Below are positions 1-64,000 of a stretch of DNA of 64,000 nucleotides, one piece after another (the first letter of the stretch is position 1; every line of letters starts with the position of its first letter). This stretch comes from Caldimonas tepidiphila. GTDB taxonomy: Bacteria > Pseudomonadota > Gammaproteobacteria > Burkholderiales > Burkholderiaceae_C. The notes under the pieces were generated by a model. The model worked only from the letters and a program-made list of their open reading frames with translations. It searched no databases and had not been told where the DNA came from. The stretch covers positions 1-64,000 of the forward strand of contig NZ_QXMG01000022.1 in the NCBI RefSeq assembly GCF_003569765.1, given 5' to 3'. A program made the position numbers and the translations under genes.

Positions 1-43
1 CCGCGGCAATGCCGGCGCCCTGGACGAAGGAACGACGTTCCAT
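1..43 (-). CDS. dctP: TRAP transporter solute-binding protein, 5' end only (fourth tandem copy)
   Basis: The minus strand reads MERRSFVQGAGIAA from an ATG at 43 to the window edge. This is the same start and Tat-like twin-arginine signal as the three complete copies to the right. A good ribosome binding site (AGGAGA) lies about 7 bases upstream, followed further upstream by a TAGAAT -10 element near 103-108. Only 14 codons are visible, so the family is inferred from near identity with the neighbours' N-termini. It shows that the tandem array continues beyond the left edge. Confidence 0.8.
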   Translation of the reverse strand, partial: MERRSFVQGAGIAA

Positions 44-102
44 GGATCGGTCTCCTGAGGAAAGTTAAAGCTCGAATCGCTTCTGAGGCGAGGTGCGCCG
101 GA

Positions 103-108
103 TTCTAG
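103..108 (-). promoter_or_regulatory. Candidate -10 element of the partial dctP copy
   Basis: The minus strand reads TAGAAT within CTAGAATC. The same CTAGAATC string lies in the upstream regions of the other three dctP copies and of aroC. No clear -35 element is visible. Confidence 0.35.
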
Positions 109-213
109 AAGTGGGTCGCGCATCGGCCGTAAGTGGTTCCACAGTCCCGATGTCGGGGGCAGGGTCAACACGGGGCGGCACAGCGGAGCCATGCCGCCCC
201 CCTTCTCTCCGCC

Positions 214-245
214 AAAGAAAAAGGGCCTCGCCGAAGCGAGGCCCT
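214..245 (-). terminator. Rho-independent terminator after dctP copy 2
   Basis: A perfect 9-bp stem (222-230 with 237-245, 6-base loop) is followed on the minus strand by TTTTCTTT. It lies 27 bases past the stop of the gene ending at 273, so that gene is transcribed separately from the next copy. Confidence 0.85.
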
Positions 246-272
246 GCGCGCCGGGAAGCCCGATCGGGCCGC

Positions 273-1370
273 TCAGACCTTCGCGCCCTGCAGGTTGGCC
301 GACTGCATGTAGCGGTCGAACTGCGCCTCGGTGAAGCGGAACCACATGTTCTGGTCGCGGCGGAAGTTGGCGTAGTCGCTGTAGACCTTCTTCCAGTTCG
401 GGTTCGACGCGGACAGCTCGTCGTACAGCGCCATCGAGGTCTTGAAGGCCGCGTCCATCACGTCCTTCGGCAGCGGCTTGAGCTGCACCTTCTGCGCCAC
501 GAGCTGCTTGAGCGCGGCCGGGTTGCGGCCGTCGTACTTGGCCTGCATGTCCACGTGCGCATAGGCCGCCGCCGTCTCGACGATCGCCTTGTACTCCGCC
601 GACAGGCCCTCGTAGGCCTTGCTGTTGATGAAGAAGTCGAGCTGCGGGCCGCCCTCCCACCAGCCGGGGTAGTGGTAGACCGGCGCGACCTTGTTGAAGC
701 CGAGCTTGAGGTCGTCGTAGGGGCCGATCCACTCGGCCGCGTCGATCGTGCCCTTCTCCAGCGCCTGGTAGATCTCGCCGCCGGGGATGTTCTGCGGCAC
801 GCCGCCCATGCGCCGGATCACCTCGCCGGCGAAGCCGCCGACCCGGAACTTCAGGCCCTTCACGTCGGCGAGCGACTTGATCTCCTTGCGGTACCAGCCG
901 CCCATCTGCGCGCCGGTGTTGCCGCCGGGGAAGTTGACGATGCTGTACTGCGCGTAGAACTCGCGCATCAGCTTCAGGCCGTTGCCCTCCATCATCCACG
1001 CCGTCATCTGGCGCGAGTTCAGGCCGAAGGGGATCGCGGTGCCGAGCGCGAAGGTCGGGTCCTTGCCGAAGAAGTAGTAGGGCGCGGTGTGCGCCATCTC
1101 GACGGTGCCGTTCTGCACGCCGTCGACCACGCCGAACGGCGGCATCAGCTCGCCGCCCGGGTGCACCGAGATCTGGAACTTGCCGCCGGTCATCTCGCCG
1201 ACCTTCTTCGCGAACACGTCGGCCGCGCCGAAGATCGTGTCGAGCGACTTCGGGAAACTCGAGGCCATGCGCCAGCGGATATTCGCTTGGGCGTGCACGA
1301 TGGCCGGTGCGACGCCAGCGGCCAGCACGCCGGTCAGGCCGGCATTGCGAATGAATGAACGACGTTCCAT
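273..1370 (-). CDS. dctP: TRAP transporter solute-binding protein, TakP-like (copy 2)
   Basis: Periplasmic binding protein of a tripartite (TRAP) importer, 365 residues. The N-terminus MERRSFIRNAG followed by a hydrophobic stretch and AHA/HAQ is a Tat-type signal peptide. The body carries the family's SSFPKSLDTIFG, HPGGELMPP, GGNTGAQMGGW, ALEKGTIDAAEW and PGWWEGGPQ segments, which resemble the 2-oxoacid-binding protein TakP. Start chosen at 1370 rather than an upstream in-frame ATG at 1388, because it gives the same MERRSF start as the other copies and places GAGGAG at the right distance. Unlike the 360-residue copies 3 and 4 it ends with five extra residues (QGAKV). No membrane subunits (DctQ/DctM) are visible nearby. 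The ligand is inferred to be a small carboxylate and not proven. Confidence 0.93.
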   Translation of the reverse strand: MERRSFIRNAGLTGVLAAGVAPAIVHAQANIRWRMASSFPKSLDTIFGAADVFAKKVGEMTGGKFQISVHPGGELMPPFGVVDGVQNGTVEMAHTAPYYFFGKDPTFALGTAIPFGLNSRQMTAWMMEGNGLKLMREFYAQYSIVNFPGGNTGAQMGGWYRKEIKSLADVKGLKFRVGGFAGEVIRRMGGVPQNIPGGEIYQALEKGTIDAAEWIGPYDDLKLGFNKVAPVYHYPGWWEGGPQLDFFINSKAYEGLSAEYKAIVETAAAYAHVDMQAKYDGRNPAALKQLVAQKVQLKPLPKDVMDAAFKTSMALYDELSASNPNWKKVYSDYANFRRDQNMWFRFTEAQFDRYMQSANLQGAKV

Positions 1371-1423
1371 GAAAAAGGATCTCCTCACAGGTTCACGAGG
1401 GTCTTGCCTGCCCGAAGGGACTC

Positions 1424-1441
1424 ACCCCCCATTCGGGGGGT
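1424..1441 (-). other. Hairpin in the leader of dctP copy 2
   Basis: A perfect 7-bp stem (1424-1430 with 1435-1441) with a 4-base loop lies between the TAGAAT element at 1448-1453 and the start codon at 1370. The other copies have different sequence here. It may affect RNA stability or translation, but no function is shown. Confidence 0.35.
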
Positions 1442-1447
1442 GTGCGG

Positions 1448-1453
1448 ATTCTA
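1448..1453 (-). promoter_or_regulatory. Candidate -10 element of dctP copy 2
   Basis: TAGAAT on the minus strand within the recurring CTAGAATC motif, about 78 bases upstream of the start at 1370 and downstream of the terminator of copy 3. No clear -35. Confidence 0.4.
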
Positions 1454-1511
1454 GGAAATGCGGCCGCTCATTCCGGAAGGGTTTTCCCTTCGCGCGGGTT
1501 TGTCCTGCCTC

Positions 1512-1540
1512 AAAAGAAAAGGCCCCGCCGAAGCGGGGCC
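1512..1540 (-). terminator. Rho-independent terminator after dctP copy 3
   Basis: A 7-bp GC stem (1521-1527 with 1534-1540, 6-base loop) followed on the minus strand by TTTTCTTTTG. It lies just past the stop at 1569. Confidence 0.85.
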
Positions 1541-1568
1541 CGTGAGGCGAAGAACCGAGGGATTCGGC

Positions 1569-2651
1569 TCAGAGCTTGGCCGACTGCATGTAGCGGTCGA
1601 ACTGCGCCTCGGTGAAGCGGAACCACAGGTTCTGCTCGCGGCGGAAGTTGGCGAAGTCGGTGTAGACCTTCTTCCAGTTCGGGTTCGACGCGGACAGCTC
1701 GCTGTAGATCTCCATCGCGGCCTTGAAGGCGCCGTCCATCACGTCCTTCGGCAGCGGCTTGAGCTGCACCTTCTGCGCCACGAGTTGCTTGAGCGCCGCC
1801 GGGTTGCGGCCGTCGTACTTGGCCTGCATGTCCACGTGCGCGTAGGCCGCCGCCGCCTCGACGATCGCCTTGTACTCGGGCGACAGCGCCTCGTAGGCCT
1901 TGTTGTTGATGTAGAGGTCGATCTGCGGGCCGCCCTCCCACCAGGCCGGGTAGTAGTAGAAGGGCGCGACCTTGTTGAAGCCGAGCTTGAGGTCGTCGTA
2001 GGGGCCGATCCACTCGGCCGCGTCGATCGTGCCCTTCTCCAGCGCCTGGTAGATCTCGCCGGCCGGCAGGTTCTGCGGCACGCCGCCGATGCGCTCGATC
2101 ACCTTGCCGGCGAAGCCGCCGACGCGGAACTTCAGGCCCTTCATGTCGGCAAGCGACTTGATCTCCTTGCGGTACCAGCCCGCCATCTGCGCGCCGCTGT
2201 TGCCACAGGGGAAGTTGACGATGTTGTACTGCGCGTAGAACTCGCGCATCAGCTTCAGGCCGTTGCCCTCCATCATCCACGCCGTCATCTGGCGCGAGTT
2301 CATGCCGAAGGGGATCGCCGCGCCGAGCGCGAAGGTCGGGTCCTTGCCGAAGAAGTAGAAGGGCACGGTGTGCGCGGCCTCCACGGTGCCGTTCTGCACG
2401 CCGTCGACCACACCGAACGGGGGCATCAGCTCGCCGCCCGGATGCACCGTGATCTGGAACTTGCCGCCGGTCATGTCGCCGACCTTCCTGGCGAAGACCT
2501 CGGCACCGCCGTAGATGGTGTCGAGCGACTTCGGGAAGCTCGAGGCGATGCGCCAGCGGATATTCGCCTGGGCATGCACGATGGCCGGGGCCACGCCGGC
2601 AGCCAGCACGCCGGTCAGGCCGGCCGAGCGAATGAAGGAACGACGCTCCAT
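1569..2651 (-). CDS. dctP: TRAP transporter solute-binding protein, TakP-like (copy 3)
   Basis: A 360-residue paralogue of the gene at 273-1370, with the same Tat-like signal (MERRSFIRSAG, then AHAQ) and the same conserved segments (SSFPKSLDTIYG, HPGGELMPP, ALEKGTIDAAEW, AWWEGGPQ). Differences cluster in places likely to touch ligand or partner. The GGNTGAQM segment of the other copies reads CGNSGAQM here, and PGWW reads PAWW. GAGGAAT upstream is the ribosome binding site. It has its own upstream promoter-like element and downstream hairpin, so it is probably monocistronic. By eye it is closer to copy 2 than to copy 4. Confidence 0.93.
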   Translation of the reverse strand: MERRSFIRSAGLTGVLAAGVAPAIVHAQANIRWRIASSFPKSLDTIYGGAEVFARKVGDMTGGKFQITVHPGGELMPPFGVVDGVQNGTVEAAHTVPFYFFGKDPTFALGAAIPFGMNSRQMTAWMMEGNGLKLMREFYAQYNIVNFPCGNSGAQMAGWYRKEIKSLADMKGLKFRVGGFAGKVIERIGGVPQNLPAGEIYQALEKGTIDAAEWIGPYDDLKLGFNKVAPFYYYPAWWEGGPQIDLYINNKAYEALSPEYKAIVEAAAAYAHVDMQAKYDGRNPAALKQLVAQKVQLKPLPKDVMDGAFKAAMEIYSELSASNPNWKKVYTDFANFRREQNLWFRFTEAQFDRYMQSAKL

Positions 2652-2726
2652 GAAACCAATTCCTCAGATTTATTTGCCCGACACACTTTTTGGAGTGTGC
2701 AACCCAAATCCCTTTTGGGACTCGCG

Positions 2727-2732
2727 ATTCTA
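2727..2732 (-). promoter_or_regulatory. Candidate -10 element of dctP copy 3
   Basis: TAGAAT on the minus strand, again inside CTAGAATC, 76 bases upstream of the start at 2651. The leader contains two small A-loop hairpins (near 2690 and 2710). No clear -35. Confidence 0.4.
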
Positions 2733-2827
2733 GGAAGGGCCTTGAGTGACGCCCCTAGGGGTTTCCCATGCCGGGAAAGTCCGGAGGGTACACCTCACAG
2801 ACTCGAGCATTTCTGCTCGCTCCGCAA

Positions 2828-2855
2828 TGAAAAAGGCCCCGCAAAAGCGGGGCCT
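2828..2855 (-). terminator. Rho-independent terminator after dctP copy 4
   Basis: A 9-bp stem (2834-2842 with 2847-2855, AAAA/TTTT loop) ending in TTTTTCAT on the minus strand, 26 bases past the stop at 2882. Confidence 0.85.
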
Positions 2856-2881
2856 CTCGCGCTCGGAAGCGGTCGATCCGA

Positions 2882-3964
2882 TCAGAGCTTGGCCGACTGC
2901 ATGTAGCGGTCGAACTGCGCCTCGGTGAAGCGGAACCACAGGTTCTGGTCGCGGCGGAAGTTGTCGTAGTCGGCGTAGATCTTCTTCCAGGCCGGGTTCT
3001 TGTTCCCGATCTCGGCGTAGAGCGCCATCGCCTCCTTGAAGGCCTGGTCCATCACCGGCTTCGGGAAGGGCATGAGCTTCACCTTCTGCGCGACGAGCTG
3101 CTTGAGCGCGCCGGGGTTGCGCGCGTCGTAGAGCGCCTGCATGTGCACGTGCGCGTGCGAGGCCGCCATCTCCACCGCCGCCTTGTACTCGGACGGCAGC
3201 GCGGCGAAGGCCTTGCTGTTGATGAAGAAGTCGACCTGCGGGCCGCCCTCCCACCAGCCGGGGTAGTAGTAGAAGGGCGCGACCTTGTTGAAGCCGAGCT
3301 TGAGGTCGTCGTAGGGCGAGGTCCACTCGGCCGCATCGATCGTGCCCTTCTCCAGCGCCTGGTAGAGCTCGCCGCCGGGGATGTTCTGCGGCACGACGCC
3401 GAGGCGCTCGACCACCTTGCCCGCGAAGCCGCCGATGCGGAACTTCAGGCCCTTGAGGTCGGCGACCGTCTTGATCTCCTTGCGGAACCAGCCGGCCATC
3501 TGCGCGCCGGTGTTGCCGCCGGGGAAGTTGACGACGTTGTAGTCGGCGTAGAACTCGCGCATCAGCTTCAGGCCGTTGCCGTCGTACATCCACGCGGTCT
3601 GCTGGCGCGAGTTCAGCCCGAAGGGGATGCCCGAGCCGAGCGCGAAGGTGTCGTCCTTGCCGAAGTAGTAGTAGGGCACGGTGTGGCCCATCTCGACGGT
3701 GGCGTTCTGCACGCCGTCGAGCACGCCCAGCGGGGGCATCAGCTCGCCGCCGGGGTGCACCGTGATCTGGAACTTGCCGCCGGTCAGCTCGCCGACCTTG
3801 CGCGCGAACACCTCGCCGGTGCCGAAGAGCGCATCGAGCGACTTCGGGAAGCTCGAGGCCATGCGCCAGCGCAGGTTGGCCTGTGCGTGAACGATCGCCG
3901 GGGCGCTGCCCGCGGCCAGCACGCCTGCAATGCCGGCGCCTTGAATGAAGGAACGACGTTCCAT
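2882..3964 (-). CDS. dctP: TRAP transporter solute-binding protein, TakP-like (copy 4)
   Basis: A 360-residue periplasmic TRAP binding protein, the most divergent of the three complete copies. It has the same twin-arginine signal (MERRSFIQGAG) and body motifs, but reads ALEKGTIDAAEWTSPYDD where the others have AEWIGPYDD, and FRKEIKTVADLKG where they have YRKEIKSLAD. These changes sit next to the presumed ligand site, so specificity may differ. GAGGAAGAG is a strong ribosome binding site. It is the first copy downstream of the pmbA end and is followed by its own terminator. Confidence 0.93.
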   Translation of the reverse strand: MERRSFIQGAGIAGVLAAGSAPAIVHAQANLRWRMASSFPKSLDALFGTGEVFARKVGELTGGKFQITVHPGGELMPPLGVLDGVQNATVEMGHTVPYYYFGKDDTFALGSGIPFGLNSRQQTAWMYDGNGLKLMREFYADYNVVNFPGGNTGAQMAGWFRKEIKTVADLKGLKFRIGGFAGKVVERLGVVPQNIPGGELYQALEKGTIDAAEWTSPYDDLKLGFNKVAPFYYYPGWWEGGPQVDFFINSKAFAALPSEYKAAVEMAASHAHVHMQALYDARNPGALKQLVAQKVKLMPFPKPVMDQAFKEAMALYAEIGNKNPAWKKIYADYDNFRRDQNLWFRFTEAQFDRYMQSAKL

Positions 3965-4058
3965 GCTTTCTCTTCCTCAGGGTGGGTGCTGGAAGCCGGC
4001 GCCGTTCCGGTAGACGGGATGGGGCCCCTCGCGGCTTCCTGGGTGGGCAAAGGTTGAC

Positions 4059-4064
4059 GATTCT
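4059..4064 (-). promoter_or_regulatory. Candidate -10 element of dctP copy 4
   Basis: TAGAAT on the minus strand in a CTAGAATC-like context (GACTAGAATCG), 95 bases upstream of the start at 3964. It is the fourth occurrence of this motif in the array. Confidence 0.4.
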
Positions 4065-4125
4065 AGTCAGCGCGGACCATTCCTGCCGATCGCAAGGCCG
4101 CCGGCCCCGGCAGGAACCGTCCGGC

Positions 4126-5508
4126 TCAGCTGCCGGCGACCTTCATGCGCTCGATCAGCACCGAGCCGATCGTCTTCGAGCCCATCGTGTAGGCGTCCGC
4201 GCCGACGGCGACGATGCTGCGCAGCATGTCGCGCAGGTTGCCGGCGATCGTGATCTCGTGGACCGGGTAGGCGATGCGTCCGTTCTCGACCCAGAAGCCC
4301 GCGGCGCCGCGCGAGTAGTCGCCGGTCACGTAGTTGACGCCCTGCCCCATCAGCTCGATCACGAACAGGCCGCGGTCGAGCTTCCTCAGCATCGCGTCGA
4401 GGTCGTCGCCCGGCGCGGTGAGACTGCTGCTCAGCGTCAGGTTCTGCGAGCCGCCGGCGTTGCCGGTGGTGCGCATGCCGAGCTTGCGCGCCGAGTAGCT
4501 CGAGAGGAAGTAGCCCTGCACCACGCCGTCCTTCACGACGGCGCGCGGCCGCGTCACGACGCCCTCGTCGTCGAAGGGCGCGCTGCCCTTGCCCTTGAGG
4601 ACATGCGGGTCCTCGACGATCCCGATGTGCTCGGGGAAGACCTGGGTGCCGAGGCTGTCGAGCAGGAAGCTGGACTTGCGGTAGAGCGAGCCGCCGCTGA
4701 CCGCTTGCACGAAGCCGCCGAGCAGCCCCGAGGCGAGCGTCGACTCGAACAGCACCGGGCATTCGCAGGTCGGGATCTTGCGCGACTTCAGCCGCGACAG
4801 CGCGCGCTCGGCGGCGTAGCGGCCCACCGCCTCGGGCGAGGCGAGGTCGGCGGCATCGCGCATCGAGCTGTACCAGGCGTCGCGCTGCATCCCGTCGCCG
4901 CGCCCGGCGATCGGCGCGACCGAGATCGAGTGGCGCGAGCTCGCGTAGCCGCCGCGGAAGCCCCGGCTGTTGGCGGCGAAGAAGTGCGACTGCTGCGCCG
5001 AGACGCCGGCACCCTCGGAGTTGGTGATGCGCCGGTCGGTCTCGAGCGCGGCGGCCTCGCAGCGGCGCGCGAGCTCCGCGGCACCCGCCGCGTCGATGTC
5101 CCAGGGGTGGAACAGGTCCAGGTCGCGCTCGGCGGCCTCGCCGAGCGCGAGGTCGGCCTCCTCGGGCAGGCCCGCGGCCGGGTCCTCGGCGGTGAAGCGC
5201 GCGATGTCGAAGGCGGCCTGCACCGTCTGGCGCAGCGCCTCGCGCGAGAAGTCCGAGCTGCTCGCGTTGCCGCGGCGCTGGCCGACGTAGACCGTCACGC
5301 CGATCGACTTGTCGCGGTTGCGCTCGACGTTCTCGATCTCGCCCTTGCGCACCGAGACCGACAGGCCCGCGCCCTCGGAGACCTCGACGCCGGCGTCGGT
5401 GGCGCCGAGTTGGCGGGCATGGTCCAGCGCATCCTCCACCAGATCACGGAATTGCTGCGGGGTGTAGGCAAAGCCGGCGGGACGGGTGGACGACTCGGTC
5501 TTGGGCAT
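4126..5508 (-). CDS. pmbA: PmbA/TldE-family metalloprotease subunit
   Basis: A 460-residue PmbA (TldE) protein. TldE is the catalytically silent partner of TldD in a heterodimeric metalloprotease that degrades unfolded peptides and matures microcin-type peptides. The sequence has the N-terminal FAYTPQQFRDLVEDAL region, the VRKGEIENVERNRDKSIGV strand block and the C-terminal GVNYVTGDYSRGAAGFWVENG motif typical of the family, and lacks a HExxxH site. Start set at ATG 5508 (MPKTESS). The open frame continues to 5643, but that part is low-complexity and runs into the promoter of the divergent gene. Length agrees with E. coli PmbA (about 450). Its canonical TldD partner is not adjacent; a different TldD/E-like pair is at 25689-28508. 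Confidence 0.92.
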   Translation of the reverse strand: MPKTESSTRPAGFAYTPQQFRDLVEDALDHARQLGATDAGVEVSEGAGLSVSVRKGEIENVERNRDKSIGVTVYVGQRRGNASSSDFSREALRQTVQAAFDIARFTAEDPAAGLPEEADLALGEAAERDLDLFHPWDIDAAGAAELARRCEAAALETDRRITNSEGAGVSAQQSHFFAANSRGFRGGYASSRHSISVAPIAGRGDGMQRDAWYSSMRDAADLASPEAVGRYAAERALSRLKSRKIPTCECPVLFESTLASGLLGGFVQAVSGGSLYRKSSFLLDSLGTQVFPEHIGIVEDPHVLKGKGSAPFDDEGVVTRPRAVVKDGVVQGYFLSSYSARKLGMRTTGNAGGSQNLTLSSSLTAPGDDLDAMLRKLDRGLFVIELMGQGVNYVTGDYSRGAAGFWVENGRIAYPVHEITIAGNLRDMLRSIVAVGADAYTMGSKTIGSVLIERMKVAGS

Positions 5509-5627
5509 GAGGTGTGCAGGATGGGAATGCGGAAACGAGGTGCACGCAGGGCGTGCGCTCGCGACGAAGGCGCCCTCAGCTGCCCGCGACACCCGGGTCG
5601 CGGCGGGAGGGGAAACGGGCGCCGCCT

Positions 5628-5634
5628 TATCATA
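5628..5634. promoter_or_regulatory. Overlapping divergent -10 candidates for pmbA and yjgA
   Basis: The segment TTATCATAC reads TATCAT on the plus strand and TATGAT on the minus strand. It lies in the only AT-richer spot between the divergent starts at 5508 and 5661. No clear -35 elements. Confidence 0.35.
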
Positions 5635-5660
5635 CCGACCCACTTCATCGGCTGCTGTAC

Positions 5661-6212
5661 ATGCAGGACCACCTTCCAGACCCCCTTCCGGATGCCGACG
5701 ACGACGGCACCGGCCGCCCCAGCAAGACCCAGCGCAAGAAGGCGATGCACGAGTTGCAGGACCTCGGCGAGGCGCTCGTCGCGCTGCCCGCCAACCGCGT
5801 CGAGGCGCTCGAGCTGCCCGAGTCGCTGCGCGACGCGCTGAAAGAGCTGCACCGCACGCGCTCCTTCGAAGGCAAGCGCCGCCAGATGCAGTACATCGGC
5901 AAGCTGATGCGCAAGGTCGATCCCGAGCCGATCCGCGAGGCGGTGGCCGCCTTCCAGCTCGGCCAGGCGAAGGACGCGCTGTCGCTGCACAAGGCCGAGG
6001 CCTGGCGCAGCGAGCTGATCCACGACGACGAGGCGCTGACGCGCTGGATGGGCGAGTTCCCGGGCAGCGACGTGCAGCAGCTGCGCAGCCTGATCCGCGC
6101 CGCGCGCAAGGACGCCGCGGCCGCCCCCGAGCAGCGCAGCGGCCGCGCCTTCCGCGAACTGTTCCAGTTCGTCAAGCAACACATCCTGGAGGGCGGACGT
6201 GAGCCCCAGTGA
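5661..6212 (+). CDS. yjgA: Ribosome-associated protein YjgA/DarP (DUF615)
   Basis: A 183-residue DUF615 protein. In E. coli this protein (YjgA, now DarP) associates with pre-50S particles and helps large-subunit maturation. Recognised from the N-terminal acidic stretch, SKTQRKKAMHELQDLGE, the EGKRRQMQYIGKLMR core and the C-terminal RAFRELFQFVKQ helix. Start chosen at ATG 5661, matching family length; an open frame extends upstream but is low complexity. The last 14 bases overlap the GTG start of mog, so the two genes are translationally coupled. Confidence 0.93.
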   Translation: MQDHLPDPLPDADDDGTGRPSKTQRKKAMHELQDLGEALVALPANRVEALELPESLRDALKELHRTRSFEGKRRQMQYIGKLMRKVDPEPIREAVAAFQLGQAKDALSLHKAEAWRSELIHDDEALTRWMGEFPGSDVQQLRSLIRAARKDAAAAPEQRSGRAFRELFQFVKQHILEGGREPQ

Positions 6213-6810
6213 CAGCGAATTCGACCGCGTGCGCATCGGCGTGGTCTCGGTCAGCGACCGGGCGTCGAGCGGCGTCTACGAGGACAAGGGCATCCCGGCG
6301 CTGCAGGACTGGCTCGTGCGCGCGGTGCGCAATCCCGTGGAGTGGGTCACGCGGCTGATCCCGGACGAGCAGGAGCAGATCAGCGCCGCGCTGCGCGCGC
6401 TGGTGGACGAGGCGCAATGCGACCTCGTGCTGACCACCGGCGGCACCGGCCCCGCGCCGCGCGACGTGACGCCCGAGGCGACGCTCGCGGTCGCCGACAA
6501 GGTGATGCCGGGCTTCGGCGAGCAGATGCGCCAGATCAGCCTGCGCTTCGTGCCGACGGCGATCCTGTCGCGCCAGGAGGCGGTGATCCGCGGCAAGGCG
6601 CTGATCATCAACCTGCCGGGGCAGCCGAAGTCGATCGCCGAGACGCTCGAGGGCCTGAAGGATGCGGACGGCAAGCCCGTGGTGCACGGCATCTTCGCCG
6701 CGGTGCCCTACTGCATCGACCTGATCGGCGGCCCCTACATCGAGACCGACCCGGCCGTGTGCGCGGCGTTCCGCCCGAAGTCGGCGCAGCGGCCGGCGCG
6801 TCCGGCCTGA
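6199..6810 (+). CDS. mog: Molybdopterin adenylyltransferase Mog
   Basis: A 203-residue MogA/MoaB-family enzyme that adenylates molybdopterin before molybdate insertion in molybdenum cofactor synthesis. Diagnostic motifs are VVSVSDRASSGVYEDKG near the N-terminus, TTGGTGPAPRDVTPEA at about residues 76-91, and the later INLPGQPKSI segment. It starts with GTG at 6199, inside the yjgA end, with GGAGGGCGGAC as ribosome binding site. The length fits Mog (about 195) rather than shorter MoaB forms. A molybdoenzyme gene is not visible in the window. Confidence 0.93.
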   Translation: MSPSDSEFDRVRIGVVSVSDRASSGVYEDKGIPALQDWLVRAVRNPVEWVTRLIPDEQEQISAALRALVDEAQCDLVLTTGGTGPAPRDVTPEATLAVADKVMPGFGEQMRQISLRFVPTAILSRQEAVIRGKALIINLPGQPKSIAETLEGLKDADGKPVVHGIFAAVPYCIDLIGGPYIETDPAVCAAFRPKSAQRPARPA

Positions 6811-6854
6811 GCCGGCACCGGGGGATCCCGGGCGGGCGGCAAGGTGCCGCCCCA

Positions 6855-6891
6855 CCCTGCCGCCTGCGCGCAAGGCGAGGCGGCGGCAGGG
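6855..6891. terminator. Possible bidirectional stem-loop between mog and the DASS transporter
   Basis: A 10-bp GC-only inverted repeat (6855-6864 with 6882-6891) lies between convergent genes that end at 6810 and 6895. There is no T tract and the loop is 17 bases, so the call is weak. Confidence 0.3.
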
Positions 6892-6894
6892 GAC

Positions 6895-8283
6895 TCACCT
6901 CGCGAAGTACACCACCGCGGTGACGACGCCCAGGCAGACCATGTTCAGCACCAGCCCGCAGCGCATCATCAGCGCCTGCGGCACATGGCCGGTGCCATAG
7001 GCGATCGCGTTGGGGGGCGTTGCCACCGGCAGCATGAAGGCGCAGGACGCGCTCACCGCGATCGCCGTGGCGAGCAGCGCCGGCGGCAGGCCCAGCTCGG
7101 CGCTCACGCTCATGAAGATCGGCACCAGCAGCGCCGCGCTCGCGGTGTTGCTGACGAGCTCGGTCAGCATCACGACGAAGGCGACGACCGCCAGCATCAG
7201 CACCAGCACCGGCGCGCCCTGCACCCAGCCGACGAGCTCCTGCGCGAGGAACTTGCTCGCGCCGGTCGAGCCCATCATCTGGCTCAGCGCCAGCCCGCCA
7301 CCGAACAGCAGCAGCACGCCCCAGTGCGTGCCTCCCTCGATGTCGCGCCAAGTCACCGTGCGGGTCACGCACAGCGCGAGGATCGCCGCGAGCGCCACCA
7401 CCGAATCGAAGTCGCCCTTGATGCCGAGCGCGGCCGACAGCGACGTGCCGCCGACCCAGCCCGCCACCGTGAGCGCGAAGATCACGAGCGCCGTCACGCG
7501 TCCGGCGGTCCACCCGATGGCCACCGGCTGCGTCTTGATGCGCCCGGCCAGCTGCGGGCGCAGCACCAGCCACAGGGACGCGACCATCAGCGGCAGCAGC
7601 AGCGCCACGATCGGCAGGCCGAAGCTCAGCCACTCGGCGAAGCTGATGCCGGCCTGGGCCGCGGCGATCGCGTTGGGCGGGCTGCCGACGAGCGTGCCGA
7701 TACCACCGATGCTCGAGGCGTAGGCCAGGCCCAGCAGCAGGAAGACATAGGTGCGGGCATCGGGCTTCTCGCTGCTGCTGTTGAGCAGGCCCAGCGCGAG
7801 CGGCAGCATCATCGCCGCGGCGGCGGTGTTGCTGATCCACATCGACAGCAGCGCGGTGATCGCGAACAGCAGCAACGCGGCGGCCAGGAGCCGCCCGCCT
7901 GCCAGGCGCAGCACGCCGGCGGCCAGCATCCGGTCCAGGCCGTGCTTGACCAATGCGCTGGCGAGCGCGAAGCCGCCGAGGAACAGGAAGATGATCGGAT
8001 TGGCGAAGGAGGCCAGCGCCTCGCGCGTGTTGAACACGCCGGCGAGCACGCAGGCCAGCGGGAGCAGCAGCGCGGTGACGGTCAGGTCCAACGCCTCGGT
8101 GAGCCACAGGCTCGCGATCAGGACGAACAGGGTCAGGCCCGTGCGCAGTTTCGGCTCCTCCGGGGCGAAGGCCCAGGTCAGCCCGGCGAGCAGGCAGCAC
8201 AGGGCCAGCAAGGGCAGGCGGGACGGGAGCGACGGGCGGTTTTCCGACGCCGCGACGTTGTCAGGGTTTGCAGCAATTGTCAT
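6895..8283 (-). CDS. DASS/SLC13-family sodium:anion symporter
   Basis: A 462-residue integral membrane protein of the divalent anion:sodium symporter family (dicarboxylates, sulfate). About 11-12 hydrophobic segments alternate with loops. The paired family signatures are visible: FANPIIFLFLGGF in the first half and LVSNTASAALLVP with the FMLPVATPPNAIAYG loop in the second, plus SSIGGIGTLVGSPPNAI, which holds the SNT/SPPN-type sodium and substrate motifs. Start set at ATG 8283 (MTIAANPDN) rather than the upstream in-frame 8340, because GTAGGAT precedes it. Substrate cannot be fixed from sequence. It is convergent with mog and transcribed alone. Confidence 0.88.
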   Translation of the reverse strand: MTIAANPDNVAASENRPSLPSRLPLLALCCLLAGLTWAFAPEEPKLRTGLTLFVLIASLWLTEALDLTVTALLLPLACVLAGVFNTREALASFANPIIFLFLGGFALASALVKHGLDRMLAAGVLRLAGGRLLAAALLLFAITALLSMWISNTAAAAMMLPLALGLLNSSSEKPDARTYVFLLLGLAYASSIGGIGTLVGSPPNAIAAAQAGISFAEWLSFGLPIVALLLPLMVASLWLVLRPQLAGRIKTQPVAIGWTAGRVTALVIFALTVAGWVGGTSLSAALGIKGDFDSVVALAAILALCVTRTVTWRDIEGGTHWGVLLLFGGGLALSQMMGSTGASKFLAQELVGWVQGAPVLVLMLAVVAFVVMLTELVSNTASAALLVPIFMSVSAELGLPPALLATAIAVSASCAFMLPVATPPNAIAYGTGHVPQALMMRCGLVLNMVCLGVVTAVVYFAR

Positions 8284-8451
8284 CTTGCAAATCCTACCCA
8301 CCGCTTCCGCGGAGTTGCTGGTGCAATAGCGTATTGACAAAGCCGGCGCATCCTGAAAGCCACCCGCCCCCGGCAGGGATGCAGCGCCGGCACACGACGC
8401 GCCGGAAGCGGCGCGGCGCTCAGCCCGGGAACAGGCCCGGGGGGGCGGCCG

Positions 8452-9228
8452 TCATTTCACCAGCTGGTTCAGCCGCTCCGCGTCGAACTGCTCGGTGGTG
8501 TGCGCGTCGCTGGGCAGGCCGGCACGCGGCCCGCCGCAGGGCAGCGCCGAGAGCTTCTCGATCGCCTGCCACAGCAGCGCGATCTGGTGCTCCTGGCCGG
8601 CGGTCTGGTCGATCAGGCCCTTCATCGCCTGGGAGACCGGATCGTCCCCCTGCGTCAGGCCGTAGGCCGAGAAGCCCATGCGCTGCGCGGCCTCCTCGCG
8701 GCGCGTGTCGGTGTCCTTCTGCAGGATGCGCGCCGGGTTGCCGACCGCGGTGGCCCCGGGCGGCACCTCCTTGACCACCACCGCGTTGGAGCCGATGCGC
8801 GCGCCCTCGCCCACCGTGAAGGCGCCGAGCACCTGCGCGTTGGCGCCGACGATCACGCCCGGGCCGAGCGTCGGGTGGCGCTTGGCGCCGCGCGCGAGCG
8901 AGGTGCCGCCGAGCGTCACGCCCTGGTAGATCGTGCAGCCGTCGCCGACCTCGGCAGTCTCGCCGATCACGACGCCCATGCCGTGGTCGATGAAGACGCG
9001 GCGCCCGATCGTCGCGCCGGGATGGATCTCGATGCCGGTCAGGAAGCGGTTGAGGTGCGAGATGAAGCGCCCGAGCCAGCGCCAGCCGCGCTTCCAGCAG
9101 CCGTGCGCGCGGCGGTGCAGCACCAGCGCATGCAGCCCCGGATAACAGGTGAGCACCTCCCACTTCGATCGCGCGGCGGGGTCGCGCTCGAGGATGCAGG
9201 CGATGTCTTCACGCAGGTGCTCGAACAT
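8452..9228 (-). CDS. cysE: Serine O-acetyltransferase
   Basis: A 258-residue cytoplasmic enzyme making O-acetylserine from serine and acetyl-CoA, the first step of cysteine synthesis. The left-handed beta-helix hexapeptide repeats run from about residue 68 to 170 ([48 protein letters not shown]). The two histidines expected in the active site are in FIDHGMG and AKRHPTLG. The N-terminal helical domain is short, as in the EpsC-like/Bacillus-type enzymes. About 60 C-terminal residues after the helix are poorly conserved. Its neighbour upstream is trmJ, 82 bases away. Confidence 0.94.
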
Positions 9229-9310
9229 AGGGAAAAACCGGTTGGCAGATCGGTCAGTCTAGCAATCCGGCCGAAACCGCGTCGTCGTCGCAAGTCGCGG
9301 GGCGCGCGCC

Positions 9311-10027
9311 TCAGCGTCGCTCGGCCATCGCCTTGGCGATGCCGCGCAGGATGTGCACCTCCTCCTGCGTCAGCGCGGCGCGGTTGAAGAGCTGGTTCAG
9401 CCGCGGCATCAGCTTCTTCGGCGCGGCGGGGTCGAGGAAGCCGATCTCGACCAGCGAGCGCTCCCAGTGCGCGAGCAGGCCCTGCACCGCCTGCGCGTCG
9501 GCGAGCCGCGCGTCGGGCGTGCGCGGCTCGATGCCGAAGCCGCCGAGCGCCTGGCGCCAGTCGTAGGCGACGAGCTGCACCGCCTGCGCGAGGTTGAGCG
9601 AGCCGTAGGACGGCTCGGTCGGGATGCTCAGCACCGCGTGGCAGCGGTAGACATCCTCGTTGCTCATGCCGTGGCGCTCGGAGCCGAACACGAAGCCCAC
9701 GCGGTGCGGGCCGTGCGCGAGCGTTGAAAAGAGTTCGCGCGGCGCGTGGGTGGGCGGGCCGAAGTCGCGCGGCGTCATCGCGGTGGCGCAGGCCCAGGTG
9801 ACGCCTTCGAGCGCCGCGTCGAGCGTGTCGACGATGCGCGCGCGCACCAGGATGTCGGCCGCGCCGCTGGCCATCGCGACCGTGTCCTCGTGCACCAGCA
9901 CGTCGGCGAAGCGCGGCCGCACCAGCACGAGGTCCGAGAAGCCCATCACCTTCATCGCACGCGCGGTGGCACCGACATTGCCGGGATGGCTGGTGTTGAG
10001 GAGGATGAAGCGCGTCGGATCCGTCAT
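9311..10027 (-). CDS. trmJ: tRNA (cytidine/uridine-2'-O-) methyltransferase TrmJ
   Basis: A 238-residue SPOUT-superfamily methyltransferase that 2'-O-methylates position 32 of certain tRNAs. Conserved segments are [19 protein letters not shown] at the N-terminus, [13 protein letters not shown] in the middle and [18 protein letters not shown], which together form the SAM-binding knot. Start set at ATG 10027 (MTDPTRF); the upstream open frame is not conserved. It is divergent from suhB, the same head-to-head arrangement as in enterobacteria. Confidence 0.94.
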
Positions 10028-10054
10028 GCCGGTTCGGCCGCAGCCCGCGGCCGG

Positions 10055-10060
10055 GTAAAA
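10055..10060 (+). promoter_or_regulatory. Candidate -10 element for suhB
   Basis: TAAAAT in GGGTAAAATCG, about 96 bases upstream of the suhB start, in the divergent trmJ-suhB gap. A second AT-rich string (AGATTATCC) follows it. No good -35 was found. Confidence 0.35.
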
Positions 10061-10155
10061 TCGCAGATTATCCTTGGGCGACGTGTTTGTGCCGCGCCCG
10101 CGCTCTTTCCTCCCGCCAGCCACCTCCCCCCATTTCCGAACAGGAACCGTTGCCC

Positions 10156-11211
10156 ATGTCGCAAGCGCTCCACCCGATGCTCAACACGGCCATCAAGGCC
10201 GCCCGCGCTGCCGGCGCCATCATCAACCGGGCATCGCTCGACCTCGACGTGCTGACCGTGACGACCAAGTCGCACAACGACTTCGTCACCGAGGTGGACC
10301 AGGCTGCCGAACAGGCGATCATCGACACGCTGCTCACCGCCTACCCGGGCCACGGCATCCTCGCCGAGGAGTCGGGCCGCGAGCGCGGCGCGCGTCACAG
10401 CGACTACGTCTGGATCATCGATCCGCTGGACGGCACCACCAACTTCATCCACGGCTTCCCGGTCTACGCGGTCTCGATCGCGCTGGCCTTCCGCGGCAAG
10501 ATCGAGCAGGCGGTGGTCTACGACCCGGCGCGCAACGACCTCTTCTACGCCACCAAGGGCCGCGGCGCCTACCTCAACGACAAGCGCATCCGCGTCTCCA
10601 AGCGCACCCGCATGCTCGAGTGCCTGATCGGCACCGGCTTTCCCTTCCGCAAGGGCGACAACTTCAAGCGCTATCTGAAGATGTTCGAGGAGGTCAGCCA
10701 GGCCTGCGCCGGGCTGCGCCGCCCGGGCGCCGCGGCGCTCGACCTGTGCTACGTCGCCGCCGGCTGGTACGACGGCTTCTTCGAGACCGGGCTGCAGCCC
10801 TGGGACATCGCCGCGGGCTCGCTGATCATCACCGAGGCGGGCGGGCTGATCGGCAACTTCACCGGCGAGTCCGACTACCTCTACCAGCGCGAGGTGGTCG
10901 CGGGCAACCCGCGCATCTACGGCCAGCTGGTGCAGATCCTGTCGCCCTACACCCGCGTGATCAAGGAGGACGAGGAGCCCGCCACCGCCACGACGGCGGC
11001 CGCAGGCGCGCCCGCGGCAGGCATCGACAGCGACGCGGCGGTAGCCGCGCTGACCGATGGCGCTGCGCCAGCCGCGCCTGCCGCCCCGGTCAAGAAGGTG
11101 CCGGTGCGCATCCGCAAGGAACAGGTGGCGGCCGAGCGCCAGGCGCAGGAGCAAGAGGAGGCGAAGCAGCGCCCGCCGGCTCGTCGCAAGAGCAAGGACG
11201 CGCCCTTCTGA
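10156..11211 (+). CDS. suhB: Inositol-1-monophosphatase SuhB with C-terminal extension
   Basis: A Mg-dependent phosphatase of the inositol monophosphatase family; in E. coli SuhB also joins rRNA antitermination complexes. Metal-site motifs are present: [31 protein letters not shown] and the later [15 protein letters not shown]. The start ATG at 10156 follows CAGGAACCG. The catalytic domain ends near residue 270, but the protein has 351 residues. The extra 80 are alanine-rich and then strongly charged ([19 protein letters not shown], ending RRKSKDAPF), giving a basic, probably disordered or helical tail. Standard SuhB is about 265-270 residues. Confidence 0.93.
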
Positions 11212-11233
11212 ACGGCGCCCTGCCGGGAAGCGA

Positions 11234-11254
11234 ACGCCCCGCGGTGCGGGGCGT
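11234..11254 (+). terminator. Hairpin after suhB
   Basis: A perfect 9-bp stem (11234-11242 with 11246-11254) with a 3-base loop, 23 bases past the suhB stop. No T tract follows, so termination strength is uncertain. Confidence 0.4.
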
Positions 11255-11308
11255 CGTCGAGGGCCGCGAGCCGCCGGGCGCCGCGCTCGCAGGCCCGGGA
11301 ATCCGTGC

Positions 11309-11572
11309 CTAGTTCTGCTGCGTCTTGCCCCGGCTGTGGGTGCTGACGAATTTACCGACCTCGCGCTCGAAGGCGGCGAGCACCCGCTCGGGCAGCGGCT
11401 CGTACAGCAGGCCGACGCGCGCGACCTCGGCCTGCTGCTGGATCACGGTGGCCAGCGGCTCCGAATGGCCATGGGCTTGGACGTGCTTGAATGCACGCGT
11501 GACACACTCCAGCGCGAGCAGGGTGCCTCGCAGATCGTGGAGAGCGTCCAGGGCTTCGTCGGTGTTGGTCAA
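11309..11572 (-). CDS. Small hypothetical helical protein
   Basis: An 87-residue reading frame starting TNTDEALDALHDLRGTLL, apparently all helical, ending HSRGKTQQN. Start taken at a TTG (11572) with AGGGA 7 bases upstream; no ATG lies in the likely position, though the frame stays open to 11839. Residue composition is balanced and less arginine/alanine-skewed than the spurious frames of this GC-rich window, which argues for a real gene. Family not recognised. It is convergent with suhB and divergent from the gene at 11742. Confidence 0.45.
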   Translation of the reverse strand: MTNTDEALDALHDLRGTLLALECVTRAFKHVQAHGHSEPLATVIQQQAEVARVGLLYEPLPERVLAAFEREVGKFVSTHSRGKTQQN

Positions 11573-11741
11573 GATGGCATCCCTGCCGCGGCGCGGCGCA
11601 TGTTTGCGAATTGCCTCTCCAGGGGCAATCGGCGTGCCCGCCCAGGCCGGGACGCCGGCGCCCGCCCCCCGGTTCGGGGGGAGCCGACCGTCCCGGACAC
11701 TCCGCGACCCGAGTCCCGGCCCCCGAGCCAAGGAAAAGACC

Positions 11742-12053
11742 ATGACCGAGCACAAGCAAGACGCCGATCCGGCACAGCCCTGCGGATTCGGCCTGTTCGA
11801 GGCGGGCGAGCTGCTCGTCGCCTTCCCCACCGATGCCAAGGCGCGCGAAGTGCTGCAGGCCTGCGAGCAGGACGGCTACCAGACCGACCGCCTGGTCAAG
11901 CGGCCGATCTTCCTTGCGCCGCCGCCGCCCGACGACGCCCGCCTCGCGGCGCTGGAGACCGAGCTGCAGCAGGCGCGACTCGAGCTCGCCGCGCTGCGCC
12001 GGCAGCGCGACGAGGTGCTGGCCGAACTGATGGGGCTGCGCGAGCGGCTGTAG
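11742..12053 (+). CDS. Small hypothetical protein with C-terminal coiled coil
   Basis: A 103-residue protein. AAGGAAAAGACC gives a good ribosome binding site before ATG 11742. The N-terminal half (residues 12-60) has the look of a small folded domain (GFGLFEAGELLVAFPTDAK). The C-terminal 45 residues form heptad-like leucine repeats (LAALETELQQARLELAALR), so a coiled coil and dimerisation are likely. Family not recognised. It stands alone between divergent and unrelated genes. Confidence 0.55.
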   Translation: MTEHKQDADPAQPCGFGLFEAGELLVAFPTDAKAREVLQACEQDGYQTDRLVKRPIFLAPPPPDDARLAALETELQQARLELAALRRQRDEVLAELMGLRERL

Positions 12054-12196
12054 CGGGCGCTCCCCGCCCCCCATGGCGCAGGGATCCTCCCGCCCACCCC
12101 CCCGAGCGCGGAGGTGAGGCTTGCCATCGCCCCCCTACTGTGATGCCGTCGGCGCCGTTCCCCTGGCACGGTGCCCGTCACAGCAGGGAGCAGTAC

Positions 12197-12463
12197 ATGG
12201 TGATGAGCGAGTTGGCCTTGGTGTTGCTGGCAGCCCTTCTCCCCGGCATGAAGGACGCGCAGCAGAGCTGCCTGAAGCCGGAGACCGCAGCGACCTCTCG
12301 GCAGCAGGCGGCTTGTGCCGGCGGGCCCCGCGCCGCAGGTGCGCCCTTGACGCACCTGGCGGCGCCTGCCGCGGACGCGGCCGGCACCGTTTCCGAGCCC
12401 CCCGCCGCGGCCCGCCGCCGCGGCAGGCAGACGGTGGCGCAGGACGACTCGGCGCCGCGATAG
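12197..12463 (+). CDS. Possible small exported protein
   Basis: An 88-residue frame with a well-placed GGAG before ATG 12197. The first 20 residues (MVMSELALVLLAALLPGM) are hydrophobic and could be a signal or membrane segment. The rest is alanine/proline-rich with two isolated cysteines and a basic end, typical of either a secreted small protein or a chance frame in GC-rich DNA. No family was recognised. Confidence 0.3.
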   Translation: MVMSELALVLLAALLPGMKDAQQSCLKPETAATSRQQAACAGGPRAAGAPLTHLAAPAADAAGTVSEPPAAARRRGRQTVAQDDSAPR

Positions 12464-12815
12464 CGCCGCGCCGCAGCCGGCCCCGGTTTCCGCCCGGCCC
12501 CTGCGCAGGGCGGCACCCTTCACGATCGGGGCCGCCGTCTTGCCGCGGGGAGTGCGAAGCCACCGCCCGGAAGGCGGCGGGATGGTAAGGTGCGCGTTTG
12601 GCTGCGGCCGCAGTGCGGCGCGCGTCGATGGGCAGCACACTTCCCGGGTCACCGCACCGGACCGCTCGCGGCGGTCGGTTGCGGCCTTTCCGAACCGACG
12701 ATGAACGGGAGGCCGGCCACGGCCCCCGGGGCGGCCGCGCGCCGCCCGGTGCGCCCGCGCGGCCGCAGAAGACCGAAGCGTCCCGAGGAGGGGCGCGGAT
12801 CCGGAAGCAATCGCG
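12464..12815. other. Intergenic region upstream of mutS
   Basis: About 350 bases without a convincing gene. It contains GC-rich imperfect inverted repeats (for example near 12560-12582) but no hairpin with a T tract and no promoter close to consensus. The mutS promoter is presumably here but was not identified. Confidence 0.5.
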
Positions 12816-15431
12816 GTGAAGAATCAAGAAACGACGAAAGCCGACTTCTCGGCCCACACGCCGATGATGGCGCAGTACCTGCGCATCAAGGCCGAGCATC
12901 CGGACACGCTGGTGTTCTACCGGATGGGCGACTTCTACGAGCTGTTCTACGACGACGCCGTCAAGGCCAACCGGCTGCTCGACATCACGATCACGACGCG
13001 CGGGCAGAGCGCCGGGCAGCCGGTGGTGATGGCCGGCGTGCCGGTGCACTCGGTCGAGGCCTACCTCGCCAAGCTGATCAAGCTCGGCGAGGCGGTGGCG
13101 ATCGCCGAGCAGGTCGGCGACGTCGCGACCGCCAAGGGGCCGGTCGAGCGCAAGGTGGTGCGAGTCGTCACGCCCGGCACCGTCACCGACAGCGAGCTGC
13201 TCGCCGACAAGGCCGACACGCTGCTGCTCGCGGTCTGCAGCAAGGGCGCGACCTGGGGGCTGGCGTGGCTCGGCGTGTCGAGCGGCACGCTCGGACTGAC
13301 CGAGTGCTCGGCGCGCGAGCTCGGGCCGTGGCTGGCGCGGCTCACCGCTGCCGAGCTGCTGATGCCCGCGGAAGCCGCGCTGCCCGAGGCGCTGCGCTTC
13401 ACGCGCGCCGCGCTCACGCGCCGGCCGGCCTGGCAGTTCGACAGTTCCTTGGGCGCGCGCAAGCTCTGCGAGCAGCTGCGCGTGGCGAGCCTCGCCGGCT
13501 ACGACGCACAGGACCTGCCGGTCGCCCACGCCGCGGCCGCGGCGCTGCTGTCCTATGCGGAGCACACGCAGGGGCAGTCGCTCGCGCACGTCAACACACT
13601 GTCGGTGGAACGCGCGAGCGAGCTGCTCGCGCTGCCGCCGGCGACGCACCGCAACCTGGAGCTGACGCAGACGCTGCGCGGCGAGGACAGCCCGACGCTG
13701 CTGTCGGTGCTGGATTCCTGCCGCACCGGCATGGGCAGCCGCGCGCTGCGCCGCTGGCTCACGCACCCGCTGCGCGAGCGACGCAGCGCGACGCAGCGCC
13801 ACGAGGCGATCGAGGCGCTGATCGCGCACGGCCCCGAGCCGCTGCGCGAGCGGCTCAAGAACCTCAGCGACGTCGAGCGCATCACCGCGCGGCTGGCGCT
13901 GCGCCAGGTGCGCCCGCGCGAGCTGGCCGGGCTGCGCGCGACGCTGGCGCTGCTGCCCTCGCTCGTCGACGCGCTGCCCGCCACGCCCGCGCCGCTGCTG
14001 GCCGAGCTCGCCGAGGCCTTCAACCCGCCGCCCGAGCTCGCCGCGCGGCTGCAGGCCACGCTCGCCGAGGAGCCCGCCGCGATGGTGCGCGACGGCGGCG
14101 TGATCGCGCCGGGCTTCGACGCGGACCTCGACGAGCTGCGCGCGATCAGCCAGAACTGCGACGCCTTCCTGATCGACCTCGAGACGCGCGAGCGCGCGCG
14201 CAGCGGCATCCCGAACCTGCGCGTGCAGTTCAACCGCGTGCACGGCTTCTACATCGAGGTGACGGGCAGCTACCTGAGCCGCGTGCCGCTCGACTACCAG
14301 CGCCGCCAGACGCTGAAGAACGCCGAGCGCTACATCACGCCGGAGCTCAAGGCCTTCGAGGACAAGGCGCTCTCCGCCCAGGAGCGCTCGCTCGCGCGCG
14401 AGAAGATGCTCTTCGAGGCGCTGCTGGAGGAGCTGCAGGTGCACCTGCCGGCGCTCGGGCGGCTGGCGAGGTCGCTGGCCGCGCTAGACGCGCTCGCGGC
14501 GCTGGCCGAGCGCGCGGTGACGCTGAACTGGACCCGGCCGCAGTTCGTCAAGGAGCCCTGCATCGACATCGAGCAGGGGCGGCACCCGGTGGTGGAGGCG
14601 CGGCTGCTCGAGACCGGCAGCGGCCCCTTCATGCCCAACGACTGCCGGCTCGACGCGAACCGCCGCATGCTCGTCATCACCGGACCGAACATGGGCGGCA
14701 AGTCCACCTTCATGCGCCAGGTGGCGCTGATCGTGCTGCTCGCGGCGATGGGCTCCTACGTGCCGGCGGCGCGCTGCCGGCTCGGCCCCGTCGACGCGAT
14801 CCACACCCGCATCGGCGCGGCCGACGACCTCGCCAACGCGCAATCGACCTTCATGCTCGAGATGACGGAGGCGGCGGCCATCATCCACAGCGCCACCGAG
14901 CAGTCGCTGGTGCTGATGGACGAGATCGGTCGCGGCACCTCGACCTTCGACGGCTTGGCGCTCGCGGGTGCGATCGCCAGCCACCTGCACGACCGCAACC
15001 GCAGCTTCACGCTGTTCGCGACGCACTACTTCGAGCTCACCGAGTTCCCGCTCAGGCACGACAAGGCGCTCAACGTGCACGTGTCGGCGGCCGAGTCGGG
15101 CGACGACATCGTCTTCCTGCACGAGATCCAGCCCGGCCCGGCGAGCCGCAGCTACGGCGTGCAGGTCGCGCGCCTGGCCGGCATGCCGCCGGCGCTGATC
15201 CGCCACGCCCGCGCCAGCCTCGAGGCGCTGGAGGCGCGCTCGCGCGCCGCCGAGACGCAGATCGACCTGTTCGCCGAGCCCGCGCCGGCCGCCGCGACGG
15301 AGACCGCCGAGCCGGCCGCACCGTCGCCGGCCGAGGCCTTGCTCGCCAGCATCCAGCCCGATACCCTCTCGCCGCGCGAGGCGCTCGACTTCCTCTACCG
15401 GCTCAAGGAACTCCAGGGAAAAAGCTCATGA
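12816..15431 (+). CDS. mutS: DNA mismatch repair protein MutS
   Basis: An 871-residue mismatch-recognition ATPase. The N-terminal mismatch-binding Phe-x-Glu is in [11 protein letters not shown] (about residues 30-40). The Walker A motif TGPNMGGKS is at residues 622-630, followed by the Walker B region [18 protein letters not shown] and the [10 protein letters not shown] segment. It starts with GTG at 12816, preceded by GGAAG. Length agrees with the family (about 855). The last bases form an ATGA overlap with the Anbu gene, so the two are translationally coupled. Confidence 0.97.
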
Positions 15432-16264
15432 CCTACTGCGTCGCGATGCGACTGAACGACGGACTGGTCTTCCTGTCCGACTCGCGCACCAACGCCGGGC
15501 TCGACCAGATCAGCACCTTCCGCAAGATGACGGTGTTCGAGCAGCCGGGCGAGCGCATGATGGTGCTGCTCTCGGCCGGCAACCTCGCGATCACGCAGTC
15601 GGTCAAGCAGCTGCTGCGCACGCAGACGATCGACGGCGACGACGGCCCGGTGTCGCTGTGGAACGCGACGTCGATGTTCGACGCCGCGCGCATCGTCGGC
15701 ACCGCGGTGCGCAAGGTGCACGAGCGCGACGCGGCGGCGCTCAAGCAGTTCGGCATCGACTTCAACGTCAGCCTGATCTTCGGCGGCCAGATCCGCGGCG
15801 AGCCGATGCGGCTCTTCAACATCTATGCCGCCGGCAACTTCGTCGAGGCCGGGGTCGACGGCGTGTGCTACTTCCAGATCGGCGAGTCGAAGTACGGCAA
15901 GCCGATCATCGACCGCGTCGTCACGCCCGAGACGCCGCTGGCCGAGGCCGCCAAGTGCGCGCTGGTGTCGATGGACTCGACACTGAAGTCCAACCTCTCG
16001 GTCGGGCTGCCGCTGGACCTGCTGGTCTACAAGGCCGACACCTTCGCCGCGCGGGACGTCGTGCACATCGACGAGAGCAACGCCTACTTCCAGATGATCC
16101 GCAGCAGCTGGGGCCAGCGCCTGCGCCAGGTGTTCGAATCGATCCCCGACCCGTCCTGGGGTCAGGAAGGCGCGAGCGGCATGCTCCCGCTGCGGGGCGT
16201 GTCGGGCGGCGGCCAGCCGCAGGCGATGCACCCGATGCGCGCGATCCATGCGCCCGAGGCCTGA
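15428..16264 (+). CDS. Anbu-type proteasome-like hydrolase
   Basis: A 278-residue NTN hydrolase of the Anbu (ancestral beta subunit, COG3484) group, related to HslV and the 20S proteasome beta subunit. After Met1 comes Thr2, the expected nucleophile, then the SDSR aspartate (D18) and the FRKM lysine (K33), matching the proteasome Thr1/Asp17/Lys pattern. The [19 protein letters not shown] block is characteristic. Anbu assembles into open helical rings; its substrates are not established. Anbu genes usually sit with a transglutaminase-like gene and an ATP-grasp/alpha-E pair. Here it instead overlaps mutS by ATGA and precedes an alpha/beta hydrolase. Confidence 0.88.
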
Positions 16265-16270
16265 GCCGCC

Positions 16271-18872
<2,602 letters not shown>

Positions 18873-18894
18873 AGCCCGCGGACCGGGAGTACCG

Positions 18895-19749
18895 ATGAAA
18901 CTGTGCGGATTCGACGTGGGGCTGGACCAGCCCTTCTTCCTGATCTCCGGCCCCTGCGTGGTCGAGTCGGAGCAGCTGCAGATGGACGTGGCGGGCCAGC
19001 TCAAGGAGATCACCTCCGCGCTGGGCATCCCCTTCATCTTCAAGTCGAGCTACGACAAGGCCAACCGCTCCTCCGGCACCTCCTTCCGCGGCCCGGGCCG
19101 CGAGAAGGGCCTGGAGATCCTGGCCAAGGTGAAGCGCGAGATCGGCGTGCCGGTGCTCACCGACGTGCACACCGAGGAGGAGGTGGCCGAGGTCGCGGCC
19201 GTAGTGGACGTGCTGCAGACGCCCGCCTTCCTGTGCCGCCAGACCGACTTCATCCGCGCCGTCGCGCAGTCGGGCAAGCCGGTCAACATCAAGAAGGGCC
19301 AGTTCCTCGCGCCCGCCGACATGAAGAACGTGATCGACAAGGCCCGCGCCGCCGCGCGCGACAAGGGCCTGCCCGACGACGTCTTCATGGCCTGCGAGCG
19401 GGGTGCGAGCTTCGGCTACAACAACCTCGTCTCCGACATGCGCAGCCTCGCGATCATGCGCGACACCGGCGCGCCGGTCGTCTTCGACGCGACGCACTCG
19501 GTGCAGCTGCCCGGCGGCCAGGGCACGAGCTCGGGCGGGCAGCGCGAGTTCGTGCCGGTGCTGTCGCGCGCGGCGGTGGCGGTCGGCGTCGCGGGCCTCT
19601 TCATGGAGACGCATCCCGATCCGGCCAACGCGCTGAGCGACGGCCCGAACGCGGTGCCGCTGGCGCGCATGAAGGAGCTGCTGTCGACGCTCGTCGAGCT
19701 CGACCGCCTGGTCAAGCGCCAGCCGCTGCTCGAGAACAACTTCAGCTGA
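18895..19749 (+). CDS. kdsA: 3-deoxy-8-phosphooctulonate (Kdo-8-P) synthase
   Basis: A 284-residue enzyme condensing arabinose-5-phosphate and phosphoenolpyruvate to Kdo-8-phosphate for lipopolysaccharide core synthesis. Motifs are [41 protein letters not shown] and [12 protein letters not shown]. It begins 22 bases after pyrG. No N/C metal-type cysteine near the N-terminus is obvious beyond C4, so metal dependence is not inferred. Confidence 0.97.
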
Positions 19750-19765
19750 CCCCCGGAAGGCCCGC

Positions 19766-20053
19766 ATGAGCGCCCTGATTATCGCCGACGTCACGATCAC
19801 CGACGAGACGCAGTACGCCGAATACCGCAAGTGGTCGACGCAGGCGATGCAGGCGCACGGCGCCGAGGTGCTGGTGCGCGGCGGCCGCGTCGAGACGCTC
19901 GAGGGCGGCTGGCAGCCCGGCCGCATCGTGGTGCTGAAGTTCCCCTCGGTCGAGCGGGCTCGCGCCTTCTACGACTCGCCCGAGTACGGCCGCGCGCGCA
20001 GTGCCCGCGAAGGGGCCGCGATCATGCGCATGATCCTGGTCGAAGGCGTGTAA
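19766..20053 (+). CDS. DUF1330 family protein
   Basis: A 95-residue dimeric alpha/beta-barrel (ABM-like) protein of the DUF1330 family. The conserved core is LVRGGRVETLEGGWQPGR and the end is SPEYGRARSAREGAA. Function unknown. It is placed 16 bases after kdsA and before eno, an order found in several Burkholderiales as recalled, so it is likely co-transcribed. Confidence 0.9.
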   Translation: MSALIIADVTITDETQYAEYRKWSTQAMQAHGAEVLVRGGRVETLEGGWQPGRIVVLKFPSVERARAFYDSPEYGRARSAREGAAIMRMILVEGV

Positions 20054-20122
20054 GCTGCCCGCCGCCGCGCAGCGCGCGCCGCGAGCGGCGGCCGCCCTGC
20101 CCTCCCCGAATCCCTTGACTAG

Positions 20123-21424
<1,302 letters not shown>

Positions 21425-21455
21425 AGCGCAGGCGCGCTGCTGAACCGGGCTCCTC

Positions 21456-21746
21456 ATGCGGCTGTTGACGATCGCGCTGCTTGCGATGCTGCTGTGGGTG
21501 CACGGCGAGCTCTGGTTCGGCCGCTTCGGAGTGAATCGCGTGACCGAGCTGCGCGAGCGGCTCGAGACGCAGGAGGCGCGCAATGCGCGCGCGCGCGAGC
21601 GCAACGCGCGCCTGGCTGCCGAGGTGCGCGACCTGAAGGACGGCCTGGAGATGGTCGAGGAGCGGGCCCGCTACGAGCTCGGCATGGTGCGGCCCAACGA
21701 GATCTACGTGCACGTGATGCCGCCCCCGGCTGCGCCTTCGCCCTGA
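21456..21746 (+). CDS. ftsB: Cell division protein FtsB
   Basis: A 96-residue bitopic membrane protein: a short cytoplasmic start, one membrane helix (residues 3-20) and a periplasmic coiled coil (VTELRERLETQEARNARAR), ending with the conserved ERARYELGMV segment. It bridges FtsL and FtsQ in the divisome. The eno-ftsB order is conserved among proteobacteria. The operon is closed just after it by a terminator. Confidence 0.93.
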   Translation: MRLLTIALLAMLLWVHGELWFGRFGVNRVTELRERLETQEARNARARERNARLAAEVRDLKDGLEMVEERARYELGMVRPNEIYVHVMPPPAAPSP

Positions 21747-21765
21747 GGGCCGCGCCCTCCCCCGC

Positions 21766-21795
21766 GACGGAGCCTTCGGGCTCCGTCTTCGTTTT
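21766..21795 (+). terminator. Rho-independent terminator after ftsB
   Basis: A perfect 9-bp stem (21766-21774 with 21779-21787) capped by a TTCG tetraloop and followed by TTCGTTTT. It lies directly before the pnuC start (21799). Confidence 0.85.
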
Positions 21796-21798
21796 CCG

Positions 21799-22437
21799 AT
21801 GCCGATGAACGAGCTTTACCCGCTGCTGGAGGCAATGTTCGCCCCCGCCTTCACCGCCTGGGACGCCCCCGTCACCTGGCTGGAGATCGCCGCCTTCGCG
21901 ATGGCGGTGGCGATGGTGGTGTGCAACATGCGCGTCAACGCGCTGGCCTGGCCGCTCGCGATCGGCAGCTCGCTGCTCTACTTCCTGCTGTTCTGGCGCT
22001 ACCGGCTCTACGGCGAGGCGGGCCTGCAGCTCTTCTTCGCCGCGGTGGCCGTGTGGGGCTGGTGGCAGTGGCTGCGCGGCACGCAGCACGACGGCCGGCC
22101 GCTGCGCGTGCGCGCGCTGCCGGCGCGCGGCCGACTCGCGGCGCTGGCCGCGGCGCTGCTCGCGTGGCCGCTGCTCGGCCTCTTCCTCGACCGCATGAGC
22201 GACAGCGACGTGCCCTGGTGGGACGCGTTCCCGACCGCGGCGAGCGTGCTCGGGCAGTTCCTGCTCGCGCGCAAGTACCTCGAGAACTGGCCGGTGTGGG
22301 TCGTCGTGAACCTCGTCAGCGTCGGGCTGTTCGCCTGGAAGGGGCTGTGGCTGACGGTGCTGCTCTACGCGCTCTTCGTCGTGATGTCCTTCGCCGGCTG
22401 GCGCGCCTGGGCCCGGCTGGCACGGGGCACCGCCTGA
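21799..22437 (+). CDS. pnuC: Nicotinamide riboside transporter PnuC
   Basis: A 212-residue inner membrane protein with about seven hydrophobic segments. The PnuC signature WxxW-like stretch is [10 protein letters not shown] (about residue 87-96), and a second aromatic patch [11 protein letters not shown] follows. PnuC imports nicotinamide riboside by facilitated diffusion coupled to intracellular phosphorylation. The start could be ATG 21799 or 21805. The gene begins only 4 bases after the T-rich end of the ftsB terminator, so it depends on read-through or an unseen promoter. It overlaps the kinase gene by TGATG. Confidence 0.9.
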
Positions 22438-23132
22438 TGGCCGCCGCCCCGGTCGTCGCGCTGCTCGGCGCCGAGAGCACCGGCAAGACCACGCTCGCGC
22501 TCGCGCTCGCCACCGACTTGCGCGCCGCGGGCCGCGACGTGGGCGTGGTGCCGGAGTACCTGCGCGAGTTCTGCGACGCGGCCGGCCGCACGCCGCGGCC
22601 CGACGAGCAGACCGCGATCGCCGCCGAGCAGACGCGGCGCATCGCCGAGGCGGCCTCGCGTCACGAACTGGTGATCGCCGACACCACCGCGCTGATGACG
22701 GCGGTCTACAGCGACCACCTGTTCGGCGACGCCTCGCTGATCCCGGGCGCGCTGCAGGCCCATGCCGGCTGCGCGCTGACGCTGCTGACCGGCCTGGACC
22801 TGCCCTGGCAGGCCGACGGCCTGCAGCGCGACGGCCCGCAGGTGCGCGCGCCGGTGGACGCGCGCATCCGCGCGCTGCTGCAGCAGGGCGGGCTGCCCTT
22901 CAGCGTCGTCTACGGCCGTGGCGAGGCGCGCGTGCGGCACGCGATGCGCGCGCTCGAGGGCCTGCTCGGCCGGCTGCACCGCGGCGATGGAGGCTCCGGC
23001 GGCGAGCCGCAGGGCCCGGTGCGCTGGCGCCTCAAGTGCCGCGACTGCGAGCAGGCCGACCCGGCCGCCGAGGACTGCGCCCACGGCCTGTTCGGCGGGC
23101 TGCTGAACCGCACGGCCGGCGGGGAGGGCTGA
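22437..23132 (+). CDS. NadR-like ATPase/nicotinamide riboside kinase
   Basis: A 231-residue P-loop protein similar to the kinase domain of NadR. The Walker A is [17 protein letters not shown] (about residues 8-24), followed by [15 protein letters not shown] and [13 protein letters not shown], typical of the family. The DNA-binding and adenylyltransferase domains of full NadR are missing. Together with the preceding pnuC (1-base stop/start overlap) it forms an NAD-precursor uptake and phosphorylation pair. The last 35 residues carry an unusual cysteine cluster ([19 protein letters not shown]) not expected in the kinase domain. Confidence 0.88.
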
Positions 23133-23160
23133 GGGCGCCGGCCGCTGCCGCGGCCAGGCC

Positions 23161-24144
23161 TCACTGCACCGCGCTCGAGCTCGGCGGGTGGTTCTGGCCG
23201 GGCGTGAACAGCTCGCCCACGTCGACCGTGTCGAAGTGGTAGTGCGCGCCGCAGAAGTCGCAGGAGATCTCGACGCGGCCCTGCTCGGCGATGATGTCGT
23301 CGACCTCCTCGCGGCCGAGCCCGCGCAGCATCTGGCCGACGCGCTCGCGCGAGCAGGTGCAGGCGAAGCGCGGGCCGTCCTCGCCGCGCAGCGGCTCGAA
23401 GCGCAGCACCTGCTCCTCCCAGAACAGGCGGTGCAGCACCGTCTCGGCGTCGAGCGTCAGCAGCTCCTCCGGGGTCAGCGTCGCGGCCAGCATCGCGACG
23501 CGGTTGAAGCCCTCGGACAGGCCGATGTCGTCCTCGTTGCGCGCGCCGCCGATGTTGCCCTCGCCCTCGACCGGCAGGCGCTGGATCAGCAGGCCCGCGG
23601 CGACCTCGTCGTTGGCGGCGAGGATCAGCCGCGTGTCGAGCTGCTCGGACTGCAGCATGTAGTGCTCGAGCACCTGCGACAGCTGCTGCAGCGGCTCGCG
23701 CTGGTCGCCGTGCAGCGGCACGACGCCCTGGTAGGGCTGCTGGCCCGGCAGCTTGTCCTTGGGGTCGAGCGTGATCGCGCAGCGGCCCTGGCCGTGCACG
23801 TTCAGCATCGCCTCGAGCTGCGCGTCCTCGGCCACCTCGCCCACCACCTTGGCGGTGGCGCGCACGGCCAGGTCCGGCTGCACCTCGGCGACCGCGAGCT
23901 TGACCGGGCCGTCGCCGAAGACCTGCAGCACCAGCGCGCCGTTGAACTTGATGTTCGACTGCATCAGCACGCCCGCCGCGGCCATCTGGCCGAGCAGCGA
24001 GCGCACCGGCGCCGGGTAGCTGCCGGCCTGCTCGCGGCGGCGCAGCATGTCCTGCCACGCATCGGTCAGGCGCACGAGCATGCCGCGCACCGGCAGGCCC
24101 TCGAACAGGAATTTGTGGAGTTCGCTCGGGGGGGTGATGTTCAC
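23161..24144 (-). CDS. hslO: Redox-regulated chaperone Hsp33
   Basis: A 327-residue Hsp33, a holdase activated by oxidation. The four zinc-binding cysteines are in CTCSRERV and, 30 residues later, [11 protein letters not shown] at the C-terminus. The N-terminal domain has the [13 protein letters not shown] and [20 protein letters not shown] segments of the family. Start assigned to GTG 24144 ([15 protein letters not shown]) with AAGGATCT upstream, because the open frame beyond it runs through the neighbour gene in another frame and is not conserved. Confidence 0.94.
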
Positions 24145-24197
24145 GGGGAAAGATCCTTGGGACGCCGGCCCGGGAGGCCAACGCCATGAAATGGGGT

Positions 24198-24722
24198 TCA
24201 GCCGATCTTCTTCAAGTCGGACCGGTAGCGGCGCGCGTTCTCGACGTAGTGGCGCGCGCCCTTCCCGAAGGCCTCGATCTGCTCGGGCGTGAGCTGCTTC
24301 ACCGCCTTGGCGGGCGAGCCGAGGATCATCGAGCCGTCCGGGAATTCCTTGCCCTCGGTGACGAGCGCGCCGGCGCCGACGATGCAGTTGCGCCCGATCC
24401 TCGCGCCGTTGAGCACGACGGCGCCGATGCCGACGAGCGTGCCGTCGCCGATCGTGCAGCCGTGCAGCATCACCTGGTGACCCACCGTGACATCCTCGCC
24501 GATCACGAGCTCGATGCCGGCGTCGGTGTGCAGCACCGAGTTGTCCTGGATGTTGCTGCCGCGGCCGATGCGGATGCGGTCGGTGTCGCCGCGCACGACG
24601 GTGCCGAACCACACGCTCGCGTCCTCGGCCAGCTCCACGCGCCCGATCACGGTGGCGGTCTCGGCCACCCAGGCGGTCTCGTGGATCTGCGGCGCGTGCT
24701 CGCCGAGCTGGTAGAGGGCCAT
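24198..24722 (-). CDS. Gamma carbonic anhydrase-like hexapeptide protein
   Basis: A 174-residue left-handed beta-helix protein of the YrdA/CaiE/gamma-carbonic anhydrase group. Hexapeptide repeats run through residues 18-135. The three histidines expected to bind zinc are in SVLHTD and VGHQVMLHG, and the arginine/aspartate pair is in VVRGDTDRIRIG. GGAGACACGCG precedes ATG 24722. Enzymatic activity varies in this group and is not assumed. It is upstream of hslO in the same direction, 53 bases away. Confidence 0.88.
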   Translation of the reverse strand: MALYQLGEHAPQIHETAWVAETATVIGRVELAEDASVWFGTVVRGDTDRIRIGRGSNIQDNSVLHTDAGIELVIGEDVTVGHQVMLHGCTIGDGTLVGIGAVVLNGARIGRNCIVGAGALVTEGKEFPDGSMILGSPAKAVKQLTPEQIEAFGKGARHYVENARRYRSDLKKIG

Positions 24723-24754
24723 CGCGTGTCTCCGGGGATTCTTGGGCGAAAGGG

Positions 24755-24763
24755 GATAATTTT
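24755..24763. promoter_or_regulatory. Overlapping divergent -10 candidates
   Basis: GATAATTTTAC reads GATAAT (24755-24760) on the plus strand and TAAAAT (24758-24763) on the minus strand, between starts at 24722 and 24768. The plus-strand element is so close to ATG 24768 that transcription would begin at about the start codon. Confidence 0.4.
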
Positions 24764-24767
24764 ACGG

Positions 24768-25565
24768 ATGAAGCCCCGTCACCGCGCCCTCGAGATCCTG
24801 CTCCTTGCCGACCCCATGGAGAAGGCGGGGGCGGCGCGCGCGCTCTTCGAGGCCCTGCGGCCGGGCAGCGGCTTTGACGCCGATGCGGCAATCGACGAGC
24901 CCGCCGTGCTGCCGGGACGCCCGGCGCGGCCGCCGCTCGTGCCGCCCTCGGACGTGCCGCGGCGCTCGCCGTTCACGCGCGAGGGCCGCGCCGCGCTGCT
25001 GCACGCGATCGCGCACATCGAGTTCAACGCCATCAACCTCGCGCTCGACGCCGCCTGGCGCTTCGCCGGCATGCCCGACGAGTTCTACCGCGACTGGCTG
25101 CAGGTCGCCGCCGAGGAGGCGCTGCACTTCACGCTGCTGTGCGAGCACCTGCGCACGCTCGGCGCCGACTACGGCGACTTCCCCGCCCACGACGGGCTGT
25201 GGCTGATGACCGAGCGCACCAAGGGCGACATCGTCGCGCGCATGGCGCTGGTGCCGAGGACGCTGGAGGCGCGCGGGCTCGACGCGACGCCGCTGATCCA
25301 GGCCAAGCTCGCGAAGGCGGGCGACCCTCGCGCCGTCGAGATCCTCGATGTGATCCTGCGCGACGAGATTGGACATGTGGCGATCGGCAACCGCTGGTAC
25401 CGCTGGCTGTGCGAGCGCGAGGGGTTCGAGCCGGTGGCGCACTACCGCGTGCTGGTCGAGCGCCACCAGGCGCCGCGGCTCAAGCCGCCGTTCAACAGCG
25501 CGGCCCGCCGCGCCGCGGGCTTCAGCGAGGCCGAGCTCGACTGGCTGCTCGGCAGCGGCGGCTGA
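24768..25565 (+). CDS. Ferritin-like DUF455 protein
   Basis: A 265-residue member of the DUF455/ferritin-like family. The metal-binding Glu/His residues of the four-helix bundle are recognisable in HIEFNAINLALDAAWRF, AAEEALHFTLL and ILRDEIGHVAIGNRWY. The N-terminal 70 residues are a proline-rich leader (PPLVPPSDVPRRSPFTREGR) typical of the family. Function not established. ATG 24768 has only a distant AGGGG and may be leaderless. Confidence 0.88.
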   Translation: MKPRHRALEILLLADPMEKAGAARALFEALRPGSGFDADAAIDEPAVLPGRPARPPLVPPSDVPRRSPFTREGRAALLHAIAHIEFNAINLALDAAWRFAGMPDEFYRDWLQVAAEEALHFTLLCEHLRTLGADYGDFPAHDGLWLMTERTKGDIVARMALVPRTLEARGLDATPLIQAKLAKAGDPRAVEILDVILRDEIGHVAIGNRWYRWLCEREGFEPVAHYRVLVERHQAPRLKPPFNSAARRAAGFSEAELDWLLGSGG

Positions 25566-25582
25566 ACGGCCGCCCGCGCCAA

Positions 25583-25602
25583 GCCCCCGGTGCGCCGGGG
25601 GC
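25583..25602 (+). terminator. Hairpin after the DUF455 gene
   Basis: A perfect 8-bp GC stem (25583-25590 with 25595-25602, TGCG loop), 18 bases after the stop. No T tract. Confidence 0.45.
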
Positions 25603-25615
25603 CGCGAGGCGCTCG

Positions 25616-25621
25616 CTAAAC
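25616..25621 (+). promoter_or_regulatory. Candidate -10 element for the TldD-like gene
   Basis: TAAACT about 68 bases upstream of ATG 25689. It is the same hexamer as the candidate -10 at 30531 before the alanine symporter gene. No clear -35. Confidence 0.3.
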
Positions 25622-25688
25622 TGGTCCGCCCTCCTCCTTCCGAGTGGCCGGCGCCGCAGGCGCACCGGACCGCCCCCTTCACGCCGCC

Positions 25689-27146
25689 ATGCTCGATCAG
25701 CTTGAAACCCATGCGCGCCGGGTCGCGCCGGCCGTCGACCACTGGGCCGTGCGCGGCCTGCACGAGAAATCCGAGCAGCTGCAGGTGCGCCAGGACATCG
25801 CCGAGGCGCCGCTGAGGAGCCGCGACGCCGGCGCGATGGTCACCGTGGTGCACCGCGGCGGCATCGGCTATGCCGCCACGCCCCGGCTCGACGAGGCGGG
25901 CCTCGCCGCCGCCTTCGACGAGGCGCGGCGGCTCGCGGAGGCGAGCGCCGGGCGCTGCGTGACCGACTACAGCGCGCTGCCGCGCCCCGCCGCGCAGGGC
26001 CGCCACGCGAGCCCGGTGCAGCGGCCGCTGGACGCGAGCACGCTGGCCGAGCGGCTCGAGCTGCTGCAGCAGGCCTGCGCGTCGATGGCGGTCGACGCGC
26101 GCATCATCGACCGCAGCGCCAGCCTGTGGAGCGTGCAGGCCGAGCAGCTCTTCGTCGACAGCGCCGGCAGCCGCATCGAGCAGCGCTTCAGCTTCATCAT
26201 CCCCAACCTGCAGGCCACCGCGCACGCGCGCGGCGTCACGCAGGTGCGCTCCGCCGCCGGCCAGTACAACGGCTTCTGCCAGCAGGGCGGGCTCGAGGTG
26301 CTGGAGCGCGCGCGCTTCCGCGAGGACGGGCCGCGCGTCGCGCGCGAGGCGCTCGAGCTCGTCGCCGCACCGCCCTGCCCCAGCGGCGAGATGGACCTGC
26401 TCTTGATGCCGGACCAGATGATGCTGCAGATCCACGAGAGCATCGGCCACCCGCTCGAGCTCGACCGCATCCTCGGCGACGAGCGCAACTTCGCCGGCAC
26501 GAGCTTCGTCACGCTCGACATGTTCGGCCACTACCGCTGGGGCAGCGAGCTGCTCAACGTCAGCCACGACCCGACGCGCGCCGAGGAGTTCGCGAGCTTC
26601 GCCTTCGACGACGACGGCATGCCCGCCACGCGCGAGATGCTGATCGAGCGCGGCGTGCTGATGCGCCCGCTCGGCGGCGCGGTGTCGCTGGCGCGCGCCC
26701 GCGAACAGCGCCCGGACCTGCAGGGCGTCGCGACCGCGCGCGCCGCGGGCTGGAACCGCGCGCCGATCGACCGCATGGGCAACCTCAACGTCGAGCCGGG
26801 CGACAGCACGCTCGAGGAGATGATCGCCGCGGTCGAGCATGGCGTGCTGATGCGCACCAACTGCTCCTGGAGCATCGACGACTCGCGCAACAAGTTCCAG
26901 TTCGGCTGCGAGCACGGGCAGGTGATCCGCCACGGCCGGCTCGCCGAGGTGGTGCGCACGCCCGGCTACCGCGGCATCAGCGCCACCTTCTGGCGCTCGC
27001 TGGCGATGGTCGGCGACGCCAGCACCCTCGAGGTGATGGGCACGCCCTTCTGCGGCAAGGGCGAGCCCTCGCAGGTGATCCGCGTCGGCCATGCCTCGCC
27101 GGCCTGCCTGTTCCGCAACGTTGCCGTGTTCGGCGGGGAGGCCTGA
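25689..27146 (+). CDS. TldD-family metalloprotease, divergent subfamily
   Basis: A 485-residue TldD-like protein. The metal-binding site HESIGH is at residues 249-254, where TldD has HEAVGH; other landmarks are EGTxF-like RNFAGTSFVTLD and the C-terminal MVGDASTLEVMGTPFCGKGEPSQ. Start at ATG 25689 (MLDQLETHARR). The protein is clearly not the canonical TldD by sequence, and it is followed without a gap by a second TldD/TldE-type gene, suggesting a dedicated heterodimer. Substrate unknown; relatives process modified or unfolded peptides. Confidence 0.85.
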   Translation: MLDQLETHARRVAPAVDHWAVRGLHEKSEQLQVRQDIAEAPLRSRDAGAMVTVVHRGGIGYAATPRLDEAGLAAAFDEARRLAEASAGRCVTDYSALPRPAAQGRHASPVQRPLDASTLAERLELLQQACASMAVDARIIDRSASLWSVQAEQLFVDSAGSRIEQRFSFIIPNLQATAHARGVTQVRSAAGQYNGFCQQGGLEVLERARFREDGPRVAREALELVAAPPCPSGEMDLLLMPDQMMLQIHESIGHPLELDRILGDERNFAGTSFVTLDMFGHYRWGSELLNVSHDPTRAEEFASFAFDDDGMPATREMLIERGVLMRPLGGAVSLARAREQRPDLQGVATARAAGWNRAPIDRMGNLNVEPGDSTLEEMIAAVEHGVLMRTNCSWSIDDSRNKFQFGCEHGQVIRHGRLAEVVRTPGYRGISATFWRSLAMVGDASTLEVMGTPFCGKGEPSQVIRVGHASPACLFRNVAVFGGEA

Positions 27147-28508
27147 ATGAGCGCGCTGACCGAGGAGACCCACTTCCGCGAGCTCGCCGACGCGGTCTGC
27201 CGGCCGCTGGCGGGCTGCGAGCGCGTGACGCTGCATCTCGCGGCCGAGGACTCGTCCTTCCTGCGCTTCAACCGCGCGCGCGTGCGGCAGGCGACGCAGG
27301 TGAGCCAGGGCATCGCGACGCTGTCGCTGGTGGCGGGACGGCGCCGGCTGCGCGCGAACCTGACGCTCGGCGGCGACGCCGCGGCCGACCGCGCGCGGCT
27401 GCTGGCCGAGCGCGACGCGCTGCTCGCCGAGCTGCCGCAGGTGCGCGAGGACCCCTGGCTGCTGCTGCCCGACACGGTGCAGGACTCGCGGCACGAGGCG
27501 CGCGGCGCACTGCCCGCGGCCGCACAGGTGATCGACGCGGTGGAGCGCGCCGCCGCCGCGCACGACTTCGTCGGCTTCCATGCCGGCGGGCCGGTGGTGC
27601 GCGCCTTCGCCGACAGCCGCGGCCAGCGCAACTGGCACCGCGTCGAGAGCTTCCACTTCGACTGGTGCCTCTACCACCCGGGCGGCGCACACGACGCGGC
27701 GCTGCGTGACAAGGCGGTCAAGTCCTCCTACGCCGGCGCGGCCTGGGACGAGGGCGAGTTCGCGCGCCGTGTCGCCGAGGGCGCGGTGCGGCTGCCGCTG
27801 CTGGCGCAGCCGGCGCGGCCGCTCGCGCCGGGCCCCTACCGCGCCTGGCTCGAGCCGGCGGCCGTCGGCGAGCTGCTCGGCGCGATGAGCTGGGGCGGCT
27901 TCGGGCTGAAGGACCGGCGCACCGGGGTCTCGCCGCTGACGCGGCTCGAGCGCGGCGAGCTGGCGCTCGACCCGCGCGTCTCGCTGACCGAGGCCACCGC
28001 GCGCGGCGGCACGCCGGCCTTCACCGAGGACGGCTTCGCCCGGCCGGCCGAGGTGCGCCTCGTCGAGGCGGGCCGCGCCGCGGACACGCTCGCGTCGCCG
28101 CGCTCGGCGCGCGAGTACGGCGTGGCCGCCAACGGCGCCTGCGACGAGGAGACGCCGCAGGCGCTGGTGCTCGCGCCGGGGACGCTGCCCGCCTCGCGCA
28201 CGCTCGAGGCGCTCGGCACCGGCCTGTGGATCAGCAACCTCTGGTACCTGAACTACAGCGACCGCCCGAACGGCCGCGTCACCGGCATGACGCGCTTCGC
28301 CTGCTTCCGGGTCGAGGACGGGCGGCTCGTCGCGCCGCTGCCGGTGATGCGCTTCGACGACTCGCTGCTGCGGCTGTTCGGCCCGGGGCTGGTCGAGCTC
28401 GGCGCCGAGCCCGGACTGCAGCCCGACCCGCACACCTACGGCCAGCGCCTGCTCGCCTCGGTCACGACGCCGGGCCTGCTGGTCGAGGGGCTGCGGCTGG
28501 TGCTGTAG
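27147..28508 (+). CDS. TldE/PmbA-like partner protein
   Basis: A 453-residue TldD/PmbA-family protein that begins at the base after the previous stop (TGA-ATG). It lacks a HExxxH motif, as TldE subunits do, so it is the likely non-catalytic partner of the gene at 25689. Recognisable blocks are LRFNRARVRQATQVSQG at residues 40-57 and the C-terminal ISNLWYLNYSDRPNGRVTGM, which resembles the GTGLWISN..YSDR ending of TldE-like proteins. It is a distant paralogue of the pmbA product at 4126-5508. Confidence 0.82.
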   Translation: MSALTEETHFRELADAVCRPLAGCERVTLHLAAEDSSFLRFNRARVRQATQVSQGIATLSLVAGRRRLRANLTLGGDAAADRARLLAERDALLAELPQVREDPWLLLPDTVQDSRHEARGALPAAAQVIDAVERAAAAHDFVGFHAGGPVVRAFADSRGQRNWHRVESFHFDWCLYHPGGAHDAALRDKAVKSSYAGAAWDEGEFARRVAEGAVRLPLLAQPARPLAPGPYRAWLEPAAVGELLGAMSWGGFGLKDRRTGVSPLTRLERGELALDPRVSLTEATARGGTPAFTEDGFARPAEVRLVEAGRAADTLASPRSAREYGVAANGACDEETPQALVLAPGTLPASRTLEALGTGLWISNLWYLNYSDRPNGRVTGMTRFACFRVEDGRLVAPLPVMRFDDSLLRLFGPGLVELGAEPGLQPDPHTYGQRLLASVTTPGLLVEGLRLVL

Positions 28509-28524
28509 CGCCGACCCCCGCCGC

Positions 28525-29871
28525 TCACAGCCCCGACGGGTAGGTCTCCGGCACCTTCTCGTCCTCGTGCGGCCAGTCGCACGGCGGGTCCAGCGGCGCG
28601 ACGGCGTGCGTCTCGTCGACGTGGATCAGCGCGTCGAACTGGCGCGGCAGGTCGGCGTGGAAATAGTGGCTGACGCGCTCGGAGTCCGGCCGGTAGATCA
28701 CGCCGATCGCGCGCTCGAGCAGCTGCATGTGCAGCGCGTCGCGCACCTCGGACTGGCCGTCGAGCGGCAGCCAGAAGTCGGCCGCGAGGGCGTCGTGCAG
28801 CAGCCGCTCGTGGCTGTCGAGGTGCGAGGGCCGCACCTTCATGTGCTGCGGCGGCTCGTCCCAGTCGTGCGCGGCGGTCACGCTGCCGGTGTGCGTCGTG
28901 AAGCCGAGCAGGTAGGAGCGGCCGAGCTCGGCGCGGCGCTCGCGCACCAGCTGCCCGACGTTGATCTCGCCGCCCTCGCCCATCTCGGTGGCGCGCGCGT
29001 CGCCGAGGTGCGAGTTGTGCGCCCACACGACGATGCGCGGCGCGCGCCCGAGCCGCGCGCCCAGGTGCTCGCGCAGCGCGAGCAGCGTGTCGGCCATGTG
29101 CGTGTCGCGCAGGTTCCACGACGACACGCGGCCCTGGAACATCGCGCGGTAGTAGGCCTCGGCGTTGCGCACCACGCGCGCGTTCTGCTGCGCGTAGAAC
29201 AGCTCGTCGTCGTCGGCCGAGCCGTCGTGGCGGAAGTGCTCGGCGGCGCGGCCGAGCAGCTCGGTGAGCTGCTGCACCGCCTGCTCCTCGCAGCTCGGCC
29301 GCAGGCCGAAGGTGGCCGCGTAGCCGTAGCGCTGCGCGTCCTCGGCGAGGTGGTCGAAGCAGGCGTAGCGCTCGCGCGCGCGCTTGGCGCCCTCGGGGTC
29401 GGCCTGCGCGAGGAAGCGCAGCACCGCGTCCATCGAGCCGCGCAGGCTGTAGAGGTCGATGCCGAAGAATCCGACCGGCGCGCGCCCCTCGCCGCCGCGC
29501 GAGGCATTGTGCGCGGCGAGCCACTGCACGAGGCGCTCGACCTCGCGGTTGCGCCACATCCAGCGCGGGAAGCGCTCGAAGCACTGCAGCGCCTCGGGAC
29601 CGCCCCGGCCGCGCTGCACATGGCGGCTGACCTGCAGCGCGTCGGGCCAGTCGGCCTCGACCGCGATGGCGTCGCAGCGGCCGGACTCGATCAGGCGCTG
29701 CGTGATCAGCGCGCGCAGCCGGTAGAACTCGCGCGTGCCGTGCGAGGCCTCGCCGAGCAGGATGGTCTCGGCGTCGCCGATCGCCTCGACGACGAAGCCG
29801 AGGTCGGCGGCGGATCTCAACGGGCGGGCGGCGCGGCGGACGGCCTCGATCGCATCGGTACGGGCACTCAT
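28525..29871 (-). CDS. Erythromycin esterase-like protein
   Basis: A 448-residue member of the erythromycin esterase superfamily (EreA/EreB, Bcr136 type). Residues of the putative active site are in LLGEASHGTREFYRLR (about 38-53), AVEADWPD, and VVWAHNSHLGDARA (around 280-294). Start at ATG 29871, preceded by AGGAGG. Most chromosomal members do not confer macrolide resistance; the natural substrate is unknown. It sits between the TldD/E pair (convergent) and the alanine regulator. Confidence 0.85.
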   Translation of the reverse strand: MSARTDAIEAVRRAARPLRSAADLGFVVEAIGDAETILLGEASHGTREFYRLRALITQRLIESGRCDAIAVEADWPDALQVSRHVQRGRGGPEALQCFERFPRWMWRNREVERLVQWLAAHNASRGGEGRAPVGFFGIDLYSLRGSMDAVLRFLAQADPEGAKRARERYACFDHLAEDAQRYGYAATFGLRPSCEEQAVQQLTELLGRAAEHFRHDGSADDDELFYAQQNARVVRNAEAYYRAMFQGRVSSWNLRDTHMADTLLALREHLGARLGRAPRIVVWAHNSHLGDARATEMGEGGEINVGQLVRERRAELGRSYLLGFTTHTGSVTAAHDWDEPPQHMKVRPSHLDSHERLLHDALAADFWLPLDGQSEVRDALHMQLLERAIGVIYRPDSERVSHYFHADLPRQFDALIHVDETHAVAPLDPPCDWPHEDEKVPETYPSGL

Positions 29872-29973
29872 GGCGGGAGTCCTCCTGATGCGTGCGAGGT
29901 GCAAGCGGGGTGCCCGCCGCCGCTGTCGGCACGCCGGGATGCCGCCCCGGTCCGTGCGGCGGGCCCGCGGGCC

Positions 29974-30438
29974 TCAGACCACCGGCAGGAAGAGCTCCTC
30001 CTTGACCTCCTCCATCACCACGTAGCTGTGCGACTGGGCCGGCACCGGGATCTTCTTGAGGATGTCGCCGAGCAGGTCGCGGTACTCGCTCATGCGGTGC
30101 AGCCGCGCCTTCACGAGGTAGTCGAAGCTGCCCGACACGAGGTGGCACTCCAGCACCGCCGGCATGTTGCGCAGCTCGTCGCGCACCTTCGCGAACACGT
30201 CGGCCGACTTGGCCGACAGCGTGATCTCCACGAACACCAGCAGCGTGCGGCCGAGCGTGGCCGGATCGATGCGCGCGTGGTAGCCGGTGATGACGCCGGC
30301 GCGCTCCAGGCGCCGCACGCGCTCGGTGCAGGGCGAGGTCGACAGGCCGATGCGCTCGGCCAGCTCGGTCATCGAGATGCGCCCCTGGCGCTGCAGGACG
30401 TCCAGGATCTTGCGGTCGATGCGGTCGAGGTCGTGCAT
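29974..30438 (-). CDS. Lrp/AsnC-family transcriptional regulator (DadR-like)
   Basis: A 154-residue feast/famine regulator: an N-terminal helix-turn-helix (LDRIDRKILDVLQRQGR, SMTELAERIGLSTS), then an alpha/beta RAM domain beginning VFVEITLSAKS. The start MHDLDRID at 30438 matches the family; the open frame continues upstream but is not conserved. It is divergent from the alanine symporter gene and next to dadA-dadX, so it most likely controls alanine catabolism in response to L-alanine, as DadR does in pseudomonads (inference). Confidence 0.9.
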   Translation of the reverse strand: MHDLDRIDRKILDVLQRQGRISMTELAERIGLSTSPCTERVRRLERAGVITGYHARIDPATLGRTLLVFVEITLSAKSADVFAKVRDELRNMPAVLECHLVSGSFDYLVKARLHRMSEYRDLLGDILKKIPVPAQSHSYVVMEEVKEELFLPVV

Positions 30439-30503
30439 TTCACTGTGCCGGTCGGGATGGAGCCGGGATTTTCCGCAAGTAAGCGGGAGTATCCAAGGAA
30501 CTT

Positions 30504-30536
30504 CAGTGATTTTTGCTGCGACCCGGTTCCTAAACT
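30504..30536 (+). promoter_or_regulatory. Alanine symporter promoter with Lrp/DadR-like box
   Basis: CAGTGATTTTTGCTG (30504-30518) matches the E. coli Lrp consensus at 13 of 15 positions by my count, and TAAACT (30531-30536) is the likely -10. The box therefore covers the -35 region. The same CAGTGRTTTTT string precedes dadA at identical spacing. Confidence 0.55.
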
Positions 30537-30616
30537 CGCCGTCCTCACCGGGCAGGCCCCACAAGAGCGTGAAACCCGCAGGCCGGCCCTTTCCTCGAGA
30601 GCGACAGGAGACAAGC

Positions 30617-32005
30617 ATGCAGTCCTTGCAGGACTTCCTCGGCGCGTTCAACGGCCTCGTCTGGGGCACCCCCATGATCGTGCTGATCCTCGGCACCGGC
30701 CTCTACCTCCAGCTGCGGCTGGGCTTCATGCCGCTGCGCCGCATCGCCTACGGCTTCCGGCTGATCTGGGGCAGCCGCCGTCGCGCCGAGCGCGCCGAAG
30801 GCGAGATCTCGCCCTTCGCGGCGCTGATGACGGCGCTGTCGGCCACGGTGGGCACCGGCAACATCGCCGGCGTCGCCACCGCGATCGCGGTGGGCGGGCC
30901 CGGCGCGCTGTTCTGGATGTGGGTGACGGCGCTGGTCGGCATGGCGACCAAGTACGGCGAGGTCGTGCTCGCGGTGAAGTACCGCGAGCGCGACGACCGC
31001 GGCGAGCACGTCGGCGGCCCGATGTACGCGATCAGGAACGGGCTGGGCCGGCGCTGGCACTGGCTCGGCACCGCCTTCGCCGTCTTCGGCGGGCTCGCCG
31101 GCTTCGGCATCGGCAACATGGTGCAGGCCAACGGCATCGCCGGCGCCGTGCACAACGCCTTCGGCGTCGAGACCTGGGTCACCGGCGCGGTGCTGCTGGT
31201 GCTCACCGGCGCGGTGATCCTCGGCGGCATCCGGCGCATCGGCGCGGTGGCCGAATACCTGGTGCCGGCGATGTGCATCGGCTACATGGCCTGCGTGGCC
31301 GTGGTGCTGGTGGTCTTCGCCGAGCGCATCCCGGCCGCGCTCGCGCTGATCCTGCACCACGCCTTCAACCCGGCGGCGGCCACCGGCGGCTTCCTCGGCG
31401 CCTCGGTGCTGCTGGCGCTGCAGAAGGGCGTGGCGCGCGGCATCTTCTCCAACGAGGCCGGCCTCGGGACCGCCGGCATCGCGCAGGCCGCGGGCGCCAC
31501 GCGCGCCCCGGTGCAGTCGGGCCTGATCGGCATGATGGGCACCTTCATCGACACGATCATCGTCTGCACGATGACCGGGCTGGCGATCGTCGTCAGCGGT
31601 GTGTGGGACTCGGGCGCGAGCGGCGCGGTGCTCAGCGCCTCGGCCTTCGAGGCGGCGATGCCGGGCGTGGGCAAGTACCTGCTGGCGGTGTGCCTGGCGC
31701 TGTTCGCCTTCACGACCATCCTCGGCTGGGCCTACTACGGCGAGAAGTGCTGGGAGTTCCTCGCCGGCAGCGCCAGCCGGACGCCCTTCCGCATCGTCTG
31801 GACCCTGGCGGTGTTCCCGGGGGCGGTGCTGAGCCTGGACTTCGCGTGGCTGGTGGCCGACACGCTCAACGCGCTGATGGCGATCCCCAACCTGATCTCG
31901 CTGCTGCTGCTCAGCCCGGTGATCGTGCAGGCGACGCGCGAGTACTTCGAGCGCGAGAACGGCGCGCTGCCGCAGGTGGCGCCGGCCCGCGCGCCCGGCC
32001 GCTGA
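30617..32005 (+). CDS. Alanine/glycine:cation symporter (AGCS family)
   Basis: A 462-residue membrane protein with about 11 helices that imports alanine or glycine with sodium. AGCS signatures are FAALMTALSATVGTGNIAGVATAI (residues about 65-88, in two parts), the GGPMYAI segment, GIFSNEAGLGTAGIAQ and GWAYYGEKCWEFL. ATG 30617 follows GACAGGAGACAAGC. The neighbouring Lrp-type regulator and dadA-dadX identify alanine as the likely substrate. A strong hairpin at 32060 separates it from dadA. Confidence 0.93.
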   Translation: MQSLQDFLGAFNGLVWGTPMIVLILGTGLYLQLRLGFMPLRRIAYGFRLIWGSRRRAERAEGEISPFAALMTALSATVGTGNIAGVATAIAVGGPGALFWMWVTALVGMATKYGEVVLAVKYRERDDRGEHVGGPMYAIRNGLGRRWHWLGTAFAVFGGLAGFGIGNMVQANGIAGAVHNAFGVETWVTGAVLLVLTGAVILGGIRRIGAVAEYLVPAMCIGYMACVAVVLVVFAERIPAALALILHHAFNPAAATGGFLGASVLLALQKGVARGIFSNEAGLGTAGIAQAAGATRAPVQSGLIGMMGTFIDTIIVCTMTGLAIVVSGVWDSGASGAVLSASAFEAAMPGVGKYLLAVCLALFAFTTILGWAYYGEKCWEFLAGSASRTPFRIVWTLAVFPGAVLSLDFAWLVADTLNALMAIPNLISLLLLSPVIVQATREYFERENGALPQVAPARAPGR

Positions 32006-32059
32006 GCCGGTCCGGGCGCATCGCCCCGGCCCCGTCCCCGGCCGGTAGACCGGGGGCTT

Positions 32060-32092
32060 CCCGGCGTCGCGCCACCAGGCCGCGACGCCGGG
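32060..32092 (+). terminator. Long hairpin between the alanine symporter and dadA
   Basis: A perfect 12-bp inverted repeat (32060-32071 with 32081-32092) with a 9-base loop, 55 bases after the symporter stop. No T tract follows, so it could be a terminator or an RNA-stabilising structure. Confidence 0.45.
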
Positions 32093-32135
32093 CCGCGATT
32101 TCGACGGCGCAGGCCGGCGCGCCCGCGCCACGCGC

Positions 32136-32198
32136 AAAAAATCCCACTGCGCACCGGCCAGAAATCAGTGGTTTTTACCGCCGATCACTCCATAGACT
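32136..32198 (+). promoter_or_regulatory. dadA promoter with inverted Lrp/DadR-like boxes
   Basis: AAAAAATCCCACTG (32136-32149) and CAGTGGTTTTT (32166-32176) form an inverted pair. The right half overlaps the expected -35 of a TAGACT -10 (32193-32198). The 27-base distance from box to -10 equals that in the alanine symporter promoter. Confidence 0.55.
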
Positions 32199-32230
32199 CT
32201 CGTTCATTCCCGAATATCTGGAGACATGCA

Positions 32231-33541
32231 ATGAAAGTCATTGTCCTCGGCGGCGGCGTGATCGGCGTCAGCACCGCCTACTACCTCGCCCGCGCCGGCG
32301 CGCAGGTCACGCTCGTCGAGCGCCAGCCGGGCGTCGCGCTGGAGACGAGCTTCGCCAACGCGGGCCAAGTCTCGCCCGGCTACTCGACGCCCTGGGCCGC
32401 GCCCGGCATCCCGCTCAAGGCGATGAAATGGCTGTTCCAGCGCCACGCGCCGCTGTCGATCCGGCCCGACGGCAGCCTGTTCCAGCTGCGCTGGATGGCG
32501 GCGATGCTGCGCAACTGCACCACGGCCCGCTACGCGCTCAACAAGGAGCGCATGATGCGCGTGGCCGAGTACAGCCGCGACTGCCTGCGCGAGCTGCGCG
32601 CCGAGACCGGGCTGCAGTACGAGCAGCGCAGCGGCGGCACGCTGCAGGTCTTCCGCACCCAGGCGCAGCTCGACGCGGTCGCGCGCGACACCGCGGTGCT
32701 CGAGGAGTGCGGCGTGCCCTACGAGCTGCTCGACCGCGACGGGCTCGCCCGCGTCGAGCCAGGCCTGGCGCATGCGCGCGAGCGTCTCGTCGGCGGCCTG
32801 CGGCTGCCCAACGACGAAACCGGCGACTGCCACCTGTTCACCACCGGGCTCGCCTCCCGGCTGCCCGGGCTGGGCGTGGAGCTGCGCTTCGGCACCGCGG
32901 TGCAGCGGCTCGAGCTGCAGGGCGGGCGCATCGCCGGCGTGAGGCTGGAGGGCGGCGAGCTGCTGCGCGCGGACCGCTACGTGCTCGCACTCGGCAGCTA
33001 CTCGCGCGAGCTGCTCGCGCCGCTCGGGCTGGACCTGCCGGTCTACCCGCTCAAGGGCTACTCGCTGACGGTGCCGCTGCTCGACGCGGGCCTCGCGCCG
33101 CAGTCCACGGTGCTTGACGAGACCTACAAGATCGCGATCACGCGCTTCGATGAGCGCATCCGCGTCGGCGGCATGGCCGAGCTCGGCGGGTTCGACCTGC
33201 GGCTGAACCCGCGCCGGCGCGAGACGCTCGAGATGGTGGTCGGCGACCTCTTCCCCGGCGGCGACCTGCCGCGCGCCGAATTCTGGACGGGCCTGCGGCC
33301 GATGACGCCCGACGGCACGCCGATCGTCGGCGCCACGCCCTGGGACAACCTGTTCCTGAACACCGGCCACGGCACGCTGGGCTGGACCATGGCCTGCGGC
33401 TCGGGCCGGCTGCTGGCCGACCTGGTGACGGGCCGGCGCCCCGAGATCCGCACCGACGGCCTGTCGGTCGAGCGCTACCTGGGCGCTGCAGCGCGCGCGC
33501 CGCGCGGGCGCACCCCGGCGGCCCACGGGGCCGCGGCATGA
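32231..33541 (+). CDS. dadA: D-amino acid dehydrogenase small subunit
   Basis: A 436-residue FAD enzyme oxidising D-alanine to pyruvate with transfer to the respiratory chain at the membrane. The N-terminal dinucleotide fold is [54 protein letters not shown] and [16 protein letters not shown] are family motifs. Start at ATG 32231 with TGGAGA upstream. It ends in an ATGA overlap with the racemase gene, so the two are coupled. Confidence 0.96.
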
Positions 33542-34617
33542 CCCGTCCGTCCGAGGCCCGGATCGACCTGGACGCGCTGCGGCACAACGCCGCGCTGCTG
33601 CGCGAGCGCCACGGCGGCCGGCTGCTCGCGGTCCTGAAGGCCGACGCCTACGGCCACGGCGCCGCGGCCTGCGCCCGCGCGCTGCAGGAGCGCTGCGACG
33701 GCTTCGCGGTGGCCTTCCTCGACGAGGCGCTGGCGCTGCGCGCGGCCGGCGTGCGCGCGCCGCTGCTGCTGCTCGAGGGCGTCTTCGACGCGGCCGAGCT
33801 CGACGCCGCCGCCGCGCAGGGCCTGTGGATCGTCGTGCACCACGAGGCGCAGCTGCGCCTGATCGAGTCGGCCGCGCTGCCGCCGGCCTCGCTCGCGGTC
33901 TGGCTCAAGATGGACAGCGGCATGCACCGCGCCGGCTTCGCGCCGGAGCAGGTCCGCGCGGCGCATGCCCGGCTGCGGGCCTGCGGCGCCGTCGCCTCGC
34001 TGACGCTGATGAGCCATTTCGCGCGGGCCGACGAGCCGGACTGCGACGCGACGCCGCGGCAGCTGCAGGTGTTCGAGGAGGCCACCGCGGGCCTTGCCGG
34101 CGAGCGCAGCCTCTGCAACTCCGCCGGCCTGCTCGCGTGGCCGCAGGCGCGGCGCGACTGGGCGCGGGCCGGCATCGCGCTCTACGGCGCGGACCCGATC
34201 CCCGGCGGCGGCCACGGCCTGCGCCCGGTGATGACGCTGCAGAGCCGCGTCTTCGCCGAGCGCTGGCTCGCGCCCGGCGAGGCGCTGGGCTACGGCGGGC
34301 TCTTCGTCGCCTCCGCGCCGACGCGCGTCGGGCTGGTGGCGATCGGCTACGCCGACGGCTACCCGCGCGCCGCCGCGACCGGCACCCCGGTGGCGGTGGA
34401 CGGCCGGCTCACCCGCACGCTCGGCCGGGTGTCGATGGACATGATGACGGTCGACCTGACAGGGCTGCCCGATGCCGGGATCGGCAGCCGCGTCGAGCTG
34501 TGGGGGCCGCAGGTGGACGTCAACGAGGTGGCGCGCCGCGCCGGGACGATCGCCTACGAGCTGCTGTGCAACGTCAAGCGCGTGCCGCGGCGGTACGCGG
34601 AGGCGGCGCCGGCCTGA
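33538..34617 (+). CDS. dadX: Alanine racemase, catabolic
   Basis: A 359-residue PLP enzyme interconverting L- and D-alanine. The PLP lysine is K34 in LKADAYGHG, and the catalytic tyrosine is in GYGGLFVAS (about residue 255). The [14 protein letters not shown] and [14 protein letters not shown] segments are typical. Overlap with dadA marks it as the catabolic racemase (DadX) rather than the biosynthetic Alr, though sequence alone does not separate them. Confidence 0.95.
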
Positions 34618-34652
34618 ACCGCCGCGCGTCTCGGGCCGCGCGCTGGCGGCCT

Positions 34653-35831
34653 TCAGTGCCCGGGGTCGCAGCGCCCGGCACGCCAGTGGCAGGCCGCGGA
34701 CAGCAGGCCGCTGACCGCCGCGGCCCAGAACACCGCGGCGTAGCCGAGCTCGCTCGCCAGCGCCGCGCCGAGCACGCCGCCGACCACCCCCGACAGCCCA
34801 TAGGCGCCCATCGAGTACAGCGCCTGCCCGCGGCTCCTAAGCCGGCCGGGGAAGTAGCGGCTCACGAGCGCGACGCAGGCGGTGTGCTGCGCCGCGAAGG
34901 TGATCGCGTGCGCCGCCTGCGCGAGCAGCAGCACCCAGAACTCCGTGCCGAGGGCGGCGGTGGCGCCGAAGCGCAGCGCGGCGACCAGCCCCGCGGCGAC
35001 CAGCCAGCCGTGCACGCGCTGCGGCGACAGCCAGCGCCCCTGGAACCAGAACCAGACGATCTCGATCGCGACCGACACGCCCCACAGCACGCCGATCACG
35101 CGCTTGGAGTGGCCGAGCGCGTCGAGGTAGAGCGAGAAGAAGACGTAGAGCGCGATGTGCGCCAGCACCATGAAGAAGGCGCCGGCGAAGAACCAGCGCA
35201 CGCGCGGCTCGAGCAGCACCGGGGCGAGCTGCGGCGCCGGCTCGTCGGTGGCGTGCGTCTCCGGCTGGCGAGGCAGCGCGAAGGCGATCGCCGCCTGCGT
35301 CGCGAGCAGCGCGAGCAGCAGCACCGGGAACAGCGCCATGCCCTGCGCCTCCAGCACCATGCCGAACAGCAGCACCGAGACGAGGAAGCCGACCGAGCCC
35401 CAGACGCGCACCCGGCCGTAGCGTCCGGCGTCCATGCCGCCGGCGGTGCTGCTCGCCTGCGCGACCACGGTCTCGGTCAGCGGCACGATGGCCGCGTTGA
35501 AGGAGAACAGCGCCAGCGTCACCGCCGCGAGCGCGGGCGTGGACAGCGGCAGCAGGTAGGCGGTGGCGGTGCAGGCGGTCAGCACCGCGGCGAGCCGGAT
35601 CAGCGCGACGCGCTCGCCGCTGCGGTCGGCGAGCACGCCCCAGACGTAGGGCGCGGCCACCCGCGTCCACGAGGGCAGCGAGGCCATCAGGCCGAGCTCG
35701 AAGGCGCCGAGCCCGAGCGACTTGAACCACAGCGGCGCGTAGGGGTTGAAGACCCCGATCACCGCGAAGCAGGCGGCCGACAGCGCGGCGCTCGCCAGCA
35801 GCGCGCGCCGCTGCAGCACCGCGTCGGACAC
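34653..35831 (-). CDS. MFS transporter
   Basis: A 392-residue 12-helix major facilitator superfamily protein. It resembles the LacY-like/HcaT nucleoside-phenylpropionate branch (FNPYAPLWFKSLG at the N-terminus, VWGVLADRSGERV in the loop between helices 2 and 3, and the RVWGSVGFLVSV helix 5 start). Start assigned to GTG 35831, five bases after the aroC stop, since the open frame further upstream is inside aroC and low complexity. Likely co-transcribed with aroC. Substrate unknown. Confidence 0.85.
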   Translation of the reverse strand: MSDAVLQRRALLASAALSAACFAVIGVFNPYAPLWFKSLGLGAFELGLMASLPSWTRVAAPYVWGVLADRSGERVALIRLAAVLTACTATAYLLPLSTPALAAVTLALFSFNAAIVPLTETVVAQASSTAGGMDAGRYGRVRVWGSVGFLVSVLLFGMVLEAQGMALFPVLLLALLATQAAIAFALPRQPETHATDEPAPQLAPVLLEPRVRWFFAGAFFMVLAHIALYVFFSLYLDALGHSKRVIGVLWGVSVAIEIVWFWFQGRWLSPQRVHGWLVAAGLVAALRFGATAALGTEFWVLLLAQAAHAITFAAQHTACVALVSRYFPGRLRSRGQALYSMGAYGLSGVVGGVLGAALASELGYAAVFWAAAVSGLLSAACHWRAGRCDPGH

Positions 35832-35836
35832 GCGGC

Positions 35837-36943
35837 TCAGGCGCCGCTCGTGCGCGCGGCGATCGCCGGCGTCGCCACCTGCACGTCGCCGCACTGCGCG
35901 CGCTGGCGCAGCGCGTGCTCGATCAGCACGAGCGCGAGCATCGCCTCGGCGATCGGGGTGGCGCGGATGCCGACGCAAGGATCGTGGCGGCCGAAGGTCT
36001 CGACGGTGGCCGGCTCGCCCGCGAGGTCGATCGACTGGCGCGGCGTGCGGATCGAGCTCGTCGGCTTGATCGCGAGCGAGACGATGATGTCCTGCCCGGT
36101 CGAGATGCCGCCGAGCACGCCGCCGGCGTGGTTGCTTCTGAAACCCTCGGGCGTGAGCTCGTCGCCGTGCTCGCTGCCCTTCTGGCGCACGCTGTCGAAG
36201 CCCGCGCCGATCTCGACGCCCTTGACCGCGTTGATGCCCATCATGGCAAAGGCGATGTCGGCGTCGAGCTTGTCGAACAGTGGCGCGCCCCAGCCGACCG
36301 GCACGCCCTTGGCCTCAACGTAGAGCCGCGCGCCGACCGAGTCGCCCGCCTTGCGCAGCGCGTCCATGTAGGCCTCGAGCTCCGCGGTCTTTGCCGCGGT
36401 GGCGGCGAAGAAGGGGTTCTGTCCGACCTGGCTCCAGTCCTCGACGGGGATCTCGATCTCGCCGATCGCGGTCATGCAGCCGCGGATCTCGACGCCGAAC
36501 TGCTCGCGCAGCCACTTCTTCGCCACGGCACCGGCGCCGACCATCGGCGCGGTCATGCGCGCCGACGAGCGCCCGCCGCCGCGCGGGTCGCGGATGCCGT
36601 ACTTGTGCCAGTAGGTGTAGTCCGCGTGGCCGGGGCGGAAGGTCTGCGCGATGTTGCCGTAGTCCTTGCTGCGCTGGTCGGTGTTGCGGATCACGAGCGC
36701 GATCGGCGTGCCGGTGGTCTTGCCCTCGTAGACGCCCGAGAGGATCTCGACCGCGTCGGGCTCGTTGCGCTGCGTGACGTGGCGCGAGGTGCCGGGGCGG
36801 CGGCGGTCGAGCTCGGGCTGGATGTCGGCCTCGGACAGGCTCATCCCCGGCGGGCAGCCGTCGATCACGCAGCCGATGGCCGGGCCGTGCGACTCGCCGA
36901 AGTTCATGACGCGAAACAGGGTGCCGAAGGAGCTGCCGGACAT
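35837..36943 (-). CDS. aroC: Chorismate synthase
   Basis: A 368-residue FMN-dependent enzyme making chorismate from EPSP, the last common step to aromatic amino acids. N-terminal [21 protein letters not shown], the [17 protein letters not shown] and [19 protein letters not shown] blocks and the later [12 protein letters not shown] are diagnostic. It starts at ATG 36943 behind a leader containing overlapping hairpins (36963-37014), which suggest attenuation. Confidence 0.97.
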
Positions 36944-36962
36944 GGTTTTTCTCGCTGAATGG

Positions 36963-37014
36963 AAAAAGCCGCCGCGGGAGGCCGGGGCGGCTTCGACGAA
37001 GCCGCGAAGGCTTC
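36963..37014 (-). promoter_or_regulatory. Attenuator-like leader of aroC
   Basis: Three mutually exclusive stems on the minus strand: 37009-37014 with 36998-37003; 36998-37005 with 36987-36994; and 36986-36993 with 36966-36973, the last followed by a T run. This is a 1:2/2:3/3:4 architecture with a terminator as the final stem, lying between a TAGAAT -10 and the aroC start. No leader peptide is visible. It might also simply terminate the upstream CBS gene. Confidence 0.45.
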
Positions 37015-37027
37015 GGTGTAAGGCTCG

Positions 37028-37033
37028 ATTCTA
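37028..37033 (-). promoter_or_regulatory. Candidate -10 element for aroC
   Basis: TAGAAT in the recurring CTAGAATC string, 85 bases upstream of the aroC start. It lies after the CBS gene and before the leader hairpins. No clear -35. Confidence 0.4.
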
Positions 37034-37077
37034 GCCGCGGGGCCGGCGGGCGGGCTCGCGCGCGGGGGCGTGGCGGC

Positions 37078-37545
37078 TCACAGCTTCGGCTCGGCCTCGG
37101 CGGAGCCTTCCTGGACCGGCCAGTCGCGGATGTAGGCCTTGAGCATGCGGTTCTCGAAGTCCTGGCCGTCCACCACCGCCTTGGCGACGTCGTAGAACGA
37201 GATCACGCCCATCAGCGTGCGCTGGCTCAGCACCGGCATGTAGCGGGCGTGGCGGCCGAGCATCATGCGGCGCACCTCGTCGATCTCGGTGTCGGGCGTG
37301 CAGGTCAGCGGATGGTCGTCCATCACCGTCTGCACCACCATCGAGCCGACCTGGCCGTTGTTGCGCACGACCGCCTTGATCACCTCGCGGAAGGTGAGCA
37401 TGCCGACGAGGTCGCCGTGCGACATCACGACCAGCGAGCCGATGTCGTGCTCGGCCATGGCCTTGAGCGCATCGGCGAGCGGCTGCCCGGGCGACACGGT
37501 GAACAGCGCGTTGCCCTTGACTCGCAGGATGTCGCTGACTTTCAT
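37078..37545 (-). CDS. Two-CBS-domain protein
   Basis: A 155-residue protein made almost only of a CBS pair (Bateman module): KVSDILRVKGNALFTVSPGQ and DIGSLVVMSHGDLVGMLTFREV form CBS1, VQTVMDDHPLTCTPDTEIDEV and MPVLSQRTLMGVISFYDVAK form CBS2. Such stand-alone proteins bind adenine nucleotides and modulate partners. No partner is fused. It is divergent from metY, with a palindrome between the two starts. Confidence 0.9.
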   Translation of the reverse strand: MKVSDILRVKGNALFTVSPGQPLADALKAMAEHDIGSLVVMSHGDLVGMLTFREVIKAVVRNNGQVGSMVVQTVMDDHPLTCTPDTEIDEVRRMMLGRHARYMPVLSQRTLMGVISFYDVAKAVVDGQDFENRMLKAYIRDWPVQEGSAEAEPKL

Positions 37546-37602
37546 TTGGCTTTGTCTCCAGAGGGAAAACGAGCAGCACGAACTCGCTCGAATCGGTAAA
37601 AG

Positions 37603-37613
37603 TTGACTGTCAA
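37603..37613. promoter_or_regulatory. Palindrome between the CBS gene and metY
   Basis: TTGACTGTCAA is a perfect 11-base palindrome (5-bp arms) in the 111-base divergent gap, flanked by AT-rich sequence. It could be an operator or contain a -35. No regulator is assigned. Confidence 0.35.
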
Positions 37614-37656
37614 TATAGCCCACAACGTGCGTGGGAGAAACACTGGAGATTCGCAC

Positions 37657-38976
37657 ATGCCCGGACCGACCGACCCCGGCTTCGACACCCTCGCGCTGCA
37701 CGCCGGCGCCGCCCCGGCTCCGGGCACCGGCGCGCGCGCGCTGCCGATCCACCTCAGCACCTCCTTCGTGTTCCGCGACAGCGACCACGCGGCGGCGCTG
37801 TTCAACATGGAGCGCGCCGGCCACGTCTACTCGCGCATCTCGAACCCGACCACCGCGGTGCTCGAGGAGCGCATCGCGGCGCTCGAGGGCGGCATCGGCG
37901 CGATCGCCACCGCGAGCGGCCAAGCGGCGCTGCACCTCGCGATCGCGACGCTGATGGGCGCGGGCTCGCACATCGTCGCCAGCAGCGCGCTCTACGGCGG
38001 CTCGCACAACCTGCTGCACTACACGCTGCCGCGCTTCGGCATCGAGACCAGTTTCGTCGCGCCCGGCGACCTCGCGGCCTGGCGCGCCGCGGTGCGGCCG
38101 AACACCCGGCTCTTCTTCGGCGAGGCGCTGGGCAACCCCGGCATGGACGTGCTCGACATCCCGGCGGTGGGCGCGCTCGCGCACGAGGCCGGCGTGCCGC
38201 TGTTGGTCGACGCGACGCTCGCGACGCCCTGGCTGCTGCGCCCCTTCGAGCACGGCGCCGACCTCGTGTTGCACTCGGCGACCAAGTTCCTCGGCGGCCA
38301 CGGCACCGTGATCGGCGGGCTGCTGGTGGACGGCGGCCGCTTCGACTGGGAGGCGGCGCACGCGCGCGACGGCCGCTTCGCCGAGCTGTGCGAGCCCTAC
38401 GCGGGCTTTCGCGACATGGTGTTCACCGAGGAGAGCACGGTGGGGGCCTTCCTGCTGCGTGCGCGGCGCGAGGGCCTGCGCGACTTCGGCGCCTGCCTCA
38501 GCCCGCACAGCGCCTGGCTGCTGCTGCAGGGCATCGAGACGCTGCCGCTGCGCATGGAGCGCCATGTCGGCAACGCGCTGAAGGTCGCGCGCCACCTCGC
38601 TGCGCACCCGATGGTGGCGCAGGTCGGCCACCCCGGCCTCGGGACGCACCGCGACCACGAGCTCGCGCAGCGGCTGATGCCGCGCGGCGCCGGCGCCGTG
38701 TTCAGCTTCGAGATCCGCGGCAGCCGCGAGCAGGGCCGGCGCTTCATCGAGTCGCTGAAGCTGTTCTCGCACCTCGCCAACGTCGGCGACTGCCGCTCGC
38801 TGGTGATCCACCCCGCGTCCACCACGCACTCGCGCATGGACGCCGCGGCACTCGCGCAGGCCGGCATCGGCGAGGGCACGATCCGGCTGTCGATCGGGCT
38901 GGAGGACGCTGACGACCTGATCGAGGACCTGGACCGCGCGCTGAAGGCGGCCGAGAAGCTGGGAGCCGCGAAATGA
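37657..38976 (+). CDS. metY: O-acetylhomoserine aminocarboxypropyltransferase (sulfhydrylase)
   Basis: A 439-residue Cys/Met-metabolism PLP enzyme, probably making homocysteine from O-acetylhomoserine and sulfide. The long sulfhydrylase-type N-terminus ([20 protein letters not shown]), [20 protein letters not shown], the [12 protein letters not shown] substrate loop and the PLP lysine in [12 protein letters not shown] fit this subgroup better than cystathionine enzymes, which are about 390 residues. ATG 37657 is preceded by CTGGAGA. It overlaps the next gene by ATGA. Confidence 0.9.
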
Positions 38977-39779
38977 AGCTCGAACTGCACGGCCACGCCG
39001 CCTACGCCTACACCGGCGGCCTGCCCTTCGACCCCGCCCTGCCCTGCGTCGTGCTGATCCACGGCGCGATCAACGACCACAGCGTCTGGGCGCTGCAGAG
39101 CCGCTACCTCGCGCACCACGGCCGCGCGGTGCTCGCGCTCGACCTGCCCGGGCACGGGCGCAGCCTCGGGCCGGCCCTCGGCAGCGTCGAGGCGCTCGCC
39201 GCCTGGGTGGTGGATTTCCTCGACGCGGCCGGCGTCGAATCGGCCGCGCTCGCCGGCCACAGCATGGGATCGCTGATCGCGCTCGAGGCCGCCGCGCGGC
39301 TCGGCGAGCGCGCGCGCAAGCTGGTGATGGTCGGCACCGCCTGGCCAATGAAGGTCTCGCCCGCGCTGCTCGACACCGCGCTGCAGGCCCCGGAGCAGGC
39401 GATGCGCCAGGTCACCGCCTTCTCGCATTCGACGCTCGCGCCCAAGCCCTCGGCGCCGGGCCCGGGCGCCTGGCTGCACGGCGGCAGCCTCGCGCTGATG
39501 CGCCGCCTGCAGTCGCTGCACGCCGAGCGCGAGGGCGGCAACCTGTTCCACAACGACTTCGGCGTCTGCGACCGCTATGCCGGCGCCGAGGCCGCGGCGG
39601 CGGCGCTGCGCTGCCCGGCCGAACTGATCCTCGGCGAGCGCGACGTGATGACGCCGCCGCGCGCGGCGCAGCAGCTCGCCGGCGCGCTGAAGGCGCCCGT
39701 GCGGCTGCTGCCGGCGGGTCACGACCTGATGGGCGAGGCGCCCGACGTCCTACTGGACGCCCTGCGCGCCGCGCTTTGA
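38973..39779 (+). CDS. Alpha/beta hydrolase
   Basis: A 268-residue alpha/beta hydrolase: oxyanion strand VVLIHGAINDHSVW, nucleophile elbow AGHSMGSL (about residue 93), acid in ILGERDVMTPP and terminal histidine in LLPAGHDLMG. It is translationally coupled to metY, an arrangement seen in other Burkholderiales, so a role near sulfur or homoserine metabolism is possible. Substrate unknown. Confidence 0.85.
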   Translation: MKLELHGHAAYAYTGGLPFDPALPCVVLIHGAINDHSVWALQSRYLAHHGRAVLALDLPGHGRSLGPALGSVEALAAWVVDFLDAAGVESAALAGHSMGSLIALEAAARLGERARKLVMVGTAWPMKVSPALLDTALQAPEQAMRQVTAFSHSTLAPKPSAPGPGAWLHGGSLALMRRLQSLHAEREGGNLFHNDFGVCDRYAGAEAAAAALRCPAELILGERDVMTPPRAAQQLAGALKAPVRLLPAGHDLMGEAPDVLLDALRAAL

Positions 39780-39792
39780 CCCACCTCGAACT

Positions 39793-39828
39793 CCGGGCGC
39801 GCCGCCGGCGCCCGGGACATCCGCTTTT
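39793..39828 (+). terminator. Possible terminator after the metY-hydrolase operon
   Basis: An 8-bp stem (39793-39800 with 39808-39815) followed after 9 bases by CTTTTCT. Moderate evidence. Confidence 0.45.
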
Positions 39829-39842
39829 CTGATGTGGATCAA
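39829..39842 (+). promoter_or_regulatory. FNR/Anr-like site
   Basis: CTGATGTGGATCAA differs at one position from the consensus TTGAT-N4-ATCAA. It lies 217 bases before the ABC-phosphatase gene. A TAGATT hexamer (39925-39930) could be a -10, but its distance is not the usual class II spacing. Confidence 0.4.
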
Positions 39843-40058
39843 TGTTTCCGCGGATTTCCCCGCCTTCGCGTTCCCGAGTGGGGTCCCGGCATCACTTCGG
39901 GAGAACCCTGGGCGGGAATTGGAGTAGATTGGCGCCTTCGCGGGCGAAGCCGTCCCCCCACGCCCCGCTCCCCCTTGCCAGCACGCCAGACGCGCCCCCT
40001 CGTTCGGGGAGCGAGGCTGCCGCATTCCCGGGACGAAGAAAAAGATTCAGGAGCGCCC

Positions 40059-41369
40059 ATGCAAGCAGGTTCTGTCGGACACCTTCCCGCGCCGCGCCGT
40101 CCTTCCCGGCGCGAGGCCGCGGCGACGGTGCTCCGCTGCCGCGGCTTCGGCGTGGCCTTCGGCTCCCGGACGGTGTTCTCGTCGCTGGACTGCGACCTCG
40201 CCTCGGGGAGCATCACGATCCTGGGCGGCGCGTCCGGCTCCGGCAAGTCGACGCTGCTGCACACCCTGGCCGGCCACAGCCGGCTCAACGCCCGCTTCCG
40301 CTGCTGGGGCGAGGCGAGCTACCTCGGCGAGCCGCTCGGCCGCAGGCCCGATCCCTGGCTCGCACGGCTGGACGCGCGCCTGCTGCAGATGCCGGTGCTT
40401 GTCGCACTGAAGCAGGCGCTACGCGTCCGCCCTCAACGCCCGGGCCGGCCGGGCCGGGAACTCGTCGAGGCGGAACTGCGCGCCCTCGGCGCCGCGGAGC
40501 TCGAACCCTGGCTGGGCCGCCGCGGCATCGAGCTGCCGCCGAGGCTGCTGCGGGCGCTGCCGATCCTGATCAGCGTGCTGCGCGGCGCGCCGCTGCTGCT
40601 GCTGGACGAGCCGACCGCTGGCCTGTCCGGCGGCGACGCGGACTTCGTCCTCGCGCTGATCCGCGCCGCCGCGCAGCGCAGCAGCGTGCTGGCGGTGCTG
40701 GAGAACGGGCGGCATGCCGAGCGCCTCGGCACGCAGGAACTGGTGCTTGCCGGCGGCCGCATCGGCATTGGCGAGTCCTGCGGGCAAGCGCCCGGCGGAG
40801 AGACCGCGGATGACGCCGCGCCGCCCTCGCGGGCGGGCGCCTTCGCTCCCGCGAGCCCCGCGCGCTGCGCCGCTGCGCCCGCGCCCGGCCGACTCGCCTG
40901 GCTGCTGTCCGGGCGGCTGGCCGGCACGGCGCTGGCGAGCACCGATCCGCAGATCGACACCGCGCTCGCCGCGCTCGCGCGCGCCGGCGTGAACCGCCTC
41001 GTCACGCTCTGCGAGAAGGACATCCCGCTGCGGGTGCTCGCGCGGCACGGGCTGGCGAACCTGCACCTGGCGGTGCGCGAGGGCGAGGCGCCGAGCACCG
41101 CGCAGATGCGGATGCTGCTGATCCGCATGCAGGCCCTGCTGGACCAGGGCGAGGTGCTCGCGGTGCATTGCGGCGACGGCGCGGATCGCACCGGGACGGT
41201 GCTGGCCGCTTGGCTGATGCACTCGGAGCGCATTCCGGCCGAGGCCGCGCTGGCACGCCTGCGCGGCGCCGATCCCGGCTTCGCGGGCAAGGCCGTGCAG
41301 GAGCGCTTCCTGTCCGCCTTCGGGGCCGCGTTGCCGCAGGACCGAGAAGGAAGAGGAGGATCGCGATGA
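40059..41369 (+). CDS. ABC-type ATPase fused to dual-specificity phosphatase domain
   Basis: A 436-residue fusion. Residues 22-240 form an ABC-type ATPase: Walker A GASGSGKST (57-65), possible Q-loop glutamine 110, Walker B LLLLDEPTAG (179-188). The expected LSGGQ signature before Walker B is missing (LPPRLLRALPI instead) and the H-loop histidine appears replaced by Glu in VLENG (215), so it is atypical. Residues 240-278 are a linker. Residues 279-425 form a protein tyrosine/dual-specificity phosphatase with CX5R loop HCGDGADRTGT (C371, R377); the usual Asp of the general-acid loop appears as Glu in VREGEAPS. No membrane helices. ATG 40059 follows CAGGAG. Overlaps the next gene by ATGA. Function unknown; perhaps signalling. 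Confidence 0.8.
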   Translation: MQAGSVGHLPAPRRPSRREAAATVLRCRGFGVAFGSRTVFSSLDCDLASGSITILGGASGSGKSTLLHTLAGHSRLNARFRCWGEASYLGEPLGRRPDPWLARLDARLLQMPVLVALKQALRVRPQRPGRPGRELVEAELRALGAAELEPWLGRRGIELPPRLLRALPILISVLRGAPLLLLDEPTAGLSGGDADFVLALIRAAAQRSSVLAVLENGRHAERLGTQELVLAGGRIGIGESCGQAPGGETADDAAPPSRAGAFAPASPARCAAAPAPGRLAWLLSGRLAGTALASTDPQIDTALAALARAGVNRLVTLCEKDIPLRVLARHGLANLHLAVREGEAPSTAQMRMLLIRMQALLDQGEVLAVHCGDGADRTGTVLAAWLMHSERIPAEAALARLRGADPGFAGKAVQERFLSAFGAALPQDREGRGGSR

Positions 41370-41770
41370 ATCTGAGCGACGCGCTGCGCGACTCTGCCGG
41401 GGGCATCCCCGAGTGCCTGGCCGCTGCCTGCATCGACGTCGCCGCCGGCGTGCTGACGGCGATCGAGACGCTGGAGTCGCATCCGCGGCCGGTGATCGAG
41501 CTGCTCGGCCCGGCCACCGCCGAGCTGTTCAACGGGCCGAACGTCACGGCGATCGAGGCGCTGTTCCGCCGCGCTCGCGGCGACGCCTCGGGCGGCCGGC
41601 GCCACTTCCAGGAAATCATCCTGCACAGCGAGCGCCTGATGCACCTGCTGCTGCGCAGCCGCGCTCACCCGGAATATGTGCTGGCCTTCGTCTGCCGCCG
41701 CTCCGCCAACCTCGACCTGGCGCTGACCCGGGCGAGGCGCGCGCTGCCGGCGATCGAAGCCTCGCTCTGA
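41366..41770 (+). CDS. Small protein, possible roadblock/LC7-like domain
   Basis: A 134-residue cytoplasmic protein that starts inside the stop codon of the ABC-phosphatase gene with AGAGGAGG in front. The pattern (helix, AACIDVAAGVLTAIETL strand-like stretch, long helix, EIILHSERLMHLLLR, EYVLAFVCRRSANLDLALT) looks like a roadblock/MglB-type fold that regulates nucleotide-binding partners. This is a fold guess by eye. It is probably the dedicated partner of the upstream ATPase-phosphatase. Confidence 0.75.
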   Translation: MNLSDALRDSAGGIPECLAAACIDVAAGVLTAIETLESHPRPVIELLGPATAELFNGPNVTAIEALFRRARGDASGGRRHFQEIILHSERLMHLLLRSRAHPEYVLAFVCRRSANLDLALTRARRALPAIEASL

Positions 41771-41803
41771 GCCGGACCCACCCGTCCCCGATCGCGCCCC
41801 GGT

Positions 41804-43069
41804 TCAGGCCGCCCGGGACAGCGGCGGGACGGCGACGGTCTCCCCGAGCAGGTCCGCGGCGCTCAGGCACTGCAGCTCGCCCGGCCGCCACAGCGCCGGC
41901 ACCGGCGGCTCGGGAGCGATCAGCAGCCGGGCCACCAGCGGCGCGGCCGCCTGCCGCTGCAGGTCCACCAGCAGCACATGGCGCGCGCCGCCCGCCTCGT
42001 CGAGCCGCCCCACCCAGTCCATCGCCTCCAGCGCCTCGAGCACCGGCTCGATCAGCAGCGGGTCGGTGCGCAGCCGCGCCGCGAGCTCGAGCGCGTCGAG
42101 GCCGCGCGCCTCGCCCTGCTGCGCCGCGTGCAGCTCGCGCAGCAGCGCCAGCGCGATGTGGAAGCGCTGCCCCGCGACGGCAGGCCCGCGCACCACGCCC
42201 ATCTGCAGGCTCGGTGCATGGGCCGCCAGCACCGCGCCGAGCAACACGATCAGCCAGCTGGCATGGATCCAGATCAGGAAGATCGGCACCGTCGCGAAGG
42301 CGCCGTAGATCGCCGAGTAGGTCGGCACCTGGCCCAGGTACCAGGCGAGCAACCGCTTGGCGGCCTCCAGGCCGACCGAGACGAACACGCCGCCGGCCAG
42401 CGCGTGCGTCCAGCGCACGTCGGTGTTGGGCACGCAGCGAAACAGCGCGGCGAAGGCCAGCGCGAGGAGCAGGAACTCCAGCGCGTTGAGCAGCATCGCG
42501 AGGCTGCCGGGCAGGTAGGCGGCCACGCCCTGCGGGCCGAGCACGCGCGACGTGAGGGTCAGACTCATGCCGAGCAGCAGCGGCCCGAGCGTGAGCGCCG
42601 CCCAGTACACCAGCAACCGCTGCGCCAGCGGCCGCGGCTTGCGCACGCGCCAGATCGCGTTGAGCGTGCGGTCGATCGTCAGCATCAGCGCCAGCGCCGA
42701 CGCGAGCAGCGCGACGAGGCCGACCACCCCGAGCCGGTTGGCCTTCGCGGCGAACTGCGTCAGGTAGCGCAGCACCGGCTGCGCGATCGCGTCCGGCACC
42801 AGGCTCTGCACGAAGTAGCGCTCGAGCGCGAGCTGGAAGCTGGAGAAGATCGGGAAGGCGGTGAACACCGCCAGCGTCACGGTGAACAGCGGCACCAGCG
42901 CGATCAGCGTCGTGAAGGTCAGGCTGCTCGCGCTCAGCCCGAGCCGGTCCTCGCGCACGCGCTGCTGCAGCGTGCGCAGCGTCTCGCGCCAGGGCCAGGA
43001 CCGCAGCGTGTGCAGCAGCAGCGCGAGCCGGCCGCGCCGAGCCGGGGACGGGCCGAGGGTCGGGATCAT
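41804..43069 (-). CDS. YihY/BrkB-family inner membrane protein
   Basis: A 421-residue YihY-type (formerly RNase BN) protein. The cytoplasmic start SWPWRETLRTLQQRVRED is followed by ASSLTFTTLIALVPL (helix 1) and five further helices up to about residue 260, including YSAIYGAFATVPIFLIWIH. A soluble C-terminal domain of about 150 residues (winged-helix-like LRELHAAQQGEARGLD) is typical of the longer betaproteobacterial forms. Function not established; not RNase BN. Start ATG 43069 is only 19 bases from the divergent gene start. Confidence 0.9.
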   Translation of the reverse strand: MIPTLGPSPARRGRLALLLHTLRSWPWRETLRTLQQRVREDRLGLSASSLTFTTLIALVPLFTVTLAVFTAFPIFSSFQLALERYFVQSLVPDAIAQPVLRYLTQFAAKANRLGVVGLVALLASALALMLTIDRTLNAIWRVRKPRPLAQRLLVYWAALTLGPLLLGMSLTLTSRVLGPQGVAAYLPGSLAMLLNALEFLLLALAFAALFRCVPNTDVRWTHALAGGVFVSVGLEAAKRLLAWYLGQVPTYSAIYGAFATVPIFLIWIHASWLIVLLGAVLAAHAPSLQMGVVRGPAVAGQRFHIALALLRELHAAQQGEARGLDALELAARLRTDPLLIEPVLEALEAMDWVGRLDEAGGARHVLLVDLQRQAAAPLVARLLIAPEPPVPALWRPGELQCLSAADLLGETVAVPPLSRAA

Positions 43070-43075
43070 GGCCGG

Positions 43076-43081
43076 TATGAT
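43076..43081 (+). promoter_or_regulatory. Possible -10 of the DUF2069 gene
   Basis: GGTATGAT contains TATGAT at 43076-43081, eight bases before ATG 43089. If used, the transcript would be leaderless. It also overlaps an alternative ATG (43077). Confidence 0.35.
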
Positions 43082-43088
43082 GCCATCG

Positions 43089-43472
43089 ATGAATCGATGG
43101 ACCGCCGTGCAGTGGACCCGTGTGCTCGCCGTGGGCAGCGTTCTCGGGCTGATCGTGCTGGGGCTGGCCTGGGAGCTGTGGCTGGCGCCGCTGCGGCCCG
43201 GCGGCTCCTGGCTGGCATTGAAGGTGCTGCCGCTGGCGCTGCCGCTCGCCGGGCTGATCAAGCAGCGCATGTACACCTACCGCTGGGTCAGCCTGCTGGT
43301 CTGGCTCTACTTCACCGAGGGCATGGTTCGCGCCACGAGCGAGCCGGCCCCCGGCGCCGTGTTCGCGGCGATCGAGGTGCTGCTGTGCCTGGTGCTGTTC
43401 GCCGCCTGCGGGCTGCACGTGCGCTGGCGCCTGCGCAACGCCGCCGCCCCCCGAACGGAGACCGTGCAATGA
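43089..43472 (+). CDS. DUF2069 membrane protein
   Basis: A 127-residue membrane protein with four predicted helices (VLAVGSVLGLIVLGLAWE, ALKVLPLALPLAGLI, WVSLLVWLYFTEGMVR, IEVLLCLVLFAACGLH). It contains the family core LPLAGLIKQRMYTYRW. Function unknown. Start could be 43077, 43080 or 43089; 43089 is preferred because TATGAT lies at -10 distance. It overlaps the FAD oxidase gene by ATGA. Confidence 0.85.
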   Translation: MNRWTAVQWTRVLAVGSVLGLIVLGLAWELWLAPLRPGGSWLALKVLPLALPLAGLIKQRMYTYRWVSLLVWLYFTEGMVRATSEPAPGAVFAAIEVLLCLVLFAACGLHVRWRLRNAAAPRTETVQ

Positions 43473-44875
43473 ATCCCGAGCTGCTGAACGAGTTGCGTGC
43501 CGCCGTCGGCGACGCGCAGGTGCTGACCGAGGGCGACCTCTCCGCCTACGAGCTCGACTGGCGCAAGCGCTTCCGCGGCCGCGCGCTCGCGGTGGTGCGC
43601 CCCGCGAACTCGCAGGAGGTGGCCGCGGTAGTGCGCGCGTGCGCGCGTCACGGCGCGAGCCTCGTGCCGCAGGGCGGCAACACCGGACTGGTGGGCGGTG
43701 CGACCCCGGACACGTCGGGCCGCCAGGTGCTGCTGAGCCTGCAGCGCATGAACCGCGTGCGCGAGATCGACGCCGCGAACCTGACGATGACGGTCGAGGC
43801 CGGCTGCGTGCTGCAGGCGCTGCAGCAGCAGGCCAAGGCGGCCGGGCTGCTGTTCCCGCTCAGCCTCGCCGCCGAGGGCAGCTGCACGATCGGCGGCAAC
43901 CTCGCCACCAACGCCGGGGGCACGCAGGTGCTGCGCTACGGCAACGCGCGCGAGCTGTGCCTCGGCCTCGAGGTGGTCACCGCCGCGGGCGAGGTCTGGG
44001 AGGGCCTGAGCGGGCTGCGCAAGGACAACACCGGCTACGACCTGCGCGACCTGTTCATCGGCAGCGAGGGCACGCTCGGCATCATCACCGCGGCGACGCT
44101 GAAGCTCCACCCGCTGCCGGCGGCCTCGATGACGGCGCTGGCGGCGCTCGACTCGCTCGAGGCGGCGGTGGCGCTGCTGCAGATGGCGCAGGCCCGGCTC
44201 GGGGCGGGCCTCACCGGCTTCGAGGTGATGAACGAGGCCTCGCTCGCGCTGGTGCGCCGGCACTTCCCGCAGCTGCCGCAGCCGCTCGCGCCCTCGCCGT
44301 GGATGGCGCTGCTCGAGCTGTCGGACACCGAGTCGGCCGAGCATGCGCGCGCCGGCTTCGAATCGCTGCTCGAGGCGGCGCTGGAGGCCGGCACGATCGC
44401 CGACGCGGCGGTGGCCGAGAGCATCGAGCAGTCGCGCGCGCTGTGGCACCTGCGCGAGTCGATCCCGCTCGCGCAGGCCGAGGAAGGCCTCAACATCAAG
44501 CACGACATCGCGCTGCCGGTCTCGCGCATCCCCGCCTTCGTGGCCGAGACCGACGCCGAGCTGCAGCGGCGCTTCCCCGGCGTGCGGCTGATCGACTTCG
44601 GCCACCTCGGCGACGGCAACCTGCACTACAACGTGCAGGCGCCCGAGGGCCAGGCGGCGGCCGACTTCCTCGCCACGCAGGAGGCGCCGATCAACGAGGT
44701 GGTCTACGACGCGGTGCAGCGCTATGCCGGCTCGATCTCGGCCGAGCACGGCATCGGCCAGCTCAAGCGCGAGGAGCTCGCGCAGCGCAAGTCGCCGGTG
44801 GCGCTCGGGCTGATGCGCTCGATCAAGCAGGCGCTCGATCCGGCCGGGCTGATGAACCCGGGCCGCATGGTCTGA
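43469..44875 (+). CDS. FAD-linked 2-hydroxyacid dehydrogenase (GlcD/D2HGDH-like)
   Basis: A 468-residue flavoprotein of the vanillyl-alcohol oxidase fold. The PCMH FAD domain has VVRPANSQEVAAVVR, VPQGGNTGLVGGATP and GGNLATNAGGTQVLRYG. The C-terminal substrate domain has IKHDIALPVSRIP, DFGHLGDGNLHYN and SAEHGIGQLKREEL, whose histidines bind the metal/substrate in D-2-hydroxyglutarate and D-lactate dehydrogenases. Specificity cannot be fixed. No GlcE/GlcF genes follow. Confidence 0.92.
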   Translation: MNPELLNELRAAVGDAQVLTEGDLSAYELDWRKRFRGRALAVVRPANSQEVAAVVRACARHGASLVPQGGNTGLVGGATPDTSGRQVLLSLQRMNRVREIDAANLTMTVEAGCVLQALQQQAKAAGLLFPLSLAAEGSCTIGGNLATNAGGTQVLRYGNARELCLGLEVVTAAGEVWEGLSGLRKDNTGYDLRDLFIGSEGTLGIITAATLKLHPLPAASMTALAALDSLEAAVALLQMAQARLGAGLTGFEVMNEASLALVRRHFPQLPQPLAPSPWMALLELSDTESAEHARAGFESLLEAALEAGTIADAAVAESIEQSRALWHLRESIPLAQAEEGLNIKHDIALPVSRIPAFVAETDAELQRRFPGVRLIDFGHLGDGNLHYNVQAPEGQAAADFLATQEAPINEVVYDAVQRYAGSISAEHGIGQLKREELAQRKSPVALGLMRSIKQALDPAGLMNPGRMV

Positions 44876-44909
44876 ACCTGAACCGGTCGCCGCGCGCGAT
44901 CGTCCCGCT

Positions 44910-46163
44910 TCAGCAGCCCGCCGCGGCCGTCGCCTCGTCGACCGGGGCCACCTGCAGCTCGTACTCGAGCGCCCCCTGGGGCGCGCCGCGGTACTCCTGG
45001 AAGCGCATCAGCGCCGGCTTGCGCCGGCTCACCAGCCGCTCGCCGCCATGGAAGGCGAAGCCCGGCCCGTGCACGCTCAGGCGCACGCGCGCGAGCCCGT
45101 CGTCGCCGTAGACGAGCACGACGCCACGGTACTGGAAGCGCCCCTGCGGGCAGGCGAGGTCGCGCGGCACGCCGGGCTCGAGCCGCAGCGCGACGCGCTC
45201 GACCAGATCGCCGCCGGCATCGCGCACCGTCAGCTCGAAGCTGCGCGCGACGGGCGCCTGCCGCCCCTCGGGCGGCAGCTCCGCCGCGGCCGCGGCATGC
45301 GCGGGATCCGGCGCCGGCGGGTGGGCCGCCGGGTCGAAGGGCAGCGCCCGTCCGGGCCGCGGGTTGTAGGCGAAGGGCAGCAGCAGCGCGTGCGCCACCG
45401 GCGCATCGAGCCCGTCCACCCGCCCCGCGACGCTCGCGAACCCGGACGGATCGAAGGCCAGCTTGGCATGGCGCGCGTCACGCGTGCGCACGAAGATCGT
45501 GCCGGGCGTTCCGGCATCGAGCCGCAGGCGCGCCGCGTAGCCGTCGGCCGGGGCCTGCTCGGCATAGCGCAGCAGATGGCCGTACGAGGGACTGGCGATG
45601 CGCTGCGCCGCCTGCGACAGGAACTGCAGGCCGCCTCCCGCGGGTGCGGACAGCTCCAGCTGCGGCGCGTCCCGTCCGATCCGCAGCGGGAACAGGTCGG
45701 CCTGCGCCGGGTCGGCGACCGGCCGGTTCTCGACGAAGCTCCAGCCGAACATCCGGCCGTCGGCGAGCGTGCCGAGCATCGCGTGGCCGCCCGGCACGCT
45801 CGCCGCCGGCACCGGCAGCGTCTGCAGCAGCAGCTCCGCGCCGGCATGCGCCGGCACCTCGGTCAGGCGCTGGAAGCCCTCGCGCTCGACCTCGAGCGTT
45901 GCGCCCGAGCCCGCCAGGCCAGGCGCCGGCAGCGGCAGCTCGAAGCGACCCTCCGCTCCAGTGCGGGTTCTGGCGCGATAGCTGCGGTCCCAGACCAGCT
46001 GCCCCTCGCTCCAGCCCCAGCCGCGCTGGGTGATCGTGACGGTGGCCTCCGGGACCGGCTCGCCACTGCGGTACTCGACGAGCCGGCCGCGCACCGGCTC
46101 CGGCGCGCAGGCCGGGAGCGCCGCGGCGGCCATCGCGAGCAGGATCGGACCGAGAAGTCGCAT
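44910..46163 (-). CDS. Putative lipoprotein
   Basis: A 417-residue exported lipoprotein: signal peptide with lipobox LPAC (cysteine 19), followed by a carboxypeptidase-regulatory/transthyretin-like strand domain (VRGRLVEYRSGEPVPEATV, residues 24-110). The remainder, about 300 residues, is not recognised and contains an Ala/Pro-rich linker (AHPPAPDPAHAAAAAELPP). Single gene, convergent with the FAD oxidase. Confidence 0.7.
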   Translation of the reverse strand: MRLLGPILLAMAAAALPACAPEPVRGRLVEYRSGEPVPEATVTITQRGWGWSEGQLVWDRSYRARTRTGAEGRFELPLPAPGLAGSGATLEVEREGFQRLTEVPAHAGAELLLQTLPVPAASVPGGHAMLGTLADGRMFGWSFVENRPVADPAQADLFPLRIGRDAPQLELSAPAGGGLQFLSQAAQRIASPSYGHLLRYAEQAPADGYAARLRLDAGTPGTIFVRTRDARHAKLAFDPSGFASVAGRVDGLDAPVAHALLLPFAYNPRPGRALPFDPAAHPPAPDPAHAAAAAELPPEGRQAPVARSFELTVRDAGGDLVERVALRLEPGVPRDLACPQGRFQYRGVVLVYGDDGLARVRLSVHGPGFAFHGGERLVSRRKPALMRFQEYRGAPQGALEYELQVAPVDEATAAAGC

Positions 46164-46280
46164 CGCTCACCTCCGCGGCCGCGCGCCGGCCGTCGTCCGG
46201 ATTCGACACCCTCCGCTCGCCCTGCGCGCGCTGCGCAGCACGAGCGGCCCTGGCGGAGACGCCGCGCGCCGGCGCCCGCG

Positions 46281-46724
46281 CTACTGCAACGGTTCCTTCA
46301 GCGCCGGCGGCACCGGCAGCGAGAACACCTCGATGCCCTCGTCGGCGAGCGCCTTGGCCTCGTCGCGCGTGGTCTGGCCGCGGATGCCGCGCGCTTCGGC
46401 CTCGCCATGGTGGATGCGCCGCGCCTCCTCGGCGAAGCGCTGGCCCACGTCCTCGGTGTTGCGCATCACCTCGCGCACCGCCTTCATCCAGGCCGCGGCC
46501 AGCGCGTCGGCCGGCGCCGCTGCGGCCGGATCGGCCGGCGGCTGCGGCTCGCGCGCGCCCGACAGGTTCAGCCGCGGCGCGCTCGGGCGGCGCACCACCT
46601 CGCGCTCGCCGCACAGCGGGCATTCGAGCAGCCCGCGCTGCAGCTGCGTCTGGAAGTCGTCTTCCGAACCGAACCAGCCCTCGAAGCCGTGCCCCTGGCG
46701 GCACTGCAGGTCGAGCACCTTCAT
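46281..46724 (-). CDS. DUF1178 protein
   Basis: A 147-residue DUF1178 protein. Family core: MKVLDLQCRQGHGFEGWF with a C..H and a CPLCGE pair further on, suggesting a small zinc site, then a helical C-terminal half (AWMKAVREVMRNTEDVG, ARRIHHGEAEARGIRG). Start ATG 46724, four bases after the NUDIX stop, so it is the last gene of the long nuo-linked transcript. Confidence 0.9.
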   Translation of the reverse strand: MKVLDLQCRQGHGFEGWFGSEDDFQTQLQRGLLECPLCGEREVVRRPSAPRLNLSGAREPQPPADPAAAAPADALAAAWMKAVREVMRNTEDVGQRFAEEARRIHHGEAEARGIRGQTTRDEAKALADEGIEVFSLPVPPALKEPLQ

Positions 46725-46728
46725 CGCT

Positions 46729-47331
46729 TCACCCCCCTTTCGCCCCCGCATCGGCCGGGTCCGCGCGCCACTGCAGCGGCCAGCGCCCGGCGCGCCAGTT
46801 CTGCAGCCACATCAGCGCGACCATGGTCTTCACGTCGGTGACGCGGCCGTCGCGCACCCAGGCATCGAGCTCCTCGGGCGTCGCGGCGAAGACCTCGACG
46901 AACTCGCCGTTGTCGAGCGCGCGCTCGCCGAGCGTCAGCCCGCGTGCGAACCAGATCTCGATGCCCTCGTCGGAATAGGCGATCGCGTTGTGCAGCACCC
47001 CGGCCTGCGCCCACTCGCGCGCACGGTAGCCGGTCTCCTCGGCCAGTTCGCGCACCGCGCACTGCCAGCCCGGCTCGCCGGCGTCGATCTTGCCCGCGGG
47101 AAACTCGATCATCACCCGGCCCATCGGATAGCGGTACTGGCGCTCGAGCACCAGCCGCCCGTCGTCGAGCAGCGGCACGATCATCACCGCGCCGGGATGC
47201 CGGATGTACTCGCGGTGCGCGGTCTGGCCGTCGGGCAGCCGCACGGTGTCGCGGCGCACCTCGAGGAAGTGGCCGCGGTAGACCTCCTGGGAGTCCAGGC
47301 AGGTTTCGTCGAGCGAGGGAGAGGAGGACAT
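46729..47331 (-). CDS. NUDIX hydrolase, ADP-ribose pyrophosphatase-like
   Basis: A 200-residue Nudix hydrolase. The Nudix box GKIDAGE...AVRELAEETGY is at about residues 80-102, and the N-terminal region (YRGHFLEVRRDTVRLPDG) matches ADP-ribose pyrophosphatases. It probably hydrolyses ADP-ribose or related nucleoside diphosphates. Start ATG 47331 follows GAGGAGGA-type sequence on the other strand; upstream in-frame ATG 47370 is less likely. Lies 43 bases after DUF2818. Confidence 0.9.
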   Translation of the reverse strand: MSSSPSLDETCLDSQEVYRGHFLEVRRDTVRLPDGQTAHREYIRHPGAVMIVPLLDDGRLVLERQYRYPMGRVMIEFPAGKIDAGEPGWQCAVRELAEETGYRAREWAQAGVLHNAIAYSDEGIEIWFARGLTLGERALDNGEFVEVFAATPEELDAWVRDGRVTDVKTMVALMWLQNWRAGRWPLQWRADPADAGAKGG

Positions 47332-47374
47332 TGCGTTCCCGTAAGGGACGCCCCCGGGCGGAGGCGGCAATGTG

Positions 47375-47677
47375 CTAGCCGCGCCGGCGCCGCAGGTAGC
47401 GCCAGACGAACCCGGGGAACGCCAGCGTGAAGAACAGGCAGAGCATCACGGCGTAGAACTCCCAGCCCTGCGGGTGGTTCTGGCCGATGCGCCGCTCCAG
47501 GCCGAAGCCCAGCAGCAGCACCAGTGCGCACAATAGCAGCAGTTCGAGCAGGCGCCAGCCGAGGCCCTTGGGCTCGCGCCGGGGCCCGACCAGCAGCAGC
47601 CGCTCGGTGACGAAAGGCAGGTTGGCCGCGACGGCGGCCACCAGCAGCACCAGCCAAACGGCTGCCGTCTGGCTCAT
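47375..47677 (-). CDS. DUF2818 membrane protein
   Basis: A 100-residue membrane protein with two to three helices (VWLVLLVAAVAANLPF, LLELLLLCALVLLLG, AVMLCLFFTLAFPGFVWRY) and a basic end. DUF2818 genes follow nuoN in many betaproteobacteria, so it may assist complex I, but no function is established. Seven bases after nuoN. Confidence 0.9.
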   Translation of the reverse strand: MSQTAAVWLVLLVAAVAANLPFVTERLLLVGPRREPKGLGWRLLELLLLCALVLLLGFGLERRIGQNHPQGWEFYAVMLCLFFTLAFPGFVWRYLRRRRG

Positions 47678-47684
47678 GGCGCGA

Positions 47685-49166
47685 TCAGACCGCGAGCGAC
47701 TTCAGCACCGCCTGCACGCACCAGGCCATCAGGCCGCCGGGCAGCAGGCCGAGGCCGAGCACCGCGAGGCCGTTGACCGACAGCACGGCGCGCACGTCGC
47801 CGTTCATGCGGATCGGCGCGGTGTCCGTCGGCTCGTCGAAGTACATCACCTTCACCACGCGCAGGTAGTAGAAGGCGCCGATCAGCGACAGCATCACGGC
47901 GATGATCGCCAGCCAGGTGTAGCCGCCGACGTTGGTCGTCAGCAGCGCCTGCAGCACGCTCAGCTTGGCGAAGAAGCCGACCGTCGGCGGCAGGCCGGCG
48001 AGCGAGAACATGAAGATCGCCATCACCGCGGCGTACCAGGGGCTGCGGCGCGCGAGGCCCTTGAGGTCGTCGAGCTCCTCGGCCTCGTGGCCGGCGCGGG
48101 CCAGCAGCATGATGATGCCGAAGGTGCCCAGCGTCGTCAGCACGTAGGTGACGATGTAGTACATCGCCGAGCTGTAGGCGTTGGCGGCCGACAGCGTGTT
48201 GCCGTTGACCACGCCCGCGGTCATGCCGAGCAGCATGAAGCCCATCTGCGCGATGGTCGAGTAGGCCAGCATGCGCTTGAGGTTGGTCTGGGCGATCGCG
48301 GCGAGGTTGCCGAGCACGAGCGAGGACACCGACAGCACGATCAGCATCTGCTGCCAGTCGACCGCGAGGCCGAGCATGCCCTCGACGAGCAGGCGCACGA
48401 CGATCGCGAACGCGGCGAGCTCCGGGGCACCTGCGATCAGCAGCGTGACGGCGGTCGGGGCGCCCTGGTAGACGTCGGGCACCCACATGTGGAAGGGCAC
48501 CGCGCCGAGCTTGAACGCCAGGCCCGCGACCACGAACACCAGGCCGAACACCAGCACCTGCCGGTTGATCTGGCCGGTGCCGATCGCCGCGAACACCTCG
48601 CCGAGCTCGAGCGAGCCGGTGGCGCCGTAGATCATCGACATGCCGTAGAGCAGGAAGCCGCTGGCCAGCGCGCCCAGCACGAAGTACTTCATCGCCGCCT
48701 CGGTGGACTGCGCGTGGTCGCGGCGCAGCGCCACCAGCGCGTAGAGCGCCAGCGCCTGGAGCTCGAGGCCCAGGTAGATCATCAGGAAGTTGTTCCCGCC
48801 GATCATGATGTGCAGGCCGAGCAGCGCCAGCATCGACAGCGTGAACAGCTCGCCCTTGAGCATCTCGCGCTCGCCGGCATAGGGCCGCGCGTAGACCAGC
48901 GTGACCATCACCGCGACGGTGGCGAAGAAGCCCAGCAGGCTGCCCATCGGGTCGGCGACCACCATGCCCTGCAGCGCGAACTCGGACAGCCCGGAGCTGA
49001 AGTGGCTGAACTGCCAGGCCGCGACCGCGGCGAGCGACAGCATCGTCAGCACGTAGGTGAGCGTGCGGCGCGGGTCCTTCGAGAAGAGATCGATGATGGC
49101 GATGGCGCAGGCGGCCACCAGCAGCAGGATCTGGGGTTGGATCGCGATCCAGTTCATGTCGTTCAT
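47685..49166 (-). CDS. nuoN: NADH-quinone oxidoreductase subunit N
   Basis: A 493-residue antiporter-like membrane subunit of complex I with about 14 helices. Typical blocks: YLGLELQALALYALVALRR, FKLGAVPFHMWVPDVYQGAP and NLKRMLAYSTIAQMGFML, which contain the conserved lysines of the proton path. Last of the 14 nuo genes, 13 bases after nuoM. Confidence 0.97.
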   Translation of the reverse strand: MNDMNWIAIQPQILLLVAACAIAIIDLFSKDPRRTLTYVLTMLSLAAVAAWQFSHFSSGLSEFALQGMVVADPMGSLLGFFATVAVMVTLVYARPYAGEREMLKGELFTLSMLALLGLHIMIGGNNFLMIYLGLELQALALYALVALRRDHAQSTEAAMKYFVLGALASGFLLYGMSMIYGATGSLELGEVFAAIGTGQINRQVLVFGLVFVVAGLAFKLGAVPFHMWVPDVYQGAPTAVTLLIAGAPELAAFAIVVRLLVEGMLGLAVDWQQMLIVLSVSSLVLGNLAAIAQTNLKRMLAYSTIAQMGFMLLGMTAGVVNGNTLSAANAYSSAMYYIVTYVLTTLGTFGIIMLLARAGHEAEELDDLKGLARRSPWYAAVMAIFMFSLAGLPPTVGFFAKLSVLQALLTTNVGGYTWLAIIAVMLSLIGAFYYLRVVKVMYFDEPTDTAPIRMNGDVRAVLSVNGLAVLGLGLLPGGLMAWCVQAVLKSLAV

Positions 49167-49179
49167 AGCGGTCGCGCCC

Positions 49180-50655
49180 TCACTGCAGTTTCGAGACGGC
49201 GACGTGCCGGAGCAGGTCGGTCACCGAGTGGTGCATCACGTCGGTGAAGGGTTTCGGATAGACGCCCATCCACAGCACGGCCACCGCCAGCACCGCGAGC
49301 ATCAGGAACTCGCGGGCGTTGATGTCGGTGAGCGTGCGCACGTTGTCGTTGGTCACCGGGCCGAAGTAGACGCGCTTGTACATCCACAGCGTGTAGGAGG
49401 CGCCGAAGACCAGGGCGGTCGCGGCGATCGCGCCGAGCCAGAAGTTCACCTGCACGGTGCCGAGGATGACCATCCACTCGCCGACGAAGCCGGCGGTGCC
49501 GGGCAGGCCGGCATTGGCCATCGAGAACAGCAGCGCGAAGGCAGCGAACTTGGGCATCGTGTTGACGACGCCGCCGTAGTCACCGATCTGGCGCGAGTGC
49601 ATGCGGTCGTAGAGCACCCCGATGCACAGGAACATCGCGCCCGAGACGAAGCCGTGCGAGATCATCTGCACGATCGCGCCCGAGACGCCGAGCTCGTTGA
49701 ACAGGAAGAAGCCGAGCGTCACGAAGCCCATGTGGGCGACCGACGAGTAGGCCACCAGCTTCTTCATGTCCTGCTGCACCAGCGCGACGAGGCCGATGTA
49801 GACCACCGCCACCAGCGACAGGCCGATCACGAGCCAGTCGAGCTCGCGGGTCGCGTCGGGCGCGATCGGCATCGAGAAGCGCAGGAAGCCGTAGGCGCCG
49901 AGCTTCAGCATGATCGCCGCCAGCACCACCGAGCCGCCGGTGGGCGCCTCGACGTGCGCGTCGGGCAGCCAGGTGTGCACCGGCCACATCGGCACCTTCA
50001 CGGCGAAGGCCATGAAGAAGGCGCCGAACAGCAGCATCTGCGCATCCAGCGGCAGCGGCAGGCGGTGCCAGGTCAGGATGTCGAAGCTGTAGTTGGACTT
50101 GTAGTACAGGTAGATCAGCGCCACCAGCATCAGCAGCGAGCCGAGCAGCGTGTACAGGAAGAACTTGAAGGCCGCATACACGCGGCGCGGACCGCCCCAG
50201 ACGCCGATGATGATGTACATCGGGATCAGCGTGGCCTCGAAGAACACGTAGAACAGCAGGCCGTCGAGCGCGCTGAACACGCCGACCATCAGGCCGGAGA
50301 GGATCAGGAAGGCGCCCATGTACTGGTTGGTGCGCTCGGTGATGACTTCCCAGCCCGCGATCACGACGATGATCGTGATGAACGCGGTCAGCAGCACGAA
50401 CCAGACGGAGATGCCGTCGACGCCGAGGTGGTAGCGCACGTTGAAGCGCTCGATCCACATCAGGCTCTCGACGAACTGCATCGCCGAGGTGCCGGCGTCG
50501 AAGCCGGTGTAGAGCGGGATCGTGACGGCGAAGCTCAGGATCGCGCCGACGAGCGCGATCCAGCGCACCATGCCGGCCTGGCTGTCGCGGCCGAGGCCGA
50601 GCAGCAGGACGCCGAAGGCGACCGGCAGCCAGATGGCGAGACTCAGGAGACCCAT
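49180..50655 (-). CDS. nuoM: NADH-quinone oxidoreductase subunit M
   Basis: A 491-residue antiporter-like proton-pumping membrane subunit. Recognised from YHLGVDGISVWFVLLTAF, the FYVFFEATLIPMYIIIGVWGG block with its glutamate, FAVKVPMWPVHTWLPDAHVEAP and DMKKLVAYSSVAHMGFVTLG. Thirteen bases after nuoL. Confidence 0.97.
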   Translation of the reverse strand: MGLLSLAIWLPVAFGVLLLGLGRDSQAGMVRWIALVGAILSFAVTIPLYTGFDAGTSAMQFVESLMWIERFNVRYHLGVDGISVWFVLLTAFITIIVVIAGWEVITERTNQYMGAFLILSGLMVGVFSALDGLLFYVFFEATLIPMYIIIGVWGGPRRVYAAFKFFLYTLLGSLLMLVALIYLYYKSNYSFDILTWHRLPLPLDAQMLLFGAFFMAFAVKVPMWPVHTWLPDAHVEAPTGGSVVLAAIMLKLGAYGFLRFSMPIAPDATRELDWLVIGLSLVAVVYIGLVALVQQDMKKLVAYSSVAHMGFVTLGFFLFNELGVSGAIVQMISHGFVSGAMFLCIGVLYDRMHSRQIGDYGGVVNTMPKFAAFALLFSMANAGLPGTAGFVGEWMVILGTVQVNFWLGAIAATALVFGASYTLWMYKRVYFGPVTNDNVRTLTDINAREFLMLAVLAVAVLWMGVYPKPFTDVMHHSVTDLLRHVAVSKLQ

Positions 50656-50668
50656 GTGCGCCTCCCGA

Positions 50669-52690
50669 TCAGCGGTTGAACAGCACGAACCAGGTCATCA
50701 GCGCGAAGACGCCGATGATCATGACCAGTGCGTAGTGGTAGATGTAGCCCGACTGGAGGCGGCGCACGACGCCCGCGAACCAGCCGACCAGCTTGGCGGA
50801 GCCGTTGACCGCGACACCGTCGATCAGCGCCATGTCGCCGCCCTTCCACAGCCCCACGCCGAAGACGCGGGCGCCCCTCGCGAAGAGGTTCTCGTTGATC
50901 CAGTCCATGTAGTACTTGTTTTCCATGATGCGCAGGATCGGGCCCGAGCGCGCCTTGATGGCTGCGGGAATCTCGGGCTTGACCATGTAGAACACGTAGG
51001 CGAGCACGACGCCGGCGAGCGCGAGCCAGAACGGCGCGGTCTGCAGGCCGTGCAGCGCCATGCCCATGGCGCCGTGGAACTCCTCGGCGAGGTGGGCCAT
51101 CGCCGGGTGCGCCTCGGTGTTCACGAAGATCGCATCCTTCAGGAAGTCGCCGAACAGCATCGGCTGGATCGTCAGGTAGCCGATCACGACCGAGGGGATG
51201 GCCAGCAGCGCCAGCGGCACCCACACCACCCACGGCGACTCGTGCGGCTTCTGGCCGGGGGCCAGGCCGTGGTGGTGGTCGTGGTCGGGCTCCTCGTCGC
51301 TGTGGTGGTCACCGTGGTGGTGCTGCCCGAAGTGCTCCTTGCCGTGGAAGACGAGGAAGTACATGCGGAACGAGTAGAAGGCCGTGACGAACACGCCTGC
51401 GATCACCGCGAAGGTCGCGAAGCCGGCGGCCGGCAGGTTGCTCGACTGCACCGCGATGATGATGCTGTCCTTCGAGTAGAAGCCCGAGAACAGGGGCGTT
51501 CCGATCAGCGCGAGCGACCCGAGCAGCGAGGTGATCCAGGTGATGGGCATGTACTTGCGCAGGCCGCCCATGTTGCGGATGTCCTGGTCGTGGTGCATGC
51601 CGATGATCACCGAGCCCGCGCCGAGGAACAGCAGCGCCTTGAAGAAGGCGTGCGTCATCAGGTGGAACACCGCGACCGAGTAGGCCGAGGCGCCGAGCGC
51701 CACCGTCATGTAGCCGAGCTGCGACAGCGTCGAGTACGCGACCACGCGCTTGATGTCGTTCTGGATGATGCCGAGGAAGCCCATGAAGAGGGCCGTGATC
51801 GCGCCGATGATCAGGATGAAGTTCAGCGCGGCGTCCGACAGCTCGAACAGCGGGGACATGCGCGACACCATGAAGATGCCCGCGGTCACCATGGTGGCCG
51901 CGTGGATCAGCGCGGAGATCGGCGTCGGGCCTTCCATCGAGTCCGGCAGCCAGACGTGCAGCGGGAACTGCGCCGACTTGCCCATCGCGCCGATGAACAG
52001 GCAGATGCAGATCACCGTGATCAGCAGCCACTCGGTGCCGGGGAAGATCAGCGTGCCGAGCTCGGGAGCGCGCGCGAAGATCTCGGTGTAGTTGAGCGTG
52101 CCGGTGTAGGCGACGATCAGGCCGATGCCGAGGATGAAGCCGAAGTCGCCGACCCGGTTGACCAGGAAGGCCTTCATGTTGGCGAAGATCGCGCTCGGCT
52201 TGTTGAACCAGAAGCCGATCAGCAGGTAGGACACCAGGCCCACCGCCTCCCAGCCGAAGAAGAGCTGCAGCAGGTTGTTGCTCATGACCAGCATGAGCAT
52301 CGAGAACGTGAACAGCGAGATGTAGGAGAAGAAGCGCTGGTAGCCGGGGTCCTCCTCCATGTAGCCGATGGTGTAGATATGCACCATCAGCGACACGAAG
52401 GTGACGACCACCATCATCATCGCGGTCAGGCCGTCGACGAGGAAGCCGACTTCCATCTTCAGGCCGCCGAGCACCATCCATTCGTAGATGGTGGCGTTGA
52501 AGCGCGCGCCGTCCACCGCCACCTGCTTGAGCACGAGGGCGGAGATGACGAAGGCGATCGCGACGCCGAGGATCGTGAAGACGTGGGCGCCGCGGCGGCC
52601 GATGAAGCTGCCGAACAGGCCGGCGAGGATGGCTCCGAGCAGCGGTGCCAGCGGCACCGCCAGGAGCAGGGTCGAAGAGAGCTCGTTCAT
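50669..52690 (-). CDS. nuoL: NADH-quinone oxidoreductase subunit L
   Basis: A 673-residue subunit with antiporter-like core and the long lateral helix at the C-terminus. Blocks GWEAVGLVSYLLIGFW, QFPLHVWLPDSMEGPTP and DIKRVVAYSTLSQLGYM are diagnostic. Residues about 447-483 form a loop rich in histidine and acid residues (HFGQHHHGDHHSDEE then DHDHHHG), longer and more histidine-rich than E. coli NuoL. Confidence 0.97.
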   Translation of the reverse strand: MNELSSTLLLAVPLAPLLGAILAGLFGSFIGRRGAHVFTILGVAIAFVISALVLKQVAVDGARFNATIYEWMVLGGLKMEVGFLVDGLTAMMMVVVTFVSLMVHIYTIGYMEEDPGYQRFFSYISLFTFSMLMLVMSNNLLQLFFGWEAVGLVSYLLIGFWFNKPSAIFANMKAFLVNRVGDFGFILGIGLIVAYTGTLNYTEIFARAPELGTLIFPGTEWLLITVICICLFIGAMGKSAQFPLHVWLPDSMEGPTPISALIHAATMVTAGIFMVSRMSPLFELSDAALNFILIIGAITALFMGFLGIIQNDIKRVVAYSTLSQLGYMTVALGASAYSVAVFHLMTHAFFKALLFLGAGSVIIGMHHDQDIRNMGGLRKYMPITWITSLLGSLALIGTPLFSGFYSKDSIIIAVQSSNLPAAGFATFAVIAGVFVTAFYSFRMYFLVFHGKEHFGQHHHGDHHSDEEPDHDHHHGLAPGQKPHESPWVVWVPLALLAIPSVVIGYLTIQPMLFGDFLKDAIFVNTEAHPAMAHLAEEFHGAMGMALHGLQTAPFWLALAGVVLAYVFYMVKPEIPAAIKARSGPILRIMENKYYMDWINENLFARGARVFGVGLWKGGDMALIDGVAVNGSAKLVGWFAGVVRRLQSGYIYHYALVMIIGVFALMTWFVLFNR

Positions 52691-52714
52691 GTTGTGACTT
52701 TTCCGCTCCGCGCT

Positions 52715-53023
52715 TTAGCCCTTGAGGGTGTCCAGCTCGCTGACGTTGATCGTCTCGCGATTGCGGAACAGCACCACCAGGATCGCCAGGCCGATGGCCG
52801 ATTCGGCCGCCGCCACCGTCAGGATGAAGAACACGAACACCTGGCCGGCCATGTCGCCCAGGTAGTGCGAGAAGGCGACGAAGTTCAGGTTGACCGCCAG
52901 CAGCATCAGCTCGATCGCCATCAGCAGCACGATCAGGTTCTTGCGGTTCATGAAGATGCCGATCACCGACATCGCGAACAGGATCGCGCCCAGCGAAAGG
53001 TAATGTCCGAGCGTGAGCGTCAT
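52715..53023 (-). CDS. nuoK: NADH-quinone oxidoreductase subunit K
   Basis: A 102-residue three-helix membrane subunit with the conserved glutamates in [16 protein letters not shown] and [17 protein letters not shown] 53023 overlaps the nuoJ stop by four bases. Confidence 0.97.
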
Positions 53024-53667
53024 GCCTGGCCTCCATTCGGCGCAGCTTGTTGTTCGGTCGAGGCGGCGGCCTCGCGCGCCACCGGCACGTTCACGATGCG
53101 CAGGCGCTGCGCCTTGGTCACGCGCACCTGCTCGGCCGGGTCGGTCCAGCGCGAGTCCTTGCGGCGGCGCATCGTCAGCGCGATCGCGGCGATGATCGCG
53201 ACGAGCAGGATCACCGCGGCGATCTCGAGCGGATACAGGTACTGGGTGTAGAGCACCACGCCGAGCGCCTTGGTGTTGCCGAGCTGCGCGAGCTCGGGCG
53301 CCATCGGCTGCACCTCGCTGAGGCGGAAGCCGCCAAGCAGCACCACCGCCATCTCCAGCGCGATCACCACGCCGATCACCGCGGCGAGCGGGAAGTGCTT
53401 CCAGAAGCCGTCGCGCACCTGCTCGTTGTTGAAGTCGAGCATCATCACGACGAAGAGGAACAGCACCATGACCGCGCCGACGTAGACGAGCACCAGCGCG
53501 ATGGCAAGGAACTCGGCGCGCAGCAGCATCCACACGCAGGACGCGTTGAAGAAGGCAAGCACCAGGTAGAGGGCCGCATGCACGGTGCTGCGGGCGGTGA
53601 TCACGCGGAATCCTGCGAAGAGCAGGACCGCGGAGAAGACGTAAAAGAGCGCGGTCGTGGTATCCAT
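53020..53667 (-). CDS. nuoJ: NADH-quinone oxidoreductase subunit J
   Basis: A 215-residue membrane subunit with five helices; the [19 protein letters not shown] helix with its pi-bulge region is conserved. The last 45 residues are a charged, soluble tail. Start at ATG 53667 (MDTTTALFY); the in-frame ATG at 53709 is not supported. Confidence 0.95.
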
Positions 53668-53729
53668 GTCGTTCTCTGTTTTCGGGCTGGCCGGCCTCCA
53701 CGCCGGCATCTCGTGGGCTCCGCCGGGTT

Positions 53730-54227
53730 TCAGCGGTAGCGCGCGTCAGCCTCCTTAGCGGCCGCGATCTCCTTCTCGTAGCGGTCGCCCACCGCGAGCA
53801 GCATGTCCTTCGTGAAGTACAGGTCGCCGCGCTTCTCGCCGTGGTACTCGAGGATGTTGGTCTCGACGATCGAGTCGACCGGGCAGCTCTCCTCGCAGAA
53901 GCCGCAGAAGATGCACTTGGTCAGGTCGATGTCGTAGCGCGTCGTGCGGCGCGAGCCGTCGGCGCGGATGTCGGACTCGATCGTGATCGCCATCGCGGGG
54001 CACACCGCCTCGCACAGCTTGCAGGCGATGCAGCGCTCCTCGCCGTTCTCGTAGCGGCGCAGCGCGTGCAGGCCGCGGAAGCGCGGCGACAGCGGCGTCT
54101 TCTCCTCGGGGAACTGCACCGTGATGTTGCGCGACAGAAAGTGCCGGCCCGTGAGGGCCAGCCCCTTGAAGAGCTCCGTCAACATGAAGCTGTTGACGAA
54201 ATGCTTGATGGAAGCTACAGCAGACAT
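53730..54227 (-). CDS. nuoI: NADH-quinone oxidoreductase subunit I
   Basis: A 165-residue peripheral subunit carrying clusters N6a and N6b. Two ferredoxin motifs are present: [12 protein letters not shown] and [12 protein letters not shown]. The N-terminal amphipathic region anchors it at the membrane near the quinone site. Confidence 0.97.
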
Positions 54228-54255
54228 GGTTTTTTACCTCGTCGACTTCCGCGGC

Positions 54256-55320
54256 TCAGGGCCAGATGTTCCAGGGCGACTGCATCCACAGTCCGATCAC
54301 CACGAGCCACACCAGCGTCACCGGAATGAAGATCTTCCAGCCCAGGCGCATGATCTGGTCGTAGCGGAAGCGCGGGAAGGTCGCGCGGATCCACAGGAAC
54401 ATCGTGACGAGCACGAAGGTCTTGATCCCCAGCCAGATCCAGCCCGGGATCCAGTTGAACAGTGCGCTGTCGATCGGGGGCAGCCAGCCACCGAAGAACA
54501 TCAGCGCGGCGAGTGCGGCGATCAGGATCATGTTCGCGTACTCGGCCAGGAAGAACATCGCGAAGGCCATGCCGGAGTACTCGATCATGTGACCGGCGAC
54601 GATCTCAGACTCGCCCTCGACGACGTCGAAGGGATGGCGGTTCGTCTCGGCGATGCCGGAGATGAAGTACACCACGCAGATCGGCAGCAGCGGCAGCCAG
54701 TTCCACGACAGGAAGGTCAGGCCCATCTCGGCCATCTGCCCACGCGACTGGCTCATGACGATCTCGGTCATGTTCAGGCTGCCGGCGACCATCAGCACCA
54801 CGACGAAGCAGAAGCCCATCGCGATCTCGTAGGACACCATCTGCGCGGACGCGCGCAGCGCGCCCAGGAAGGCGTACTTCGAGTTCGAGGCCCAGCCGGC
54901 GATGATCACGCCGTAGACCTCGAGCGAGGTGATGGCCATCAGGAACAGCAGGCCGGCGTTGATGTTGGCCAGCGCCACGTCCGGGCCGAACGGCACCACC
55001 GCCCACGCAGCCAGCGCCGGCATGATGGTCATGATCGGCGCCAGGAAGAACAGGCCCTTGTTCGCCGCGGTCGGGGCGATGATCTCCTTGAAGATCAGCT
55101 TGACCGCGTCGGCGATCGGCTGCAGCAGGCCGAAGGGACCGACCCGGTTCGGACCGGGGCGGATCTGCGTCCAGCCGATGGCCTTGCGCTCCCACAGCGT
55201 CAGGTAGGCGACACAGATCATCAGCGGCAGCACCACCGCGACGATCTTCACGAGCGACCACACCAGCGGCCACAGGCCGCCGAGGGTGGTCTGGCCGTAG
55301 CCAGTGATGGTTTCAAGCAT
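54256..55320 (-). CDS. nuoH: NADH-quinone oxidoreductase subunit H
   Basis: A 354-residue, eight-helix membrane subunit forming part of the quinone chamber. [19 protein letters not shown] and [17 protein letters not shown] are hallmarks. It begins 26 bases after nuoG. Confidence 0.97.
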
Positions 55321-55346
55321 TGCGGTCTCCCTCTCGCCTCACGCCC

Positions 55347-57671
55347 TCATTGCGCCCGCTCGACGCGGATCGGACCGAACATCGCGCCGAGCGCGGCGGT
55401 CGCCGGGTGGCCGGCGGCCACGCGCACGCACTGCGCCGGCAGCGACGCGTCGGGCACTGCCAGCAGCTCCACTGCCGCGCCGCCCTGGCTCACGCGCACC
55501 CTGGCGCCCGGCGCCAGACCGAGCTGCGACCACAGCGCTGCCGGCAGCCAGGCCACCGGCGGACGCGCGTCGGCCGTCATCTGCAGCGACGGGGCACGGC
55601 GCACCAGCGCGTCGGAGCTGTAGATCGGCACGTGCGCGATGCGCTCGAGGCCGCCCGCCGCGGCCGGTGCCGAAGCCTTCACCTGCGACGCGACCGCGCG
55701 GTTGTCGAGGCGCGAGCGCAGCTGCTCGACGTCGCCCAGCGCCTCGGCACGCACTTCCTCGGAGGTCTCCTGCGCGAAGCCCTGCAGGCCCAGCACGTTG
55801 CCGAGCACGCGCAGCACCTTCCACGCCGGACGGGTCTCGCCCTGCGGCTTGGCCACGCCGAAGAAGCTCTGCACGCGGCCCTCGGCGTTGACGAAGGTGC
55901 CCGAGGTCTCGGCGAAGGGCGCGATCGGCAGCAGCACGTCGGCGTAGTCGAGCGCGGCGGTCTTGAACGCCGTCATCGCGACGACCATCTCGGCGCCGTG
56001 CATCACCTTCAGCGCCTGTGCCGCATTGGCGGCATCGAGCTCGGGCTCGACGTTCAGCAGCAGGTAGGCCTTGAGCGACTCGGTCAGCATCTGGCCGGCG
56101 TTGAGGCCGCCCTGTCCGGGCATCGCCTTCACGAGCTGCGCGCCGACGGTGTTGGCGGCCTCGCTCAGGTAGCCGACGGTCGCGCCGGTCTGCTCGGCGA
56201 TCCAGTTCGCGACGGCCAGCAGCGCATCGGCCTGCGGGTGCTGCGCGGCGGCGTTGCCGAGCAGCACCGCCTTGTGCTCGCCCGACAGCAGCGAGCGCGC
56301 GACGACCACGGCCGGCTCGGTCGCCTCGCCACCGAACGGCGACGCGGCGCCACGCTCGGCAGCGACCGCAGCGGCCACGTTGGCCAGCGCCCGCAGCCAG
56401 GCGCTCGGCTCGGCGATCGTGGTCGAGGCCATCGGCATCAGCCAGTCGTCGGCCAGCGCATGCAGGCTATGCACCTGGCAGCCGCGCTTGGCGGCCTGGC
56501 GCAGGCGCTGCGCGAACAGCGGGTGGTCCTTGCGCAGGAAGGAGCCGACCACCAGCGCGCGCTGCAGCGTCGACAGCGACGCGATCGAGGTGCCGAGCCA
56601 GCGTGCGCCCTGCCCTGCCGCGAAGTCGGCATGGCGGGTGCGGAAGTCGATGTTCTCGCTGCCGAGGCCGCGCACGAGCTTGGCCAGCAGGTGCAGCTCC
56701 TCCACCGTGCTGTGCGCGGTGCCGAGCGCGCCGATGCTGTGCGCGCCGTGCTGCTCCCTGATCTGCTTGAGGCCGTTGGCGACGTACTCGAGCGCCGTGG
56801 TCCAGTCCACCTCGCGCCACTGGCCGCCCTGCTTGAGCATCGGCTGCGTCAGGCGCTCGTTGGCGTTCAGCGCCTCGTACGAGAAACGGTCGCGGTCGGC
56901 GATCCAGCACTCGTTGACCGCCTCGTTCTCGAGCGGCAGCACGCGCATCACGCGGCCGGCGCGCACCTGCACGATCAGGTTCGAGCCGGTCGAGTCGTGC
57001 GGACTGACCGACTTGCGGCGCGACAGCTCCCACGGACGCGCCGAGTAGCGGTAGGGCTTGCTCGTGATCGCGCCGACCGGGCACAGGTCGATCATGTTGC
57101 CCGACAGCTCGGAGTCGACCGTGTCGCCGACGAAGCTCATGATCTCGGAGTGCTCGCCGCGGTTGACCATGCCGAGCTCCATCTGCCCGGCGATCTCCTG
57201 GCCGAAGCGGACGCAGCGCGTGCAGTGGATGCAGCGCGTCATCTCCTCGAGCGACAGCAGCGGGCCGACGTCCTTGTGGAACACGACGCGCTTTTCCTCG
57301 GCGTAGCGCGAGTTCGAGGCGCCGTAGCCGACGGCGAGGTCCTGCAGCTGGCACTCGCCGCCCTGGTCGCAGATCGGGCAGTCGAGCGGGTGGTTGATCA
57401 GCAGGAATTCCATCACGCCCTGCTGCGCCTTGACCGCCTTGTCGCTCTTCGTGCGCACGATCATGCCCTGCGTCACCGGGGTGGCACAGGCGGGCAGCGG
57501 CTTCGGTGCCTTCTCGACCTCGACGAGGCACATGCGGCAGTTCGCCGCGATCGACAGCTTCTTGTGATAGCAGAAATGCGGGACGTAGGTGCCGGCCTTC
57601 TCGGCAGCATGCATGACCATGCTGCCCTCGGGCACTTCCACCTTCTTCCCGTCGAGTTCGATTTCAACCAT
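55347..57671 (-). CDS. nuoG: NADH-quinone oxidoreductase subunit G
   Basis: A 774-residue peripheral subunit with several iron-sulfur clusters. The N-terminal [2Fe-2S] ferredoxin domain (CYHKK...ANCRMC...CATPV), the HPLDCPICDQGGECQLQD and CIHCTRCVRFGQEIAG motifs, and the molybdopterin-oxidoreductase-like remainder are visible. It is shorter than E. coli NuoG (908). Confidence 0.97.
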   Translation of the reverse strand: MVEIELDGKKVEVPEGSMVMHAAEKAGTYVPHFCYHKKLSIAANCRMCLVEVEKAPKPLPACATPVTQGMIVRTKSDKAVKAQQGVMEFLLINHPLDCPICDQGGECQLQDLAVGYGASNSRYAEEKRVVFHKDVGPLLSLEEMTRCIHCTRCVRFGQEIAGQMELGMVNRGEHSEIMSFVGDTVDSELSGNMIDLCPVGAITSKPYRYSARPWELSRRKSVSPHDSTGSNLIVQVRAGRVMRVLPLENEAVNECWIADRDRFSYEALNANERLTQPMLKQGGQWREVDWTTALEYVANGLKQIREQHGAHSIGALGTAHSTVEELHLLAKLVRGLGSENIDFRTRHADFAAGQGARWLGTSIASLSTLQRALVVGSFLRKDHPLFAQRLRQAAKRGCQVHSLHALADDWLMPMASTTIAEPSAWLRALANVAAAVAAERGAASPFGGEATEPAVVVARSLLSGEHKAVLLGNAAAQHPQADALLAVANWIAEQTGATVGYLSEAANTVGAQLVKAMPGQGGLNAGQMLTESLKAYLLLNVEPELDAANAAQALKVMHGAEMVVAMTAFKTAALDYADVLLPIAPFAETSGTFVNAEGRVQSFFGVAKPQGETRPAWKVLRVLGNVLGLQGFAQETSEEVRAEALGDVEQLRSRLDNRAVASQVKASAPAAAGGLERIAHVPIYSSDALVRRAPSLQMTADARPPVAWLPAALWSQLGLAPGARVRVSQGGAAVELLAVPDASLPAQCVRVAAGHPATAALGAMFGPIRVERAQ

Positions 57672-57685
57672 GGTGCTTCGGGTCC

Positions 57686-59029
<1,344 letters not shown>

Positions 59030-59043
59030 CTTCTTCGCCTTCC

Positions 59044-59529
59044 TTACTTGGCGGCAGCCTTGAGCGTGTCGAGCAGCGCGTCGAGGCGCTCCTCGCTCAT
59101 GAAGCTGCACATCTGGCGGTCGTTGACCAGCAGCACCGGCGCGTCGGCGCAGGCGCCGAGGCACTCGCTCTCCTGCACGGTGATCGCGCCGTCGGGCGTC
59201 GTGCCGCCGAGCTCGACGCCAAGCCTGGTCGCGACGTACTCGGCCGCCTTGCGGCCGTTGCGCAGCTGGCAGGGCAGGTTGGTGCAGACGTTCAGCTTGA
59301 ACTTGCCGGCCGGCCGCTGGTTGTACATGTTGTAGAAGGTCACGACCTCGTGCACGGCGATCGCCGGCATGCCGAGGTAGTCGGCCACGGCCTTCTCCCA
59401 CTCGGCCGAGACCCAGCCCTGCTCCTGCTGCACGATCGACAGGCAGGCCATCACGGCGGACTGCTTCTGGTCGGCCGGGTACTTCGCGACCTCGCGATCG
59501 AAACGGGCTTTGGTGGCTTGCGAGATCAT
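59044..59529 (-). CDS. nuoE: NADH-quinone oxidoreductase subunit E
   Basis: A 161-residue thioredoxin-like subunit with [2Fe-2S] cluster N1a. The four cysteines are in CTNLPC and CLGAC. Its first four bases overlap the nuoD stop. Confidence 0.97.
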
Positions 59530-60779
59530 CGATCAATCTCCCCGAACACGATGTCCATGGTGCCGATGACGGCGACGGCGTCCGCAAGCATGTGGCCGCG
59601 CGCCATCTCGTCCATCGCGGACAGGTGCGCGAAGCCGGGCGGCCGGATCTTCAGGCGGTAGGGCTTGTTGGCGCCGTCGCTGACGATGTAGATGCCGAAC
59701 TCGCCCTTCGGGTGCTCGACGGCGGCGTAGGCCTCGCCCTCCGGCACCGGGAAGCCCTCGGTGAAGAGCTTGAAGTGGTGGATCAGCTGCTCCATGCTCG
59801 ACTTCATCTCGACGCGCGGCGGCGGCGCCACCTTGTGGTTGTCGGTGATGACGGGGCCGGGGTTCTTGCGCAGCCAGTCCACGCACTGGCGAATGATGCG
59901 GTTGGCCTGGCGCATCTCTTCCACGCGCACCAGGTAGCGGTCGTAGCAGTCGCCGTTGGTGCCGACGGGCACGTCGAACTCCATGCGGTCGTAGACGTCG
60001 TAGGGCTGCATCTTGCGCAGGTCCCACGCGATGCCCGAGCCACGCAGCATCGGGCCGGTGAAGCCGGCGTTCTTCGCGCGCTCGGGCGACACCACGCCGA
60101 TGCCCACCGTGCGCTGCTTCCAGATGCGGTTCTCGGTCAGCAGCGTCTCGTACTCGTCCACCAGCTTGGGGAAGCGCTGGCTGAAGTCGTCGATGAAGTC
60201 CAGCAGCGAACCCTGGCGGTTCTCGTTGAGCTGCGCGATCGCACGGGCGTTGCGCACCTTCGACGGCTTGTACTGCGGCATCGAGTCCGGCAGGTCGCGG
60301 TAGACGCCGCCCGGGCGGAAGTAGGCCGCGTGCATGCGCGCACCCGACACCGCCTCGTACATGTCGAAGATGTCCTCGCGCTCACGGAAGCAGTAGATGA
60401 GGACGTTCATCGCGCCACAGTCCAGCCCGTGTGCACCCAGCCACATCAGGTGGTTCAGCAGCCGGGTCAGCTCGGAATACATCACGCGGATGTACTGCGC
60501 GCGGATCGGCACCTCGATGCCCATCATCTTCTCGATGGCGAGGCAGTAGGCGTGCTCGTTGCACATCATGGACACGTAGTCGAGACGGTCCATGTAGGGC
60601 AACGACTGGATGTAGGTCTTGGTCTCGGCCAGCTTCTCGGTCGCACGGTGCAGCAGCCCGATGTGCGGGTCGGCGCGCTGGATCACCTCGCCGTCGAGCT
60701 CGAGCACCAGGCGCAGCACGCCGTGCGCTGCCGGGTGCTGCGGGCCGAAGTTCAGCGTGTAGTTCTTGATGTCTGCCAT
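59526..60779 (-). CDS. nuoD: NADH-quinone oxidoreductase subunit D
   Basis: A 417-residue 49-kDa-type subunit forming the quinone pocket. [21 protein letters not shown] (as two parts), [16 protein letters not shown] and [17 protein letters not shown] are typical. nuoC and nuoD are separate genes here, not fused as in E. coli. Confidence 0.98.
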
Positions 60780-60801
60780 GACAGTCTCTTGCTCGGCTGC
60801 G

Positions 60802-61398
60802 TCAGTGCAGCCCGCCGTAGTTCTCTTCGCGGATCACGCGCGGCGTCAGCTCGCGCGGCTCGATCGTCACCGGCTGGTAGACCACGCGCTTCTGCTCCGG
60901 GTCGTAGCGCATCTCGACGTGGCCGGTGACCGGGAAGTCCTTGCGGAACGGGTGGCCGATGAAGCCGTAGTCGGTCAGCAGGCGGCGCAGGTCGTCATGG
61001 CCGTCGAAGATGATCCCGTACAGGTCGAAGGCCTCGCGCTCGAACCAGTTCGCCACCGTCCAGATGCCGGTGATCGAGGACACCATCGGGAAATCGTCGT
61101 CCGGGCAGAACACCTTCAGCCGCAGGCGCCAGTTGTGCTTGATCGACAGCAGGTGCGTGACGACGCAGAAACGCTGCCCCTCGTATTCGCCGTCGCGATA
61201 GGCGGAATAATCGACGCCGCACAGGTCGATCATCTGCTCGAAGGCGAGCGACGGGTCGTCGTGCAGCAGTTTCGCGACCTGCAGGTAATCGGCAGCCGAA
61301 ACGGTCAGCGTCACCTCGTCGAGCTTGCGCACCAGTCCCGCTGCGCGATTGCCCAGCACGGTTTCAAGCTGCTTTTGCAGCGTGTCGAGTTTGCTCAT
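60802..61398 (-). CDS. nuoC: NADH-quinone oxidoreductase subunit C
   Basis: A 198-residue 30-kDa-type subunit. The ERxAFDLYGIxFxGHxDLRRxLTDYGF region ([16 protein letters not shown]) and the C-terminal [18 protein letters not shown] are diagnostic. Twelve bases downstream of nuoB. Confidence 0.97.
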
Positions 61399-61410
61399 GG
61401 GGTGCGACCT

Positions 61411-61887
61411 TCAGCGGGCGATCGTGTTTTCGCGGCGGATCTTGGCCTGCAGTTGCAGGATGCCGTAGAGCAGCGCTTCGGCCGTCGGCGGGCAGCCCGG
61501 GACATACACGTCCACCGGCACGATGCGGTCGCAGCCACGCACCACCGAATAGCTGTAGTGGTAATAGCCGCCGCCGTTGGCGCACGAACCCATCGACAGC
61601 ACCCAGCGCGGCTCGGGCATCTGGTCGTAGACCTTGCGCAGCGCCGGCGCCATCTTGTTGCACAGCGTGCCGGCCACGATCATCAAATCGGACTGGCGCG
61701 GGCTCGGCCGGAACAGCATGCCGAAGCGGTCAATGTCGTAGCGCGCGGCACCCGCGTGCATCATCTCCACCGCGCAGCAGGCCAGACCGAAGGTCATCGG
61801 CCACAGCGATCCGGTCTTCGACCAGTTGATCAGCTTGTCCGCCGTGGTGGTGACGAAACCTTCCTTGAGAACGCCTTCGATACCCAT
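61411..61887 (-). CDS. nuoB: NADH-quinone oxidoreductase subunit B
   Basis: A 158-residue subunit holding cluster N2. Ligand cysteines are in [18 protein letters not shown] and [11 protein letters not shown]. Second gene of the nuo operon, 26 bases after nuoA. Confidence 0.98.
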
Positions 61888-61913
61888 ACAGCTTTACCTC
61901 GTCATCCTCAGTA

Positions 61914-62273
61914 TCATTCCCAGTCCAGGGCGCCCTTTTTCCACTCGTAGACAAAGCCCACGACGAGGATGCCCAGGAAAATCATCATGGCCCAGAAACC
62001 GACGGGACCGATTTCACGCAGAGCGACCGCCCACGGGAAGAGAAAGGCGATCTCGAGGTCGAACAGGATGAAGAGGATGGCCACCAGGTAGTAGCGGACA
62101 TCGAACTTCATGCGCGCGTCTTCAAAAGCTTCGAAGCCGCATTCGTAGGGGGAGTTTTTCGCCGCGTCGGGCCGACGCGGGCCGAGCAGGAAACCGAGCA
62201 CCTGGGGGGCAACACCGACGCCGATGCCGACCAGGATGAACAGAATTACGGGGAGGTACTGGTCGAGGCTCAT
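61914..62273 (-). CDS. nuoA: NADH-quinone oxidoreductase subunit A
   Basis: A 119-residue three-helix membrane subunit with the loop motif [21 protein letters not shown] (given here as PYECGFE followed by [12 protein letters not shown]). First gene of the complete nuoA-N operon, which continues to 47685. Confidence 0.97.
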
Positions 62274-62342
62274 TGGACGTGTGGCTCGCTGGTTGACCTA
62301 GTCTGCGAGGGGGGCTCGAATCGGCCACAAATCCGTCACGGC

Positions 62343-62367
62343 AAAAAAAAACGCGCTGACCTCAGCG
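62343..62367 (-). terminator. Rho-independent terminator between tRNA-Leu and nuoA
   Basis: A short 5-bp stem with 4-base loop (62354-62358 with 62363-62367) followed on the minus strand by CG and nine T residues. It would end the tRNA transcript before nuoA. Confidence 0.55.
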
Positions 62368-62477
62368 GACCGACCGCTGCCTCAGCACGCCCTATTTATC
62401 CGTGCAGATTTTTTCCCCTCAGCTCACTTCAGGGCGTCTGGAGGAGCCCCGTCTGGGAGCCCTTCCGCGTCTAAATC

Positions 62478-62562
62478 TGGTGCCGACGGCGAGACTCGAA
62501 CTCGCACAGCTTTCGCCACTACCCCCTCAAGATAGCGTGTCTACCAATTTCACCACGTCGGC
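62478..62562 (-). tRNA. tRNA-Leu (anticodon GAG)
   Basis: An 85-nt cloverleaf read on the minus strand. The acceptor arms GCCGACG and CGTCGGC pair, D-loop is TGAAATTGGTAGAC, and the anticodon loop is TTGAGGG (GAG). A long variable arm (TGGCGAAAGC) marks it as class II, the T-loop is GTTCGAGTC, and CCA is encoded. It lies between secG and nuoA, the usual position in betaproteobacteria. Confidence 0.96.
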
Positions 62563-62632
62563 CGTACACGAAAATTACGTCTCGGCTTGTCTGTCTCGCT
62601 AGGCATGAGGATCGCTTGCAAGACAGACTTGT

Positions 62633-62661
62633 ATTCTATGCTGCTACAGAAATTTTCTCAA
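62633..62661 (-). promoter_or_regulatory. Sigma-70 promoter of tRNA-Leu
   Basis: TTGAGA (62656-62661) and TAGAAT (62633-62638) on the minus strand are separated by 17 bases, close to consensus. Transcription would begin near 62626, about 64 bases before the tRNA. Confidence 0.7.
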
Positions 62662-62682
62662 CCCCTCTTTTTGTGAAGGGGT
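62661..62682 (-). terminator. Weak hairpin after secG
   Basis: A 6-bp stem (62661-62666 with 62677-62682) with a T/A-rich 10-base loop directly after the secG stop. The following sequence has only short T runs and contains the tRNA promoter. Confidence 0.4.
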
Positions 62683-62684
62683 GT

Positions 62685-63068
62685 TCAGTTGGCCGGGATC
62701 TGGGTCGCGGCCGAGGCGGCGGGGGCCGGCACCGTCGCAGCGGAGGCCGCAGCCGCGCTCTCGGACGGGATCTGCGTGGCGCCGGGAGCCGGGGCGGCGC
62801 GCTCGAGCACGCTGCCGGAGCCCGTCGGACGCACGTTGCTGGTGTAGGCCAGCGCCAGCGTGCAGACGAAGAACACCGCGGCGCACACCGCCGTCGAGCG
62901 CGACAGGAAGTTCGCGCTGCCGGTGGCGCCGAACAGGCTGCCCGAGGCTCCGCTGCCGAAGGAGGCGCCCATGTCGGCGCCCTTGCCGTGCTGCACCAGC
63001 ACCAGGCCGATCATCGCGAGCGCCGAGAGCAACTGCACCGCGAGGATCACGGTCGTCAAGAACTGCAT
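62685..63068 (-). CDS. secG: Preprotein translocase subunit SecG
   Basis: A 127-residue two-helix inner membrane protein assisting SecYEG export. Helices are at residues 3-22 and about 55-72; between them lies LVQHGKGADMGASFGSG, the family signature. The C-terminal 55 residues are an Ala/Pro-rich tail (AAAASAATVPAPAA). Located 31 bases after tpiA, a common pairing. Confidence 0.95.
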   Translation of the reverse strand: MQFLTTVILAVQLLSALAMIGLVLVQHGKGADMGASFGSGASGSLFGATGSANFLSRSTAVCAAVFFVCTLALAYTSNVRPTGSGSVLERAAPAPGATQIPSESAAAASAATVPAPAASAATQIPAN

Positions 63069-63099
63069 TCAAATCTCCGTTGGAAAAGGCGCGTGCAGC

Positions 63100-63840
63100 T
63101 CAACTCGCTGCACGACAGATGGCGACGAAATCGGCGGCTTTCAAGGAGGCCCCGCCGATCAGGCCGCCGTCGATGTCCGGTTGCGCGAACAGGGTGGCCG
63201 CGTTGTCCGGCTTGACGCTGCCGCCGTAGAGGATCTTCATCTGGTCGGCACCCTCGGTCGCGGCGCGCAGTTGCGTGCGCAGCACCGCGTGCACCGCCTG
63301 CGCCTGCTCCGGCGAGGCGGTCTTGCCGGTGCCGATCGCCCACACCGGCTCGTAGGCGACCACGACGCGCGAAATGCAGGGCCCGAGCGTGTGAATCACC
63401 GCCGAGAGCTGGCGCTTGACCACCGCCTCGGTCTGGTCCGCCTCGCGCTCGGCGAGCGTCTCGCCGACGCAGACGATCGGCACCAGGCCCTTGGCGAGCG
63501 CGATCTTGGCCTTGTCGGCGACGAGCTGGTCGCCCTCGCCGTGCATCGCGCGGCGCTCCGAATGGCCGACGATCACGTAGCGGCAGCCGACGTCGGCGAG
63601 CATCGCCGCCGACACCTCGCCGGTGTAGGCGCCCTGCTCGTGCGCCGAGCAGTCCTGCGCGCCGAGCGCGACCGAGCTGCCCTGCAGCGCGAGCACGCAG
63701 GCGGCCAGATAGGGATAAGGCACGCAGACGCCGGCATCGCAGTTGAAGGGCTCGGCGGCACGGATCCCGGCCAGCAGCTCGGCGTTCGACGCCAGGCTGC
63801 CGTGCATCTTCCAGTTGCCGACGATGAGTTTGCGACGCAT
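63100..63840 (-). CDS. tpiA: Triosephosphate isomerase
   Basis: A 246-residue TIM-barrel enzyme interconverting dihydroxyacetone phosphate and glyceraldehyde-3-phosphate. Active site residues: lysine in GNWKMHGS, histidine in IVGHSERR, glutamate in [19 protein letters not shown] 63840 is preceded by AAGGAGAACC. Confidence 0.98.
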
Positions 63841-63871
63841 GCGGGTTCTCCTTGGAGGCGAAAAAACCAGA

Positions 63872-63877
63872 ATTCTA
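63872..63877 (-). promoter_or_regulatory. Candidate -10 element of tpiA
   Basis: TAGAAT on the minus strand (GTAGAATTC), 32 bases upstream of the start, after the end of the quinone oxidoreductase gene. No clear -35. Confidence 0.4.
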
Positions 63878-63885
63878 CGAGGGCC

Positions 63886-64000
63886 TTACCAGGCGAGGAT
63901 CAGCTTGCCGATATGCCGGTTGGATTCCATCAGCGCATGCGCCTCGGCCACCTCCGCGGGGCTGAAGACGCGATGCACCACCGGCTTGATGCGGCGCTCG
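63886..64000 (-). CDS. NAD(P)H-quinone oxidoreductase, C-terminal end only
   Basis: The last 37 codons, reading ERRIKPVVHRVFSPAEVAEAH and ending SNRHIGKLILAW before TAA. This ending is typical of PIG3/QOR-type zinc-independent quinone oxidoreductases of the medium-chain dehydrogenase superfamily. The gene is cut by the right edge of the window. It lies upstream of tpiA in the same direction. Confidence 0.8.
   Translation of the reverse strand, partial: ERRIKPVVHRVFSPAEVAEAHALMESNRHIGKLILAW

Follow-up and report, generated by a model that had tools for sequence, protein, structure and literature searches.

A putative signaling module of an ABC ATPase-phosphatase fusion and a predicted roadblock-type protein, with a diverged copy in Caldimonas tepidiphila

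The pairing of an ABC ATPase fused to a dual-specificity phosphatase (DSP) with a small protein of predicted roadblock fold is a real and widespread module, one copy of which lies in the window, i.e., the 64,000-nucleotide stretch of Caldimonas tepidiphila DNA analyzed here. Our reading, to which we give a probability of about one half, is that the family forms a soluble signaling module combining a non-transport ABC ATPase-DSP phosphatase with a roadblock regulator, and that the window copy is a diverged paralog with weakened catalysis. The features of the window copy, followed by what they were identified from, are:

40049..40053, + strand: AGGAG, likely ribosome-binding site of P0001, 5 nt before the ATG (sequence)
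40059..41369, + strand: P0001, ABC ATPase-DSP phosphatase fusion, 436 aa (ORF, Pfam, model)
40131..40769, + strand: ABC ATPase domain, residues 25-237, approximately 23-238 in the model (Pfam, sequence and structure matches, model)
40227..40250, + strand: Walker A, residues 57-64, with K63 and S64 (K and S in 74 of 74 aligned rows)
40593..40610, + strand: Walker B, residues 179-184, with D183 and E184 (D and E in 74 of 74 rows)
40701..40703, + strand: Glu215 in place of the H-loop His, which is present in 72 of 74 rows (alignment)
40779..40886, + strand: linker of low confidence, residues 241-276 (model, alignment)
40890..41333, + strand: DSP-type phosphatase domain, residues 278-425, approximately 279-424 in the model (Pfam, sequence matches, model)
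41079..41081, + strand: Glu341 in place of the general-acid Asp, which is present in 73 of 73 relatives (alignment)
41166..41192, + strand: phosphate loop HCGDGADRT, residues 370-378, with C371 and R377 (alignment)
41354..41359, + strand: AGGAGG, likely ribosome-binding site of P0002, 6 nt before the ATG (sequence)
41366..41770, + strand: P0002, 134 aa, predicted roadblock/LC7 (MglB-like) fold (ORF, model)

Both genes were reproduced from the sequence with the coordinates, frames and ATGA overlap that an earlier interpretation of the DNA (the sequence-only reading) had assigned to them. They encode proteins of approximately 46 kDa (P0001) and 14 kDa (P0002), and their G+C content by codon position (0.79/0.58/0.90 in P0001 and 0.73/0.51/0.92 in P0002) displays a coding periodicity like that of the two neighboring genes for which it was computed, while a stop-free outcome for the 436 codons of P0001 arose in 0.36% of 5000 base shuffles. 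The claimed fusion was recovered by Pfam, which finds an ABC domain (ABC_tran, 29.7 bits, cut-off 25) and a phosphatase domain (DSP-PTPase models Tc-R-P, 61.2 bits, and PTP-SAK, 53.7 bits, cut-off 27). A model of P0001 based on an alignment of 74 rows (the window copy and 73 relatives) had a mean pLDDT of 84.3 and a pTM of 0.59, and the 50 PDB structure matches listed for it are ABC proteins, including PstB, MlaF and FtsE, while the phosphatase part matches by sequence protein tyrosine phosphatases such as SsoPTP and human DUSP23. At the end of the linker, an F..P...F...G tail is nearly invariant in the relatives and gapped in the window copy.

An MglB/roadblock-like fold had also been suggested for the small protein, and the structure prediction supports it. 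The P0002 model (83-row alignment, P0002 and 82 relatives) reached a mean pLDDT of 91.9, and its secondary structure runs helix-strand-strand-helix-helix-strand-strand-strand-helix. Foldseek comparison with the PDB gave 94 matches at E up to 0.001, and the 50 listed are roadblock, MglB, MglC, MP1/p14 or Ragulator/LAMTOR entries, where we take the MP1/p14 entries and two titled only "human heteropentameric" or "heteroheptameric complex" (five to six of the 50) to be roadblock proteins; Thermus MglB matched the model with a TM of ~0.7. P0002 had no significant match in Pfam, Robl_LC7 (PF03259) included, and the relatives tested likewise did not match Robl_LC7; a profile-profile comparison of the P0002 family with the Robl_LC7 proteins of the same loci gave a probability of 56%, and a PDB profile search with P0002 gave nothing below E 0.2. 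Armadillo-repeat matches in the PDB were rejected, as their weak scores were summed over repeats and no single stretch passed. On the strength of its model, P0002 is predicted to have a roadblock/MglB-type fold.

Relatives of P0002 were matched in 193 stretches of the species-genome collection, and the best 80 of these 193 matches were kept, giving 78 loci that consequently lean towards close relatives. Judged by title, these loci derive mostly from beta- and gammaproteobacteria, with a few from alphaproteobacteria, Myxococcales or related MAGs. A fusion lies within 300 bp of the P0002 relative in 68 of the 78 loci from the best 80 matches, and 65 of the 68 fusions are full-length in one ordinary frame, that of L045 being spread over two overlapping ORFs and those of L112 and L114 being longer proteins with two ABC domains. 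The fusion is thus recurrent and not confined to the window genome, and the conserved synteny of both genes agrees with the system that the sequence-only reading had proposed. With respect to the roadblock gene, the fusion is located upstream in 55 loci, downstream in 12 and between two roadblock genes in one (L063), and in L110 ABC and DSP are encoded by separate genes flanking the roadblock gene. Since both gene orders and this split form occur, it appears to be the partnership that is kept, rather than a fixed order.

Besides L110, the ten other loci comprise four with a partial fusion at a contig end (L047, L071, L095, and L118), three in which the small gene lies at most 150 bp from a contig end with no fusion within 300 bp (L078, L091, and L100), L109 with the fusion 3.7 kb away, and L115, where the P0002 relative has no fusion. 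Relatives of P0002 without a fusion were also found as a lone copy in L037, in Ruegeria stretches and in all four stretches read from family f57, one of which (L132) carries two P0002 copies with neither a GTPase nor a canonical roadblock gene recognized nearby. In a set of short loci, which have flanks of only ~1.5 kb and overlap the other sets, the fusion was present in 25 of 29 (absent from L159, L160, L162, and L163). Among 60 genomes related to that of the window, itself included, five have the P0002 protein and the same five match both halves of the fusion, G026 carrying, besides the pair, an additional small gene that stands by itself. A phylum survey for the fusion matched at least 11 of 398 genomes (both halves in four, the ABC part alone in seven), a lower bound because the G212 fusion (L130, E 3e-60) is absent from its table. 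For G449 (L129), the P0002 match could not be assigned to a particular gene, and neighboring ORFs were called by a simple script, so that some starts or strands are wrong.

Some individual loci deserve mention. Two Myxococcales MAGs encode fusions of ~1200 aa with two ABC domains before the phosphatase (L112:6328-9906 and L114:6259-9906), and in L112 a gene for a PAS-histidine kinase lies beside the fusion. A stand-alone pair in Comamonas (L133:6239-13665) is located between a gene for a DegP-like protease and a two-component system with a GAF-GGDEF gene, all on one strand. The lone P0002 copy of G026 (L037:9330-10303) directly follows an FHA-domain ORF, and the surrounding ORFs look prophage-like by eye.

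Alignment of the fusions separated traits of the family from losses in the window copy. K63 and S64 of Walker A, D183 and E184 of Walker B, and C371 and R377 of the phosphatase loop are unchanged in all 74 aligned fusions, in line with the Walker motifs and CX5R loop described earlier for the window copy, whose HCX5R loop also has H370. The missing LSGGQ, noted earlier as well, is a family trait: neither glycine stands at the signature position in any of the 74 rows, and LSGG strings occur in three rows, all away from that place. An LSGGD at residues 189-193 was rejected as the signature, since it sits after Walker B, at the D-loop; no ordinary signature was thus found elsewhere. In contrast, the losses of the H-loop His and the general-acid Asp (Glu215 and Glu341), which the sequence-only reading had likewise seen, are not family traits, and neither is the loss of the Q-loop Gln, where the window copy has Leu104 and 72 of 73 relatives have Gln. 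The one other row with Leu at 104, L069, has Asp at 215, and the three losses are combined only in the window copy. Four further residues occur in the window copy only: Gly410 (Gln in 73 relatives), Asp376 (Gly in 73), Asp373 (Ala in 70, Gly in three) and Ala58 (Pro in 73), placing two extra Asp within its phosphate loop. Leu104, Gly410, Asp373 and Asp376 are additional to what had been noticed before.

Because of these acidic residues in the phosphate loop and the lack of the acid Asp, the H-loop His and the Q-loop Gln, catalysis by the window copy is probably much reduced or absent, while ATP or partner binding may remain. A different explanation for the same changes would be that the window copy is a redundant paralog decaying towards a pseudogene. 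Seven of the 20 motif positions checked are changed in it, compared to two in the next worst row, and its end branch of 2.05 is the longest of the 74 fusions (median 0.24). Moreover, among nine genus genomes a fusion match at E 1e-20 was found only in the window genome (G000) and G001, leaving seven of the nine without one, and none of the genus genomes provided a homolog close enough for dN/dS analysis of the window copy. On the other hand, neither frame is interrupted, both show coding periodicity and are preceded by Shine-Dalgarno sites, and Walker A and B, C371 and R377 are intact. Both partners have also changed together, P0001 departing at 21 of 71 columns conserved at ≥90% (other rows at most 10) and P0002 at 18 of 61 conserved columns (other rows at most nine). 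Decay is in our view rather unlikely, and we favor a diverged paralog of weakened catalysis. The window fusion falls in a clade of 47 rows with support 100/100, although its position inside the clade and, for so long a branch, the placement itself are unsure, and the other members of this clade have no GTPase within 7 kb, except for the second copy of the window genome. A long branch (1.68) was also observed for the Vandammella/Lampropedia fusions and one MAG (L082, L083, L086, L087, and L090), in which Arg165, located after the signature position and conserved elsewhere, is lost.

In 25 of the 78 loci the same strand encodes, within 7 kb, a Ras-like (MglA-type) GTPase, a Robl_LC7 protein and a protein of ~216 aa (c216), usually in the order c216, GTPase, fusion, P0002 and Robl_LC7. 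A simple pattern showed that T/A-PGQ replaces the Asp-containing G3 motif of the GTPase in 23 of 26 cluster members. The second copy of the pair in the window genome (contig C10, L031) lies within such a GTPase operon and is unchanged at 20 of 20 checked motif positions, and contig C44 of the same genome carries two GTPase genes, c216-like ORFs and a ferredoxin-globin gene, while the window pair itself has no GTPase gene adjacent. The sequence-only reading had neither the second copy nor the link to a GTPase operon because both are outside the window. For c216, profiles gave no match to response regulators and a comparison with the 267-284 aa proteins of L110 and Ruegeria gave nothing; one member had a weak match to Trans_reg_C (E 0.08).

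The fetched stretch contains a globin-domain protein in 23 of the 78 loci, with a ferredoxin domain in 22 of these 23, and such globin/ferredoxin neighbors suggest an oxygen or redox input to these systems. The globin proteins near roadblock loci (for example L185:5696-6856) combine a truncated-globin domain with a conserved Cys-rich tail; most also have a 2Fe-2S ferredoxin domain, and some have FAD/NAD reductase domains. In the more distant family f57, GTPase and roadblock proteins were found beside the P0002 relatives in three of four stretches (L127, L128, and L131, not L132), and L128 has a protoglobin and an ODP-type protein in place of the ferredoxin-globin type. Other surroundings were observed on the Ruegeria plasmids L038-L040, where P0002 relatives occur with dynamin-like, Ser/Thr kinase, FHA and PP2C genes, and in L110, where dynamin-like proteins, the separate ABC and DSP genes and a ferredoxin-globin protein are found.

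This context raises the question whether the roadblock protein acts mainly on the GTPase, as a GAP-like or MglC-like regulator in cis or in trans, with the fusion as a separate effector of the same pathway. In the phylum sample of 398 genomes, the window's included, P0002 occurs in 35 and the GTPase in 57, the latter including every one of the 35; 27 of the 35 belong to family f57, and the GTPase is also present in the other eight of eight. Besides this co-occurrence and the GTPase, Robl_LC7 and c216 genes near the pair in the 25 loci, the P0002 relatives without a fusion (L115, L037, Ruegeria and f57) and the GTPase genes on two other contigs of the window genome would fit such a role. In Snodgrassella, moreover, a Group 3 system is reported to include orphan mglB genes far from mglA, and one of these orphans affects host colonization (PMC11112851). 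However, in the window's own family (299 genomes) P0002 is present in 23 genomes, the GTPase in 38 and both in 14, and the remaining nine of 23 P0002-positive genomes gave no match to the GTPase profile even at E 1e-3 with every first-look candidate scored, in a scan that had no positive control of its own; the same profile matched the 38 of 299 family genomes in a separate scan. These nine genomes indicate that the roadblock protein can persist without that GTPase, and the association is strong, not obligate. The p values computed for it (Fisher 1e-8, hypergeometric 2e-35) ignore phylogeny. Since the GTPase is not obligate and the fusion stands beside P0002 in nearly all informative loci among the 78, we take the fusion to be the more direct partner and the GTPase to be an alternative or additional one, and regard a role mainly on the GTPase as unlikely. 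Divergence of the roadblock protein was correlated with that of the DSP domain (partial r 0.60) more than with that of the ABC domain (0.13) across 63 loci, with phylogeny and saturation uncontrolled; the window copy was left out, as were L063, L065 and L107 because they have two copies each. This is a hint, from sequence divergence, that the roadblock protein may touch the phosphatase side of the fusion.

In the soluble signaling module that we prefer, binding of a roadblock dimer together with ATP binding or hydrolysis in the ABC domain would set the activity of the phosphatase, presumably towards a phosphoprotein, by analogy with MglB acting on the switch NTPase MglA. In many species the module forms part of an operon with an MglA-type GTPase and has globin or redox proteins close by, and elsewhere the pair stands alone. 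The window copy would be a stand-alone paralog that, if working, most likely acts by binding, as a decoy for or modulator of the genome's other copy, whose motifs are intact and which lies on a different contig. ATP gating of the phosphatase had already been proposed for the window copy. As the signature loss is family-wide and the His and Asp losses are specific to this copy, such gating fits the family better than the window copy for which it was put forward, and regulation by the roadblock protein, part of the same proposal, stays conditional. More tentatively, the family may represent a class of nucleotide-gated phosphatase switches, in which a roadblock protein controls a signature-less ABC ATPase that no longer serves transport and whose fused phosphatase provides the output, i.e., an ATP-using counterpart of MglA/MglB cued in part by globin/ferredoxin redox sensors, with one copy in the window lineage turned into a pseudoenzyme pair.

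Two further roles find little room. That P0001 is an ABC transporter ATPase whose phosphatase tail is regulatory and whose permease is encoded far away would agree with its closest folds, ABC nucleotide-binding domains such as PstB and MlaF, but is very improbable and disfavored, since the LSGGQ glycines are missing throughout the family and no ABC permease was found among the operon proteins scanned with Pfam or, as the sequence-only reading had argued when calling transport unlikely, among the six window neighbors scanned. The FAD-oxidase-like ORF near 43.5-44.9 kb and the small CBS-like ORF near 37.1 kb lay outside the latter scan, and just downstream of the pair are genes for a BrkB-type and a DUF2069 membrane protein. 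A conflict or defense element, which the Pfam name Tc-R-P (polymorphic toxin system) and the matches of the dynamin-like neighbors in L110 to the PADLOC models LeoA and LeoBC (up to 41.6 bits) could suggest, is hardly credible, as the PADLOC matches of two tested fusions are ATPase matches of at most 38.6 bits with none for P0002, P0002 relatives are absent from the phage collection and none was confirmed in one viral-contig scan, and the contexts read are mostly chromosomal signaling operons; the PADLOC, phage and viral-contig searches thus lend a defense or toxin role of P0001 or P0002 no support.

Roadblock proteins are thought to regulate NTPases, and in the portions of the literature used here the bacterial ones with a known NTPase partner are paired with Ras-like GTPases. 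If our reading is right, a roadblock partner for an ABC ATPase-phosphatase would extend this rule to a further class of NTPases, a non-transport role would be suggested for proteins that would be annotated automatically as transporter ATPases, and bacterial dual-specificity phosphatases would be linked to MglA-type signaling and possibly to oxygen sensing.

In the titles and abstract openings of open-access PMC papers, a search to which subscription journals and supplements did not belong, no description of the ABC-DSP fusion or its roadblock pair was found, and the combination is apparently new, with domains that are all known and a link to a type of signaling system already described. MlaFB likewise consists of an ABC ATPase with a small single-domain partner, MlaB, which regulates it, and MlaF ranks among the closest structural matches to the ABC domain. 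However, MlaB has a STAS fold, unlike P0002, and MlaF works with a permease and carries a normal signature. The two-domain globin-roadblock protein HGbRL of Methylacidiphilum joins a globin with a roadblock domain, a coupling also suggested by the globin genes close to our operons, but as far as the sections consulted describe it is without an ABC ATPase or phosphatase domain (PMC4476040). The conservons of Actinobacteria, with the roadblock protein CvnB and the GTPase CvnD, are likewise signaling operons of several genes with a roadblock protein and a small GTPase at their core, whereas in the sections consulted their four proteins include a histidine kinase-like protein and no ABC-phosphatase (PMC4316618). 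Closest in make-up are the Group 3 MglA systems of beta- and gammaproteobacteria, which as described there comprise an unknown protein, an MglA homolog and one or two MglB homologs (Wuichet and Sogaard-Andersen, 2014; PMC4316618), and are matched by the operon of c216, GTPase and Robl_LC7 protein in the 25 of 78 loci and L031. The same sections mention no ABC-DSP protein (PMC4316618), and the window pair is without an adjacent GTPase. For the unknown protein, receiver-like and winged-helix regions are reported there; the profile comparisons of c216 did not recover them, apart from the weak Trans_reg_C match of one member. P0002 itself resembles the roadblock proteins MglB, MglC and Ragulator in predicted fold, and differs from them in that the relatives tested escape the Pfam Robl_LC7 model and are paired with an ABC-phosphatase fusion.
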